From the NCBI GenBank assembly GCA_027603065.1, contig JADGJP010000029.1, positions 280,375-344,374 of the forward strand: a DNA stretch of 64,000 nt. Reading direction: 5' to 3'. How positions within the stretch are numbered: the stretch's first letter is position 1; each line of letters opens with the position of its first letter. Made by a program: the position numbers and the translations under genes. A model generated the notes under the pieces. It ran no database searches, was not told where the DNA came from, and worked only from the letters and a program-made list of their open reading frames with translations. The DNA comes from Geranomyces variabilis. Its lineage: Eukaryota > Chytridiomycota > Chytridiomycetes > Spizellomycetales > Powellomycetaceae. Below are positions 1 to 64,000 of this stretch, in pieces.

Positions 1-1226
1 CCACAATAGTCGACGTTGCGCTTCCGCTTTTTCGCCAATGCAATGGCCGTTTTGAAGTCTTTCAGCGCTGCTGGGAACTCTTCACGAAACGAATGTATCA
101 TCGCGCGGGTGCGATAATACTCGGGCATTTGCGGATTGCCTGCTATAAGCGTATCAAGCGTTTTGCAATCCGTTGAGGATGCAAGCATTCGGGACGGAAT
201 TTTCTCGTGGAAATGATGGACGTAGAGAGCATCGGCATTTTGCGGATCACGCTTCAGAACCTTTTCGATACAAAAAGGTTCAAGTCAGATACTGGTGGCC
301 ATAATGTCCTTTGGTGGCTACAAGAGCTTCCTTCATCGCGCACCTTTGCCGCCACGTCATCAAGCGCACTCGCGCTCTGCATGGTGAGCACGCTTGTAGC
401 GATTTCGTCGCAACGATAGGCAGCAGCTAGTTTTGACACGGCAAGCTCGCGGAGCCTATGCTGACGTATCGCTGACATGCGCCCAGATCCGGAAAACGTT
501 TCGCGAGAGTTATAAGGAATTCCGAGTGGATTCAGATTGCTGCTCCCGCGTGTGTTTTGCCCGCCAGCGGCCTTGATGACCTACACCAGCGAGATGAGAA
601 ACGAGAAATGAGTACAAAAGCCGATGGCCTAGAGCCAATATCGAAAGGATATCGGCTGCCAGCAGACATGGCCAATAGGGGTCCTTTGCAGATTGCATAG
701 ATCTCCCTCAGTCCGTACCATCTCACTGGCGTCGTCCACTAGTGTTCTGATGGTAATCAGGTTCCTGAAGATGGTGGGATCGATAGGCGATGGAGGCGGT
801 GCGGTGGCTGTGTCGTTGTTTAAGGCAAACAGCGAGTGCAGTAGCTCCACGGGTAATGACAACCACGGACCATGATAGCTGGCAATATACGGACTGAGGG
901 AGCGTGAAAACAGGATTTGAGAAACTCGGGCCACGCATACTAGACAAGCCCTTTTGCTGCTGGAATTGAAATTACTAGTGCTTATTCCGGCAGATCATGA
1001 TCGAAGGGTTCGGAATATTAGGCGTTTGCTGCGGCTGTTGTTGCTGCTGCGAGTGCTGGTGCTGCTGCAGGTTATGAGTGTGAGGAGCGGACCCGGAAGG
1101 CGGCGGAGTGGCCTTTCGCGGGCTGCTGCTCCGGCTGCCGGTGCTGTTGCTTCGGGCAACATCGGCTGTGGCCAGGGGAGTTGGGACTGCAGCCGCCGTG
1201 CCGTTGGCGGTGTTTTTTGCAACCAT
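1..1226 (-). CDS. TPR-like conserved protein, 5' part (runs off left edge)
   Basis: Exons read downwards: 1226-976, 893-719, 580-344, 260-1, with introns of 82, 138 and 83 nt, all GT..AG and frame-consistent. Residues 1-80 are low complexity (Ser/Ala/Pro, then a Gln-rich run). Then comes a block, IMICRNKHYPYIASYHGPW, followed by LSLPVELLHSLFALN, which I recall from conserved fungal proteins but cannot name. The last visible exon has helical, TPR-like text (ALYVHHFHEKIPSRMLA; EYYRTRAMIHSFREEFPAAL), so a helical-repeat scaffold is inferred. The C-terminus lies outside the window. It is divergently arranged with the transporter at 1573. The start at 1226 is the first ATG of the open N-terminal exon. 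I am confident it is a real gene, not about its function. Confidence 0.75.
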
Positions 1227-1572
1227 TGCCGGCGGTTTGGGGAATGGAACAAGGAGCAGGACCCTCCTCTCGCTTGAACCTTGCACGAGCGTTTCTGCGC
1301 TTCTCTATAATTTTTGTTCTTACGCGATGCTTAGCCAAGCGCATGCTCAACTATAGTGAGTGTGATTAAGGTTGTGCGCAGCCATGTGTCAATGTCGCAC
1401 CAGAAACACAGCACAGCCACCGGTCGGGCATCCGCTGTTCCTTCTTCCTTGCCGCCTGCTGCAAGCCGCATCTCAACAAACATCCTCTCACCGACCATCC
1501 CCCGCTGTGCGGGCATCTTTTTAGCCTCAACATCACAATCCTCCCTTCTCTCGGCCGCTCCTTCTCTATTGC
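1227..1572. promoter_or_regulatory. Divergent intergenic region
   Basis: 346 bp between two genes that start in opposite directions, so it should hold both core promoters. I see no clear TATA box and no additional gene. Confidence 0.4.
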
Positions 1573-4500
1573 ATGTCCACAATCAACCGTACGTTCGCCT
1601 CGCTGAGGGGCGAGCTGACGCGGAGAACAACTATCACAAAGGTGCGGTCCACAACTCCTTGGCATTGCAAAACCTTTATACAGACTTCTTGCTAAAGCTT
1701 GTGGTCTTGTCCACTTTCGCTCGCAGCTTCTGAAGGCAAAGACAATCTCCTTTTTTCCCGGTGTATGTCTTCTCATCAATGGAATGACCGGGCCAGGTGT
1801 GCCGTGAGTAGTCCAAACAGCAGACAATATTTCGGTTCAGGTCACGTCGTATCAGCTTAGGCTCATCAACCCCACTCCGTCTTTAGATTCACGCCAGCAA
1901 CATTCCAGGAATCTGGCTGGTTCTTCCCCACCATCATGTTCTTCGCCTTTGCGCTAGTGTCTGCTCTCAGCGTCCTCTTCATTATCGAAGCGATGCAGGC
2001 CGTGCCAGGGAACAAGCACTTCCAGGGCACAGTCGAATTTGCGACGCTCATCAACTTTTATTTCGGCAACGGCGCTCATTACGTCGGACAGTTTCTCCTA
2101 TATGGCGCGCTACAGAGCAACGCCATGCAGTGCATTGTGCTGATGGCGCAGACTCTTGACAATATTCTTATCGACGTGTTTGGCAAAACCTGTGCGCTCG
2201 CCGTCGGTGGCGCCAACGCAGGCTGGTACTGCGTAGCGGAAATCAGCGACGAGTTTCCGTCGCCCTTCGGCGACACATTCATCCTCTTCTCGTGCGGCCT
2301 GCTCCTAGTGGCGATTCTGAGCGTGCCGCTAGGCATTGTAAATCTCGACGACAACATTATTGCCCAAGTCATTGCATTCTGGTTGAGCGTGGCGATTGGA
2401 TTACAGTGGATCGGCGCGAGCTTCTATGAGGGGCTCAAGCCGGCAAAGGTCCCAGCTTTGGGGAAGTCGTTCACGACTGTTGTGGGTACAATCATGCTCA
2501 ATTTGGCATTTACGACCGTCGTTCCGTCGTGGGTCAACATCAAGGTGCGCAGAAAGCTGCGAGTTCAAGGACGAGTTCCATAATGCTAATGAGAATCTTT
2601 CCTCTTTTTCTCCCTCAGAAACGCGATGTTAACACGCAAGGCGTGGTCTGGTCTGCCGTTGGGATCGCCGTGACTTTTTACATGCTCGTTGGTCTGTTCC
2701 CAGCGTTGGGCTTCAACCTCGACGCGTCCGGTTCCATACTGCCCGCTCTTATGCGCACGGGCAAACTGAACAAAGGCACAGCCTACATGTTTTCCATTGT
2801 CATGCTTCTTCCCTCAATCCCGGTCAATTTTATTGTCGCGCAAAGCAACCTTGTGCAAAATAAGGTTGCTGGAAAACGTACGTACTGGGTGGCTGTCAAG
2901 CAGGTCAATATGGTCTTCGCTCTCTGTACTGAGCTGACGTTCTGTTTTCGTTCGACAGGGATGGGAATTATCCTTGCGCATGTGTTGCCGTGGTTCATGT
3001 GCATACCGTTGCAAACCGGCCAGACAATGCAGTCTTTCATCTCGTGGACATCTTTGATCTTTGTCTCAACCGCCAATTTCATTATTCCGATTCTGATCTA
3101 TATTAAATGCTTGAGGTTCCGACGCGAATATAACGAGAGTCGAGGTATGTGCTTTGAGCGCATGGAAGTCTGGTCTAGGAAAAATCCCTGATAGACTGTG
3201 TGCAATTTCGACAGCTCTTACACAAAAGCAAAAGCTGCTCCTAAAAGAGATCCACTGGTCATCACGCACTATCCACCGCTTTATCGACGACGCCATTGCG
3301 CGAGAATCCGGTCTTGCCGAGTACGCCAAACGCCATCCTGGCGCACTTGTGCGCGACCGATCAGACTTGGCGCTGCGCGGTGCAGTACCGCCGTTAGAAG
3401 ACGACGACATGGCACAGGTCATTGTACCAGATCGCCCGCAGACGCCGCTGATCATCATTCCGCCGTCAATCGGCGAGCACTCGCACGAGCGGGAAAAGTC
3501 AAATAGCTACTTCCCGCCGCCATCTCCGACAGGGTCAATTCTTAAAAACCCGCTCGACATGCGGCCAGTAGGTGGAGGCGCACTTGATGTGCCCGGGGAT
3601 CTGAGCGGACGGTTAATAAGATTGAAAAAGCCGAGCACGGTGCGATTTGGCAGCGGTGAGGCGGACAATGCTGCTGTGGAGACAGGGGCAGGGGATCTAT
3701 CGGCAGGCAGCTCGCGCCGCGCGTCCACGGTGAGCGGAATCCCATCAGGGATGACGCCACCCTCTGTGCATTTGCATCCGCCGCCGCGAGAGGACGATGT
3801 AGGGCCCATTACCGTGTCCGCCGCGGCCGCGGCGCCGCAAGATGAGGATGATGACGAGGAGTACCTTCTCGACGACGTTCCAGATCCGGATCTTGAGCAT
3901 AAAATGCATCAAAAGGATTTGCGGCGGCAATCATCAGTGTGGGACATGGAGCAGGGGGTCAGTCCCGGCTCTGGAGGTGGTAATAACGTGAAGGAAACGC
4001 TGCGGCGGGCGATGCTGACTGTGCGACGCGGGACCAGCCAATCGGTCATGGGTCTCGGCAACAACAGCAATGACCGTCCGCAAATGTCGCCAAACCAGCG
4101 TACGAGGTCTGGAGCGTCGCTTGGCTTCTCTCCGCAGCACCACTACGGCATCCGGCTGGAGCCGTTGAACGACTCGCAAGAAAATTTTGAATCCGACGCC
4201 ATGGCCTCACGGTCCCACGACCGGTTGTATCTCGCCGGCAGCGGCGACGAGGAGGGCGGTCGCCCTGATCACGAATCAGAAGTGGACGAAGATGACGACC
4301 ATGCGCACCAGCAGCCTCGAGATGCGAGCTTTGCGGACGACGGCATAGCGGCATCGTCATCCTCAGCGGCAGCAATTCCGCGCCGCCCCACTCGCCTCCG
4401 CCGCCAGGCAACCGGATCCACCTCGGACTCAACTGGAGGCAGCGATGGTGCGGATCTCATCATCAAAAAGCCAACGCGCGCAACCCCGCCGCCTACCGCT

Positions 4501-4815
4501 TCGTCATCACCACGCCGCTCACCCGCGATACAAGCGCCCTTGGCCTCGTCCCCATCCACGCGCCGAAATCCCACTTCCACCGCCGCGACTCGCAATCGCA
4601 CGACAACTACACCATCCGGCGCCGCAACACCGCGCGCAGCTCCGCGCTTGTGGCGCAAACAGACGCTACCGGTGCATCCTGACTACATTTCGCCAACGTT
4701 CCGTTCCATCCCGACCTGGTTCCCTGTCCGTGGGCGCGTAGTGGCGTGGGCGCTGCTGGCGGTGACTGTTGGCGTGACGCTGGGAAATTTTGTGATTGCG
4801 CTGAAGCCAAAGTAG
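1573..4815 (+). CDS. Amino acid permease (AAAP/Aa_trans family) with long C-terminal loop
   Basis: Exons 1573-1641, 1727-1803, 1887-2544, 2619-2877, 2959-3144, 3215-4815; about 949 aa. The N-terminal block LLINGMTGPGVPFTPATFQ followed by SGWFFPTIMF is the TM1/TM2 signature of fungal amino acid/auxin permeases, and further hydrophobic segments follow through FIIPILIYIK near residue 410. Substrate is probably an amino acid across the plasma or vacuolar membrane; specificity cannot be read. Unusually, roughly 500 Ser/Pro/Asp/Glu-rich residues separate the main membrane domain from one last membrane segment (RVVAWALLAVTVGVTLGNF) at the extreme C-terminus. The loop has acidic runs and many basic-Ser sites that could be kinase targets. 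Branch-like CTAAT/TGAC motifs precede the acceptors. Confidence 0.85.
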
Positions 4816-4887
4816 GTGGGTTGAGGGTTCAATTCTAAAATACATTGCATATACCCTCCGCAAAGTCCTTCCTGTGTTGCTTGTGCT

Positions 4888-5057
4888 ATGTCGCGTAAGC
4901 AAGAAAGCGGCGTGGACAGAAAACGCGCGACACGCGTGAAAGAGAAGGTCCCACGCGCGAAATCTGCCATTTCACACGCACTACACGAAATCGTCGATAT
5001 CCCCGCGCCAACTAATTATTGTTATAAGATGCTTGCAAAGGACGACGATCACGATGG
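4888..5057 (+). CDS. Putative first exon of a small basic protein or of the next gene
   Basis: The ATG at 4888 opens 56 Lys/Arg-rich codons ending at a strong donor, gatgg|gtatgt (intron from 5058). Two acceptors work. One at 5233 gives a protein of about 60 residues that stops soon after (LSQEEE). The other at 5384 joins in frame to the ORF at 5392, giving a 414-aa protein with a 327-nt intron, long for this window. I cannot choose without transcripts. No family recognised. Confidence 0.35.
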
Positions 5058-5391
5058 GTATGTACTAGGAGTCCTTGCTTTGCCCTCGGCGGCGTTGTCG
5101 CAATGCGGCTGATCCCGCGGCGTAGCTATCTTGGCATTTTGCCCGATCGCCACCCGGCGATTTTTCCTTCGATTTTGATCCTGATCTCCTCCCTCTTCCC
5201 TCATTTCTGTTTTTCTTGCCATTCCTACTATAGGCTGTCTCAAGAAGAAGAGTAGGTTTTTCTGTGTTTCTTTTTGTCTTTTTCGGCCTGAGCCCGCACG
5301 CCATCTTGCCAGTCAACACCCGGTCGATCGTGTTTCCCCCTCAATATTTCTTACATCAATGTTTTTTATCGTTCCTATCTCCAGTATTTTT

Positions 5392-6459
5392 ATGAGCCCG
5401 AAGAAAAGCACACAGCAAATGCCCGTGTTCACGCCGTCGCACGTCATAGAACGGATGGCTCAAGTGGCGCTCCAAACACCGGCGCCGAAGAAGAAGGCCA
5501 GAGAACTGGCAAAAGCCCACGCGGATATGGCCGCAGGCTCACCTCAAGACAACCCATTCATAAACTCGAACGCAAGTACTCCGCAGAAGCAAGCGAGCCG
5601 GCGATTATTCGCGAGCAGGCGCCCTCATCCATCGAGCGAAGCCGGTCCGTCCGGCGTCAGTAACGATACTTCACCTAATTCACTCGGCGATTCCCGTCTT
5701 TCCGAAATCAAAAGCACGCCAAAGTTGTTTGTTCCTTCGCCTTTTAGCGACACGAATCTGGACAGCGAAGATGACAGCGACGATGAACTTTTGGTCGACC
5801 GCTACCCGGCCCGCTTGAAGATTACTCCTGGGTCGGTTTTATCGAGCAAAGGCGGCTCTCTCGGCTGCGCGGATCCTTTCACGGACGACCCGTTTGCGGA
5901 CGACGAGAAGGATGAGGAGGTCACACCGCCGCCCCAGATGACCCCGCCACCAAAGCTTCGCATTCCCTGGGAACTCAGGAGCAGCACTCGACGTCGTCGA
6001 GAACAAGACAGCGAGGAATCGGAGAGTCGTCCTACTGCCGGTGGGCCGTGGGAATCGAGCTCGGCTCCGAGTACGTCAGTCGTAAAAGCTATCAGCAAAA
6101 CCAAAGACAACAAAAAGCGCCCACGCGGGAGCATCGGCGGCTGCAAGCCGACCAATAAAGATATTTTCAAAAACGACGAGCACGACAAACCGGACGCTGG
6201 CGAAGGGTCGTCTAAGTCTATTAAAATGATATTTGGCCGCCCAGTGTGCAATGTCAGGAGGAACGGCGCGACGACTCCTGCGAAAAGGTCTCGGCGCCAA
6301 GGACCGAGCGATGATCAAGAAATCACCCCGATCGATAATCAAGAAAACACTGAAGTGAAAGAGAAAGTCCCAAAGAGGGACAAGCGAACGACGGTCCTTT
6401 ATGAGCTTAACCCCGCGGCGCTTTTCGCCTGGGAAATTGGCTGCAAGAAGAAAGGTTAG
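5392..6459 (+). CDS. Hypothetical disordered nuclear-type protein
   Basis: A 355-codon ORF from the ATG at 5392 (an in-frame ATG also lies at 5359). Composition is low complexity: several TP/SP dipeptides (possible CDK sites), an acidic stretch (DSEDDSDDELLVDRYPARLK) and basic clusters such as STRRRREQ and PAKRSRRQ that look like nuclear localisation signals. No globular domain is visible. A short motif repeated in it (KEKVPKR) resembles KEKVPRAK in the exon at 4888, mildly favouring one joined gene. Function unknown. Confidence 0.5.
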   Translation: MSPKKSTQQMPVFTPSHVIERMAQVALQTPAPKKKARELAKAHADMAAGSPQDNPFINSNASTPQKQASRRLFASRRPHPSSEAGPSGVSNDTSPNSLGDSRLSEIKSTPKLFVPSPFSDTNLDSEDDSDDELLVDRYPARLKITPGSVLSSKGGSLGCADPFTDDPFADDEKDEEVTPPPQMTPPPKLRIPWELRSSTRRRREQDSEESESRPTAGGPWESSSAPSTSVVKAISKTKDNKKRPRGSIGGCKPTNKDIFKNDEHDKPDAGEGSSKSIKMIFGRPVCNVRRNGATTPAKRSRRQGPSDDQEITPIDNQENTEVKEKVPKRDKRTTVLYELNPAALFAWEIGCKKKG

Positions 6460-7072
6460 AGCGAACAAAACGATATCCGAGCTGCTGGGTTCAGCAAACG
6501 TCAAGTCTAGGAGAGAAAGGGACTTCTACGAACATTGTATTATAGTTTTTGCACACATACACAAGTATTCGGCGAGCGTTTCCGCTCGTTTGGTACAGAA
6601 GAAAAAAATTATCGTTTGTTTACGTCTTCTCACGTAAACGAGAGAGCTTTGCGATCTTCGCGACAGTGGACATTTTCCGTCCACATTCTTCTGATCGGCG
6701 GCATCGGCAAGCGGGATTTGACCAACCGCTCTCATTGGCGGCCCCTAAATTCAGTGGAACGCCCAAGTTCACCATGCAGGCGCGCCGTGCACGCACGGCG
6801 CCTGCTCCGCCCTCGCATCGAGCCGCGGGTATATCGGCTAATGACACGCACCCCGAGTGCAGCTTCATTGCGAGCCTTTCGGCTTGCGGTTGGGCCCTCC
6901 GATGCGCGGCGAAATCTGCCACGTTTCACCGTCAAAGAGACGTTCACTGCGGCTTTCGACGGCTGACCCAACGGTCTCACAATTGATGACTAGTTATGTT
7001 GTTGGCGGAATAGTGAGACCCACCGTTTCCACGGGAAACGTCAAACTCTCCAGCTGCAGGGGATAAACGCGG
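6460..7072. other. Intergenic stretch, no supported gene
   Basis: 613 bp between the disordered protein and the 3' end of the peptidyl-tRNA hydrolase gene. Several short overlapping ORFs exist on both strands but none has domain-like text or usable splice structure. It contains a GC-rich inverted repeat (stem 6782-6790 / 6793-6801, two-base loop). Confidence 0.5.
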
Positions 7073-7904
7073 TCAGCAAGGGCTAGTAGGTATAATCATG
7101 CCACGCAACCCGGAGCCGGATTCACTCTGTACCTTTGCAAGATTCTTGGGCACCTTTTTACTCATCGCATACTTCTTCTTTGCGTCCTTGGTATCTCCGC
7201 CCATCGCAACCATCATCTGCAACGCGCGCGCGCATTGGTCTAGTGCAAAGCCCAACAGATCCATTTCTTTTCCTTGCTGGAACGCGCCCAGGACGTGACC
7301 GACGATGGAGGTAGCGGGTGAGTCGGGGCGGCCGATACCCACGCGGAAGCGGATGAATGCTGGGTAAAGAGCGTAGATGGATTCGACGCCTTTGTGGCCT
7401 GAGAGCGAGCGAAGGTCGCCGCCGTCTGACAGGGGTGAGAAGACGTGTAAGGTTGAGTATCAAGAGTCAAATCATACAGTCTCCTCTTTACTCACTCTGC
7501 AGCTGAATTGACCCAGGTAGCGTATTTAGGTCGTCGAAAACGCAGATAAGCTGCTTTGCCGGGTTGGCAACACCGTAGGTGCGCAAGACGTTTGTGACCG
7601 CGAGCACCGAGTCGTTCATTCCCGTCAGAGGTTTGACCAACAGAACGCGCACTGCAGTGCTCGCTTTCTGCGGCGACGATGACGGCAGCTCTATCTCGAC
7701 ATCATGCACGTCTGCCGTAAGGTCCCCGCGGCGAACGAAACGCGGGCGGGTGGGCACGGACTGCGGGGACCGTTGCAATGCAATACATGTTGCCAGGTAG
7801 TCGCAAAATATGTATCCGACGTTATGGCGAGAGGCGGCATATTCTGGACCGGGGTTGCCGAGGCCGACAACAACAAAGTCGACGTTTCGGGGTGCGGCGC
7901 ACAT
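7073..7904 (-). CDS. PTH1: Peptidyl-tRNA hydrolase (Pth1, bacterial/mitochondrial type)
   Basis: Exons 7904-7496 and 7425-7073, intron 70 nt, about 253 aa. It hydrolyses the ester bond of peptidyl-tRNAs released by stalled translation; in fungi the Pth1 type is usually mitochondrial. Family marks: VVVGLGNPGPEYAASRHNVG near the start (contains the catalytic His and the Asn of the Pth fold), VKPLTGMNDS, FDDLNTLPG and GGDLRSLSGHKGVESI, where the last block spans the splice and confirms it. It is longer than bacterial Pth (~190 aa) because of a C-terminal extension rich in Lys that may bind tRNA or ribosomes. Start chosen at the ATG 12 residues before the first beta strand; upstream in-frame codons are not ATG. 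Head-to-head with ARB1. Confidence 0.9.
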
Positions 7905-8084
7905 TGGTGGGCCGTGAAGAATGAAGATGGGCGTGAAAGGCAACACAGTTGCTGGCGATGACTCACGCTTCTGTGGGCCGGATGGCGCAGTCACTGCTGC
8001 TCGCAAAAAATGTCTTCAGCAAAGTGACCTTCATACTCGTCACTGGCATTTTGCATTTCCCGCAAACACCGACATACACAAACC
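7905..8084. promoter_or_regulatory. Short bidirectional promoter region (PTH1 / ARB1)
   Basis: Only 180 bp separate the two start codons, so two translation-linked genes must share promoter sequence. No TATA box is evident. Confidence 0.5.
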
Positions 8085-10649
8085 ATGCCGCCAAAGAAGA
8101 AGGGAAACAAGAAGGCCGCAAAGGACGACTGGGACTCCGACAAGGACGAAAAGGTCTTGGACCTGAAATCAACACCACAGGCCTCCGACGACGACGAAGC
8201 GTCTCCGCCGCCAACCGCCGCCCCAGCGTCCAAAAACAAAAAGAAGGAAAAGGCAGCAAAGCCAGCGCCAGCCCCTGTCAATGCATTTGCTATGCTTAAC
8301 GACGACGAGGATGACGACGAGGGCGATAGCGACAATGAGCCTGCCGTGAAGAGCAAATTCGCCGCGCTCGAGATCGCAGACGACGACGAGGAGGAGGGCG
8401 AGAAGCGGGAAAAGAAGAGTAAGAAAAGCAAGTCTTCAAAAAGCAAGGATAAGGATGGCAAGGAGTCGTCCGACAAGAAAAAGTCATCGCGGACGGCAAC
8501 GCCAACGGGTTCCACGCCTGCTGGTTCGGATTATGAAGCTGACGACGGAGAAGAAGCAGGCGAGAAGAAGGCGAAAAAGTCCGCGCGGGAGAAAAAGTCT
8601 CGCGAGGAGCGAAAGAAGGAGAAGGCGGAGAAGAACAAAAAGAAGAAGCCCGAAGACGACGCATCCGATGCAGAGGTCCCGGTGGTTGACGATGACAGGC
8701 GGAGTACGCCCGGAGCGTACGGGTATGCGTCGGGTCAGGCGCTGGGTCCGGACGGAACTAACCCGGCAGACGCTATCGCCGTTACTGGAAACTTGCTGTC
8801 TCCGCCAAACTCGCGGGATCTCCAGATCGACAAATTGACCGTGCAAGCGTTCGGCAAACTGCTGATCAAAGAGTCTGAGCTGAGCTTGATCAACGGTCGG
8901 CGCTACGGTCTGATTGCGCCGAACGGATCGGGCAAGTCGACGCTGCTGCACGCGATTGCGTGCGGGCTCTTGCCCATGCCGCGCACGCTTGACTACTACC
9001 TGCTCGACCGTGAATTCGGCCCGACCGAAATGACGTCGATCGAGGCGGTGCTTGACATTACCAAGCGGGAGGTGGAGCACCTAGAGACCGAAATGGAAGG
9101 CTTGTTGAGCGACCCCAACAAACACGCGGTGCGCCTCGACCACATCCAAACTCGTCTCGTAGAGTTGGAGGCCGAGGGCGGTGAGCGCCGTGCGCTTGAC
9201 ATCTTGAACGGTTTGGGTTTCTCGGAGGAGCTGATCCAGACAAAGACAAAGGACTTGTCCGGTGGTTGGCGAATGCGCATTGCGCTCGCGCGGATCTTGT
9301 TTGTCAAACCCACGCTGATGATGCTCGACGAACCGACCAACCATCTCGATCTCGAAGCCGTCGTCTGGCTTGAAGACTACCTGCTTCACAACCTCGAAGG
9401 ACACACCCTCATCATGACTTCTCACTCGCAAGACACGCTCAATGAAATCTGCACGGACATTATCCACTTGTACCATCAGCACTTGGACCACTACCCGGGC
9501 AATTACAACACGTTTACCAAAGTGCGCGCCGAAAAGGACGTCTTGTTGGTCAAGCGCAGCGCAGCTCAGGAGAAGCAGATGAAAGCGATCAAAGAAAACC
9601 TGTCCAAAACCGGCAGCAAAGCGCAGCAGCAGGCCAAGAACCGCGTCAAAGCGATGGAAAAGCGCAATGAGAAGGATAAGGAGAAGAACAAGGATCTGCA
9701 AGAGGAGCTGATCTGGGATAAGCCGCTTAAGCTTCGTTTCCAGGACTGCGGTCGTGGTCTGCCACCACCCGTGCTGAAGTTTACCGACGCCGGTTTCGCC
9801 TACCCAGGAGAGCGATCGCGCAAATTGTTTTCCGATCTCAACTTTGGAATCGACCTCGACTCTCGCATTGCGCTCGTTGGACCCAACGGTGCTGGCAAGA
9901 CCACTCTTCTGAAACTCATGATGGGTCAACTGCAGCCCACCGAAGGCACCGTCACCCGCGACACCCACCTGCGCATCGCTCAGTTCCATCAACACATGGG
10001 CGATCAACTCGACATGGATATGAGCGCTGTTTCATGGCTTTGCAGCCAGTTCAAAGAGTGGCGTGACCAGGACATGCGCCGCGAGGTCGGTCGCTATGGT
10101 CTGACGGGAAAAAGCCAGGTCATCCCCATGCGGCAACTCAGCGACGGCCAACGCCGTCGTGTGATCTTTGCATTCCTGGGCTTGAAGAACCCGCATCTGT
10201 TTTGCATGGACGAACCGACCAACGCTTTGGATTTGGAGACGATCGATTGCTTGGCGGAGGCGATCAATGAGTTTGATGGCGGTGTGATATTCATCACTCA
10301 CGTGAGTTGCATATATGAAGTGTGCGCGAAAAGCCCATGACGTACCACTAATCGCTTGTCTGTTATCAGGATTTCCGTCTCATTGACCAGGTTGCAAAGG
10401 AGATCTGGATTGTTCACGATGGTGTGATCGAAGGTAACAGCTGCAGTTGCGGATCGCTTTCACTGTCGCATGCTGCTTGGAGGCTGACCGTTGTTATTCC
10501 CGTAACTTATAGAATTCGAGGGCACAATTGGTGATTACAAGGCCAGACTGAAGGAGAAATACGCCGAGCAGCGCCGTGCCGCCGAAGAAGCCGCGGAAAA
10601 AGCTGCGGCTGCGGCGTCGGCTGCTGCCAAGAAAGAAGCCAAGGCTTAG
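8085..10649 (+). CDS. ARB1: ABC-F ATPase, ARB1/ABCF2 type, ribosome biogenesis
   Basis: Exons 8085-10301, 10370-10433, 10513-10649; 805 aa. Soluble twin-ATPase ABC protein acting on ribosomes and pre-ribosomes. Residues 1-240 are a Lys/Asp/Glu-rich extension resembling that of ABCF1. NBD1: Walker A APNGSGKST, signature LSGGWRMRIALARI, Walker B LMMLDEPTNHLD. NBD2: GPNGAGKTT, signature LSDGQRRR, Walker B LFCMDEPTNALD, then the H-loop split by intron 1 (FITH|DFRLIDQVA). The LSDGQ signature and the LPPPVL linker fit ARB1/ABCF2 better than GCN20 or NEW1; the long acidic N-terminus leaves ABCF1 as the alternative. The last exon encodes a basic helical tail. Confidence 0.92.
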
Positions 10650-10785
10650 AAGTTCTGTCATTTGCTGCCGCAGTTATAATCTTAGCCTGCCGGCGCTACA
10701 ACTAAAATACACAAAGATTTGCACGCAAGAGAATCACGTGGTATTTTGTTCATTACAGGTGCGTAACAGGCACCATGGGCCTACA

Positions 10786-13036
10786 CTATCCGCCGGCGGC
10801 TGGCGGCGCGGGCAGAAACTCCTCGTCAAACAGCCGTTCGACAAACTCATCGGCCAAAGCGTTTATCTCGGCGCCGACGGTATCGGTCGCTTCGTCGAGC
10901 AGGGCCTGCGTGATCCTAGACGTAACAAAAATTAGACAAAAAAAAACGCGTCAGCTGTCAGATTTTGCGAATGTTGCGTCAGCCCATTCCCGTCCGTCAC
11001 TCAACTCGTCAAGCGCGACCCACGGGTCCGGCCCGGCATAAGTCCTTACGCCCGTTATCGAATCGCCATGGTAATCGTCCGCTTCCGTTTCAACCGGCGA
11101 GTCAGACCATCCGCCCAACGCCTTGCTCTGCGCAGCGCGAAGCGCTCTACGTTCTGCGCGTAGTCGAGTGGCAAGGCCAGGTGCGAGTTGTAGCAGCGGA
11201 CCACGCAGGACGGGCGGTACAGGCGGTGGGCGCGGTGGCGGCGATGGTGATGGCGGCGGCGCGAGCGGTGCGGTGTGCGGTTGGGACGGAAGGGGTTGCG
11301 GAGTAGAAGGATTGGTTTGTTCAAGAATCTCGACTATGCGAAGAAGATTCTGCAGAGCGGCTTCAGAGCGTTGGAGGTCTGGAGTAGGGACTGGAATGGC
11401 TTTCTTTGTGACGGTACCGGCTGATTCGCCGGCTTTTGAATGCGGCGGGCTTGTTAGTCCCGGTTTCGGAGACGCAGTGCGGGAAGGTTTCGGCTCAAGA
11501 GCGGGGTTCTGTTGAAACGGCTGCTGCCGAGCTCGGGCCGCGAGAAGTTCGGCGAGGACCGCAGACGGCGGGCGGGGTGGATTTCGTCGCATGAAGTTCT
11601 CCCACTCGTCTTGAATGAATTGACGCTTACGCGCATGCTTGAGAGGTGGTGCGACCTACAAGCCGGAAATTAGCATCCATGCGCTCGCTAAATTTGGAAG
11701 TATGCTTTTGCTCACCTGCTTCTTCGGCGGCGGCCTCGCCCGCGGACGCGGGATTGCAGCGGCCATTTGCTCATCGACCATCCGCGCGTGGAGTCGCGCC
11801 AATCGGGCATCGCTATCAGCAAGCGCGCGCCAATGGTCCGCGTCAATCGCTCCACGGTCATTCATACGAAGGCCAGTCCGAGACGCCAAAGTAGGCCGAG
11901 ATTCCGCAGGTGGCGGGCTGACAGAGAACGGCGCTCGCTTGTTGTGAGGTCGCAGTGGCGGCGCCGTATACGCGTCGGATCTTAAAGGGGGGTAGGCCAC
12001 GCGTGATGCAAGGCGTCGTTCTTTGGATATCTGCTGTTCAGTTTGTGCTGTTGCTTCACGCAAATGGTGCCATGATTCTTTGGACGGGCGAGATTCGGCA
12101 GGGTTTTCAGCCTCGGTTGCTCGGTTTAACGGGACACTCTGAGGTCGCGGCGAACGGACGCTTTCCACTCGTACGCGTGGAATCACGACTCGAGGAACTG
12201 GCGGTTGGGGCTTGTCAGATGTGGATGACGCGGACCTATCAACCTGATTGCGCAAAAACTGAGCACAATGATAGGCTTGACCGATTGGCATAAAAAAGAA
12301 TGCCTACCTGCAAGCTCTGATCAACCATGATAGCTGACGGCGGAGGCATCCAGAACTCATCCATTTGATGCTCTGGCGATGACCGCGATGAGGGTTCGAT
12401 AAATTCGTCAGCTATTGGGCGATGAGGCGCAACTGGTGTCGGGCCCGTTTCCGGAGGCTCAGGCACCCACGCTGGCAGTGTCGCTGGTGCATCATTCATT
12501 GCCGGCACGGCAACGGGAGGATGGTGCAGCACAAGTGGTGAGGAGGTGCCTTTATCCACCTTCTCGTCCACACTTGGCTGCGGGTTGTCAGTGACTTTGC
12601 TCCCTTCGGCTGCTTCTAGAGATCGCTCGTGGTCATCTCGCGTTGCGATACTCCGCGTCCCATTACGCTCCGCCTCCCGCTGTCCTCGCCCTCCATTCAG
12701 CGAAGCCTGCAACCTTTTGGTCACAGCTCGCACGACGCGGTCTGTAGTTATGCTCGTGGATAAGAGTGGGCTTTGCACCGATGCAAGCAGCTTGAGCTCT
12801 CGTTGAGCCATTGCTTGCGCGCGGGATAGCCGCTTGTGCATGTCTCGTTTTGTGCGATGTGGAGGTTGAGATGGGCTGCCGAGAACGGCGGGCGGTTCTG
12901 CGTGCATGTCGACAAAGGCGATGGACAACGAAGAAACGAGGGACGACGTTCCTTGTCTGGCGCACAGTCTGGCGCACGCTGCAAGTGACGGATACTGAAT
13001 ATAGGATGGACGGAATGCGCAGCTTAATGAGTTCAT
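10786..13036 (-). CDS. Proline-rich protein with conserved-looking helical C-terminus, unknown
   Basis: Exons 13036-12308, 12258-11716, 11655-11006, 10915-10786; introns 49, 60 and 90 nt; about 683 aa. The text is Pro/Ser/Arg-rich and mostly disordered with a polyproline stretch in exon 3. The final exon join gives a dense amphipathic helix (LDEITQALLDEATDTVG and ERLFDEEFL) that is the only domain-like part. The donor of the last intron is weak (gttgag) but is the one that keeps this frame. By feel it resembles the C-terminus of centriolar/ciliary scaffold proteins such as Moonraker (KIAA0753); this is a guess. The start could be 13036, an internal Met near 12907, or an upstream exon. Confidence 0.6.
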
Positions 13037-13732
13037 TCAATTGCGTCCGCCCTGTGTGCATTGAAGTCATCCCCAAAGGTGAGAAACGGCCATCTCGCAT
13101 GGATAGTCCATTTTTTTCATGCAGCCCTGCAACTGCCAGCAGCTGTCACGGCGTTGCGATGACTATTAGCGCGAGGATCAAGCGCATAAAGGCGGATTGC
13201 ACGCGACACAACCGTTAGCTGAAAGCCGCTTTTTCTACTTTATCATGCTGTTCTCGCAGCTCCCGCTCTTGCTTGCTAACCTGCAGCGTTCGTGTATTGA
13301 CATTGGCAACCTTATGTCGGCTCTGCTTGTTTGGCTGGGCGTACTGGCTGCTGACATCAGCTTAGTGCTGGATAAAGAAGAAAGAGATTGCGCAGCTTAG
13401 TTAATTAGTTGGCGATGACAAAAGAACGCGTCGCGTCAAGCCCCGGCCCCTGAAGACACCGCACCCGCTGTGAGTGCTGTTTCCCGCCAGGGCCCGGCAA
13501 CACTGGGCTGCGTGCGGCAAACAGCAGCTGGTTCTGCTTCCGCCAGGGTTTGTTTGCCATCTCCACCGCGGGCGAACGCGAGATAACATCACGCGTGTAG
13601 GCGCTTACGTTGAGCAAGCAAAAGGCGAAAGGATGAGAATGCATAAAGGCAGGCGAGGGCCCCCGCGCCCCCGCTCCCTTTTTTCTTCCTGCATATTTCT
13701 GAAGGAAAATTTCATATTATACTACAAGAACT
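13037..13732. other. Intergenic stretch, no supported gene
   Basis: About 700 bp between two divergent genes. Open frames exist but contain no recognisable domain and no convincing splice pattern. Confidence 0.4.
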
Positions 13733-15127
13733 ATGCACTTTACGATCAACCCTTGCCGGTTTGCTCCAAAACGAACCGTGTCTCCGTTAGCGCCTCCGGG
13801 CTTTGTCCGGTGGAGCGAGCGGGTCCGGCGACCGCATCCCGACAAGAATTGCGTCTTCCGCCGACAGACCAGACGGTGCGAGCCCAAGCTACAGATACTT
13901 CGACTCAAGATTCTCAGGGCTGCTTGGGCCTACCTTGAGATATTCGTGAGGGATTGGCGGCGTCAGCCCTATCTGAAGTGTCACTGGAATCACTTGACCG
14001 ACGCACAAGCGATTGTCCAGGTGAGACCGCCTAAAAGTTACTACGACCCAACCGAACGGTGGGCGGCTTGGTGCAGCCGCGCACAGGAGGTCTTTCCTCA
14101 GTGGATCGAATGGGAGCGCAACGAGCGGGCCTTGGCTCGCGACCGGGCCTTAAAACGTGGTATGCGAGAGAAGGAAAATCTCGCCTCGCTGGAGAAGGCG
14201 TCTCCGGCGTGCCCTGTCCCTGGAAGGGTGGCAATCCCATCGGAAGCGTCCGGATCTACTAAAGAGACTTCTGCACAGGTCGGCACTCTGGTGCGCAGAC
14301 AGCCCGAATCCAAGCTCCAGCCTGTCGGGAGTTCATCGCCCGAAGGTCGCAGCAAGGACGTATCTACTCGTGAAGACATCAGGCCTCAAAACCTGGTGCG
14401 TGGATTGGGTCAGAACGAGGCTCCTTCTCCTGGCTCATCGGGTATACCTGGTGCTGCCGGTCGGCCGAAGTCGCGTCGCTTGTTTTCGACTCCAAGAGCA
14501 ACGGCTTTATCACAGGTTGACACTTCGGTGTGTAGACAGCCCGAATCTGAGCTCGAGCCTGTTGGGATTTCGTCGCCCACAGGTCCCAGCAAGGACGTAC
14601 CTACTCGTGAAGACATCAGGCCTCAAAACCTGGTGCTCGAATCGGGTCAGAACGAGGCTCCATCTCCTGGCACATCGGCTTCGGTTGATGTCGCCAGTCG
14701 ACCAAAGTCGCGGCGATTGTTTTCGACTACGAGACGAACGGCGCCCTCCACGGTAATGCAAGTAAGCGAGACGAGTACTCTGGTCGGCACAGACAAAGAC
14801 GTGCGTGAGAAGCCAACACTGGAAGAGACGACGAGGAAGGCCAACTCGTCGCTCCAAGGTGGCGGTGACTCCCTCGGTTCGGCCGCGCCCACGGGCGACG
14901 TCGAGGCCGAGCGACAGCCAGAAGCTAAGGAGCCAGAACTGGCACCGGAGAAGGCAAATCCGGTGGCTCCTAAGCAGAAGAGGAGAAACACGGCGCGGAA
15001 GAAGGCAAATTCCGCGACCTCTTCGGCAACAGAGACCTCTGAGGGTGGAGAGGCGGCAGCACCGGCAACCCCGGTGCTTCGCAGATCTACCCGCCGCAGG
15101 CGGCCTCCTCAAAGGCTACGCTTCTGA
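13733..15127 (+). CDS. Basic protein with internal ~79-residue duplication, unknown family
   Basis: Single uninterrupted ORF of 464 codons from the ATG at 13733, ending in a very basic tail (LRRSTRRRRPPQRLRF). Residues 40-140 have Trp-rich, helical text (LRAAWAYLEIF; PTERWAAWCSRAQ) and may form a small domain. Residues ~180-340 are two copies of a ~79-residue Ser/Pro/Gln unit sharing REDIRPQNLV, GQNEAPSPG and RPKSRRLFST. The basic tail and RPKSRRLFST suggest a nuclear or nucleic-acid-associated protein, but no family is recognised. It is followed by an AATAAA. Intron-less structure and repeats contrast with its neighbours and suggest a lineage-specific gene. Confidence 0.55.
   Translation: MHFTINPCRFAPKRTVSPLAPPGFVRWSERVRRPHPDKNCVFRRQTRRCEPKLQILRLKILRAAWAYLEIFVRDWRRQPYLKCHWNHLTDAQAIVQVRPPKSYYDPTERWAAWCSRAQEVFPQWIEWERNERALARDRALKRGMREKENLASLEKASPACPVPGRVAIPSEASGSTKETSAQVGTLVRRQPESKLQPVGSSSPEGRSKDVSTREDIRPQNLVRGLGQNEAPSPGSSGIPGAAGRPKSRRLFSTPRATALSQVDTSVCRQPESELEPVGISSPTGPSKDVPTREDIRPQNLVLESGQNEAPSPGTSASVDVASRPKSRRLFSTTRRTAPSTVMQVSETSTLVGTDKDVREKPTLEETTRKANSSLQGGGDSLGSAAPTGDVEAERQPEAKEPELAPEKANPVAPKQKRRNTARKKANSATSSATETSEGGEAAAPATPVLRRSTRRRRPPQRLRF
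14274..14748 (+). repeat. Two tandem ~237-bp coding repeats
   Basis: Nucleotide-level duplication within the preceding gene: agcccgaatc recurs at 14301 and 14538, and the blocks ctcgtgaagacatcagg and cctcaaaacctggtg recur with the same spacing. High nucleotide identity indicates a recent duplication that kept the frame. Confidence 0.85.
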
Positions 15128-15192
15128 CACCGCCTCAGTACGTTGTCAAAGACAACATTCATTGTTGGGATAGTTTTGCCTTCGGAACAACA

Positions 15193-15198
15193 AATAAA
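15193..15198 (+). terminator. Polyadenylation signal (AATAAA)
   Basis: Canonical hexamer about 65 bp after the stop of the 13733 gene and before the exon array. Confidence 0.5.
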
Positions 15199-15286
15199 TG
15201 GGAAGTATTGTTTTGCATTGTTTTCTTCCGCGTTTCCTCGGTGTTCGGCACTGCTCTCACTCTTGTTTACATCTCATCAAAGTCAG

Positions 15287-15804
15287 GACTTGGAACGTGG
15301 GACTGGACTCTAGAACTTGGAAGCAAACCGTATCGCCTGAAGCGACAGGGGTAAGGCTGCTATTCTTTCTTCGTCTACTGTTCCGCTTCACAGGACTCTG
15401 AATTGTGGATGTGGACTCGGGAGTAATCTGATTAGCGACGCGTGGTGCGTCTACTGGTATGTGTCTTTTCCCATCGGCTCCTCTTTCTGTTGCTTCCTCC
15501 TATCGTTTCAATGCGATCCGCGCCACAGAACTGTGGACTCTGGATTGTGGATGTGGACTCTGGAGCAAGCTGTCAGCGACGCATCGGGCGTCTACTGGTA
15601 TGTTATTGTCTTCACCATCGGTGTTCCTGGTTGTACTTTCTCCAATGTAATCCGCCTCACAGGACCGTGGGCTCTGGAGTGTGGACGTGAACTCTGGAGC
15701 AGGCTGTCAGCGGCGCATCAGGCGTTTACTGGTATGTTGTTGTCTTCACCATCAGTGTTCGTTTTGTGCTTCCTCCTAATCTGCCACTGTAATCCGCTTC
15801 ATAG
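15287..15804 (+). repeat. Tandem array of duplicated exon+intron units
   Basis: Four successive units, each an exon-like segment followed by an intron-like segment. Exon-like parts: 15287-15350, 15394-15456, 15529-15597, 15663-15731. Each begins after a cacag/tcag-type acceptor and ends at a donor; three of the four share ctactg|gtatgt or tactg|gtatgt. The exon parts share gtggatgtggactc-like text and the core gcgacgcatcgggcgtctac. The intron parts share ttcaccatcggtgttc and cttcctcctaat. A fifth exon-like piece starts at 15805 and a sixth perhaps at 15938. Units 3 and 4 are exactly 69 nt and open in phase 0; units 1 and 2 are not. Confidence 0.7.
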
Positions 15805-15870
15805 GACATGGAGTTCGGGGAAGGGAAACTGGAGCTACCTATTGAATATTATCCGTCGCGCGGCGATTGA
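15511..15870 (+). CDS. Possible small repeat protein from the exon array
   Basis: Joining 15511-15597, 15663-15731 and 15805-15870 gives a 73-residue open frame starting at an ATG, with the repeated text SGASCQRRIGRLL / SGAGCQRRIRRLL and stop TGA. This model reads through the acceptor at 15528, so it competes with the simple exon-array reading. It may be a non-coding spliced transcript instead. No family known. Confidence 0.25.
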
Positions 15871-16484
15871 TGTGTGGCCGCCTTCTCGTTCCTTCCTCCT
15901 AATTTTCCACTGCATTTAACCAAGGTTCTGCATTAGGACATCGACACTCGGAATGTTGTGCGCTCGTGACTGAACGGGCGCGCACCCATGGGACGACGGG
16001 GTGCGAATGCAGCTGTGCCGGTCCAAAGCCCGGGACGCCCTATGGGCGGACGCAGATGGGCGCCTTCAAGAACACATGATCTCGACATATTCTGGTAAGT
16101 TGGGGCATCGATGGGGGTTCTTTTGAAACGACTGTTTTCTCTGACCTTTCTCTTCCCACGCCTTAGGCGGATGCAGCCAAGTTATGTGGATCTCACCAGC
16201 TTCTGCTAGGTGTAAATGACAGTGTCTCTTACCTCCTTCTCAGTATAATACGCTGGAATTTTGGGATGAGGCTATTATGGCATGTCCCAAATTTATGTCT
16301 TCAATACATCAATAGAAATCATATTTTTTCAAAAATGAAACCGTCCAACAATTCTGTTTTGTACGGTACTTGCACTCCGTTGGTAAGTCTAAAAAAGTCC
16401 AGGTCTCCAACGCGTTCAAGTCTTTAGCCCACCCGCATCTTCCTCATCCCCTCCACCCCGCCGCAAGAGCCAACACCAGCAACC
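15871..16484. other. Non-coding stretch, possible further spliced exons
   Basis: No ORF of note. Splice-like signals continue (cattag|gacatc near 15938, ttctg|gtaagt near 16093, ccttag|gcgg near 16167), so the transcript from the exon array may extend here. The end of the stretch is the UBC13 promoter and leader. Confidence 0.35.
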
Positions 16485-17395
16485 ATGGCACTGCCCAAGC
16501 GCATCATCAAGGTAAGGAAATTTGTGTTATCGGCTCCCCCATATACGAAACGGTCAAGAGTCCTCAGCCGCCGTCTCCGCTTACTTAGGAAACAGAGCGG
16601 CTCATGGCGGAACCGGCGCCCGGCATCCAAGCAACCCCGCACGACGACAACCTGCGCTACTTTGACGTCATCATCTCCGGCCCAGCACAGTCTCCTTTTG
16701 AGGGTACGCAGAGAGTGAAAGGAACAATCTTTAGACTGGGGAGCCACTTTGCGGGCAGTGGGCGGCGAACAACACACTGTGCCACCCCCGTAAGAGGGTC
16801 AAAAAACCAGCGTGGAATAGGCTGTTTAGTACATCAGAGCTGATCAGCTTGTATGGATGCAGGTGGAGATTTCAAGCTTGAGCTCTTTCTCCCTGAAGAG
16901 TACCCCATGGCCCCGCCGAAGGTCCGCTTTTTGACGAAGATATATCACCCCAACATTGATAAGCTCGGACGGATCTGCCTCGATATTCTTAAGGGTAAGA
17001 GATTTACGACTAGAGCCTTGGAGCTCAGGAGAGAGAGACCGAGAGAGAGAGAGAGTTACATAAGAAGGAGAGATCAAGAAAGATACACCGGCAGAGTGTG
17101 TCACGGATACTGACCTGTACCTACTCTATTCAATTTTTACAGACAAGTGGTCCCCAGCCCTCCAGATCCGCACAGTGCTGCTGTCGATACAGGCTTTGCT
17201 GTCGGCGCCAAACCCGGATGACCCGCTGGCCAACGACGTTGCACAACACTGGAAGGAGAATGAACAGGATGCGATCAAAACTGGTGGGTACATTCGTGTT
17301 GCTCCCCAAGCGTTAGTGACCAGACTATATACTTATCGTGCCCCTACTATTCTATGTCAGCCCGCCAATGGACTGCTCAGTACGCTCACGCTTAA
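16485..17395 (+). CDS. UBC13: Ubiquitin-conjugating enzyme E2 N (Ubc13)
   Basis: Exons 16485-16511, 16589-16703, 16863-16994, 17143-17283, 17361-17395; 149 aa, against 152 in human UBE2N. With an MMS2/UEV partner it builds Lys63-linked ubiquitin chains, chiefly on PCNA in DNA-damage tolerance. Sequence is close to the animal protein: [29 protein letters not shown], active-site Cys in GRICLDILK, and [20 protein letters not shown]. The short last exon ([11 protein letters not shown]) matches the UBE2N tail and fixes the final intron. Intron 3 holds a GA microsatellite (about 17028-17055). Confidence 0.98.
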
Positions 17396-17442
17396 TACGC
17401 CTATCTTATGTTGAACCGCATATTTAGAGGGACCGACGCAAT

Positions 17443-17448
17443 AATAAA
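17443..17448 (+). terminator. Polyadenylation signal (AATAAA)
   Basis: Canonical hexamer 48 bp after the UBC13 stop codon. Confidence 0.6.
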
Positions 17449-17681
17449 GTCATGTATTGCATCTTTCCTTGTCCACTATCCGGTGCAAGCCATATTGAAG
17501 AAATCAAGTTGTAATTAAAGTGTCACATTTGCCGAACGCACGCCTATAAGCGCATAAATGGGGACGCTGGCGCGCGTTGCACGGCCGCTGTGCAATGATT
17601 AGAAACTGCTCACTAGCACAGCGTCCTTGTTGTCCTCGCCCCACACCACACACATACCTACCCCTCTTCACTCCATCAAAC

Positions 17682-18485
17682 ATGTCCCAACCACTGCGCT
17701 TGTACGGCCTTCACACCTCCAGGTGCACACAGATCGCCCGATTCGCTCTGAACGAGAAGCAAGTTCCCTTTCAATACGTCCGAGTGAACGTACGGAAAGG
17801 TGAAGGCAAGGTAAAACGTCAAACGCAATACAACACTTTAATTTCCGACTGTTAAATGATCCGGTGGCTACCCACAACCCAGAGTCCCGAACACCTCGCC
17901 CGTCATCCGCTTGGCAAAATTCCGGTGCTGGAGGTTCAAGGAAAATATTACTTTGGTATGTGACAACCGTCCCATGCAGCTAGCGTACGCTGATCTCTCA
18001 GTGCCGTTACATTGTGATTTGACGACTGATGCTTGTTTGCTTTGGTAGAATCAATTGCCATTTCCCGCTACATCGACGCAATCTCTACCCCTTCGCTTGT
18101 TCCCGCCGACCCTGTCGCAGCTCTCGCCGTCAACCAATGGGTGTCCAGCTTTATCTACAACTTTTACCCGTACGCCTACATTATAAAGACGGCGTCGCAG
18201 CGGGGTGCTAATGACACAACAAGTGTCTCCGACAACATTGCCAGCGCCAAAACTCATCTCGCGCCCATCTTGGCTGCATACGAGAAACAGCTTGCAAACG
18301 GCGGGTACCTTGCCGGAAGCGAGTTTTCTCTTGCGGATGTTGTCCACATGCCCTATTTGAATGTTCTCGTCACAGCAGTTCCTGAGCTTATTCAGGGACG
18401 AGTGAGGGAGTGGTTTGACAGGATTGCGGAGCGTCCGGCTTGGAAGGAGGTTCTGGAGTTTGAGGCAAATGAACCGGCTCCCTGA
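17682..18485 (+). CDS. Glutathione S-transferase (phi-like)
   Basis: Exons 17682-17810, 17883-17955, 18049-18485; about 212 aa, the usual cytosolic GST length. N-terminal thioredoxin-like half: LRLYGLHTSRCTQIARFALN with a Ser in the catalytic region, then HPLGKIPVLEVQGKYYF (cis-Pro site IPVLE) and ESIAISRYI (Glu-Ser glutathione contact). C-terminal helical half has FSLADVVHMPYLN and RVREWFDRIAERPAWKEVL. It conjugates glutathione to electrophiles or reduces peroxides; subclass is inferred from the KGEGKSPEHLARHPLGKIP-type block and is less certain than the family. Confidence 0.93.
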
Positions 18486-18957
18486 TGCTAGTAATTTGAT
18501 ACAATCAATACCACTTTGCGTTCGGCCGTTTAACAGCAGAAGTAGGTATTATTCGCGATCCTGCGCGTGACCCACGCACCGCGTGGTTGAGCGCTGTCGG
18601 TGAGGGCTACCGGCTGAGGGACAAAGGTGACTGTCATGCTTTTGACAAGCGGGAGGAAGGAAAAAACAAGGAGAGGGGCCTGGATGCTGGCACGTCACCC
18701 TGACTCATAACAAAACGTATACCCTCCAAAAGGTAGCTGGAAAAACTTCAATTCCAGCTGCTTACAGTCCCTTTTGCCGCATTGGTTATTGCCGTCGCCA
18801 TCGGATTGTCTGTAGTTTTGTTCTACGAGGGAGACAGAAGCTGAACGACGGGCCGGAAGAAGGTGTCGCTTCGAGCGTACAAAGCGGGTGGCGCAGCAAC
18901 TTCAGCAACTTTACATCTCACATTCACCAATTGGCCGAAAATTCGAGTCCCTTGAGC
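18486..18957. other. Intergenic stretch
   Basis: About 470 bp; promoter and leader of the RNA-binding protein gene are expected here. No ORF or RNA gene recognised. Confidence 0.4.
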
Positions 18958-20647
18958 ATGTGGGATCAAGCACAGCTCGGCACAACCGCACCGATGGCGT
19001 ATAACAGCCAGCAGGCTGGACCTGCAGATGGCGTTTCAAACTCAATTCTGTGGATGGGCGATCTCGAACCATGGATGGACGAGAACTACATTCGTCAATT
19101 GTGGTACGAATGGACGACGAGCGCAGCGTTGGAGTGCGGTTAAGGAGAGAGGCATGAAGAATACTGACGAGTACCTTCATTGTTACTTTTGCCTCTAGGA
19201 TGTCGATGGGAGAAGTAGTCAACGTCAAAATGATCCGTGACAAGATATCGAAGTATGAGACATTCTGCGCGGCCGGTATTCTTCATAACCCGATCACTGA
19301 CGCTTCCCCTTGTTCTGATATCGCAGCAGCAACGCGGGCTACTGCTTTGTCGATTTTATGAACCCGGCGGGTGCTGCGAAGCACTTGGCGTCCATTAACG
19401 GAACTACTATCCCGGGCACTACGCGAGTATTTAAGTTGAACTGGGCTTCTGGAGGCGGCGCTGCGGGTATCATGAGGTGGGCGTCGAGGAGCGGGCGTCG
19501 CGCCGAAGTAGCTAATATGCTTTACTTACGTGTGGTTCATTTTCTCAGTGGAGGTCCAGGGATGGAGCGCGGGCCAGAATATTCACTTTTTGTCGGCGAC
19601 CTGGGACCAGACGTTACCGACTACATGCTGCTGCAAGCATTCTTACCGCGCTACCTTACCTGCAAATCTGCAAAAGTCGTCACCGATCCAACAACTTCCA
19701 TGTCGCGCGGGTACGGATTCGTGCGTTTTTCCGATGAAAGCGAGCAGCAGCGGGCCCTGGCAGAGATGCAGGGCCAATTTTGCGGATCGCGGGCCATGCG
19801 ATTATCGCTCGCCACGCCGAAAGCAAATCCCGGGACAGGCATACCGCCAACAAGTCCGAATGGCGGTGCGCCGTTTGCGCCTCCGCCGCAGCCTGCAGCG
19901 GCTCCGGTCCCACCACAAGGTTATTACCCTCCTGCACCCGTCGCACCTCAGATGCCGTCAGCGGGTGGGTATAATCAGTTTAGCGACCCCACAAATACGA
20001 CAATTTTTGTTGGAGGACTCAACACTCAGATCTCGGATGAGGAGCTAAGAAGGTACCTCTCGCACCACGCCAGCAGTTTGGAGGTTTTGCATATGCTTAT
20101 TGGCACCTTCTACTAGCTATTTCCTACCATTCGGCGAAGTTGTGTATACGAAGATACCCCCTGGCAAAGGCTGCGGATTTGTGCAGTTTGTGCACCGCCA
20201 GTCGGCCGAAATGGCTCTCGCGCAGATGAACGGATTCTTGATCGGCAAGTTGGAGAGGACAATGGCATACTACTGTCCTTCTCAATGAATTGACAGCTCA
20301 TCTTCCATTTTTCATTTGCAGGTGGTTCGCGTGTGCGGCTGTCATGGGGTCGGTCACAGGCAATCCCAAAGACCGACTACCGGCCGGTTTCCGCCGGCCC
20401 GTACGGAGCGCCCTCGCCATACAGCGCAGGCGGATACCCACACCCAGCCGGATACGCGCAGGGCTATGCGCCTGCGCCGCACTACCCAATGCATGCGCAG
20501 CAGCCTCCGGTTCAGCCAGCGCCAATGTTGCGCGACCCACGCGACCCGGTTACCGCAGAGCGCGCAAACCGGGAGTTTTTGGAGCGGCGGCAGCGCGTGG
20601 CGATGGAGGGCGGGATTGGAGCTGGATGGAGGGCGTATGGCGTGTAG
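18958..20647 (+). CDS. NAM8: Three-RRM RNA-binding protein, NAM8/CSX1/TIA1 type
   Basis: Exons 18958-19103, 19199-19252, 19327-19476, 19549-20052, 20117-20244, 20322-20647; 435 aa. RRM1: LWMGDLEPWMDE (RNP2) and NAGYCFVDF (RNP1). RRM2: YSLFVGDLGPDVTDYML and SRGYGFVRF. RRM3: TTIFVGGLNTQISDEEL and GCGFVQF. A Pro/Ala/Tyr-rich tail follows. RRM order and the WMSMGEVVNVKMIRDK block are typical of NAM8 (U1 snRNP-associated splicing factor) and CSX1; SECp43 is another relative. The ATG at 18958 is the first in frame. The intron 20245-20321 begins with GC (gcaagt) and is required for RRM3 to remain in frame. Acceptor 2 is a CAGCAG pair, so one extra Ser is optional. Confidence 0.9.
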
Positions 20648-20832
20648 ATTTGAAAACCCTGGCTTTGGACGCAAGGATGCAAAGTGAGAAAGCTCCATTC
20701 TATTGTGCGCGCAGCGTCTTTTGTGATAGGGTGAATGTACAGATGGCGGAGAAGTGGGGGCAAATGTGTAGTTTTGCGGGGTGTTGCAGTGTCAGGGCGG
20801 GGAAACGAGAACAGAGTTGCGTTATTTCTCGT

Positions 20833-21246
20833 TCACGCGGAGGCCTCATAGGTCGGGAAGCAAGCTTTGAAGTCCTTTCCGGCGTGCTTGTTTGTGACGT
20901 GCTCCTTCAGAGCGGCCTCGCGGATCGTCATAAGGAACGTTTGCCGGCACACAGCGCACATTGTGTTTTTCGCCGCCTCGTTCTGTAAAACATATTCGAG
21001 GTCAGGTCAGAACCACTGTCCAAGCATATTGACAGAATCGCTATTTGAGCAGCGGTGAGGCAAACGCACCACTTTGAGCTGGGATTTTGCGGTCTTTCCG
21101 GCCTTCTCCTGGGCCTTCGCCCGGGCCATGGCGCTCTTTTGTGCCTATAGAAAAGCCATTTGAGTGAGCGATTTGAACCACAGCTGGCGCAACGTGAGAG
21201 AAGCGAAAGGGTCGCTGAGTGGAGCACGTACGTTTCCTCCTCCCAT
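20833..21246 (-). CDS. ZNF706/At2g23090-like small zinc protein (4F5/SERF-like N-terminus)
   Basis: Exons 21246-21232, 21144-21073, 20982-20833; 78 aa. The five-codon first exon (MGGGN) joins to AQKSAMARAKAQEKAGKTAK, the Lys/Ala-rich N-terminal motif of this family, then to a C2H2-like zinc site (CAVCRQTFL ... LKEHVTSKH). Animal ZNF706 is a 76-residue nuclear protein of ill-defined function; the same order and length here support orthology. Convergent with the NAM8-type gene (185 bp between stops) and followed upstream by the YAR1-like gene on the same strand. Confidence 0.92.
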
Positions 21247-21391
21247 TGTAATTATGTGGTATTGTGCGTTTTGACGGTCAGATGGAGATGCGAAAAAAAA
21301 GAAAAGGCACCGGGGAAGAAACCTGGACAGTTTGTCCCGAAAAAATTAAATTCTCCTCGACTATTGTAAGCGTTTTCCTCGTGGATTGTAT

Positions 21392-21999
21392 TTACATCGT
21401 GATTCTATTTGGCATATCCTCGCCCGGCGGAATGAGAATGACTCCCGTTTTACTTGGCACCAGGCTCTCTGGCCCCCTCTCGAGCGGCAACCTCACCGGC
21501 GGCTTTTCAACGGCCTTGATGGCCTCCTCCTCGTCACCGCTCTCCTCAGGCTCAAAGCTCTTAAGCAGCGCATTGACCACATCCATGTGGCCCTGCTGCT
21601 CAGCAACGGTACTCGGGCTCCGGCCGAGATTGTTCCTTATTGTTGCATCAGCACCGCACTGCAGTAGCAGCTCCACGCAGTCCAGCTTGCTGTTGAGAGC
21701 GGCCCAGTGCAATGCGGTGCTGCCGTCTGCATTTGCGGCGTTAATGTCTGCGGGCGACATGGTGGGCAGGATGTGCTTGAGAATAGGAAGGCAACCATTT
21801 GCTGCGGCTTGGTGAAGGGCGGTCGAGCGGGAGTTTGGCAGTGAGAGGGAGTAGAGCTCGCGGAGCAAAACCTCGGGGTGGGCAGCGCGGTAGGTGTCTA
21901 CAAGCTCAATGAGGCTGTCAAGGTCATCGTAGCGGGCGCAGCGACGAGCTCGTCAAGGTCGAAATCGGCAGCAACGGCAGACGGGGCAGACGCAGGCAT
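21392..21999 (-). CDS. YAR1: YAR1-like ankyrin-repeat protein with apparent frameshift
   Basis: About 200 residues. In yeast YAR1 is a chaperone for ribosomal protein Rps3. The main frame (from about 21945 down to the TAA at 21394-21392) has ankyrin text STALHQAAANGCLPIL, GSTALHWAALNSKLDCVELL and NLGRSPSTVAEQQGHMDVV, then an acidic tail. The natural start MPASAPSAVAADFDLDELVA at 21999 is in another frame; one base is missing around 21937-21945, where the family expects AARYDDLDSL. No GT..AG intron can bridge it. Either a genuine mutation or an assembly error in a G/C run. Confidence 0.8.
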
Positions 22000-22418
22000 G
22001 GCGAGGGGTCGGTGGGTGGGCGGACGGGGATAGCAGAAGAAAGTCAGTCCTTCAAGCTAAATGCTAGATATAGGATTCGCGACGAGTTTCGCCTGGTTGA
22101 TTGCCTCGCCCGCCGCCGCCCGTCCGCCGGGAATCTCGCATCCATCCTTGCCGTCGTCTCGATACCTTCTTCTTTCTTTTGGTGCTCGCTGCTACTGCTC
22201 CCGTTGCTGTTGGTGCCGGCGCCGCTGCATGAATACCACATAGCAGACGCATGCCTCTGGTAGGTCCTTTGGCGTTTCTTTAGCGGCATTTGCGCCTTGT
22301 GCTGGCCGCAGTCATCTTATCCTTCCTGGCCTACAGTCGCTCGCAAACGCCCTGCGCAAAGGAGGCTCTGTCTCCAGCGCCGCATCCGCCCATTCAAATC
22401 CTGTCTCCGCGAGTTATC
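22000..22418. promoter_or_regulatory. Divergent intergenic region (YAR1-like / formin)
   Basis: About 420 bp with T- and C-rich patches and no recognisable gene; it should hold promoters for both flanking genes. Confidence 0.35.
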
Positions 22419-25400
22419 ATGTCAGACCAGAAAGCAACGACTACCCGGGTGGTCGAGGTTAGCGCCGGCCGGACAGCCCGTCGACGCCGTGTTCCTGTGC
22501 CAGGATTCTAAAACACTCCCTTCATACAGCGACTGGACCTAGAGATTCTTCCTCCAGCGCGGGCGCCGGAGCTCGTCCCCTCCTCACGCACGACGACTTC
22601 TTTCCTGAGTCACAGCGCTTTCCCCCTGCACCACCGCATCTACAACCGCCCGCATTCCCCACCGACGAGTCATTCCTGGCGCTTACCCGCAGGCTGGATA
22701 TCACACGCATAACTGATCGGGTAATCTCGGCTGGCATGTGTTGGGCGCAGCGAACCGACAAGCGTGTTCGCAGGAACAATGTTGGCGACCTGGCGCGGTT
22801 CGTGAATACTCGGTATCCTGGACGCTACATGGTTTGGAACCTGGCTGCAGATACGTCGCAAGGAATCTACGACACTACCGAACTCGGACATCAAGTTGTG
22901 TCTTTTCCGTTTTCGAAAGCGTACTCGCTGAGTGTCAGCACACTGTTCGAGGTGTGCCGCTCCATCCATGCATGGCTGGAGCTGGACCCGTTGCACGTTG
23001 CGCTAGTGCAATGTCCAACGGGCCTGGGTCGCTCGGCGGTTGCAATTTCCTGTTATCTACGCTACGCTGACATCTTTACGGATGGCGCGGACGCGTTGGA
23101 CTACTTTATCGACCGCCGATGGTTCAAATCGAACCCAGAGCGCGATCTCCCGTCATGGGCTACCGTCGCACATCGCCGCTACGTGCAGTATTTTCACAAC
23201 ATGCTGATTCTCGGCGGAGTTTTGCCCAACCCTCTGCCCTTGGTTCTCCAGCGAGTGGTTGTCAACGGCATAGAACCATTGTCGCTTAACAGTCCAAACA
23301 TTGAGTTGTACCAGAGCGGGAAGCTTATGTATTCGACAATGCGACCAGACCTGGCTGGCGGAGACCTCCGCCACTCTGCTTCCTCTAACTCCTCCCAGGC
23401 AACCGTGCGAATCGATTCCCGTGGTAACTTGGTATTCCGCGTCTCCGATGCATCTCTGCTTCTCGGTAGCGACATACAGCTCCGGCTTTTTCACACGCAC
23501 GATCCCGTCCATCATCCGACGCAAGTCAGCACCATTGCCAGTCTGTCATTCCACGCTGGATTTATGTTGCCGGGCGTCATTCGTGTCGGCGCTAAAGACC
23601 TCGAAATTTCCGAGCCCGCTCGCCTTGCTCTTGACAAAGTCGATCAGAGGGATCCTCAATCATCATTTTGCTTCTATCTTATGTTTGCAGAACACGTACC
23701 GGTACGCTCTTCGACCACGTCTTCAACATCAGGACCATCTTCGTCCGCTTCGTCCCTTGCAGCCTCGGCATCTTATCTCGGTATGCTTGATCGCAGACCA
23801 GAAAGATGTCTTCCCCACCTGGTTTCCCACCATGCTGTGAAGCCGAAAGAGGAAGCTGTGACTGCGCTGATGCGTTCAGGCATTGGTTATTCGCGGACGC
23901 TTGCGATATTTGCGTTGCAACGAGCAAATTGCGACGTTCGGTCCGCCTTGTACTATATCCAACAGTCTCAAATTATGACCGAGTTGCCAGTTGACGATGG
24001 CGACGCCGCGACTGCAGTGCTCCCGACGCGTGTCTCCCAGTCGTCGCAGCATCTCCGCGATTCCCGCTCATCATCCTCGCGATCCGCTCACTCCGCAGAC
24101 CACCCACCCAATGTGACGTACGGTCATCATCGCTCGCTCTCTGCCACTCGGTCCGACTCGGTGTCTTCAACTCGATCGGATCCTCCGCCTCTACCTTCGC
24201 CTGGATTGGGCTCACAACCCGCCTCGCGAGACCAGAAAGCGCCTGCAAGCGTTTCCCGTCAGGGATCCGATCCCTCTGAACCCCGAGGATCCCATCCACG
24301 CTTCCACTTGAATCAGCAGCAGCACCATCGGTATACTCCAACAAATCAGGATGCAACACCGATTACCCCACAGGGCTCTTATCCAGATATGGTGGTCCGC
24401 GAGGTGCGGCTTGGACATGTCGCTCCAGTGTCTCACTCTTACGAGCAAACTTCTCTGGCGCACCCGCCACCGCCGAGCCATCATGCGGCTGCCCACCAAA
24501 GTTATCGACATGGCGGGGCCTTAGCGAACTCGTCTGTAGCTCAGGATCCGATTAGGAGAATGGAGCTTCTCTTGGAAGAGGCCCGCAGGGCCGACTCACG
24601 AGCAGATCGCCGGCGAGGCAATACGCCGCTGCCGCAATCTGACGCGGATGGATACCATCGGGCTCCTCCGCGGGCTACCACACCGGCAGCTAGGGCTGCT
24701 GCTGCTGCCAAGGGCCTTGATGAGTTGCTTGAACGTCTGGACGGGGAACGCAGTGACGGCTCGTCGCGCAGGCCGCGACAAAGTCCAACAACCGAGGTTA
24801 AATCTGACCCACCTGTGCCTGTCGCGGCTCCACCGCCTGCAGTGGTAGCACCACCGCCTCCGCCACCACCACCAGCACCACCACCACCGCCACCACCGCC
24901 ATTACCGTCTTCTTTTAATGCAGAAGACCCTAACGTGCCCGCTAAGCCGCGTGCTCGTGCCCGGATCCACTGGGACGAAATTCGCGACATTGAAGGATCA
25001 GTCTGGAGTGAGATCTCTTCATCGTCAACGGCCGAGCGGCGGCCTTCCATCGCAGGCGGCGACACTGCTGTTGAGGATGATGGGACGAATGGCGCGGGAG
25101 GCAGCACGAAGGTCGCGAATTCGGGAGACGGCGGCGTTGAGCAGATACAATTGAACATACAGCGGTTTGAGGAGCTGTTTTGCGTTGTGCCAGAAAAGGC
25201 CGGCAAAGATCGGCCAAAGATGGTGCAAAGGTAACAATGGCCCGAATGCGTCGTCTCGCCGCCTTTCCGCTACCTTTAGCTAAATACGACCATTACTTTT
25301 CTACCTCTCAGAACGCAATTTACAAATTTGCTGGATCTCCGACGGGCGAATAACGTGTCTATTGGTCTTTCGCGTTTTACTCGCCGCGGCCTTGATACAG

Positions 25401-26884
25401 CTGCGCTAATTACTGCAGTTCGCACCATGAATGCGACCGTGCTTTCACCGGACGACCTGTCCATGCTGCAAAAGTTGCTGCCAACACCGGACGAGTGTGC
25501 GATGCTAACTGCGTACCTTGCAAAGCCCGCAGACCCAACGCAACCGCCGCTTGCTCCCGCTGAGCGCTTCATGTCCGAAGTGATGGCTGTGCCGCACATG
25601 CGAGACATGTGCACTGCACTGCACACGGCCACAACCGTCGGTGGTGATATGGACGATGCGGAAAACAAGCTGGACACCATGGTAGACCTTTCTGCGCAGC
25701 TACGGACCAATGACAACCTCAAGACGCTTCTACGAAGCGTGCTGGAGCTTGGAAATCTGACCAATTATGACTACTCGGCCAATTCTCAGTCGTTCCGGCC
25801 GTGGATGGGGAAGGAAGCGCGCGCGATCGGGTTGAAGGTTGACGGTCTGGCCAGGTTGAAAGATGTGAAGAGCAGGGACGGCAAGTGGTCGCTGATGACC
25901 TTTTTGGTTGACATGGTGGCCGCGTCACGCACGGACGTTCTCGATGTGCCGGCTGAGGTGCACCGAGTCCGCGTAGTCGCAAAGTGGGATCTTGAGGTCC
26001 TTGTCAAAGGGTTCCGAAACCTCAAGGCTGTGGTCGCTGCGCTGGAAGGGGTTTGCACGACCGACAACGACAGTGGACCCGATTGGGCCGAATACGTCAC
26101 TGACCGCTTGCAACCACTAATCGCGTCCGTATCTGCACACATTGCAAGCGTCATGGCCAAAGCCGACGCGTTTCGCGCCGAGTTCGAGCGGCTGGCCCGG
26201 TATTTGGGCGAAGACGTTGCGCTCTATGTCGACCTGCCCGACGCTCTTGCGGGCACGGGTGATCGCATCGTGCCGTCGACCCTTCCCGTCAAAAAGTTTC
26301 CTACGCATTTGTTTGCGATGATGCATTCGTTCCTGGACGCGTACGAGGGCGCTGTTGCGGACTGGAGGCGCCGAGGAGGCGCCGAGCGCACCAGGGAGAT
26401 GCAGTATCGCCCACTGCAGAAGAGCGCGATCGCGGCTGCAAACGCTGCTGCTGCCGCATCTGCCGCAGCAGCGGCTGCATCGCTGGTCCCGCCGCCTGAG
26501 GTTCCAAGTCCCACGCAGATTACGTCGCCGGGGGCACCTCCACCTCCACCGCCGCCACCACCCCCTCCACCTCCTGCAATCAGTGTTGACACGGCTACCT
26601 CGCCGACTGACGATGTTGGTGCCGCGCCGCCAGAAATGGCTCGTTTGTTCCGGAGGTTCTCGCGCCGGTTCCTTGACACGCATCCGCTGAACCGTGGCGC
26701 AGGCGTCTCCGCGGCTTTTGCTATGGCCGAGGATAACGATTCGACTGCTGACCGGGATGGAGAGGGGGAAGAGGAGGAGGACGAGCGGGCCCTAGCGGCC
26801 GCAACGGCTGCGCCGGCGACTGTGGTTGAGGAAGACGAGGGCGAGATCCCCATTGTAGAAGATGACGAAGGGTCGGGATACTGA
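22419..26884 (+). CDS. PTEN-type formin (phosphatase-like, C2, UBA-like, FH1, FH2)
   Basis: Model: 22419-22488, 22530-25230, 25312-26884, ~1447 aa; the first 41-nt intron is provisional, the second is secure. Residues ~75-240 are a PTEN-like phosphatase domain (RLDITRITDRVISAG, RRYVQYFHNML) with the C-x5-R loop CPTGLGR at ~185-191; the usual His before Cys is Gln. A C2-like region follows (~240-430), then a UBA-like three-helix block (~460-505: MRSGIGYSRTLAIFALQRAN). FH1 polyproline lies at ~790-820 and FH2 at ~830-1270 (VPAKPRARARIHWDEI, LELGNLTNYDYSANSQ). A second polyproline run and an acidic tail end the protein. Formins nucleate actin filaments; in plant class II formins the PTEN-like part targets membranes by binding phosphoinositides. 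Confidence 0.92.
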
Positions 26885-27010
26885 AGGCGCTGGACGTCCA
26901 GCCACCTTTTCGACGAGTTTCATGTATATGTATGTATTTAATACCCACAAAACTTCAGATGATCTATCTATATACAGGAGCAGAAACAACTCACGATCTA
27001 CGGACTCTTG

Positions 27011-28006
27011 CTAAAGCCGCCCTCCAGCCCAGCGAACAATCTCCTCATATATCGTCCACGTAATCGCCGCGCTGACAGTTTTGCGGATTAGGCGTGGGAG
27101 CATTCCGGCAAAAAGGCCCTTAACGTTCTCCTCCGTGATAATCTTCCACGCTGAACGGTGCATGGACGGGTACTCGCGCGGGTTGAGCTGCATGCGCGTT
27201 TTAAGCACATCAAAGGGGTTGGTGATGACCGTTGCCGCGACGCCGCTTACGCATGCTGAGGCGGTGTGGATGATGGGAGCGGTTTTTGCGGGACTTGCAC
27301 TTTGTGGTAGTGTTGATGATGTTAACGAAGATGACGTTCGTAATGGCGGTGGCGCGAAAGCCCGCTTGAGTACGTCTTTGGTATGTTCGTAAAAAAAGAC
27401 ATACAGGCCAGCATGCGGCGCATCGCGCAGAACCGTCGCTCCCGACCCCGCAAACAGCCCGCGCACGCCACCACCACCTTTCTCCGTCACAATCGCGCGG
27501 GTCGCGGCTGCCACGCTCGTGTAGCGGTACATGTTGCTCTCGTATCGAACTTTGATGACTGTTATCGGCATCATTAGCAGCCCGACCGTGACGCGAGAGC
27601 CCGCGCCAGAGATCAGGTTGATTGTGCCGGGCGTTAGTGTGGGACTGCCGGTAGTGGAAGAGAGCGTGCGTAATGCTCGCCGTGTTTGTTCGAGGCAGGC
27701 AAAGTAAAGTCCGCTGCCCGGAACGTTGCGGAGAATTGTCGGCCAGGTCCCGCGCCACAGCCCTTTTGCGCCATCGGTTGCAATGACACCTGATGCGACT
27801 GACCAGAGCGAGATGCGACGTGCAGTTGCGGCTGGGATAGTGCTGGTGGTATTTGCGAGGGATTGCTTTAACGTGTGGTGAGTTTCCTGCTGCAAACGCG
27901 TTTTGACCAGGTCGAGCGGTTGCAGGGCGACACAGGCAGCGAGGCCAGATAGCGCGCCACCGACGAGGTGCATGTGGCCCGAGACTTGTGGTTTTGAAGA
28001 CGACAT
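27011..28006 (-). CDS. HEM25: Mitochondrial glycine carrier (SLC25A38/Hem25)
   Basis: Intronless, 331 aa from the ATG at 28006 (an open in-frame extension upstream lacks conservation). Inner-membrane carrier that brings glycine into mitochondria for 5-aminolevulinate synthesis, the first step of haem. Three mitochondrial-carrier repeats with PLDLVKTRLQ, MPITVIKVRYES and NPFDVLKTRMQLNP; the second repeat's MPITVIKVRYESNMYRY and LLRDAP-like VLRDAPHAGLYVFFYE are close to human SLC25A38 (SPITVIKTRYESGKYGY), as is the end AITWTIYEEIVRW. Head-to-head with another carrier gene. Confidence 0.93.
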   Translation of the reverse strand: MSSSKPQVSGHMHLVGGALSGLAACVALQPLDLVKTRLQQETHHTLKQSLANTTSTIPAATARRISLWSVASGVIATDGAKGLWRGTWPTILRNVPGSGLYFACLEQTRRALRTLSSTTGSPTLTPGTINLISGAGSRVTVGLLMMPITVIKVRYESNMYRYTSVAAATRAIVTEKGGGGVRGLFAGSGATVLRDAPHAGLYVFFYEHTKDVLKRAFAPPPLRTSSSLTSSTLPQSASPAKTAPIIHTASACVSGVAATVITNPFDVLKTRMQLNPREYPSMHRSAWKIITEENVKGLFAGMLPRLIRKTVSAAITWTIYEEIVRWAGGRL

Positions 28007-28279
28007 TTTTGTTTGTGGTGGCAAATCGGGCGTGCGGGCCGGGAAGGCCGCGGTGTTTTGTTCTGAGGGTGCTGGCAGTGGGCACAGGTGGGGAACGGCG
28101 GCCGTCATATGCACTGGCAGCAGGCGCACGTGGTGATTGGAGACATGCGCTCGAAAGGAAGATAGAAGTAGCGAGAGAAGTTGAGGCAATCGGGCACTGG
28201 CGGAAAAAGGTTCTCGGAAGAGAGCAAGAGCACTCGAAGGCATTTCCGACTTTCCGACGTTTCCGCCGAAATTCATGCC
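28007..28279. promoter_or_regulatory. Shared promoter of two mitochondrial carriers
   Basis: 273 bp between divergent start codons of two SLC25 genes, suggesting possible co-regulation. No element recognised by eye. Confidence 0.4.
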
Positions 28280-29456
28280 ATGACATCGTCGCAAGCGCCG
28301 TCGGCCTCGTCATTCTTTCTGTCTTCCGATGGCCTTAGCCATGTGGCCTTCTCTTCGTGCGCCGCAATCGTCGCTCGCACGATAGCCCACCCGCTGGACA
28401 CCCTCAAGACTCGTATCCAGTTTGCAGCCTCACCTTCTCCAGCACCACAACAACCACACAGCTCGCCCGCCGCCTCACTCGACCCAACGGCAGGCCAGAT
28501 CCGCTCCACCATCCGCGGCATTCTCGCCGCCGAATCACCAACAGCATTGTATCGCGGCTTGCCTGTCGCGCTACTGTTTAGCGTACCTGCTCTGAGCGTG
28601 TACCTTGGCGCATATGACCAGTCCAAAGCGGCACTGGCCGCGTGGGGCGGCATAGGGACCGAGGACTCTATGGGAGTGCATGCCGCTGCTTCGTGCACGG
28701 CAGAAATCCTGAGTGGTGCATTATGGTAGGCTCGGCTTGTGGGACCGACAAGCAGAAGGGCGACACGGGAGTCTTCTGACGCCGGACGACTTTTCCCTTT
28801 TGCCCTTTTAATCAGGACGCCGATGGAGGTGCTGAAAAACAAGCTGCAGGTTCAGACAAAGGCGACCCATCCAACCATTGGCAAAATGCACACCTGGAAT
28901 CTGTGCAAGTCGATATACGCGGAGCACGGGCTGCGTGGTTTTTTCAAAGGCTATTTCATTGCACTTGGCGTGTTCATCCCATATACGGTAAGCTTGACCG
29001 TTATACTGTTACGTGTACGCTGTGTGTGCTGACCATTTTGCGTTTCGTGGGTTGTTGCAGATGGTATACTTCATGTCATATGAGCAGCTTAAACTTGCAG
29101 CTGCAAGGCTCGTACTGCCGCCACATTCTCCGTCTTCACCCACAGGACAGCAGTCTAATCAGGTACAACAACAGCTGCCATTCGGAGCGTACGTTGCATG
29201 CTCGGGCCTTTCTGGAGCCCTCGCAGGCGGAGTTTCCAATGGACTTGACATTGTCAAGACGCGCAAGCAGGCTGGCGGAGGTAGCCAGACGGCGATGCAA
29301 ATCGCACGGCATATGTGGCGGCACGAGGGCGGATGGCGGGCGTTTGGACGCGGGCTTGGAGCACGAATTTTGTGGATCACGCCCACAGTGACAATCTCGA
29401 TGTCGGTGTACGAAGAGTTGAAAAATTGGCGAGTGCGCCAACTCTCGCTGGCGTAG
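28280..29456 (+). CDS. Mitochondrial carrier family protein, substrate unknown
   Basis: Exons 28280-28725, 28816-28987, 29061-29456; 337 aa. Three SLC25 repeats with signature starts HPLDTLKTRIQ, TPMEVLKNKLQVQT and GLDIVKTRKQ; both introns fall beside these signatures and preserve them. The middle signature begins with Thr-Pro-Met-Glu instead of the usual Pro-x-Asp/Glu, and the third lacks the Pro, so the fold is clear but substrate assignment is not. Located in the mitochondrial inner membrane by family. Probably not a duplicate of the neighbouring HEM25, whose signatures differ. Confidence 0.85.
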
Positions 29457-29665
29457 ATTAGACATAACTGGACTAGTTTGCAGAGCGGAATGTACATAGA
29501 AACCTTGGCCGTTATAAACATGAATGGGAGGATGCGCCGGACAATATTGGATGATGGTTGTGTGTTGTGTGCCCACCTTTTCCAGATTTTCTTTGCTAGT
29601 CTCATTTAGCGCTTCCAAGTGAAGTATGATTTCACACCTACATCCTATTGTAATTTCTGTCAAAT

Positions 29666-32600
29666 CTACTTCTCCAGCAACCCTCTAATAACGCTCTCCA
29701 GCACATGGCAAATCAGGCCCTCATTCAGAGTTCGGTTCTGCAGCATGTTGAACAGCCGCGTAATGCCCGCGACTGTATTATAGCGACCAGCGACGCGCGC
29801 TACCGTGTCTACACCGGGAAGCGCGGTGGTGGTGAACAGTCGCTTGGCTTCCATCTTTGTGTTGGCGCGATCTTGGTCGGTTCGCTCAAGCGCGGGGATA
29901 GGCGCAACCGCCGCGGCGACGACGGATGCGGTGACGGCAGCGCTGGCCTTTTTGTCGGTACCGGGATCCGCATCAGCTGCGGGACGAGGCGATGAGTACC
30001 ATATGCCGCCCGGCCACATCGCGGCGTCGAGCGCGAGCAAGTGTTCAGCGACTTTCTTTTCGCTGGTCGCTTCGTGCATTCTGGTCTGCAGCAAGTTTGA
30101 GATGGTCCCTCCGTATGTCCGACGCAATATCGTTTTAACCACATGAAGGCCCTTTTGTCTAAACCACTGAGCCGGGTCCGAGAGCGCGAATATTTCCTCA
30201 ATGGTGCCAAAAATACATTCAAGAACAGTTTCGAGGTCTGCGTCTGACAGAGGAGATGGGACCGCAGATTTCGGTGCTGCACGGTTGACGACGCGATCGA
30301 GTCGAGTGGCTAAAGTCGGCAGAGCGGGTTGCGCGGGGCGTGAACGCGTTGCTCCCGCATCAAGTTGGGGTTCGCCCGTGGGAAGTGCCTTTTCAGGAGA
30401 TGCGGCTCGCCTTGGTGGCGTTGGCGGCGGCAGATCAACGCCAGCTAGCTCGTCGAGGGACGACGCACGAGGCAAAATGGTCACCTCGTCGCCCGAAGTC
30501 CTCTTGATTGATGGCGTGCGACTCACACCTCCGACCGCACCAGCCGCTGCTGCGCTAACTGCGCTAGTCCCGCTGATAGTTGCCTTTCGCAAGCCGTCGC
30601 CTGCAGCCTTGGCCGCCGCCCCAACTTCGCCAGCAATCATAGTCGCAGCACGGACAGGAGCTGCAACGGCCACCTTGCGCAGCAACGTGCCAGCGCTTTT
30701 GAGGCTGCCAAACACTTTATTCTGAATTTGAGTCTGCTGCGCGGTATCCACTTGCTGAGCAAAGTTTTCCGGACGCATGAAATCAAGCATTGCAGGTGTC
30801 GCGCGAAGCTCTTCGTCCGTAACCGCAATATTCAGCCAGCGCTCGAGCTCGCCAGGAAGCGCAGCCGCACGGGCCCGCTGCTGTGCTCCGCCGCGGCTGC
30901 CAGTACGCAGTGCAGGAAATCCAGATTTTCGAACCTTTGGATGTGCGGCTTCCAACGCTTCGTTCAGATTAATCAAGTCGAGATACGACTTGGCTATCAT
31001 CCATCCACCGGATCCGTCCGTGCGCTCGATTTGGACGATGTATTTCATGTCAGCAGGCCGTGGCGCGGCCGGCGCGCCAACACCTGCGAACGCAAAGATG
31101 TTCTTTTTCTCCCCTTCTTCAGCTTGCCCAGAATCCGCAGGATCGGACATGTCGAGCACATTGATGCGAATGTTGCGCAAATCGAGCTGAGGCGGCGCGG
31201 GAGCATGCTCAACCGCGTCTGTAAGCTCGACGAGCTCTTCAACCTTTGTCTGGAGCTGGAGTTTCACATGCGCGAGATCGCCTACCGCGTCCGAGTCTGG
31301 CGCAGCGCGCATCACAGCGTCAATCAACACCACCTGTTCACGGAACGCAGCGATCGCCTCCTGCACGGACGCTGGTGAGTCGGTTCCATCAAGTTTCAAA
31401 GCAGCAAGCACGTCTGCAGCTTGTTGTGCGCAGCGAGTGAGGGCCTCGCTCGCTACAACAGCTTCGTCTGAAACCGCTGGGACTGGGGCCGCTGGGGCGA
31501 TGGCTTTGACGGGTATGACCTCATCTGGCGTGGAAGCCGGTACCGAGCTTGCATCATCGGATTTGACATCCGCATGTAGGACCCCACTGTTTATTGTCGC
31601 GCTCCGGTTGGGGGAGTTGTCGGTAGCAGCAGATTTGGGCGAAGTTCCGGATGGCTCAAAGTCCGCAATGTCTGTGACGGCCGGAGTAAGGTCTAGTGTC
31701 TCCGCATCGCTCTCTTCGTCAGACGCGGGTGCCGATGTTGATCCAGCAACCTGTGACGCAGACGCTGCCGCTTGCTCTCTCGCGCAGAACTCGCGATACG
31801 GTGCGCTGTTTCGGAAGCCGCCCATAAAACGCTGATCCAGCAGCGCGACTACCGCTGCCTGCAGCGGCTTGAAGACATCCGGATTGGGATTCTCAGCGAT
31901 TTCCTTCTTTGCAGCAACAACAAGATCTTTCGCATCAAGATCAACGTATTGATCCGCGCCAGGTGTCAGGAATGTCGTTACCACGGCCTGCGCGTCCGCG
32001 CGAATACCCTCAATGGCGTTTTCGCCACCCTGACCTGCCATTTCGAGCTTGGCGAAGCGGTTGAAGCTGTCCATCATGATGTACAGCTGGACATATTTGC
32101 TCCCATTCTCCGCGTCCATGTACTCGATAAACTCGACAAGAGCGGTAGAGCGCACCATCACGTCCGCAGCTGTTATCCGCGGAGCAGGTGTCTGCACCGC
32201 AGGGCTCAAAGCACTTGGCGCGGTTGGGCGGATGCGAATAGCTTCGATGAGAAGCTCAGCGTTGGTCGTTGACGAATGACGCGTATCTGAAGTGTCTACA
32301 GGCTGCCAGCCTCTTACAAGCTGATTGGGCGGGAGTTGCGAGATGGGGATGTACGAAGAACCAATAATGTCGTCTTACAGCGTAATGGTTGGTCAGACAA
32401 ACTTTGGACATCCAGGGGGGTGAAGCTTGAGCGGACACACCTTTGATGAGCTTGGTCTCAAAAATATCGACCACGACGCCAGCAATGCCGCTGTCGTTAT
32501 TTGGATCCCACGGAAATCTGAATTCCTCATGCCACATAGGGTGGGCTTCAGCTCGGACTTTCTGACTTTTGTGAGCGGTGGTGCCGCAGAGAACGGAGCA

Positions 32601-34133
32601 GTAGATTGTGTCGACGCCCGCGAATGGAAGCTTTCGTGCTTCCAACACTAGAGAGATTCGGAACTCATTTAGCGATCCCATAACTGTCAGCGCCAAGTCG
32701 CTGAAAGCGTACCTTTGACAAAAACTTCGTCTTCTATCACCGCGCCAGGTAAAACTGCTTCCTGCTGTTTCCGCTTTGCCATCTTTGCCGCCGCCTTTTG
32801 CTGTTTGCGTGTGAGATATGCTACAAGCTTCTGGTTGATCCAATCCGGATCGCTGCACATGTCGACGATTGGGAGGAGGACCGAGGTGGCAATAATTTCG
32901 TGGATGAACTCAAAGACTATCGGACTGGACTTGTCAGCTCTAGGAAGGAGTTCCACGGATAACAGCATTGAGATGACGCGCAGATGCCGTATCACATCTG
33001 CCCGCGTACGGTGACTACTGAACAGCGAGTTGGGATGGGCATCTATGTAGTCCTCTAATGCAAGTGGGGAAGCCTCTAAAGCGCGATATTCGCGCTAAAA
33101 AGAAGGCAAGAATTAACTAATTAGTTCAGTTACATCACCTCCAGTAGCGTGATTGGCATGCTTCAAAAGGAATTGCTATTGACTCACCAGGTGTGCGACG
33201 ACCCGCTGGAAGACGGGCAAAATGATCTGCGGCGTCACGCGGGTAGTGCCAATTGAATCTCTCAGCTTCAACACGGCGTGTTCCAAGGCATCGCGAACGG
33301 CTCGCGGGAATGCGGGACTTTGCGAATGGTTGAGATTGGTGAACCAGAGCTCTATAAAGTCGCGAACGATGTGGGTAAGGAGGGGATCGACTTCTTTCAG
33401 GAAACCAGTGGGTGATGGTGGCGTATGCGATTCTTCTGGCATCTGACAGTAGATAGATGCATGAGATATAGGTCGTCCCCAAAACCGAAGTCAACCTCGC
33501 TCCTCGTTACCTCTCTGTATGGTGTGACCCGCGCATTGATATCGGCAAAGGCTTCGCGCTTTCCATGAGACGACTCGGCCCACACATAGCCCACAAGCCC
33601 CGCGACAGCGACTGTCGCGACAAAGACCGCGGCGCGAGGCGAAAAAAGAAGAGCAAGGAGGAACAGCGGTAGCTTTTCCGCCCACCCTGGAGGCATAAAG
33701 GCTGCGACGGCGTCCAAATTTGCTAATGCGGGTTCTACGAACGGGGCTCTTGCGACGACAGACTCCCGCCAACCGAGCGTGCGCTGGCGCCACAAGCTTT
33801 GAGCCATCGAAGACATCTTGGTCATGGAGATATCAGCTTTTTCAGCTTCTGGTGGCGGTAAGTTGGCATCGTCTGGCGCGGCCACCGCCGGGATGATTGG
33901 CGCGGAGTCGTCCATCGAGCTGAGACGAAAAGTGCGAGGACAGTGGGCGGATGGCAAGAGCTCGACACTGCCGTCACTAGCCAGACTGAGGCAAGACTTT
34001 GGAGACGGTAGACCGAGGGGCTGAGCCACCGCCCTCCGGTCGCCTCCGATAGTGCGTACTGTAAGACAAATTCCGCCAGGTCCAGCGAGTCGGCGGGCGA
34101 GAGTCGCCCACCGTGTGTTGCGTGATGGATCAT
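29666..34133 (-). CDS. Sorting nexin with TM, PXA, C2, RGS, PX and nexin_C domains
   Basis: Exons 34133-34060, 33985-33511, 33442-33188, 33094-32713, 32647-32441, 32373-29666; ~1366 aa. The first intron is provisional; the ATG at 33915 is an alternative start. Two hydrophobic segments lie at ~130-163 (LPLFLLALLFSPRAAVFV), then PXA (~190-390: DPLLTHIVRDFIELWF), C2 (~395-515: VLEARKLPFAGVDTIYCSVL, DDIIGSSYIPIS), RGS-like (~535-660), PX (~895-1010: MKYIVQIERTDGSGGW) and nexin_C to the end. TM-PXA-RGS-PX-nexin_C is the SNX13/14/25 and Mdm1 plan: proteins that anchor in the ER and contact endosome, vacuole or lipid droplet through PX. The C2 between PXA and RGS is not in the animal members. Convergent with the carrier gene. 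Confidence 0.88.
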
Positions 34134-34597
34134 GGCTGCTTCGGAACCTCCGCGCTCGCTACCGCCTCATCCGGTAGCGTCGGCGTTGAGCACCCCGCGG
34201 GCGTGGCAGACGGGAAAAACGCACGGTGTGTGGCTCTGGGGGCTGTTTGGGCCCGATGCTACATCTAGGTCCAGGCTCTGACAGACCGCTGAGTCATATA
34301 GTGAAATTTTGTGACTTTTGACGCTTCGCTGTACTCCAAGCTGGCGGAAACATTTACTCTTTGCCCCCCAGCTATCTTACCCGCAGTTCGGAGTAAACCT
34401 GCAATCAGCAAACGGCGAACAATGCATTGTTCGGAGCTCCCCTTTCGCACGATTACGCACAAATCCTCAATTGCGAGAGCTGGCGTGGCTGGGGTGGCAA
34501 CGTGCGCTTCCATCCAGTTGGTACCGGCCAAACCTCACTTCCCCGAAAAACAGAAAGAAACTGGCCGGCCAAAATATGAACAAAGCAGCCTTTGGCA
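34134..34597. promoter_or_regulatory. Divergent intergenic region
   Basis: About 460 bp between the sorting nexin and the C2H2 gene; no extra gene seen. Confidence 0.35.
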
Positions 34598-35935
34598 ATG
34601 AGCACCTACTCTGTTGTTCACCTCAACTACCCTACTTCTCACGCAATGGACGGGTACGGTAGCACCCGCAAAGGGCCGCGCGAAGGGGGTCACTACTACT
34701 GCCATACTACTGGTCTTCGGCCAATCGGCCACCAGCCGCCGCCGGTCGAGCTCGAGCGGACCCTGTATCACTCTTCGCGCTGGGCGGCTCCGCTTCCGTA
34801 CGGTCACCCTCACTTTCTCGGCTATCAAAGTTCAGCTCCGCCGTCGTTCCCTCCCCCACTACTGCCCGCAACGACATCCTGGCCTCCGGCTCCGGTGGAT
34901 GATGCGCCAGTTGTTTTCAGCACAAGGTTTTATCAATAATATTTTCCATCCGTGCGGAGAGACGACGTAGAGGACACCGTGTTTACCCACAGTCTTGTTT
35001 CCCCTCTTTAACCGTTTAGTTGCGCTAACTCCTTGAGTGGGGCCGTGTCAGACCCGCTGTCGCACGCGCTGCAGCTGCTTGAACTGCTGCACCTGCCGGC
35101 AAGCTACAACGAGAACATTGGCGCCTTTGACGCCGCCATCGGCCTTGGCATTGCAGAGAATGCAGAACTCTCTCAAAGTCCCAATGTTAGCGCCGTTAGC
35201 ACGGACTTTCAGAGTGAGTCCTCTTTTGGTGGCCCCGACCTACCGAATACCCCCGTCGAGGCAGAGCCTCTTGTTCCTCAATTCCACCAATACGCTGCCG
35301 CCTTCAATTCGCCATCAATCAATAGTGAATATTGCACCAGCGCCGACTTTAGGGATGGGTCATTCTCTGTTCCTGGGCCCGACATACCAAAGGAACCAGT
35401 CGAGGCAGTCTCCATCATTCCTCAAGTCGATCACTACGATGCCCTCCACTCGCCACCAGCAAAAACCGAACGCCGCTCTTTCATCGCTCTAAAGTCCTTC
35501 CCTCGGCCGATGACCACTATACCCATGGACAACCCGCAGGCTTTTAGCAAGGCCAACGAGGCGGATGAAGCCGACGAAAGTCGCAACCAACCATCCTCAC
35601 ATCCGATTCCACCTCCACGTGCACCACCACCACCACCACCACCGCCGCCGGCTGCCGTCCGCCGTTATGCATGCACCGTACGCGGCTGCGAAGCGAGATT
35701 CACCACATCAGGTCATCGCGCGCGACATATCCGAAGTCATCTCAAACTTAAAAGCTTCGAGTGCGAGATCTGTCACAAGTGGTTTTCGCGGCGAGATAAT
35801 TTGGGTCAGCATGTCAAGACACATTTCAAGCAAAAGTCAGAGAAAATACGAAAGAAGGAGAACAGCAGCGATAGCAGCTCATCGGCATCGCCGCCGCCAT
35901 CTCCAAAAAGGGGCGGCAACAAAGGCGGACGATAG
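34598..35935 (+). CDS. C2H2 zinc-finger protein, probable transcription factor
   Basis: Exons 34598-34926 and 35020-35935, intron 93 nt; 414 aa. The first 330 residues are low complexity with a Pro/Tyr-rich start, two short related blocks (PDLPNTPVEAEPLVPQFHQY and PDIPKEPVEAVSIIPQVDHY) and a polyproline run. Two adjacent C2H2 fingers follow near residues 340-395: CTVRGCEARF ... HRARHIRSH and CEICHKWFSRRDNL ... H. Then a Lys/Ser-rich tail. Tandem fingers near the C-terminus are typical of fungal stress and developmental regulators (MSN2-like layout), but orthology is not claimed. Confidence 0.82.
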
Positions 35936-36005
35936 TAGACAAACCGCAAATGCTATGTGCGATATTCCAATACATATGTTGGCGCCATCATATAAACCGC
36001 TACCG

Positions 36006-39000
36006 CTACCGCTTGAACGTGAATTGAACTTCGACTAAATATCGTAATGTACACTGAGTTTCCTGGTAAATCATGTGCTCGTTGTAAAGCAATTCTGTCG
36101 TTCTTGCGCGACCAGGGAGCTCCTGCTTCTTCGGTGGGCCCATCGGAACTTTGATGGGATCTTCACCGGGTGCCGCCGGCAGGTACTCATAAAAAGACGG
36201 CCCCGTCTGTCCGCATCCTGGAAAACAATGGAGCATTAGCGATCTGCGGGTAATGGAGAAAGGCAGCACATCTCTGCTCTTTGCTTGCCTTTTACGCTAT
36301 GTATACCGGGCGGCAGTTTTTCTATGAATTCTGACTTCACCAGCTCCATCTGTTCACCGAGGGCCACTTCAGCCAGCAACAGCAAGCCCGTCCTTTGACC
36401 GCGACTGGCATTGCAGTAGTTCGCGCTCTTCGAAACCATATCAGCAAAGTACACGGATTTTCCAAACATGTAACCGGTAACTGGGGCCTCAGGCGGAGCA
36501 ATGCGGAGGCCCTGGCTAAGGATTCCGGCGTAGTTCGAAATCCTGGACCCGTGCCACAGTAAAGCCTTGTTTCCAATTGGACCTCCAGAATACCGCTCCC
36601 GCTCGCCCGAGCGCTCGATCTTGAAGATGTTTTTGATGTCAAGCGTATAATCGGAGTGGGTTGGCGCGTGCGTCGTTTTGGTGCAGCGCTCGATGAGCTG
36701 GTAGTGCGCTGAAGAGGGATCGAGAACTTCAATGGCAGTGTTCAGCTTCTTGAACTCCTTATCTAAAGGATGCTCCTCTTCCTCTTCGTCCTCGCCTGCA
36801 GAAGCCTCCTCCTTTTTGAGCATGTTTGTCGCAATTTCAATTTCTTTGAGAGCGTCGAGGGTTTCCAGTTTCGCTCGAATTATATCCACGTTGTCCAAGA
36901 GCGGCGCGCTGTTGGATCCAAAGTCATGCGGAATGACGGTGAAAAAGTGATTCGACAGCTGGACCACTTTAGTTCGGTCAGCGACCCCATGCGCGCCCTT
37001 CAGAGCCACATCCATAGCCTCGGCTAAGACCTCATACGCCTCCGTGATCATCTTTGGCGATATCTTTCCCAAAGGCATCTTCCTGAGGTCAATTTCCATT
37101 TCCTGCATGGCATTTGTCATGTTCTTGACGTCGAATATGAGTTTGACAAGATCCTGAACCTGAGGCGCAAGTCGTGAAGCAGTCTTTGAAGCACGCGAGA
37201 CGTCCTCCAAATTGTCGGGCGGGCCATTGACGCCTGCAATCTCGAGAGGATAGTAAAGGCCCGGCCGCTTGACGAAGTGCGGTGCGTTAAAGTCGTTTCC
37301 TGTGTGTTTCGAGTAGAGCTCTTCAAATGTCTCTTTACAAGCCTCTCGGTCCATATGTTCGATTTTGGTCCCTCCGCGCGTCGTGCCCACGCGGCCCCAA
37401 GAGCGGAACAAAACACATCCGCGACCCTTGTCCGACGCTAGGATTTGCAGTTTATAATACGAGTTGCTGTTCGCGACAATGTCGGCTTTGCTGAGTACAA
37501 CGGACCACAAAAGGTCACCTTCTTTGTAAACGTGGTGAGAATCTTCCAAATGCGAATCAGGATCCACAACAGCTCCGTCTTTGATCGTTAACCGAGCAGT
37601 TTTGGTCGCCCTCTCCTGAGCCTCTTCGCCGCGTGCTCGCCTCTCCCGAACGGCTTCGCGAGTGGGAGCAGCTGGTTCGGTGGGAGCGTTTTTCTCGAGA
37701 AGGTATCTTTCGTCTTTATAATTAAGTCGTGTCCCCTTTTCGTAGCAATCGGAGATGTAGCTGCAGTCCACGATATCGATGCCTGCCGCGCGTGCGTCCT
37801 TGATCTTTTTGGAATCCTTTTCCATTTCGGACTGTGTTGTGACGAGAAGAACGAGTCCTTCGGCTTCATCCCGCGGATGAGAAAGCAAGGACCCTCCACC
37901 GTTTTCAACGAGACTCTGATAGTGGTGCTGAGGGTTGGGCAGCCGACCGCTGAAGATGAAAGCACGGTTGGCGAAAGGTTTGTCGCTTATAATTACGGCT
38001 TCTTCGTTCTTGGATTTCTTGAACTTTATTTCAGCTTTCAGCTCATCCCCAGTCGGCAGAGTCTGGGCACTCAACTCGGCTTTGCCCGCTCTCGCGAACA
38101 GGCGCGGTCGTGGGCTGTACTGATAAGTCTCGGTCCAAGGCAGGGTCTCATCCGCATCCACGTGAAACGGCTCAAATTCTGGGTCGTTCGTGGTATAGCC
38201 GCAACGCCCCCACTTCAAGTGCGCTGGACATTTGTAAGAAGATTCAGTCGGCACGAGCCTGTTGGTCCCGCACGCGGGGCATGTTTGAGCGACTCCAAAT
38301 ACCATGGCGTCGGCGAGTAATTGAACTAGCTCGGCCACAGATTTGTGTTCCAGCCCAGCTATACCGTTAGCAGCCAGAATATCAAGATATTTCATCTTGT
38401 TTTGGCGTGGCGTGGGCAACAAGTCCCGCGCGGCCCACAGAGCATTGGTTTGATCGCGAAGTGCCGACTGCCGAGCCAGAGTCTCGGGGTCCTGCTTCAC
38501 GATAGGAGCGTCCGCGATACTTCCGGGGACAGGCTTGGGAATGTCTTTGTGCGTTTCCTTTTCTTTCTTGATTTTGGCCCTCTTTGCTGGCTTCACATCT
38601 TCATCTGCAGCAGCGGACGCCAATCTTTTCGAGGACCGACGATTCCGTGGCTCGTTTTTAAATTTGGGATCTTCATTGTTTTCGTCGCCACCGCCGCCAT
38701 CGTCTTCTTCGTCATTATCGTTATCATTCGGCTCTGGAGGTGGTTCCTCGCCGTTGACTAGCGCGGTAAGGACCTTGACGCTCCACTCGTCCAGCTGATC
38801 CACGCCGTCAAAGGAGCTCAGGCCATTAACTACCTTTTCCGCATGATACTGGAAAAAGCACTGCGGGTGGTGCCAGGCGGGAACTGCAAGGTGGAATTTC
38901 TTGGCTCCACCAACTTCCTCCTCCACGGGCACGCCAATTCGTAACTGGCCAAGGTCGATGCTCTTCTGGCAGCCTTTGCAGGCAGATCGGTTACTTTTGG

Positions 39001-39439
39001 CAAAATCCACTTGCAGGCCATGCGGGTTGGCTGCGGGACCGCCTCCAGCCGCCGGAAACGTTTTTATAAACTGCTCCTGATCTGCCCATCTCTTGCAATC
39101 ATAAAAACATGTGAGCTTCCTTCCTTCTCTGAGGCAGCATTCGATAGCGAGTGGCGGCTTACGAGTCCGGACAAGCCGTGCAGGTTCCCCCCGCACAGGC
39201 GTTTCGCAGCCGGTTTCTTCGTGAGGCAGTGCGGGTGGTGCCACTGCGTACTCACTCCGTCGAAATTGAATCCTTGAACGACTTGGCCAACTCGCACGGC
39301 ACCCTAAAGCAGGGGTCAATACCGAAGTGGGCATGCGTGACCTGGAAAGGCAAGTCACCTGAGCGATGGATGTACGGCAAGATTGGCATTTTGCTCTTCC
39401 TGATTTAGCATATTCAACAACAAAATCGCCGGCTTCCAT
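36006..39439 (-). CDS. PARP1: Poly(ADP-ribose) polymerase 1 (PARP1)
   Basis: Exons 39439-39359, 39303-39163, 39091-36289, 36217-36006; 1078 aa (human PARP1 1014). It senses DNA breaks and makes poly(ADP-ribose) from NAD+. Domains: zinc finger 1 (YAKSGRAKCQSC ... WHHPHC), zinc finger 2 (FAKSNRSACKGC ... WHHPQC), an acidic/basic linker with KRAKIKKEK, the third zinc domain with PADR1 fold (CPACGTNR ... KWGRCGY), BRCT (~480-570), WGR (LFRSWGRVGTTRGG), helical regulatory domain, and the ART domain with the H-Y-E triad (LLWHGSR, KSVYFADM, LLYNEHMIY). The last intron starts with GC (gcaagc) and is needed to reach the catalytic Glu. Confidence 0.97.
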
Positions 39440-39682
39440 ATTTATTGAGTGCGGGGGCTAATGTGCTCGCCCCTTCCTTGGAACAGCGGGAAAAGCGTGG
39501 GAAGACGGAACGCGTTGTCACGGTCCGAACGTATTTTTGACTGACCCCCCCGCCCCCCTTATCATTTTGACCTCTCGCAAAACCTCGGGCTTCATGTTAC
39601 CACGAGCGGCAATGTCAATGCAAGGTCTTAGCATGTTTACTGTTTTTCTGATTATTTATCGATATAAGGAGAGCGCTGGCGA

Positions 39683-39717
39683 CATCCTTTTCCTCACGTA
39701 CCCCGAGGAAAAGGATG
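39683..39717. repeat. Perfect 13-bp inverted repeat, 9-nt loop
   Basis: catccttttcctc (39683-39695) pairs exactly with gaggaaaaggatg (39705-39717). It could form a stable hairpin in RNA or be a paired binding site; it lies about 260 bp upstream of the PARP1 start. Confidence 0.6.
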
Positions 39718-40676
39718 CCGAACCGGCGCACTCAGAAGACGCCTTGTGACTGCAAGAGGAGGACTGGCAATTGCATCGATCGATACCTTTGACATCCGAC
39801 AGGAGCACAGGGCGGCGTCAAGACTGACATTGTAACGCTTCTAAAAATCAAGGTAAAAAAAACACTGAGCGAAAGGTCAGCATTCATTCTTTCAACTCGT
39901 TTCTCAAAAAGGTCTGCTTCGCAAGCAGACATCATCTTTCAAGGTTGTCATCTCAAATCAGGTGAAACACGGATGAATGTAAAATAATCACATGTCATGC
40001 TCTGAACAAGGGAAGGAGAAAGGGTCCAGAAGCTTACCATCTTGGTTTGTGAAATTGATGCGTGCGGTGGTGTATTGTGTGAAAAAAGCGCGCAGGCCCT
40101 AGCGGCACTGTGTCGCATTCAAATGAGGGTATCTATCTGATCAAAGCGTAAAAAAGAGGCAGACGGTAAGCGAAAGCTGAGCGGATTCACGTTTTCCCAT
40201 TTCCTTCGGCTTTATCGGGTGCGTCAGTTGGTGGTGCATTGGCGTTATTATTTTGTATCCTCACGGAAATAGGGCAATTCTACACACTCATCGCTCGCAG
40301 CCTCAAGCTGGTATGCCTAATGTACGTCCTAGCGGACATGGTAGGCGTGCGCTTACCATTTGTGGAAAGCCCGCCCGTTACGACAGAGTTGTTACGGGCA
40401 GGAGGAGCAAGGACTGCCGGAACTTTTACGGCCGTCCGCCAGGCGGGAGGAATACTGAGAGAGGATCGCGAGGACCAGCAGCCGTCTCGGCTGGAGGCGA
40501 CCATGTCGGGCCGTCGAATGCGTTGCAGAATGTGCCTGGTCGCGAGAGCCAGTGCCTTTTTATATGAGCTATGTGGTCGAAAGAAAGAGCCGCGCCACAC
40601 GCCAAGCCACAAGCCCAAGCCACCTCCCGAAAAATCCCTGCTGCGCACAGCGAGGTTTTTGACGGCCGGCGGCAAA

Positions 40677-40682
40677 TATAAA
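40677..40682 (+). promoter_or_regulatory. TATA-like element of MOT1
   Basis: tataaa 110 bp before the MOT1 ATG, in a GC-rich context, fits a core promoter position. MOT1 itself removes TBP from TATA DNA. Confidence 0.4.
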
Positions 40683-40791
40683 CGCGGGGAGGCTGCCAGC
40701 CGCCCGCCGGGCTGTCCGAGTTTTTTCCCAGCAACCCCAGCTGCCAGTCACGTGTTCGCTCACATTGACTATTTTCGACAGCCGGCGTCGA

Positions 40792-43700
40792 TGGCCACAA
40801 GGTAAAAGCCTGAAACGAGAGGCCCACAGAGCACTTACATGCATCGGACTAACAGCACATTAATATCTATTTGAAACCATTAGACTTGAGCGCCTCGTTC
40901 TGCTACTTGATACGGGCTCCACTGCCACAGTCAGAGCAACCGCCGCACAGCAAATTGGTGAAATTCAAAAGCAACAGCCTCAGCAGCTTTACAACCTTCT
41001 TGGCCGGGTATATCATTAGTCTTGACAAACTGAAATTAGCTGAACATCTGTAGCTAAGCCATGTCCCACCCTAGGTCTTAGTACACTTGCGAAGTGCAGA
41101 ATGGCAGACACGCATTGCAGCCGGACTCGCCGTAGAAGCCATCGCAAGCAATGTGCCGCAATGGGAGCCGCCGGCTCCGCTACCCGGCGACGCTTACCCT
41201 GCCCACGCTGCTGACGCGGCGGATGAGTGGATGCTAACATTTGACACGTTCGACGTTACCAATGTTGTCAAAAATGGAGCGCCTTTGCTTTCAAGCGCCG
41301 GCAAGGAGTTTGACGTCGATCACTCGCATTTGGATCCCAAGGAACGGATTGCTTTACAGAAAAAGGAACTAAGAACTCGCCTTGGCATGGGAAGCGATCA
41401 TCTGAACAGTACGGCGTGCTGTGCAAGTTCGACGCGACATGTGGAGACACACTGACATGCTTCTGCTATCAGATTTGCTCGAAGATGAAGACGTCTCGAC
41501 GCCCAATGCATCGGAAGTTGTCAAGCCGAAAGGTCAGCAAACAGCTCAAGAATTGCTCGAAAAGCACCGCCCGTAAGCTGGCAGATGGACGCCTGCATTC
41601 ATGGCCCTGTTTCACCGCTAACTCTCCGTTTAGGAGTATTACGGAGGAAGATCCGAATCTAAGTGGCCTTAGCGCACGCCAAAAAGCTTCGCTCAAGCGC
41701 AAAATGCGACTCGGCAAGGAAAAGGGTGCAAAGTAAGAAACTTCTTTAACTGAGATATTTCAGATAAGCCACTGACAACCTTTTTATAAGGGTTCGGATA
41801 CTTGAAGTTTCGGCAACGAAACACAAAAGTTGTTCTCCGTCCGATGTAAAATCAGAGACCAAAGCTGTAAAGATCAAAACGGATCCTGATGCCGACGAGC
41901 CAGAACCTTCGCCCTCGGCGAACACCGTTGTAATTGGGAGCAACGGCAAACCGGAAACAGCGGCCGAGTCGAGCGATGAATGGCCATTTGAAGGACTGTG
42001 CGAGCAGCTCTGCTTGGATCTCTTTTCACCAAAATGGCAACTGCGACACGGCGCTGCCATTGGGCTGCGCGGCCTTCTCAAGGTTCATGGCTCTGGAGCT
42101 GGCAAATTGGTCGGCCTTTCCCGGAAAGCGAATCTTGATCGACATCGTGCGTGGCTCGAGGACGTAGCAATCAGGCTACTTTGCGTTCTAGCATTGGATC
42201 GTTTTGGCGATTATGGCAGCGATCAAGCTGTCGCTCCGGTACGCGAAACTGCCGCACAGTCCCTCGGTGTCGTGATGCAATTGGGCGAAGCAGATCTATG
42301 CCTGCGAATGGTCAACGAAGGGTTGTTGAAGCTTCTGGAGGCGAGTGGTGAGAGCACCGGCAGCCATACTGGCGCGTCTGCAGGACGCGAAAAAGGCTGG
42401 CAAGTCCGTCACGGCGCATTGGTTGGACTCAAGTATTGGATGGCTGTACGAACAGACCTTCTGGAAAGTGTCCTGAAGGTCAGTGATACCGATGCAGCGT
42501 ATACGGGAGCGTTCGCAGCAATCATCAATGCGTAAGTGTTCACGGCGTGCAGGCTTTATGGACCGCGGCTCGTCATGCTCATGCGTCCGCTCTAGACTTC
42601 GGGACCATGACGACGACGTGCGGGCTGTCGCGTCGTCGGCGCTTTTGCCGGTTTGCGACACTGTAGTTGGAATCCTTCCTGTGCAAACGGTCTACAAATC
42701 TATCGTGCTTACACTCTGGAATTGCTTGGAAGAGCTGGATGATTTAACATCAGCGACCGGCTCCGTCATGGACTTGCTAGCGCAGTTGATGATGAAGCGA
42801 GAAATTGTCCGGGTCATGAAGGAGCAATCTGGCAATGCTCTCTACGACTTTGTTCCTCGCTTATACCCATTCTTCCGACATGCAATCGTTGCGGTGCGTC
42901 AGGCGGTTCTCCGCACGATCGGTACCTTTGTCGCAATAAGCAGCGATGGCAGCGATCTCGGATGGGTCACCACCGAGCTACTGCGGCTAGCCTTCCAAAA
43001 CTTTATCATTGAAGAGCGCACTGATATTGTGCAGGATACCCTTGATCTGTGGAAAAAGCTGATGCGACTAATGGGCCTCGACACGCGGAATCAAAGGAAG
43101 CAGAGCTTGACAGAAATTACGATAGGCGTATTACCTTCATGGTTCAGTCTTGTCATGACGCCGATAGGTGCCCCTTTGGACCTGCGCTTCTTTTACGCTC
43201 CCAGCACCGACCTGTCAAACGGCAAACGGACCCGCATGGATGACGGTTTTAACGTGTCGCCACATGACAAAGCTATGGCCGTACAAGATCTTACTGTGGT
43301 ATCTCGCGAAGACATCATCCGAGGCCGTCTTGCAGGAGCAACCGCGTTAGGCGCTCTGGTCTACACTTTGCAGAGCAGCGGGGACCCCAACTCGACAGCG
43401 AAGATTTCTGAGCTCATCACCGCCTATCTCAACAGTTGCTGGGCTGGACACCGTGTGTTCTGCAACGTCATGATCGACGAATGGGCGGCATTCTGGGAGG
43501 AAAACACGCTCATGGAGGGGCTCCCCGCCAGCGCGGACCGCGCAAAGTTTGTTGACAGCTCGCCAATGGTCGGGACGCTGTGGGAAAACATGGTCACGGC
43601 TCTCACTCAGGCTGATTCGGGCGTGACACTTTTTTATAACGAGCTAATCAACCCGCTCACCAACGTGCGCACAGAGTGCGAGAACATCCTGGCCGCTACC

Positions 43701-46700
43701 CTAGAGTGCGGCTCGAAGCAGCCGGTTCCAGCGCTTCCGGACCTTCCTTCCCGACCCGCGCCGCGAACTCAAACGCATTTCGGCGACACTTTTACCGTTT
43801 TAATCGCCGACCACATCGTCGACCAAGTTATTCCGCACCTAGTACCGCGAACGAGCTTAGCAAGCGCACTGGAGTTTATGGACGACCGAGTGCGACGCGC
43901 TAAGGCTGTCATTGAGGGCTTCAAAGAAACTACGCGAAAGCTCGAAGTCCAGGTTTTGGCGAGTATGGCCTCAGCCGTGGTTCGCATGAGTCGCCTTCCG
44001 GCGAAAGCGAATCCGGTTATCCGGTCGCTAATGCACAGTGTCAAGGAGGAAGCCAACGACAACATACAATCTCGCGCTGCAAGAGGCGTTGCGCGATATA
44101 TTGACCTTACGATTCGGCTGGGCAAACCAATCTCGATTAGCGAGAAAGTTCTCACTAATCTGAAGGGCTTCCTCTGTGCTGATCCAACGGTCGGCCTGAG
44201 CAACCCTGACTTGTTGCCACTAACGAGCGGGATTCTGTCGCTGCGAGATCCCGCTGGCGCCGCCGACCCAGCCGCTAACGAGAAGGCCACAGCTGCGAAA
44301 AAGAAGGGGCGGCCAAAGGCAAAAGCTGAAGCTTCCATCACCAGCGCGAGCAAGGAAATTGACGCTGCCGCCGCCGCAACTCGGGACGAGGAACGTGAAA
44401 AGCACACAATCGAGTCTCGTGGAGCGGCGGTCGCGTTCCAAGGCGTTTGCGCGCAATTTGGAGCCGAGGTCTTTCAAACAATTCCCAAGATGTGGGCGAT
44501 GATAGCCGACGATGTGGCTCGCCTTGCTCATCCAGACAACCTCCCCGCTGCTTTGAGCGACATACAAGCCAATGCAGATTTTGCGATAAGCTTGGCGCAA
44601 TCGTTGCACCTTCTTACCAGCATCATACCACACGTCCACAAGGATTTACGCTCGCGGATCGTGACTCTGCTGCCCGGTATCGCCGCGGCTCTGCGCGCCC
44701 CACTAGCTATCGTTCGAAACATGGCCGCGCGCTGCCTCGCCGTCGCTACCCGTGAGCTGACGGTGCCCGCTATGCACGTCGTCGTCGACCACGTTCTCGT
44801 TCTGCTTAACGACGCAAAGAACCCGCATCACCGCCAGGGTTCTGCTGAATGCGTGCTGCATGTCGTCAACGCCATGGATCACGATATTCTTCCATATATC
44901 ATTTTTCTCATTGTGCCGGTCCTCGGCCGAATGTCAGATCCAGATGAGGACGTGCGGTTTGTCAGTACAAACGTTTTTGCGCAATTGGTGAAGCTCGTGC
45001 CCCTCGAAAGCGGTGTGCCCGACCCGGAAGGCTTCGACCAGGCTCTCGTGAAGCAGAGACAGGAGGAGCGTAAATTCCTTGGGCAGCTGGTGGGAAGCGA
45101 AAAGGTCGAGGAAATCAATCTCCCTGTGCCAATCAAAGCAGAGCTGCGTGGCTACCAAAAGGACGGCATCAGCTGGCTGGCCTTCTTGAACCGCTACGGT
45201 CTTCATGGCATTCTCTGCGACGGTAAGTCGTGTTTGTAGCGATGCGTGATTATACGACGGCAGCTGACCCACTGTTGTAAATCCTAACAGACATGGGCTT
45301 GGGCAAGACATTGCAGTCTATTTGCATGCTTGCAACCGATCACCACAATCGTGCAGAGCGGTTCGCTCGCACGGGCTCGCCAGATGCTCAGCACGTTCCG
45401 TCACTGATCGTCTGTCCACCGACATTGACTGGCCACTGGAAGCACGAAATCAAAACGTTCGCGGAGTTTATGAAGCCCATCATCTACGCAGGCACGATGT
45501 CCGAGCGAGCAGCGTAAGTAACCGAAAGAATGAGAAACTTGACGGGGGGGCCCTGCTAAAGGAAGTGTTATGTTCTTCAGAATCCGACGGCAGCTCGCTG
45601 ACTATGATGTGGTTATCACTTCATACGAAGTCCTTCGCAACGATATCGCCGAGCTCAAGGACATACGCTTCAACTACTGCATTCTTGACGAGGGTCACAT
45701 GATCAAGAATCCGAAAACAAAACTGACTCAGGCTGTGAAGAGCGTGACGGCCATGCATCGGCTCATCCTTTCTGGCACCCCGATTCAGAACAATGTTCTC
45801 GAGCTGTGGTCTCTCTTTGATTTCCTCATGCCTGGTTTTCTTGGTACTGAACGGCAATTTAATGAGCGCTTCAGTAAACCGATACAAGCGTCTCGCGATG
45901 CGAAGAGTTCGAGTCGCGAGCAAGAAAAGGGGGCTTTGGCTATGGAGGCGTTGCACAAGCAAGTATTGCCGTTCCTTCTGCGCCGTATGAAAGAGGATGT
46001 GCTGCATGACCTTCCACCAAAGATCATTCAAGATTACTACTGCGAGCTCAGCGATCTGCAAAAGTCGCTGTATGAAGATTTTGCCAAGAGCCAAGCGAAG
46101 GAAGGTGCGGAGCAAATACTCAACGGCGACGACGCGGACGACTCTGCCGCGGGCAAAAAGCCGAAGAAATCGGGCCACGTTTTCCAAGCTTTACAATATC
46201 TCCGGAAACTGGTCAATCACCCATCACTAGTGATAAATCCATCGCATCCGCAATACTCCAAGATCCAAGCTCGCCTCGCTGTCTCGAAATCGGGCATCAA
46301 GGATTTGGTTCACGCGCCAAAGATCCAGGCCCTCCAACAACTTCTCCTCGATTGCGGCATTGGAGCCGAACCCACAGCAGGTGGCAGTGGGGCGGGAGGC
46401 GTCGCGGCTACCGCGGCTCCGCACCGTGCGCTTATTTTTGTGCAGCTGCGGCCTATGCTCGACATCATTGAGCATGACTTGCTGAAAAAGCACATGCCAA
46501 CGGTTTCGTATCTCCGCATGGACGGACAAACCGACCCTGCTTCGCGCACCGACATTGTCCGCAAGTTCAACGAAGATGCCAGTATTGACGTCCTGTTGTT
46601 GACGACACATGTTGGTGGTCTGGGACTGACGCTGACGGGAGCCGATACGGTCATCTTTGTGGAGCATGATTGGAATCCGAGTGAGTAGTACCATCACTAG

Positions 46701-47196
46701 TACGGCTCGCCGGCTGGCATGAAGCTGATCCTTTCCTGTTTATTTCCGCTACTAGTGAAAGACCTGCAGGCTATGGATCGTGCACACCGCATCGGCCAAA
46801 AGCGTGTGGTTAACGTGTACCGACTGATTACGAAGGGGACCTTGGAGGAAAAGATCATGGGGTAAGTGGAGCGCCCGCTTGTGTCTTCTCCTGTATAAAC
46901 GTCATGCTAACCTGTCTCGCAATAACTTTTCCAGTTTGCAAAAGTTTAAACTCAACATCGCCTCGTCCGTCATCAACCAAGAAAACTCGGGCCTAAAGTC
47001 GATGGACACCGATCAGATCCTCGATCTGTTCAGTCTAGGCTCGTCGGACCAAGCGACAGCAACCAAGAAAAAGGACGTGAACCCTCACGGTCACAAACCA
47101 GGCGCGAGCCAGATCCTTGCCGAGCTTGAGGAGCTTTCTGACCAGACCCAGTACGAGGATTTGAACATAAACGAGTTCCTGAAGGGATTGAAATGA
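40792..47196 (+). CDS. MOT1: MOT1/BTAF1 TBP-associated Snf2 ATPase
   Basis: Eleven exons: 40792-40802, 40884-41007, 41075-41408, 41473-41572, 41634-41732, 41791-42531, 42596-45222, 45291-45513, 45581-46680, 46756-46861, 46935-47196; 1908 aa. It uses ATP to strip TBP from promoter DNA. The N-terminus [37 protein letters not shown] and ATLRIPVRET-like [15 protein letters not shown] mark the HEAT repeats that grip TBP. The C-terminal Snf2 motor has [10 protein letters not shown] (motif I), [10 protein letters not shown] (DEGH, motif II, typical of MOT1), LSGTPIQNN (motif III), [14 protein letters not shown] (motif V) and [10 protein letters not shown] (motif VI). All 10 joins keep family order. 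The first exon is only 11 nt. Confidence 0.97.
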
Positions 47197-47315
47197 TTGA
47201 AGGAGGAGTCAGGAGGTACCGCGAGCATATGGAATGCATCAGCGCTATCCGCGATGGTATTAATATGAATACTGTAAAGTTTGAAATATAATTTGGGAGG
47301 TTTTTTTGCAGGGTG

Positions 47316-48284
47316 TCACAATACATTTTCGATGAAATCTATAACTTCCCGCGGGCCTCTTGGGTGCGCCTCGCCAGCAGGCGCAAGGAGGCTGCACTTG
47401 GCAAACGAGACGGGATTCGCCAACTGCTCAAATGCGAACTTCTCGCCTTCCACGCCTAAAAGCTCCTCATGTTCCCCGCTGTCATCAAGACTCTGAATCT
47501 CCGCAGCGCGACTTGTTCGCAGTTTTTCAATCTCGCCCTCCAAAAGCGTTTTAATCTTTTCAACCGGAAGTGCCATCAGCAGCTCAGACTTGTTGCATAA
47601 GACAAGCAGCGGAACCTCGTTGCGCTGCGTGTAGCGGTTTACGAGGATGTCGTACAGATACTCGGCAGCCGCCCGCAAATCACGTGCAACTGTCGTGCTG
47701 TCAAGCACGAATATTATGCCGCCTGTGGTGGCAATGTGCTCGGTGTATTTGAAGCGCAGCTTCTCATGGCCCGGCAAATCCACAAGATGAACAGACGGGC
47801 CTGGCGTTGTTGGCGTTGCGTGCGGGGTGGGGAGTGGAAAGCGAGATTCGTTTGACTCCATCGAGGTATGTGTAGCAACAGTCCCACCATGCCGGAGCTG
47901 AAATGATGGCAAAAGCACGGTGAGAACGTTACTCTGGAACAGATCGTAAATGCAGGAGGTGCGGCGGTCATTCCGAAAAGTGGGTGGTGTACCTGCATGA
48001 ACAGCACAGTCTTGCCAGCCTCTGACAGCCCTGTAAGCAGCACTTTATCCCGCTTTGCTTCCTTCTTCTTTTTCAGTAAGAACCATGCCGCTGTTAGGTC
48101 AGGCACAAGGTTAGAACTATGCAGCGAGGAATTGTAGGCAGCCCTTCAGAGATCACTTGCCTAATACCACGAAAAGCGCACCGGCGAATAGGGCTATTGC
48201 AATCGCAGCATTGGGCGTCATATAGTCTGGCCGCAACGATTCTGGCAACGCATCAGTGGCGACTCGTACGTATTCTGAGGCCAT
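47316..48284 (-). CDS. SRP102: Signal recognition particle receptor beta subunit
   Basis: Exons 48284-48161, 48090-47993, 47897-47316; 267 aa. ER-membrane small GTPase that anchors the SRP receptor alpha subunit for co-translational targeting. One N-terminal membrane segment (AAIAIALFAGALFVVLG), G1 loop LTGLSEAGKTVLF, G3 VDLPGHEKLR and G4 CNKSELL follow in order. The first intron begins with GC (gcaagtg); using the nearby GT would break the frame of the G domain. Convergent with MOT1, 119 bp between stops. Confidence 0.93.
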
Positions 48285-49111
48285 GAATGATTTTGGTCCG
48301 CGCGTGGGTCGACGGCGAGGCCGCCGACAATGTCAAACGGGCGGCTGGACGGTCTCTAAGCCATTGCTCCGCGTCTCTCCGGTGGCTGTGCTGTCGGCGA
48401 TGAGCAACCAAACTGCGCATTTTTCTCGCAGGTCATAGTCAAACTCCTTTTTTGCATTTCTTTTTTGATTGTTTCTCCGTGCCTCTTCAAATGATCTTAA
48501 GAATGGGGTTCTGTTTTCGATATCGAGTTATGGGACCCGCCTTATTCTTTGCTTGACCCACAACGAATCTTAGCCGGCCATTCCCAAGGGCCATGCTCCA
48601 GCAGCAGGCAGTGAGGTCATGCTATCAATTAACCGCGATGGTTCACACTTCTGCTTTCTTGGCGGCCGACTTACGGGTTCAATCTCCGGAGTGCAGCTCA
48701 AAATGCAAAAAGATGGACGCCACTGCGACAGTAGCCGCTGCCGAACAAATTTAGTCAAGCCAGCCAACATTCAGATTTTAGACTTGCTTACACTTGGTCT
48801 GTCGGCGTTGCATTCGTACAGCCAGAGCCGTGTGATGATAGCGCCGTGGCTGTCATACAATAGCGGAAAGTGCAAGGTACGCGTCGGGCGCTCTTCCGAC
48901 TGACTGCCAGTTGGTCTCTCGGACAACTCTCATCCGGCATTTTGCTTACCGCCCATCTTGGCATTACGAAACGGCGGATACAGTTCAAACCTCTTCTGCG
49001 CAAATACTTTTCGCACGAGCATTTGGTCGTCACCCGGTCCGTGTGTCAACAAATACAGAGCTCCCGAAACCTGTCGCCTGCTGCCATCTTGAGTCGCACG
49101 CGCAACGCACG
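48285..49111. other. Divergent intergenic region (SRP102 / CDC20)
   Basis: About 830 bp without a convincing gene. Both promoters are expected here; T-rich patches lie near 48440-48480. Confidence 0.4.
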
Positions 49112-50924
49112 ATGGTAACTGTTCAGGACATTCAAGGCCGGCTGGCCGTGAGTCCGCAAGTAGCGCGCGTAATGGGAACCCCTCGTCGTAAGAGCACGGC
49201 GGGGAGAATCGGTCCGGCGACACCTACACGGTCCGCCCGCAGAGACCGGCTGCATGTACAAAACATTCGGACTCCACCTCCGTCGCGCGCAGGCTCTGCA
49301 ACGGGCGTCAACACAACACCTGCCTCATCACCACGACACTCGATAAATATCGCTGCGAGCGTGACTTCGAGTACTGCGTTCACACAGTCACCACGACGCG
49401 CGATCATCGAGAAAAGAAACGCCGATGTGTTTGTGAAGCACCGATTAGGCGTTGCAGGTGTGAGCCCTGGTGGAGGAGGCAAGCGTGGTCGAGTAAAGGA
49501 GCGCATGGTGAGTCCGGACTATGCTTGCACAAGAACCAGAATAGTCTGCTAATCATGCTTACCATGTTTTGCACAGTATGACCGTTTTGTGCCCAGCGAG
49601 GAGGCTATCGACAGAGCATCCTCACAATTCAACATGCGCGACACCACAGACCGCAGCCAGCTTAAGATCATGGAGCCTGAAACGCTTGCATTTCAAGAGC
49701 AAGTCGCCAAGGCGTGCGGTGTGGCCCTTGATAAGCGTATTCTTGCCTTCAATGCTGAAGCACCGCTGGCGTCACGACAAGAGCTCAAGACGTCTTGGAA
49801 CCGACCGCTGCGCAACCCAAACTCGACCATGAACAAACGCCGTGTTACAAAGGACCCTGAGCGGATATTGGATGCTCCGGGATTGCTTGACGACTATTAC
49901 CTCAATTTAATGGACTGGTCGACCACGAACGTGCTGGCAATCGCGCTGCAAAATACTGTATACCTCTGGAACGGCACCACGGGCGACGCAACCGTAATGT
50001 GTCAGAACAAGCACGAAGATGTGTATGTTTCCTCGTTGCAGTGGGCGCCGGATGGAAGTCACCTGGCTGTTGGTCTCAGCGGTGGGGAGATCGAAATTTG
50101 GAGTTTGGAGAGCATGAAAAAGATGAGAACAATGCGTGGGCGTGCAAGCCGCGTAGGTGTCCTGGCTTGGAACAGCGGCGCACTGTCCTCAGGTGCTGCA
50201 GATGGCAGCATTTGGAATCACGACGTCCGATCCGCAAATCATCGGTCAGGCACGCTGATGGTTCACGAGTCGGACGTGTGCGGGCTTAAATGGAGGCCGG
50301 ACGGCGCGTTTCTAGCCAGCGGAGGGAACGATAACCGCGTGGTCATTTGGGATGCGCGCTCCAGCGTCCCGAAACATAACAAAACGGATCATACCGCAGC
50401 AGTCAAGGTGAGACAGAGCGCTGATTTTGGTTTTTGAGAAGGACCGGAACTCCTATTGACTTCTTCTGGCTCCTTTGCCTTACGGCACACAGGCGCTGGC
50501 TTGGTGTCCCTGGCAACTTAATACCCTCGCGTCCGGAGGTGGCACGCATGACCGCAAAGTGCACTTCTGGAACGTTGCGACAGGTGGCAAGAACGCATCA
50601 GTCGACACTGGCTCGCAGGTCACGTCAGTGATTTGGTCAACCGAGTATAAGGAGTTCTTCACCGCTCATGGCTTCCCGAACCATCACCTCGCCATTTGGA
50701 AATACCCGTCACTGACCAAAATCGGTGATCTCGAGGGCCATGAGTCTCGCGTATTGCACTCAGCAATCAGCCCGGATGGGCAGACGGTCGCGACGGGGGC
50801 CAGCGATGAAAACTTGAAGTTTTGGAAGATCTGGGAAGCGAGGAAGCGGACCGGAAAATGCGCCAAAGGTACCAGCATCGAGGACGAGCTCGTAAATGCT
50901 ACTAGACGGCTAGCCATTCGTTAG
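49112..50924 (+). CDS. CDC20: CDC20/Fizzy family activator of the anaphase-promoting complex
   Basis: Exons 49112-49507, 49577-50407, 50493-50924; 552 aa. WD40 substrate adaptor that activates APC/C. The N-terminal 130 residues are Ser/Arg/Pro-rich with SP/TP sites. The C-box YDRFVPS begins exon 2, then NRPLRNPNST and the family hallmark LDAPGLLDDYYLNLMDWS lead into the seven-blade WD40 (HEDVYVSSLQWAPDG, GGNDNRVVIWDAR, ALAWCPWQLNTLASGGGTHD). The protein ends in Ile-Arg, the IR tail that docks on the APC. CDC20 is preferred over CDH1 by the YLNLMDWS/ALQNTVYLWN text, not by a formal comparison. Confidence 0.94.
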
Positions 50925-51060
50925 AGGCGTTGTCGCCAGCCTGGACAGATTAACGTAAACACCATGTAACATATTTAAAAAAGTGGCCCAGTACAAGCTA
51001 ACAATATACCAGAAAATTGGATCATAACAACATAGTGACGCTGTTCGACTCTTGTGTGAA

Positions 51061-52689
51061 CTAGCCAGCGACACTAACCCCAGCGTGATCCAACCCTTGC
51101 GTCCACGTCACCAGGCTGTCCGCCTCCATCTCCCACTCTTCGTTGTCTCCCGCGTCCCCAGCCCCATAATCCGCATTGCTGAGCAAAGCGAAACCCGCCT
51201 TATTATCAGGTGAGTGCGCCGTTGGATTTCCGTCTGATGCAATGTTTCTCGATAAGGTCACCGTTCCGGAAGCATCCACGGTGGATTGACGGCGGTATAG
51301 TTGGCGCATCGCATCCACCCGCGCGGTGCGGGATGCTCGCCGCGCCGCTTCCTCTGCTTTGACCTTTTTGACTGGAAAGATGCCAAACCAGAGGTCTCGT
51401 TGCCTGCGGTGCAAAGGCAAGGAATCGAGTGAGTTGCAGTTTTGGGTTCGCGGAGAGGGACGGACCGAGGGTGATGCGTTACCGCTTCATCATCTCGCGG
51501 AACTGCTCTTCGGTCACTTTTACCCCGACCGCGTCCCTGGCGAACAGCAACTCGGCGGGAAGTCGAGAACGCGCTGTTGGAAGCAGTAAGAATCTGTCAG
51601 GTGGAGCACACCAACGCTTTCATTTACATTTGACATTACCTGCATGTGAGCCGGGCTTTGCCGGCACAGAGGTTGCCAGTGATCTCCAGTGGTCATAGTA
51701 TTGATCGAAGCTCACGGTTTTGACGGTCTGCAATCCCAATTGTGGCACCACGACCACGTCGGGTTCTGGCGGTATCGGCAGAAATGCTTCCAAATTTTCT
51801 GACTCCTCACTACCAGTAGGATATGGAAGCTCGCTCTCTCCCTCAAAAGGTGCCAGTCCAGCTGATGAAGACGCCAGTTAAGGGTTCAGCAGTGTGATGT
51901 TTATCTCGTGCTCAATACTCACCTTCCAACCGTCGGCTCGCCACCACACAGTCACGCACGAGCTGGTCATAAAGATGCGGTGACGAGTCAAGAATTTCCG
52001 CTGCAGCAACGTTCACCGGATCGAGCAGTCCTGGGTTGGCTAGGAGCGACTTCACGTATGAGTTTCAGTCAATTTGACAGCAACGCATTTCGCAAAATGC
52101 AATCAAGGCAAAAAAGATAGCGAACAGCGCATACCTGTATGAAGATCAAAAGATGTGGGATGCTTGTATTTGGTTCCCACTCTGCCGGGTCGTCGAGGAA
52201 GGATGCGCAGGGTTTGCCACTGTACATGTCAACTGTCGGGCCGCGTTCGGAAATTAGCTGTCAGAAACTGTGCTTAAAATCCAAGCGCGCAGCTCCAATA
52301 CCGTTGGGATGAAAAGGAACCGTCGTGAAATAGACCTCCGGTGGGCGCTCATTATATTCTTCGTCAAAGTACATCTCGAGCTTGAACCGCCCGCCTGTGG
52401 TGAAGAACGAGGACCAAAGTTAATACCGCAGCTTTCAGTTTAAGGTGACAGCCGATAGCGTGTTCACCTTCCCAAGGGGTGTCCGGCAATCCTTCAACTG
52501 TCGCATGCCAGTGAAATATGTCATTCTCGGCCGGAGCAGCTTGAACGCCCTGCGAAAGGGAAGGGACAAGAATTAGCCCATAAGGTTTGCTAGCGGACGC
52601 GCCCACCCAACAAGACTGACCCATATGTCCTGCTCTTTGCTGAGTCGATACTGTTCTCGGTGCAAGAGTAGCGCAGCTCGGGATGACAT
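51061..52689 (-). CDS. UBE2U-like ubiquitin-conjugating enzyme with C-terminal extension
   Basis: Eight exons: 52689-52621, 52549-52468, 52394-52302, 52232-52135, 52049-51923, 51861-51640, 51573-51483, 51403-51061; 374 aa. The UBC core fills residues 1-150: MSSRAALLLHREQY, FHWHATVEGLPDTPWEG, FKLEMYFDEEYNERPPEVYF, VPFHPN, active-site Cys in YSGKPCASFLDD, then LLANPGLLDPVN. The PCxxFLDD active site with HPN three residues before the insert is characteristic of UBE2U. Unlike human UBE2U (226 aa) it carries some 220 extra residues, acidic then basic, without a recognised domain. The head-to-head neighbour is a membrane protein. Confidence 0.87.
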
Positions 52690-53010
52690 GTTGTACAGCG
52701 GTGGGAGAAGTTGTGGAAGGCGGCCGGCAGAACGCTGTCGAAAAAAAAAGAAGCTTATCGTGGCGCAACAAGGTTAAGTAAGCGGAAACTCCGCCCTGCA
52801 TTGGCGCCCATACTCAACAAACCTCCTCGCTTCCAAGTATATTGCCGTGACTAAACGGATCGAGGATGAGAAAAGCACACAAAGGATGGCGCGGACATCA
52901 TGACGACGTCTTTTTTCGGTGGATATCAAATGGCTTTCGGGTACGGCCGATAATGACCGTGTCGGTCGCCATGGTGCGTTTTGTACGATCGGTGAACTGC
53001 GGCGTGAGGA
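52690..53010. promoter_or_regulatory. Divergent intergenic region
   Basis: 321 bp between two start codons pointing apart; no motif recognised. Confidence 0.35.
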
Positions 53011-55177
53011 ATGGCGCAAGAGAGAGCAACGATGCATAGCAGACTGTCGCAGAGTCCAGCTAATTGTTGGGTCTTTTTACAGATTTTGATTCTCGCAGGT
53101 TGGCTTGGCTTCATTTGCATACCGTTATCCAGATTCGTAACCTCAACCGAGGATCTGCATTTGCCTAAACCGACTGACACCCCAGACTCACAATGGGATG
53201 AGCTGCTGCACCGGCCAGGACAGATGGATTGGGATCTCTTCATATATGTCTACCTCCTATTTTATCAACTTTCAACGGTCGCCCTCATAGCCGCGGTGAT
53301 CGTACAGTTTTCTCCACACGCTTGGCCACGCGGTTTCTGGGATTTTTTTGGCTTCGCAACGCCGGCTGTTGTCGTACCAGTGGGGCTCGACATATGGGCG
53401 AAGCAAAGTTGGTCGAACGCCGCGGGAAACAAGATTTGGATTTCATTCTTGACCGTTTTAGCGGTTACGTGGAACATGGGCTGGGTAGTGCTACGAAATT
53501 TGTGGGACTCGCGGCAATGGAATCGACGAGATAAGGCAGAGAAAGACGAGCTTCGTGCACGCTTGTCTATGATGTACTACCCTGTCGGTAACAGTGGATG
53601 CCCGGCCGGCAATGGCGACGAGCCAATACCTGCACCAGCGAAAGAGACGTGGTTCAGCCGACTTGCGAATTTACGGAAAAGTCATGTTTCGGATCCAAAG
53701 CAAAAGCCTTTGGGGCTTAAGCCGACTGATCCCCACCGGCTCTGGTGGCTCTTTCTGGCCACTGGGCTCCTTTCTGGATTGTACTTTGCGGGTCAGGTAT
53801 ATCCAGGTCTGTTACATGCTTGCTACAAGTCAATTGCTCAAACCTTTTTCTTCAAGTCGTTTCGTTACGTGTATTTTGCGACGGCCCCACATTCCTTCTT
53901 GACAGATCTCTGTATGGATGCAGGGGCCCTTTGAGGCGAACCGCATGTATGCGTAAGGCTTACCTTCTTTTTTTGTCAGTTGCCGTACAATCATTTCGCA
54001 TCGTGTTTTCCTTGTATGGCAAAATCGGCATGATGCTGGTCAACGAGAAAGTTGGGTAAGTGAGTCACGAGACGTCAGGTCCTGTCGCTTGAAATTCAAA
54101 GTCCGCTGAGAGTTTGGTCTGTTTCTTTACCTTGCTTGTTGCTTTGCACAGCTCTTCGCATACGCTTTTCGGATTGCAATTTTATTGTGAAATGCAATAT
54201 TATCTCTTTGTACGCAACCTCTTTTCCGCTCAACACTCAAGCCCGTTTTACATACCAGGTATAAGCTTAATGCATGCTCTTCAGGTATGCGTGTGTCCAC
54301 CGCAAGATGAATGCGGAGATAGAGGCTTATTGAAAGAGTTCGTTAGCGATTGCTCTGGATCCGTGTCAAATTTTCCGAACGATTTCACAAGTGGATGATA
54401 GGCGTCACAATGCACATTAACTCTCGAATGAACAGTATCATCCTCGGCCCACAGCATCAGCACGCCTCGCCGACAAGTACCGCTTCCAGCAGCAAAAACA
54501 ATGCCAGTGACCCGGACTTCGACTCAAACGCAAGTGACGCCCCGCCGCGAGCAGACGATGAAGAGGCAGGGTGCGAACCGGCAAGGAGAGCATCATTTAC
54601 GCCGCAAGTAATCCGAACCGCCATGGAGTCTCCAATAGCCCGGACGATTATTCCGGCAGCAGTGCTGGACCCGACGGCTTCAGAAAGCATAGGCGATTTA
54701 AAGCCGTCTCCAGGACCGTTGTCCCTGTCGCGCATTCAAGCAGCATCAGCAGCCTCTGCTGCCCCCTCAACTCCAGAGCTCTTCTCATATCGCGACTTCC
54801 TCTTTGCTCAATCGGTGTACGAAGGAAACCAGCTACTAGCTCAGTTCCTCACCATGAGCGCGTTCATCCTCTCGTTGATAATATTGCCGACGATTAACAA
54901 CGCGGTGCATTATCCGTCATTAACGTACCAGCTGGACGGAGCTGATAACGCACACCGGCTGGTTATTCTTGAATCCACGGCAACGTTTATAGGCGAAGTG
55001 CTGGCGTCCGCGCTGGGTCACTGGCTCGTATGGCGAAAAACGGGCAAGGTCGTGCTCATAGAGTACGCACGGTGGGCCGCGAGTCGACCCCGCACTATCT
55101 TTTGCATATTTATAGCAGCGTTTCACATTCTTCTTGACTCTAGCATTATGCTAATCCAATTGCGGTACGCAAATTAA
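53011..55177 (+). CDS. Multi-pass membrane protein, unknown family
   Basis: Exons 53011-53911, 53980-54055, 54152-54284, 54347-55177; 646 aa. At least seven hydrophobic segments: ILILAGWLGFICIPL near residue 30, YVYLLFYQLSTVALIAAVIV, FFGFATPAVVVPVGL, WISFLTVLAVTWNMGWVVL, WWLFLATGLLSGLYF, then FLTMSAFILSLIILP and TIFCIFIAAFHILLDSSIM near the end, with a Ser/Asp-rich soluble loop around residues 395-500. No signature I know. The last exons were fixed by phase and by the continuous frame through MHALQ|RLLWIRVK. Possibly a fungal-specific membrane protein. Confidence 0.7.
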
Positions 55178-55340
55178 TATTCTTGCCAACGTCCGTGATT
55201 GGCATAGCGCGTATTTTCGGAACTGTAGTCAACGAGGACCGACAACGACGAACGCACGACGCCGACGAATGAACGACAACGACGAACGACAGTATAATCA
55301 AACAGATGGCAGCGCATCGGGCGGGATGTAGTTCATTTAT

Positions 55341-56502
55341 TCACTTGTACACAATGTCGTGCATCTTGAAAACGACACTATAGCGATGATCCCCGGTCCC
55401 CTTCTGCCCCATGTGCTCAAGAGCACAGGAGCGGATGAATAAGATGTCACCAGGAACAAACGGGATCCTGGTCTTTAGCTGCGGTAAACAAAACTTGCCG
55501 CCCTGAAAGTCGCCAAGGCAAACAACGGCGCACCAGCCGTCGCCTTTGTCCTTGAGGTCGCGGTGCTTGGTAACAAACTCATTGATGACAATGACGATCA
55601 TTGCAAACGCGACTTGGAATGGGTTGCTGGACCAGAAATTCTTCTGTGCGTAGTGTTGCTTCTCGAATGCCGCGCGGTTTGCCTCGTAGCTATCCTTGTC
55701 AATGAGATGGAAGAGGAGCGTGATAAACAAGGTGATACGGTGCATGGCATTGGAGCCCAAGAATGTATAAAGTGCCGTGTTTCGAAAGACACTGCCTTTG
55801 CCAAACGACTCGCCCGAGATCTGAGGTGTCCAAGTCTCCTTTGGGCCAGGTTGTGTCTGCTGACCCCAGAATCCGATGTGAAGCGTGCCGTGTGGGTCAG
55901 GTTGACCAGGAAACTCAACATGGCATGCATCTGTGTCCGGTTGGGCCGGTGGGTACATGGTAATCAGCGTCGTGATTTCGCTATCCAGATCATCGTGGAT
56001 GTTGCGAAATTTGGCAAAGCTAGGAAAATAGACATAGAGCCGCTCGCCTGCAGCGTCAAGGCCTACAGCAATTTTATCTAAGAAAATTGGCGCAAAAAAA
56101 ACTTAGATATTGCAGACTTAGAAAGGCAGTCAGTCTCTACAACTTACCACCCGGGATTTCTGTGTCCACTTTGATGCCGTGGCGTATGTCAGCATCGTAT
56201 GCCTGCATGACGTCCTTGTTCGTCATGTTGTTGACTGTGTTTGGCTGGCACGCACGGCTTGCTGTCTTTAAGAATACGTGCATGTTGAAGTCGTCGTAGG
56301 TGCGAGGAACGTTCTTGTTGCAGAGTATCTTCCTGGCAAGGTTTACAGGGTGCCTGCGAATCCCGCGCTCAACCTGGTCTCTGTAATTGCTCAACTTGAA
56401 GGGAAAGCCCGCTTGATTGCACTGCTTGTGCCCCGCTTGATTGCACTGCTTGGGCTTCTGCTTCCGACCTTTCGTCTTGGCATGCTTTCCTTTTGTGGGC
56501 AT
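55341..56502 (-). CDS. TET/JBP-type 2OG-Fe(II) dioxygenase
   Basis: Exons 56502-56148 and 56077-55341, intron 70 nt; 363 aa (an in-frame ATG at 56658 could add 52 residues). N-terminus is Lys-rich with a tandem octapeptide (KQCNQAGH/KQCNQAGF). The catalytic core lies in the last 130 residues: the H-x-D iron motif in VTKHRDLKD, strand block VVCLGDFQGGKFCLPQL, PFVPGDILFIRS, distal iron His in CALEHMG and the 2OG Arg in DHRYSVVFKMHD. This order and the GDFxGG/PGD spacing match the TET/JBP family that oxidises 5-methylcytosine or thymine in DNA. In fungi such genes are expanded and linked to KDZ transposons. All key residues are present, so it may be active. Substrate is inferred. Confidence 0.82.
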
Positions 56503-56658
56503 GGTAAGTGTCGCCGAGCTTGCGAGGTTTGGCCATGGGGGGATGGGGAGGGGAACGGGGGAGGGAGGAGATTGAGGCAGACAATCTACCGTACGCGCTT
56601 GACACCGCTGTTCACTTCCCCTCCCCCAGAGCTGCATCCACTTCCCCCCTGCTGACAT

Positions 56659-57298
56659 CGCATCGCTAAACGTCTACCGCGGCCTCGTAGAGCTCATCCT
56701 CGCGGTTCTGAAATGGCCAGCGTTGAAGCGATACAATGTTTTTTGACTGAGTTACGAGGATTTTTGTGTTTCAAGGTGTTGCGATGCACATTATCCCCCC
56801 CTTTTTTTTATCCCCCCCTGAAATGTCATCCATTTGTTTTGGACAGAAAATGTGCGTTCACAGCCTGTGTAAAAAACACTGTTTTTTAAAAACCCACTTT
56901 TTGCGGGTCTCCATTTTGAAAGGAACTGAAAATAGGCCTTTGGCGTGTGCTACTTTTTTGGAGAACATCCTGCTCTTAAGTTAATGGAACTGTTTTTTGT
57001 GTGAATATTCCACTCTTATGTTAAAGATACTTTTTCGGAGATAACATTATGCAGTTAATTTAATGTTTGTGTTTTTGGAGATAACTTTTTGCAGTCACCT
57101 TAATGTTAATGTTTATGGAAGGAAAAATCGCGGTTTTGTCAAAAGCGGGTTTTTTTTGGGGCGGCTTAGCTGCAGGCTTGCTATTTTTGATGTCCATTTC
57201 ACCGGAATCAACACTTTTTTTTATATAGTCTATGTGGCAGGTATCAGAATTTGTTCACTATATACATTCCAGATCAAGACATCAGCTTGTCACTAAGC
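56659..57298. other. AT-rich stretch with ~40-bp degenerate direct repeats
   Basis: T-tract-rich, no gene. Near 57037 and 57077 the block ggagataac recurs with tgcagt and taatgtt following at the same distance (period 40); weaker copies lie just upstream. It sits at the 3' side of the decayed element and may be its terminal region. Confidence 0.5.
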
Positions 57299-57696
57299 TC
57301 AGTTGGAACTTTGGCCAGGTATACGTTCCAACATCATCTTGTCAGCTGACCCAGTCGACTTTTGAGATACCTCCAAGAACCGTTCGGGATCGGTCCTGAT
57401 GACCTCCCACATCCATTTCCTTCCAATCTCACCCATTTTCGGCATCAACTTTGGGGGCTTTGCATCACGATTTAGCCTAGCGTTGGGCCAAATGGTTTCC
57501 AGATTCTCTCCCTCCCGCTGCAGCAGATACAGTGCAAAAAACACCGTATATATGCCACAGTCACAAAAGTTTGACTGTTGCCAGGCCGCCTCTAAAATAT
57601 CGACGTTCTTCCATGCTCAAGATAGGCCGGTTTTTTTGTTTTTGTTACGACCATGTTCTGCCCAGCCGCCTGAGTCTAGACCTTTAAAAAAAAGTG

Positions 57697-57715
57697 AGCT
57701 ATGCGCCGCATAGCT
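57697..57715. repeat. Palindrome copy 1 (agctatgcg c cgcatagct)
   Basis: Perfect 9-bp arms around one central base, inside the predicted intron 57739-57616 of the element. Confidence 0.85.
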
Positions 57716-58023
57716 GAAACATTTGTGCGTGAGACATACCAAAGAGGTCTTCCAGCAGCCAGCCCATGTGCGCAAGAGCCTCAGTGTAGCGATTGTCTCC
57801 CCTGCCCTTCTTGATGGAGTCACAAATCAAATATCGCTGTTCTGAAGGCAAAAAGATCATCAGCCAAAAATGAGAAGACATATAGAAGGGCATTGCCACC
57901 TATTTTGTTGTAGGTCGTCGCAAGTCCATCTTCCGCTTCCAGGAAGAGCTTTCCACCGCTTGTCTCGAAAGGGCAATTGGCATCAAATTACAAGACTAAG
58001 ATTAGTAAAGGTTGCAGAGAGGT

Positions 58024-58130
58024 GCTATGCAGCGCATAGGCATCGGAACGTGGAGCTATGCGGCGCATAGTTCGCGCAAACACCTATGCGCCGCATAGCT
58101 TTCAAAAAAGGAGCTATGCGCCGCATAGCT
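58024..58130. repeat. Palindrome copies 2-5 in a regular cluster
   Basis: Copies at 58024-58039, 58054-58071, 58084-58100 and 58112-58130 with start-to-start spacing of 30, 30 and 28 bp. Core is ctatgcgNcgcatag (central base varies; the first copy has a one-base arm change, gcagcgc). They occupy the unresolved exon/intron boundary after the chromodomain. Confidence 0.85.
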
Positions 58131-58994
58131 CGCTTAAACTCCTTTGGCTCCCAAGTCGAGTCAGACGGTGGCCAGCCGGCCCACTTGACAAGGATCATGT
58201 CCTCAGCTTTTTCGTGGTTGAAGTACCGTGCAAGCATGCACTCCACTTCATAAACCTCGGCCACCGTGTTGTCGATGAGGTTTTTCAGCTGCTGCTCGGG
58301 GCAGTCTTTTGGTGGGCGCCCCAGGTACTGCTGGCCAAAAGAACGAGTAGACACCGCATTGGGAACATCAGCTTTGTTGGGCCCTTGCGTGAGCCATCGT
58401 ATCTTGAACTTGTCCTTGCTTCGCCCCTTGACAATCTTTCCAACTGCAACCCATCTCACTCTGCCCTTTGACCGGGCCTTCATGGCCTTCCTGGGGTTGG
58501 CCACAAGGACAGTGTCATCTGTCTGCAAGGTCAATGATGTCAGAAACCACCTCTGGGAGAGTCGGCCGTGCAATTCAGCAAATGAACCTTTAATGGGTGG
58601 ATCCGTTCAACCGGCATCTTCCTTGCTATCTTCTGTTTACAAAGGCTCCTCGCCACTGCCTTTGCGCCATAGAGCTCCATCTGCTCCCTAGCCTTGACTT
58701 GCATCTGCCGCCGCTTGTCCTCAGAAAAAATTTCTTCTGGTACCAGGGGCAACCCAGGAGAGCATCCCCAGTTGTTGTCCGTCTTGCCATAGAAATGCTC
58801 ATATGGCAAGAAGCCAGTGACGGTGTGTTGTTCGTGGTTGTACCGGTGGTGGATCTTCAAAATGGTGTTGCGGCACACATCAAACGGCGGCAATGAATGG
58901 TCCAGGTTGTAACCCTGCTCCTTCAGCAATTTTTGGAAGCGCCAATGAACTGTAAAATGCGACCGTTCAACAATTCCTGTAACAAAAACGGATG

Positions 58995-59049
58995 TTATGC
59001 GCCGCATAGCTCACTTGCACCTGCCCTCACACCTATGCGGCGCATAGCT
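58995..59049. repeat. Palindrome copies 6-7
   Basis: Cores at 58996-59011 and 59033-59049, both inside the predicted intron 59085-58977 that separates the two integrase exons. Confidence 0.85.
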
Positions 59050-59281
59050 CTCAAAAAATGAGGCTTTGTGAGCCAAACCTTATACCTTGGGTCTGAAGGT
59101 GATAAGGCTGCCCGTGCTTCCGCACAACGTAGTGAGCAATGTAAAGCTCAATTAAACTCTCGCCGATAAACTCTCCGCCGTTGTTAGCAAGGATTGTTTC
59201 CATCAGCAAAAATACACGACCTCTTTAGACCCCTAGAGAACTCCCAGGAGCTCCAAGTCAAAGTGACTTAGGCCATCACTA

Positions 59282-59476
59282 CAGTTATTGCAAGGGCCGT
59301 GCAAGCGATTTGCAAGCGATGCGCAAGGGCCGTGCAAGTGACTTGCAAGTGATGCGCAAGGGTCTAGCACGAGACACGCAAGCGACGTGCAAGTGGTGCG
59401 CAAGTGCTGGGCAAGTGATGCGCAAGGGTCTAGCACGAGACGCGCAAGCGACTTGCAAGGGACGGGCAAGTCAATT
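59282..59476. repeat. Minisatellite of ~11-12-bp units
   Basis: Imperfect tandem units of the form (g)tgcaagtgatgc / gcaagcgacttgc, with a longer repeated block caagggtctagcacgaga at two places. It abuts the truncated 5' end of the element and may mark the breakpoint. Confidence 0.8.
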
Positions 59477-59529
59477 ACGAAGATTGTATGTCTATATTAT
59501 CTATTGGCATCCGTATCTTTCAGATTACG

Positions 59530-59612
59530 TACGCCTTAGCCCGGCTAGCCGGGGCAAGTGTGTCCATGTTCATACGCCTAAGCCCGGCTAGCCGGGGCAA
59601 GTGTGTCCATGT
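59530..59612. repeat. Direct repeat, 2 x 40 bp, each with a 14-bp palindrome
   Basis: Units 59530-59569 and 59573-59612 (period 43) differ at one base. Each contains the perfect palindrome cccggctagccggg. They lie immediately past the stop codon of the unknown gene, in its presumed 3' UTR. Confidence 0.85.
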
Positions 59613-59618
59613 GCTGTT

Positions 59619-61374
59619 TCATTCGAATCCGTACTGATCCATATCATCCTCGGGGCAAGACATATCAATTGCGCTGGGTGCCGGCTGGTGCACGGCATTG
59701 AAGCTAAGCAGATAAAACTGCAATTCCGCCGCCAACCAGTCCGGATTGCTTTCGTGTTTGGCAATGACTTGACGATGGTATATCTGAAGGTCACGGTCAG
59801 TTGATGAACGTGGTGGAAATGACTGACGCACATAGAGAGCGAATACCTCGTAGGCGGCCTGCCAGGACTCCTTAGTTATGGACGCATTCGGAATCCGTGC
59901 TCCCGGCTTTGGGGTGGGAAAACCGGACTGAGCGCCACGCTCAATGAGCATGCCAAGCAATGCGGCGCCCATTGCCGGGACTGTCGTTGTTATATCCAGA
60001 TCAAGCGAATGACTGTAAGCCTTGTTGGTTCCTTTGAAGAACAGCGTGAAAATGAAGTGCCGGAGAATGGGTGATGACAGTTTCTCTGAACGCTATGAGC
60101 AAAAGGGTTAGTAGGCTCGGATGACAGACTTCCCACTAGATCTCAGCAGACTCACAATCCATCCGCCCGCGTTGTTAGACTTGACTGAGCCCCACAGCCA
60201 GCGTCTGGAAGCGAGAAGTTCGGTGCATACGTCCTGAATGCTTGACGAAGACTGAGCCTTAGTTATTCTGGGTATCGTCTCGCAAAGAAATATATGCGCT
60301 TTGGAAGTGAAATTGGAACAAATGTTTTCAAGATCCTTGCTGATCTATATCAACATCAACTTATACGTCAGACCGACAAAGAGGACAACCCTCCAGCCAA
60401 CATCCTCTCTTACCCTCATTGTGACGGTCTTCATATCAAGATCAAATCTCTTCATACCGGGATGCAGTCTCCGGCCAGCTGGGTCCATCTTCCATGCTTC
60501 CTTGACCCAAACGTTACGCATGAGACTGAGAACGAAGGGTTCCTCCATCAAGCAGCGGCGTTTGACGGCTTTGACAATGCGGTCCAAAACTTCTGAATTG
60601 CTGGATTCAGTTTCTTCACACTCCGAGCCATAATCCGTAAACCTTGTTTGCGCGCTTGAAGCCGATGACAGCACAGAGGATGAGCGGGACAGTCTCCCAT
60701 CTTGTAACTGATCCACTCGCCGGCCCCGGCGAGATGGTGAGTCTTGTGACTGATCCACTTGCCGGCAAGATGGTGAGTTAATCGCTTGCAGAATCCTGTG
60801 GTGACAGAATGTTAAGTTGTATGCAATTTCGGATGAAGACGGTGACCAAAAATGCTCACGATTCCAACCGCTCTTCTTGTTTTTCCATTTTGATATTTAG
60901 TGTGATCAGCAACAGCTTAAGCAGTATATAGCATAAGATAACATACCGGTTGACAAGCTTGCTGAGAAAGTGTTGAAGACCATTGTCGCGTACCCCATCA
61001 GAGAGTGTGCTGTCCGTTGAATAAACTGGAGCGTGGTCATTGTGATTCTGGACCGGGATATCAGAGACCCTCCGTTGCACCAGGAAGCCGGTTGCAAATT
61101 CTTGATTCTTGCGCCGTGCCTCCGCAGTTTTGTCAAAGCTCTTCCCGATGGGTGCGAGCTTGCGAGGCACCTTTCTGAAACAAGTGCAGGCAAATGAGAA
61201 ACGTCTAGTGGTTTACATAGCATTGTACTGCACATACCCTGTTGAGCGCTCATCCAAAAACCCATGATTACGCCACCGGGAATCGTTGGGGTTTTGGGAA
61301 TCAGAGTCGTCATTCTCAGCGAAGTCGTCTTCGGACGATCTTTCCTCAGAATCAGATTCGCTCAGCCCAGCCAT
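59619..61374 (-). CDS. Unknown protein, six-intron-phase-consistent gene between two mobile elements
   Basis: Exons 61374-61238, 61174-60947, 60795-60414, 60257-60156, 60092-59619; introns 63, 151, 156 and 63 nt; 440 aa. N-terminus is acidic (MAGLSESDSEERSSEDDF), then a basic linker, a Ser-rich segment with a short internal repeat (QSQDSPSRRGRR), and a helical C-terminal domain: VLDRIVKAVKRRCL, LASRRWLWGSVKSNNAGGW, LRHFIFTLFFKGTNKAYSHS, VPAMGAALLGMLIERGAQ and AAYEVFALYVRQSF. Layout recalls uncharacterised domains (DUF6532-like) expanded in mushroom-forming fungi; this is a weak impression. No stop or frameshift breaks it, in contrast to both flanking elements. Confidence 0.62.
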
Positions 61375-61502
61375 GGTCTTCCTTCTCTTGGTCCGGCCAT
61401 ACGTTGTATCTGCTGCTTCAACGGTGAGATTGTCCTCCCGCCGTTCCCAATCTCCGGGACTTACGGCAGCGACAGCAGCGGCTGCGGCTGTTACGGCTGC
61501 AT

Positions 61503-64000
61503 TTGGTACAGAATGGGCAGATTCGAGCGTGTTGGGATTATCGCGGCCTCAACAACGTCACTGTAAAGGATCGAACACCGCTCCCAAACCTGAAGGAAAT
61601 GCGGGACAGGCTTTTGGGAGCCGCGGTTTTTACGTCCATTGACCTAAAGGACGCATACCATCGGCTCCTCGTTCATCCGCCTGATCGAGAAAAGACAGCC
61701 ATTCGTACTTGCTTCGGATTGTTCGAATACGTTGTCATGCCCTTTGGACTCTGCAATGCGCCAGGCGCTTTTCAACGGCTCATGAACCGTGTCCTCGGCC
61801 CTTACTACGACAAATTCGTTCTCTGCTACCTTGACGACATTTTCGTCTACTCTCCTGACAAGGCGACGCATCGGCGTCACATTCAACAAGTTCTCGCAGC
61901 CTTAGATAAGCACAAACTCTACGTTAACCCTGAGAAATGCCGATGGGAAAGCAAGGAGGTCACCTTCTGCGGACACGATTTCAGCAAGAGCGGCGTGCGG
62001 ATTTCACCAACGTATACGGAACAAATTCGCAACTGGCCTACACCGGCCAATGGCAAACACGTTCGCCAGTTTTTAGGTCTCGCGAATTACTTCATTGATT
62101 ACATTGAACGATACGCTGAGATCGCCGCACCACTTTCGGCGATTCAGGGAATCATGGTTCCCTTTCATTAGGGAACCGAGCAGCAACAAACCTTCGAACG
62201 GCTTAAGAACGCCATAACCAATGCCTCCGTTCTTGCAATCTTCAATCCCAACAAGCCGATATACGTCTACACCGATTCGTCAGGATTCGCAATATTGGGC
62301 TGGATTGGGCAGCCACGCAATGGCAAGCCGCTCCCTTTGCCGCTGCCACAGACGGTAAAAGGGATGAAGGCCTTACTCGCGCTACAGCCAGTCGTCTTCT
62401 ATTCACGGAAGATGAAGCCAGCGGAGGTGAAATACCCGATTCACGAGCAAGAATTCCTAGCGTTTGTCAAATTTGTGAAAGCGCATCGCCAGTTTCTTGT
62501 TGGGTATCCGTTCACGATCTTCACCGACCATAAGAGCCTCACGTACCTCCAGACCCAGCCAATACTAAGCAAGCGTCAGGCAGGTTGGGTAAAAACGCTT
62601 CAGGAATACGACATGAAGATCGCGTATCTTGCCGGAAGGTGGAACACTGTGCCCGACGTATTGTCCCGCAACCCGACCTACGCACCCAAATGCGCAGACT
62701 GCAATAGGCGATCGGTCGCATTCGCGTTAGATCAACAATTGCCACCCTCAATCCCGATGCGCATCTCGCCGGAGCGCTGGCAAGAAGCCATTCACCAGGA
62801 CTTGTTTGCCATCCGCGTTCGTGAATGGTTGGATCAGGAAGAACATCGTCGACCCAACCGCTATCGGCGATTCTCCGAGGACCCGGCAACTCATATCTTA
62901 TATTATGAGGGCGAGCGATGATATGTTCCAGCAGAACTACGATCGGAGATCCTGCAGCAGCATCACGACCAGCTACCAGAAGGCGCGCATGACGAAATGG
63001 AGACCACCTATACGAAGCTCTTACGACGTTATTATTGGCCCAACATGCGCAGAGATGTCCGCGCATACGTACGGACATGCCGACAGTGTCGACAGTTCCA
63101 GCCACCACGGCCATACGGCCTTCTTCGACCGCTCCCAATTCCCGCGGGCATACATCATACTCATGCGTTTGACCTCTTCCATCTCCCTGACGTTGACGCA
63201 GTACCCGGGCAGCCGCAAGTCTTAATGGTCATTGACTACTTAAGTCAACAAACATTCCTTATTTCCACCACCACGACTGTTACCAGCCAGGAGCTAGCGC
63301 AGCTCTACATGTCGCATGTCTGGAAGCACACAGGAACCCCTCAAGTTTTCGTGTCCGACAGGGAACCACGAGCGTTAGCCAACTTCTTTACGTCTTTTAC
63401 TCAGCTCCTCAGCACTCGTCATGAGTTTGCTATTGCACGTCATCAGCAGACAGACGGAAGATGCGAACGTGCGATTCAGCAAGCCAAGAGCATTATCCGC
63501 AAATACCTCAACAATAGCGGGCAGAATTGGAAACAGTTCCTTGCCCTCGTCGAGTTCGCCATGAACTCAACGCCACGACGGAACCTGCTCGGCCTAACGC
63601 CCTTCGACGTCAAGATTGGCCGGACCCCGGTCCCTCCGGGATGGCGTATTGATCCGCGGATGCCAACTCTCCGCCAACCAGATCAAGGCGCCATTGAAAA
63701 ATGGCAAAGGGCTGCGCGTGATATTCACCTCATGGTCCAGCAGGAACTTCGCGACGCTCAAGACCGCAAAGAACGCGTCTATAACCATGGCCGCATTGCT
63801 ATCAAGTTCGAGACTGACGATCAAGTCGACGTATTTCGCGAAGGCATCGTCGTCGACACCAATGCACAAAAACCACTGAAGCTTACCGATAAGTGGATCG
63901 GACCATTTTCGGTACTCCGCCCTGGACCACACCCCGACACCTACGAGCTCGACCTATCCGGATCAGTCATTGGCGATATCTGGCCCGTCTTCCATGTCAA
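61503..64000 (+). mobile_element. Ty3/gypsy retrotransposon pol fragment (RT, RNase H, integrase)
   Basis: One reading frame from about 61503 to the window end, broken by two in-frame stops (TAG 62169-62171, TGA 62919-62921). RT: WDYRGLNNVTVKDRTPLPN, FTSIDLKDAYH, MPFGLCNAPGAFQRLMNRV and the YLDD active site. RNase H: YTDSSGFAILGW, EFLAFVKF, FTDHKSL. Integrase: RYYWPNMRRDV with a zinc-binding CRQC, first Asp region FDLFHL, second Asp in SDREPRALANFF, Glu in CERAIQ. The RT N-terminus, gag and 5' LTR are absent on the left; the element runs out on the right. A normal chromovirus-like domain order is kept (RT-RH-IN). Non-autonomous as read. Confidence 0.9.

Follow-up and report, generated by a model that had tools for sequence, protein, structure and literature searches.

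The stretch of DNA analyzed here, referred to as the window, is 64,000 nucleotides long (G000:C22:280375-344374) and belongs to a genome of 23.8 Mb in 91 contigs, for which all genome-wide counts given below come from pattern searches. Its compact genes with short introns would point to a fungus. Its minus strand contains a decayed transposon with integrase-like, chromodomain and Ulp1 protease parts, within which a short palindrome recurs. The features are the following:

56777..57010, minus strand: end region of the transposon, which starts TGTTGCGATG and has relatives elsewhere in the genome
57297..57899, minus strand: Ulp1 protease region (PF02902, E 9.5e-5), two exons flanking a 58-nt intron; decayed, with one in-frame stop
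57682..57739, minus strand: GT-AG intron of 58 nt in the Ulp1-protease frame, which continues on removal until the in-frame stop further on
57699..57713, no strand: palindrome copy 1, exact, inside the Ulp1 intron
58017..58137, minus strand: four-palindrome array, 121 nt, whose single strand folds as a long nested hairpin (z -7.71)
58025..58039, no strand: palindrome copy 2, one arm base altered, array
58056..58070, no strand: palindrome copy 3, exact, array
58084..58098, no strand: palindrome copy 4, exact, array
58114..58128, no strand: palindrome copy 5, exact, array
58148..58549, minus strand: chromodomain exon (PF00385, E 9.3e-7)
58546..58976, minus strand: integrase-like exon, C-terminal part; sole match of a genome search with this exon is itself
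58977..59085, minus strand: GT-AG intron of 109 nt in the integrase-like frame, whose removal joins two frames without a stop
58995..59009, no strand: palindrome copy 6, one arm base altered, integrase intron
59033..59047, no strand: palindrome copy 7, exact, integrase intron

The Ulp1 assignment was obtained with the two exons joined and an X placed at the stop (22.8 bits for PF02902 against a cut-off of 20.7). The integrase-like part matched no integrase family in Pfam, and we take this label from its motifs. Searching the genome with positions 57240-59230 yielded one further piece, on contig C34, which is 91% alike, covers 57240-57547 and contains no palindrome; in L022, from about position 1808, this C34 element end (91% alike) breaks off at sequence resembling the start of an LTR. 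Two relatives of the end at 56777 form an inverted pair at C10:288914-295946 (156 bp at 89%), enclosing an element that we take to be Copia-like; the flanks of this pair differ, although with the Copia-like element inside it, and no target duplication was found for the carrier. Ginger1 DNA transposons combine a DDE integrase domain with a C-terminal Ulp1 or OTU protease, and have long terminal inverted repeats of 40-270 bp starting TGTNR and a 4-bp CCGG/CCGT duplication (PMC2836005). The carrier element resembles Ginger1 in its C-terminal Ulp1 (PF02902) and may do so in its integrase-like part and in its ends, the long inverted pair on C10 having a TGTTG end and the window copy showing one end only; it differs by its chromodomain, and the families described in that source are from animals (PMC2836005). 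Other repeats lie nearby. A repeat of about 75 bp (56702-56777) adjoins the transposon end and takes 39 of the 46 matches of the terminal-region search, 11-bp units (TGCAAGTGATG-like; 14 overlapping matches, spacing mostly 11) occupy 59256-59490, directly before the integrase exon that is left, and two 40-nt repeats, 98% alike and each with a CCCGGCTAGCCGGG palindrome, adjoin the end of the neighboring frame (59530-59612).

The palindrome that concerns us is CTATGCG-N-CGCATAG, in which two arms of seven bases, matching perfectly or almost so, enclose a single free center base. Between 57699 and 59047 it occurs seven times, with five exact copies and two in which one arm base is altered, all at the places read from the sequence alone and well above chance: with up to three mismatches allowed, the window contains 9 matches, whereas its shuffles average 2.7 and none of 100 reaches 9. 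The two extra matches (27411 and 61859) carry 3 mismatches apiece. The first impression of no further copy in the window stands, as does that of an even spacing of about 30 bp in the array, measured as 31, 28 and 30 bp. A search of the whole genome, proposed in the sequence-only reading, reveals a tiny family lying mostly in or beside introns. The exact 15-mer is found at 7 places (control 0), namely 5 in the window, C10:401900 and C67:703919, and the 13-bp core at 11 sites (control 1), distributed as 6 in the window, 2 on C10 and 1 each on C67, C15 (261282) and C57 (62643). Together with window copy 58025, whose core is altered, the family comprises 12 copies. Since about 1.4 chance matches to the core are expected from the base count, and the control gave 1, the copies on C15 and C57 may be chance matches.

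When arm spacings of 0-12 are allowed, 8 sites are recovered (control 1), seven of them with a spacer of exactly one and the eighth, C45:805993, with a spacer of 3. Pairs of palindromes 10-40 bases apart occur in the genome only in the window (4 pairs, three overlapping in the array and one within the integrase intron) and on C10 (1 pair), with 0 in the control, and the palindromes at 57699 and on C67 are single copies with no adjacent partner. A 34-nt palindrome-bearing stretch is common to the array and the integrase intron (91% alike). Looser searches added little: a 17-mer with 3 mismatches matched 117 sites where its control matched 88, half-site pairs matched 5 against 4 with no new place, and patterns of a half-palindrome plus a T-run returned 3+9 and 12+6 rows against 2+3 and 6+2 for the controls, several rows being one place in shifted register. 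Nine of the twelve new places from the latter patterns were inspected (excluding C14, C26 and C29) and no clear decayed copy was seen among them; one of the nine, C7:159002, has a related palindrome, possibly within a minus-strand intron. A site with one arm base altered is also present at C17:313829. The Rfam scan of 56500-61500 gave nothing above cut-off.

The sequence-only reading had placed the palindromes exclusively in introns. This is too strong, because the C57 copy is probably exonic and the four array copies, out of seven in the window, may lie in exon or intron. What stands is that the reading frame supports the GT-AG introns around 57699 (Ulp1) and around 58995 and 59033 (integrase), that an intronic place is supported for the C10 pair too, and that the copies on C67 and C15 are probably intronic. 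Frame arguments of unequal strength would thus make seven of the twelve copies intronic, and the association with introns extends beyond the window. On C10 the pair lies downstream of a 64-residue exon, between two frames, and all 26 of the stop-free GT-AG solutions listed enclose both palindromes. A genome search with this exon found one other place, on C67 (48% over residues 4-49, E 6.4e-5). No member of this orphan gene family was found besides those on C10 and C67, and their exons gave no Pfam family above cut-off. The C67 palindrome is single and lies upstream of the family exon, on the side opposite to that on C10. Over the ranges covered there, a single GT-AG solution is free of stops (703855-703933) and it ends on the palindrome's own AG; alternatively an ATG within the palindrome could start the protein. 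Short MITE-like inverted repeats beginning AGCCAGTGGACAAAAGTC are present near both orphan gene copies (C10:401140-401230 and C67:703538-703630). The C15 palindrome lies shortly past a likely donor, in a gene that is presumably SRR1-like, and the C57 core is inside a 222-residue open frame, which we take to be that of an acyltransferase.

In the array, the chromodomain frame is open through three of the four copies, with a stop inside the fourth, and the PF00385 match ends before the array even when the chromodomain frame is read on into it. Over the ranges covered, enumeration of GT-AG introns of 40-330 nt gave a sole stop-free junction with the Ulp1 frame; its donor, 58081, is weak, and two array copies would be left exonic. 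A coding reading of the palindrome (peptide MRRI) was considered and rejected: it is in the frame of the neighboring exon at several places, not in the Ulp1 intron, and the Pfam chromodomain match stops short of it.

We further compared the introns with each other. With the palindromes masked, the observed scores of the six pairs among four introns are reached by 11, 28, 88, 207, 249 and 264 of 300 shuffles, the C10 intron being drawn from one of several possible donors. The lowest figure, 11, is that of the Ulp1 intron against C10, a likeness that may be due to the T-run. Similarity between introns therefore seems restricted to the palindrome, with at most weak likeness beyond it. Direct repeats flanking ten copies, for unit lengths of 13-21, are at most 3 nt long (1 nt or less at the 15-mer edges), and those flanking multi-copy units measure 2 nt for the C10 pair and 0 for both the integrase pair and the array; the target-site duplications that the sequence-only reading had proposed to look for are thus absent above 3 nt.

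The reading that we favor, which could as easily prove wrong as right, is that the palindrome is a very low-copy nuclear foldback repeat, working like the double-hairpin elements of mitochondria and surviving where it is spliced out. The unit would be the palindrome, often paired, beside a T-run on the transcribed strand; it may have spread by rare local duplication or insertion, would persist where splicing removes it, and would itself be selfish or neutral. This reading is consistent with the exactness of the sequence, the low copy number and the sites in or beside introns of both the decayed transposon and the two-member orphan family, as well as with the excess of exact 15-mers and cores over their controls and the prevalence of the one-base spacer. 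The 91% duplication of 34 nt, the restriction of pairs to the window and C10 and the little shared intron flank point the same way, and so does the presence of palindromes in both C10 and C67, although only two members of this family were found and these are 48% alike. Against it stand the C57 core in a long open frame, the four window copies not proven intronic, the lack of a filled and empty site pair for any palindrome found together with target duplications of 3 nt or less, and a copy number so low that it is unlike that of a successful selfish repeat.

In the double-hairpin elements (DHE) of Allomyces, as their name says, two hairpins stand together. The adjacent pairs in the window and on C10 have this same double-hairpin arrangement, despite the singles at 57699 and on C67. 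Mitochondrial palindromic repeats include, besides the Allomyces DHE, the palindromic microsatellites of Fusarium and the PstI palindromes of Neurospora, and their mobility was argued from optional presence (PMC7218506). The likeness to these lies in the tiny size of the palindromes; here, in contrast, they are on contigs with nuclear protein-coding genes, in about a dozen copies of a single nearly fixed sequence. No nuclear case of this kind was found in the titles and abstract openings of part of the literature on introners, hairpin or palindromic repeats and Ginger elements. If the intron link holds in relatives, the foldback repeat would represent, in the nucleus and tied to introns, what double-hairpin repeats are in organelles, and it would offer a case, if a small one, for testing how the introns of selfish genes acquire structure; at present it is a well-defined curiosity of a dozen copies.

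A splicing role for the palindrome is possible from the sequence, and could take the form of an RNA-structure element whose hairpins bracket a T-tract, join branch point and 3' splice site or supply the acceptor AG, which we consider unlikely. On the transcribed strand, seven of ten copies (sharing five separate runs) have at least five consecutive T no more than 15 nt away and none of the ten an equivalent run of A, and the C67 solution ends with the AG of the palindrome; however, T-tracts near acceptors are a normal feature of introns, a start at the ATG is another reading of C67, and few genes of the genome carry the palindrome. Of five stretches folded, three exceed their shuffles in stability (array, z -7.71; C10, -4.47; integrase intron, -2.23), whereas the Ulp1 intron (-0.94) and C67 (-0.56) fold ordinarily; since any two palindromes pair by default, a strong fold does not demonstrate selection.

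A shared foreign origin of transposon and orphan genes, in a lineage where the palindrome is common, is decidedly unlikely. Protein searches with the exons of carrier genes gave no relative (0 of 4, 2 and 1 candidates passed), each has zero or one paralogue within the genome and the orphan exons are without a Pfam family, but such a search is limited to relatives of similar length that have exact 5-residue words in common. Among viral contigs and prokaryote genomes no donor was found: paired copies were seen in 0 viral contigs and in 1 prokaryotic stretch (Prevotella), and the 19-mer in 0 viral contigs.

That the repeat creates or colonizes introns had also been suggested. Colonization is plausible; creation finds no support, given similarity limited to the palindrome and target duplications of 3 nt or less, and the one hint in its favor is the homologous Ulp1 frame at 467 kb on C10, which aligns without a gap across the position of the 58-nt intron (19 of 55 residues identical) and is open there. 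As this homolog is intronless at the site, the Ulp1 intron was either gained in the window copy or lost on C10. A second Ulp1-like frame lies on the minus strand of L014 (718-1351), beside a broken Copia-like frame near the contig end. An introner-like process, in which new introns arise as copies of the hairpin-bearing intron itself, would fit the intronless homolog and the palindromes on opposite sides of the exon shared by C10 and C67, and hairpin introners have been described (PMC7789003, PMC8469720). We nevertheless regard it as very doubtful, the masked introns being at most weakly alike and the intronless Ulp1 frame on C10 explicable equally by loss there. Introners are defined as introns alike nearly to both splice sites, in families of at least four with paralogous genes excluded (PMC9860276); here the six masked pairs share little flank, and the set consists of two introns of the transposon, those of a pair of paralogues and perhaps that of a single host gene, alike in the palindrome alone. 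Likewise, the target-site duplication at unit edges that marks MITEs or other TIR transposons is absent beyond 3 nt at the ten copies. The hairpin introner elements of Amoebophrya also have inverted repeats of 8-20 nt within introns, able to fold exon ends together, but they occupy many introns and have direct repeats of 3-5 nt at their boundaries, whereas here the likeness is confined to the palindrome (PMC7789003). The symmetrical stwintrons of Hypoxylaceae share inverted repeats, a 10-nt palindrome and edges without tandem duplications, but there whole introns are alike, with 45-55-nt terminal repeats (PMC8469720).

A binding array for a putative host or transposon protein is highly improbable: it would suit the spacing of the array and the nearly invariant arms with a free center base across 11 copies (partly circular, since the arms themselves served to find the copies beyond the window), but the places of the palindrome vary between loci, those of the window lie 0.9-2.3 kb from the known end of the element, and the core is present at five genome loci at most. 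Least credible of all is a portable 3'-splice-site cassette of palindrome and T-tract, which on landing in sense orientation would supply both pyrimidine tract and acceptor AG; were it true, selfish genes could have parts of their coding DNA made intronic by tiny palindromes.
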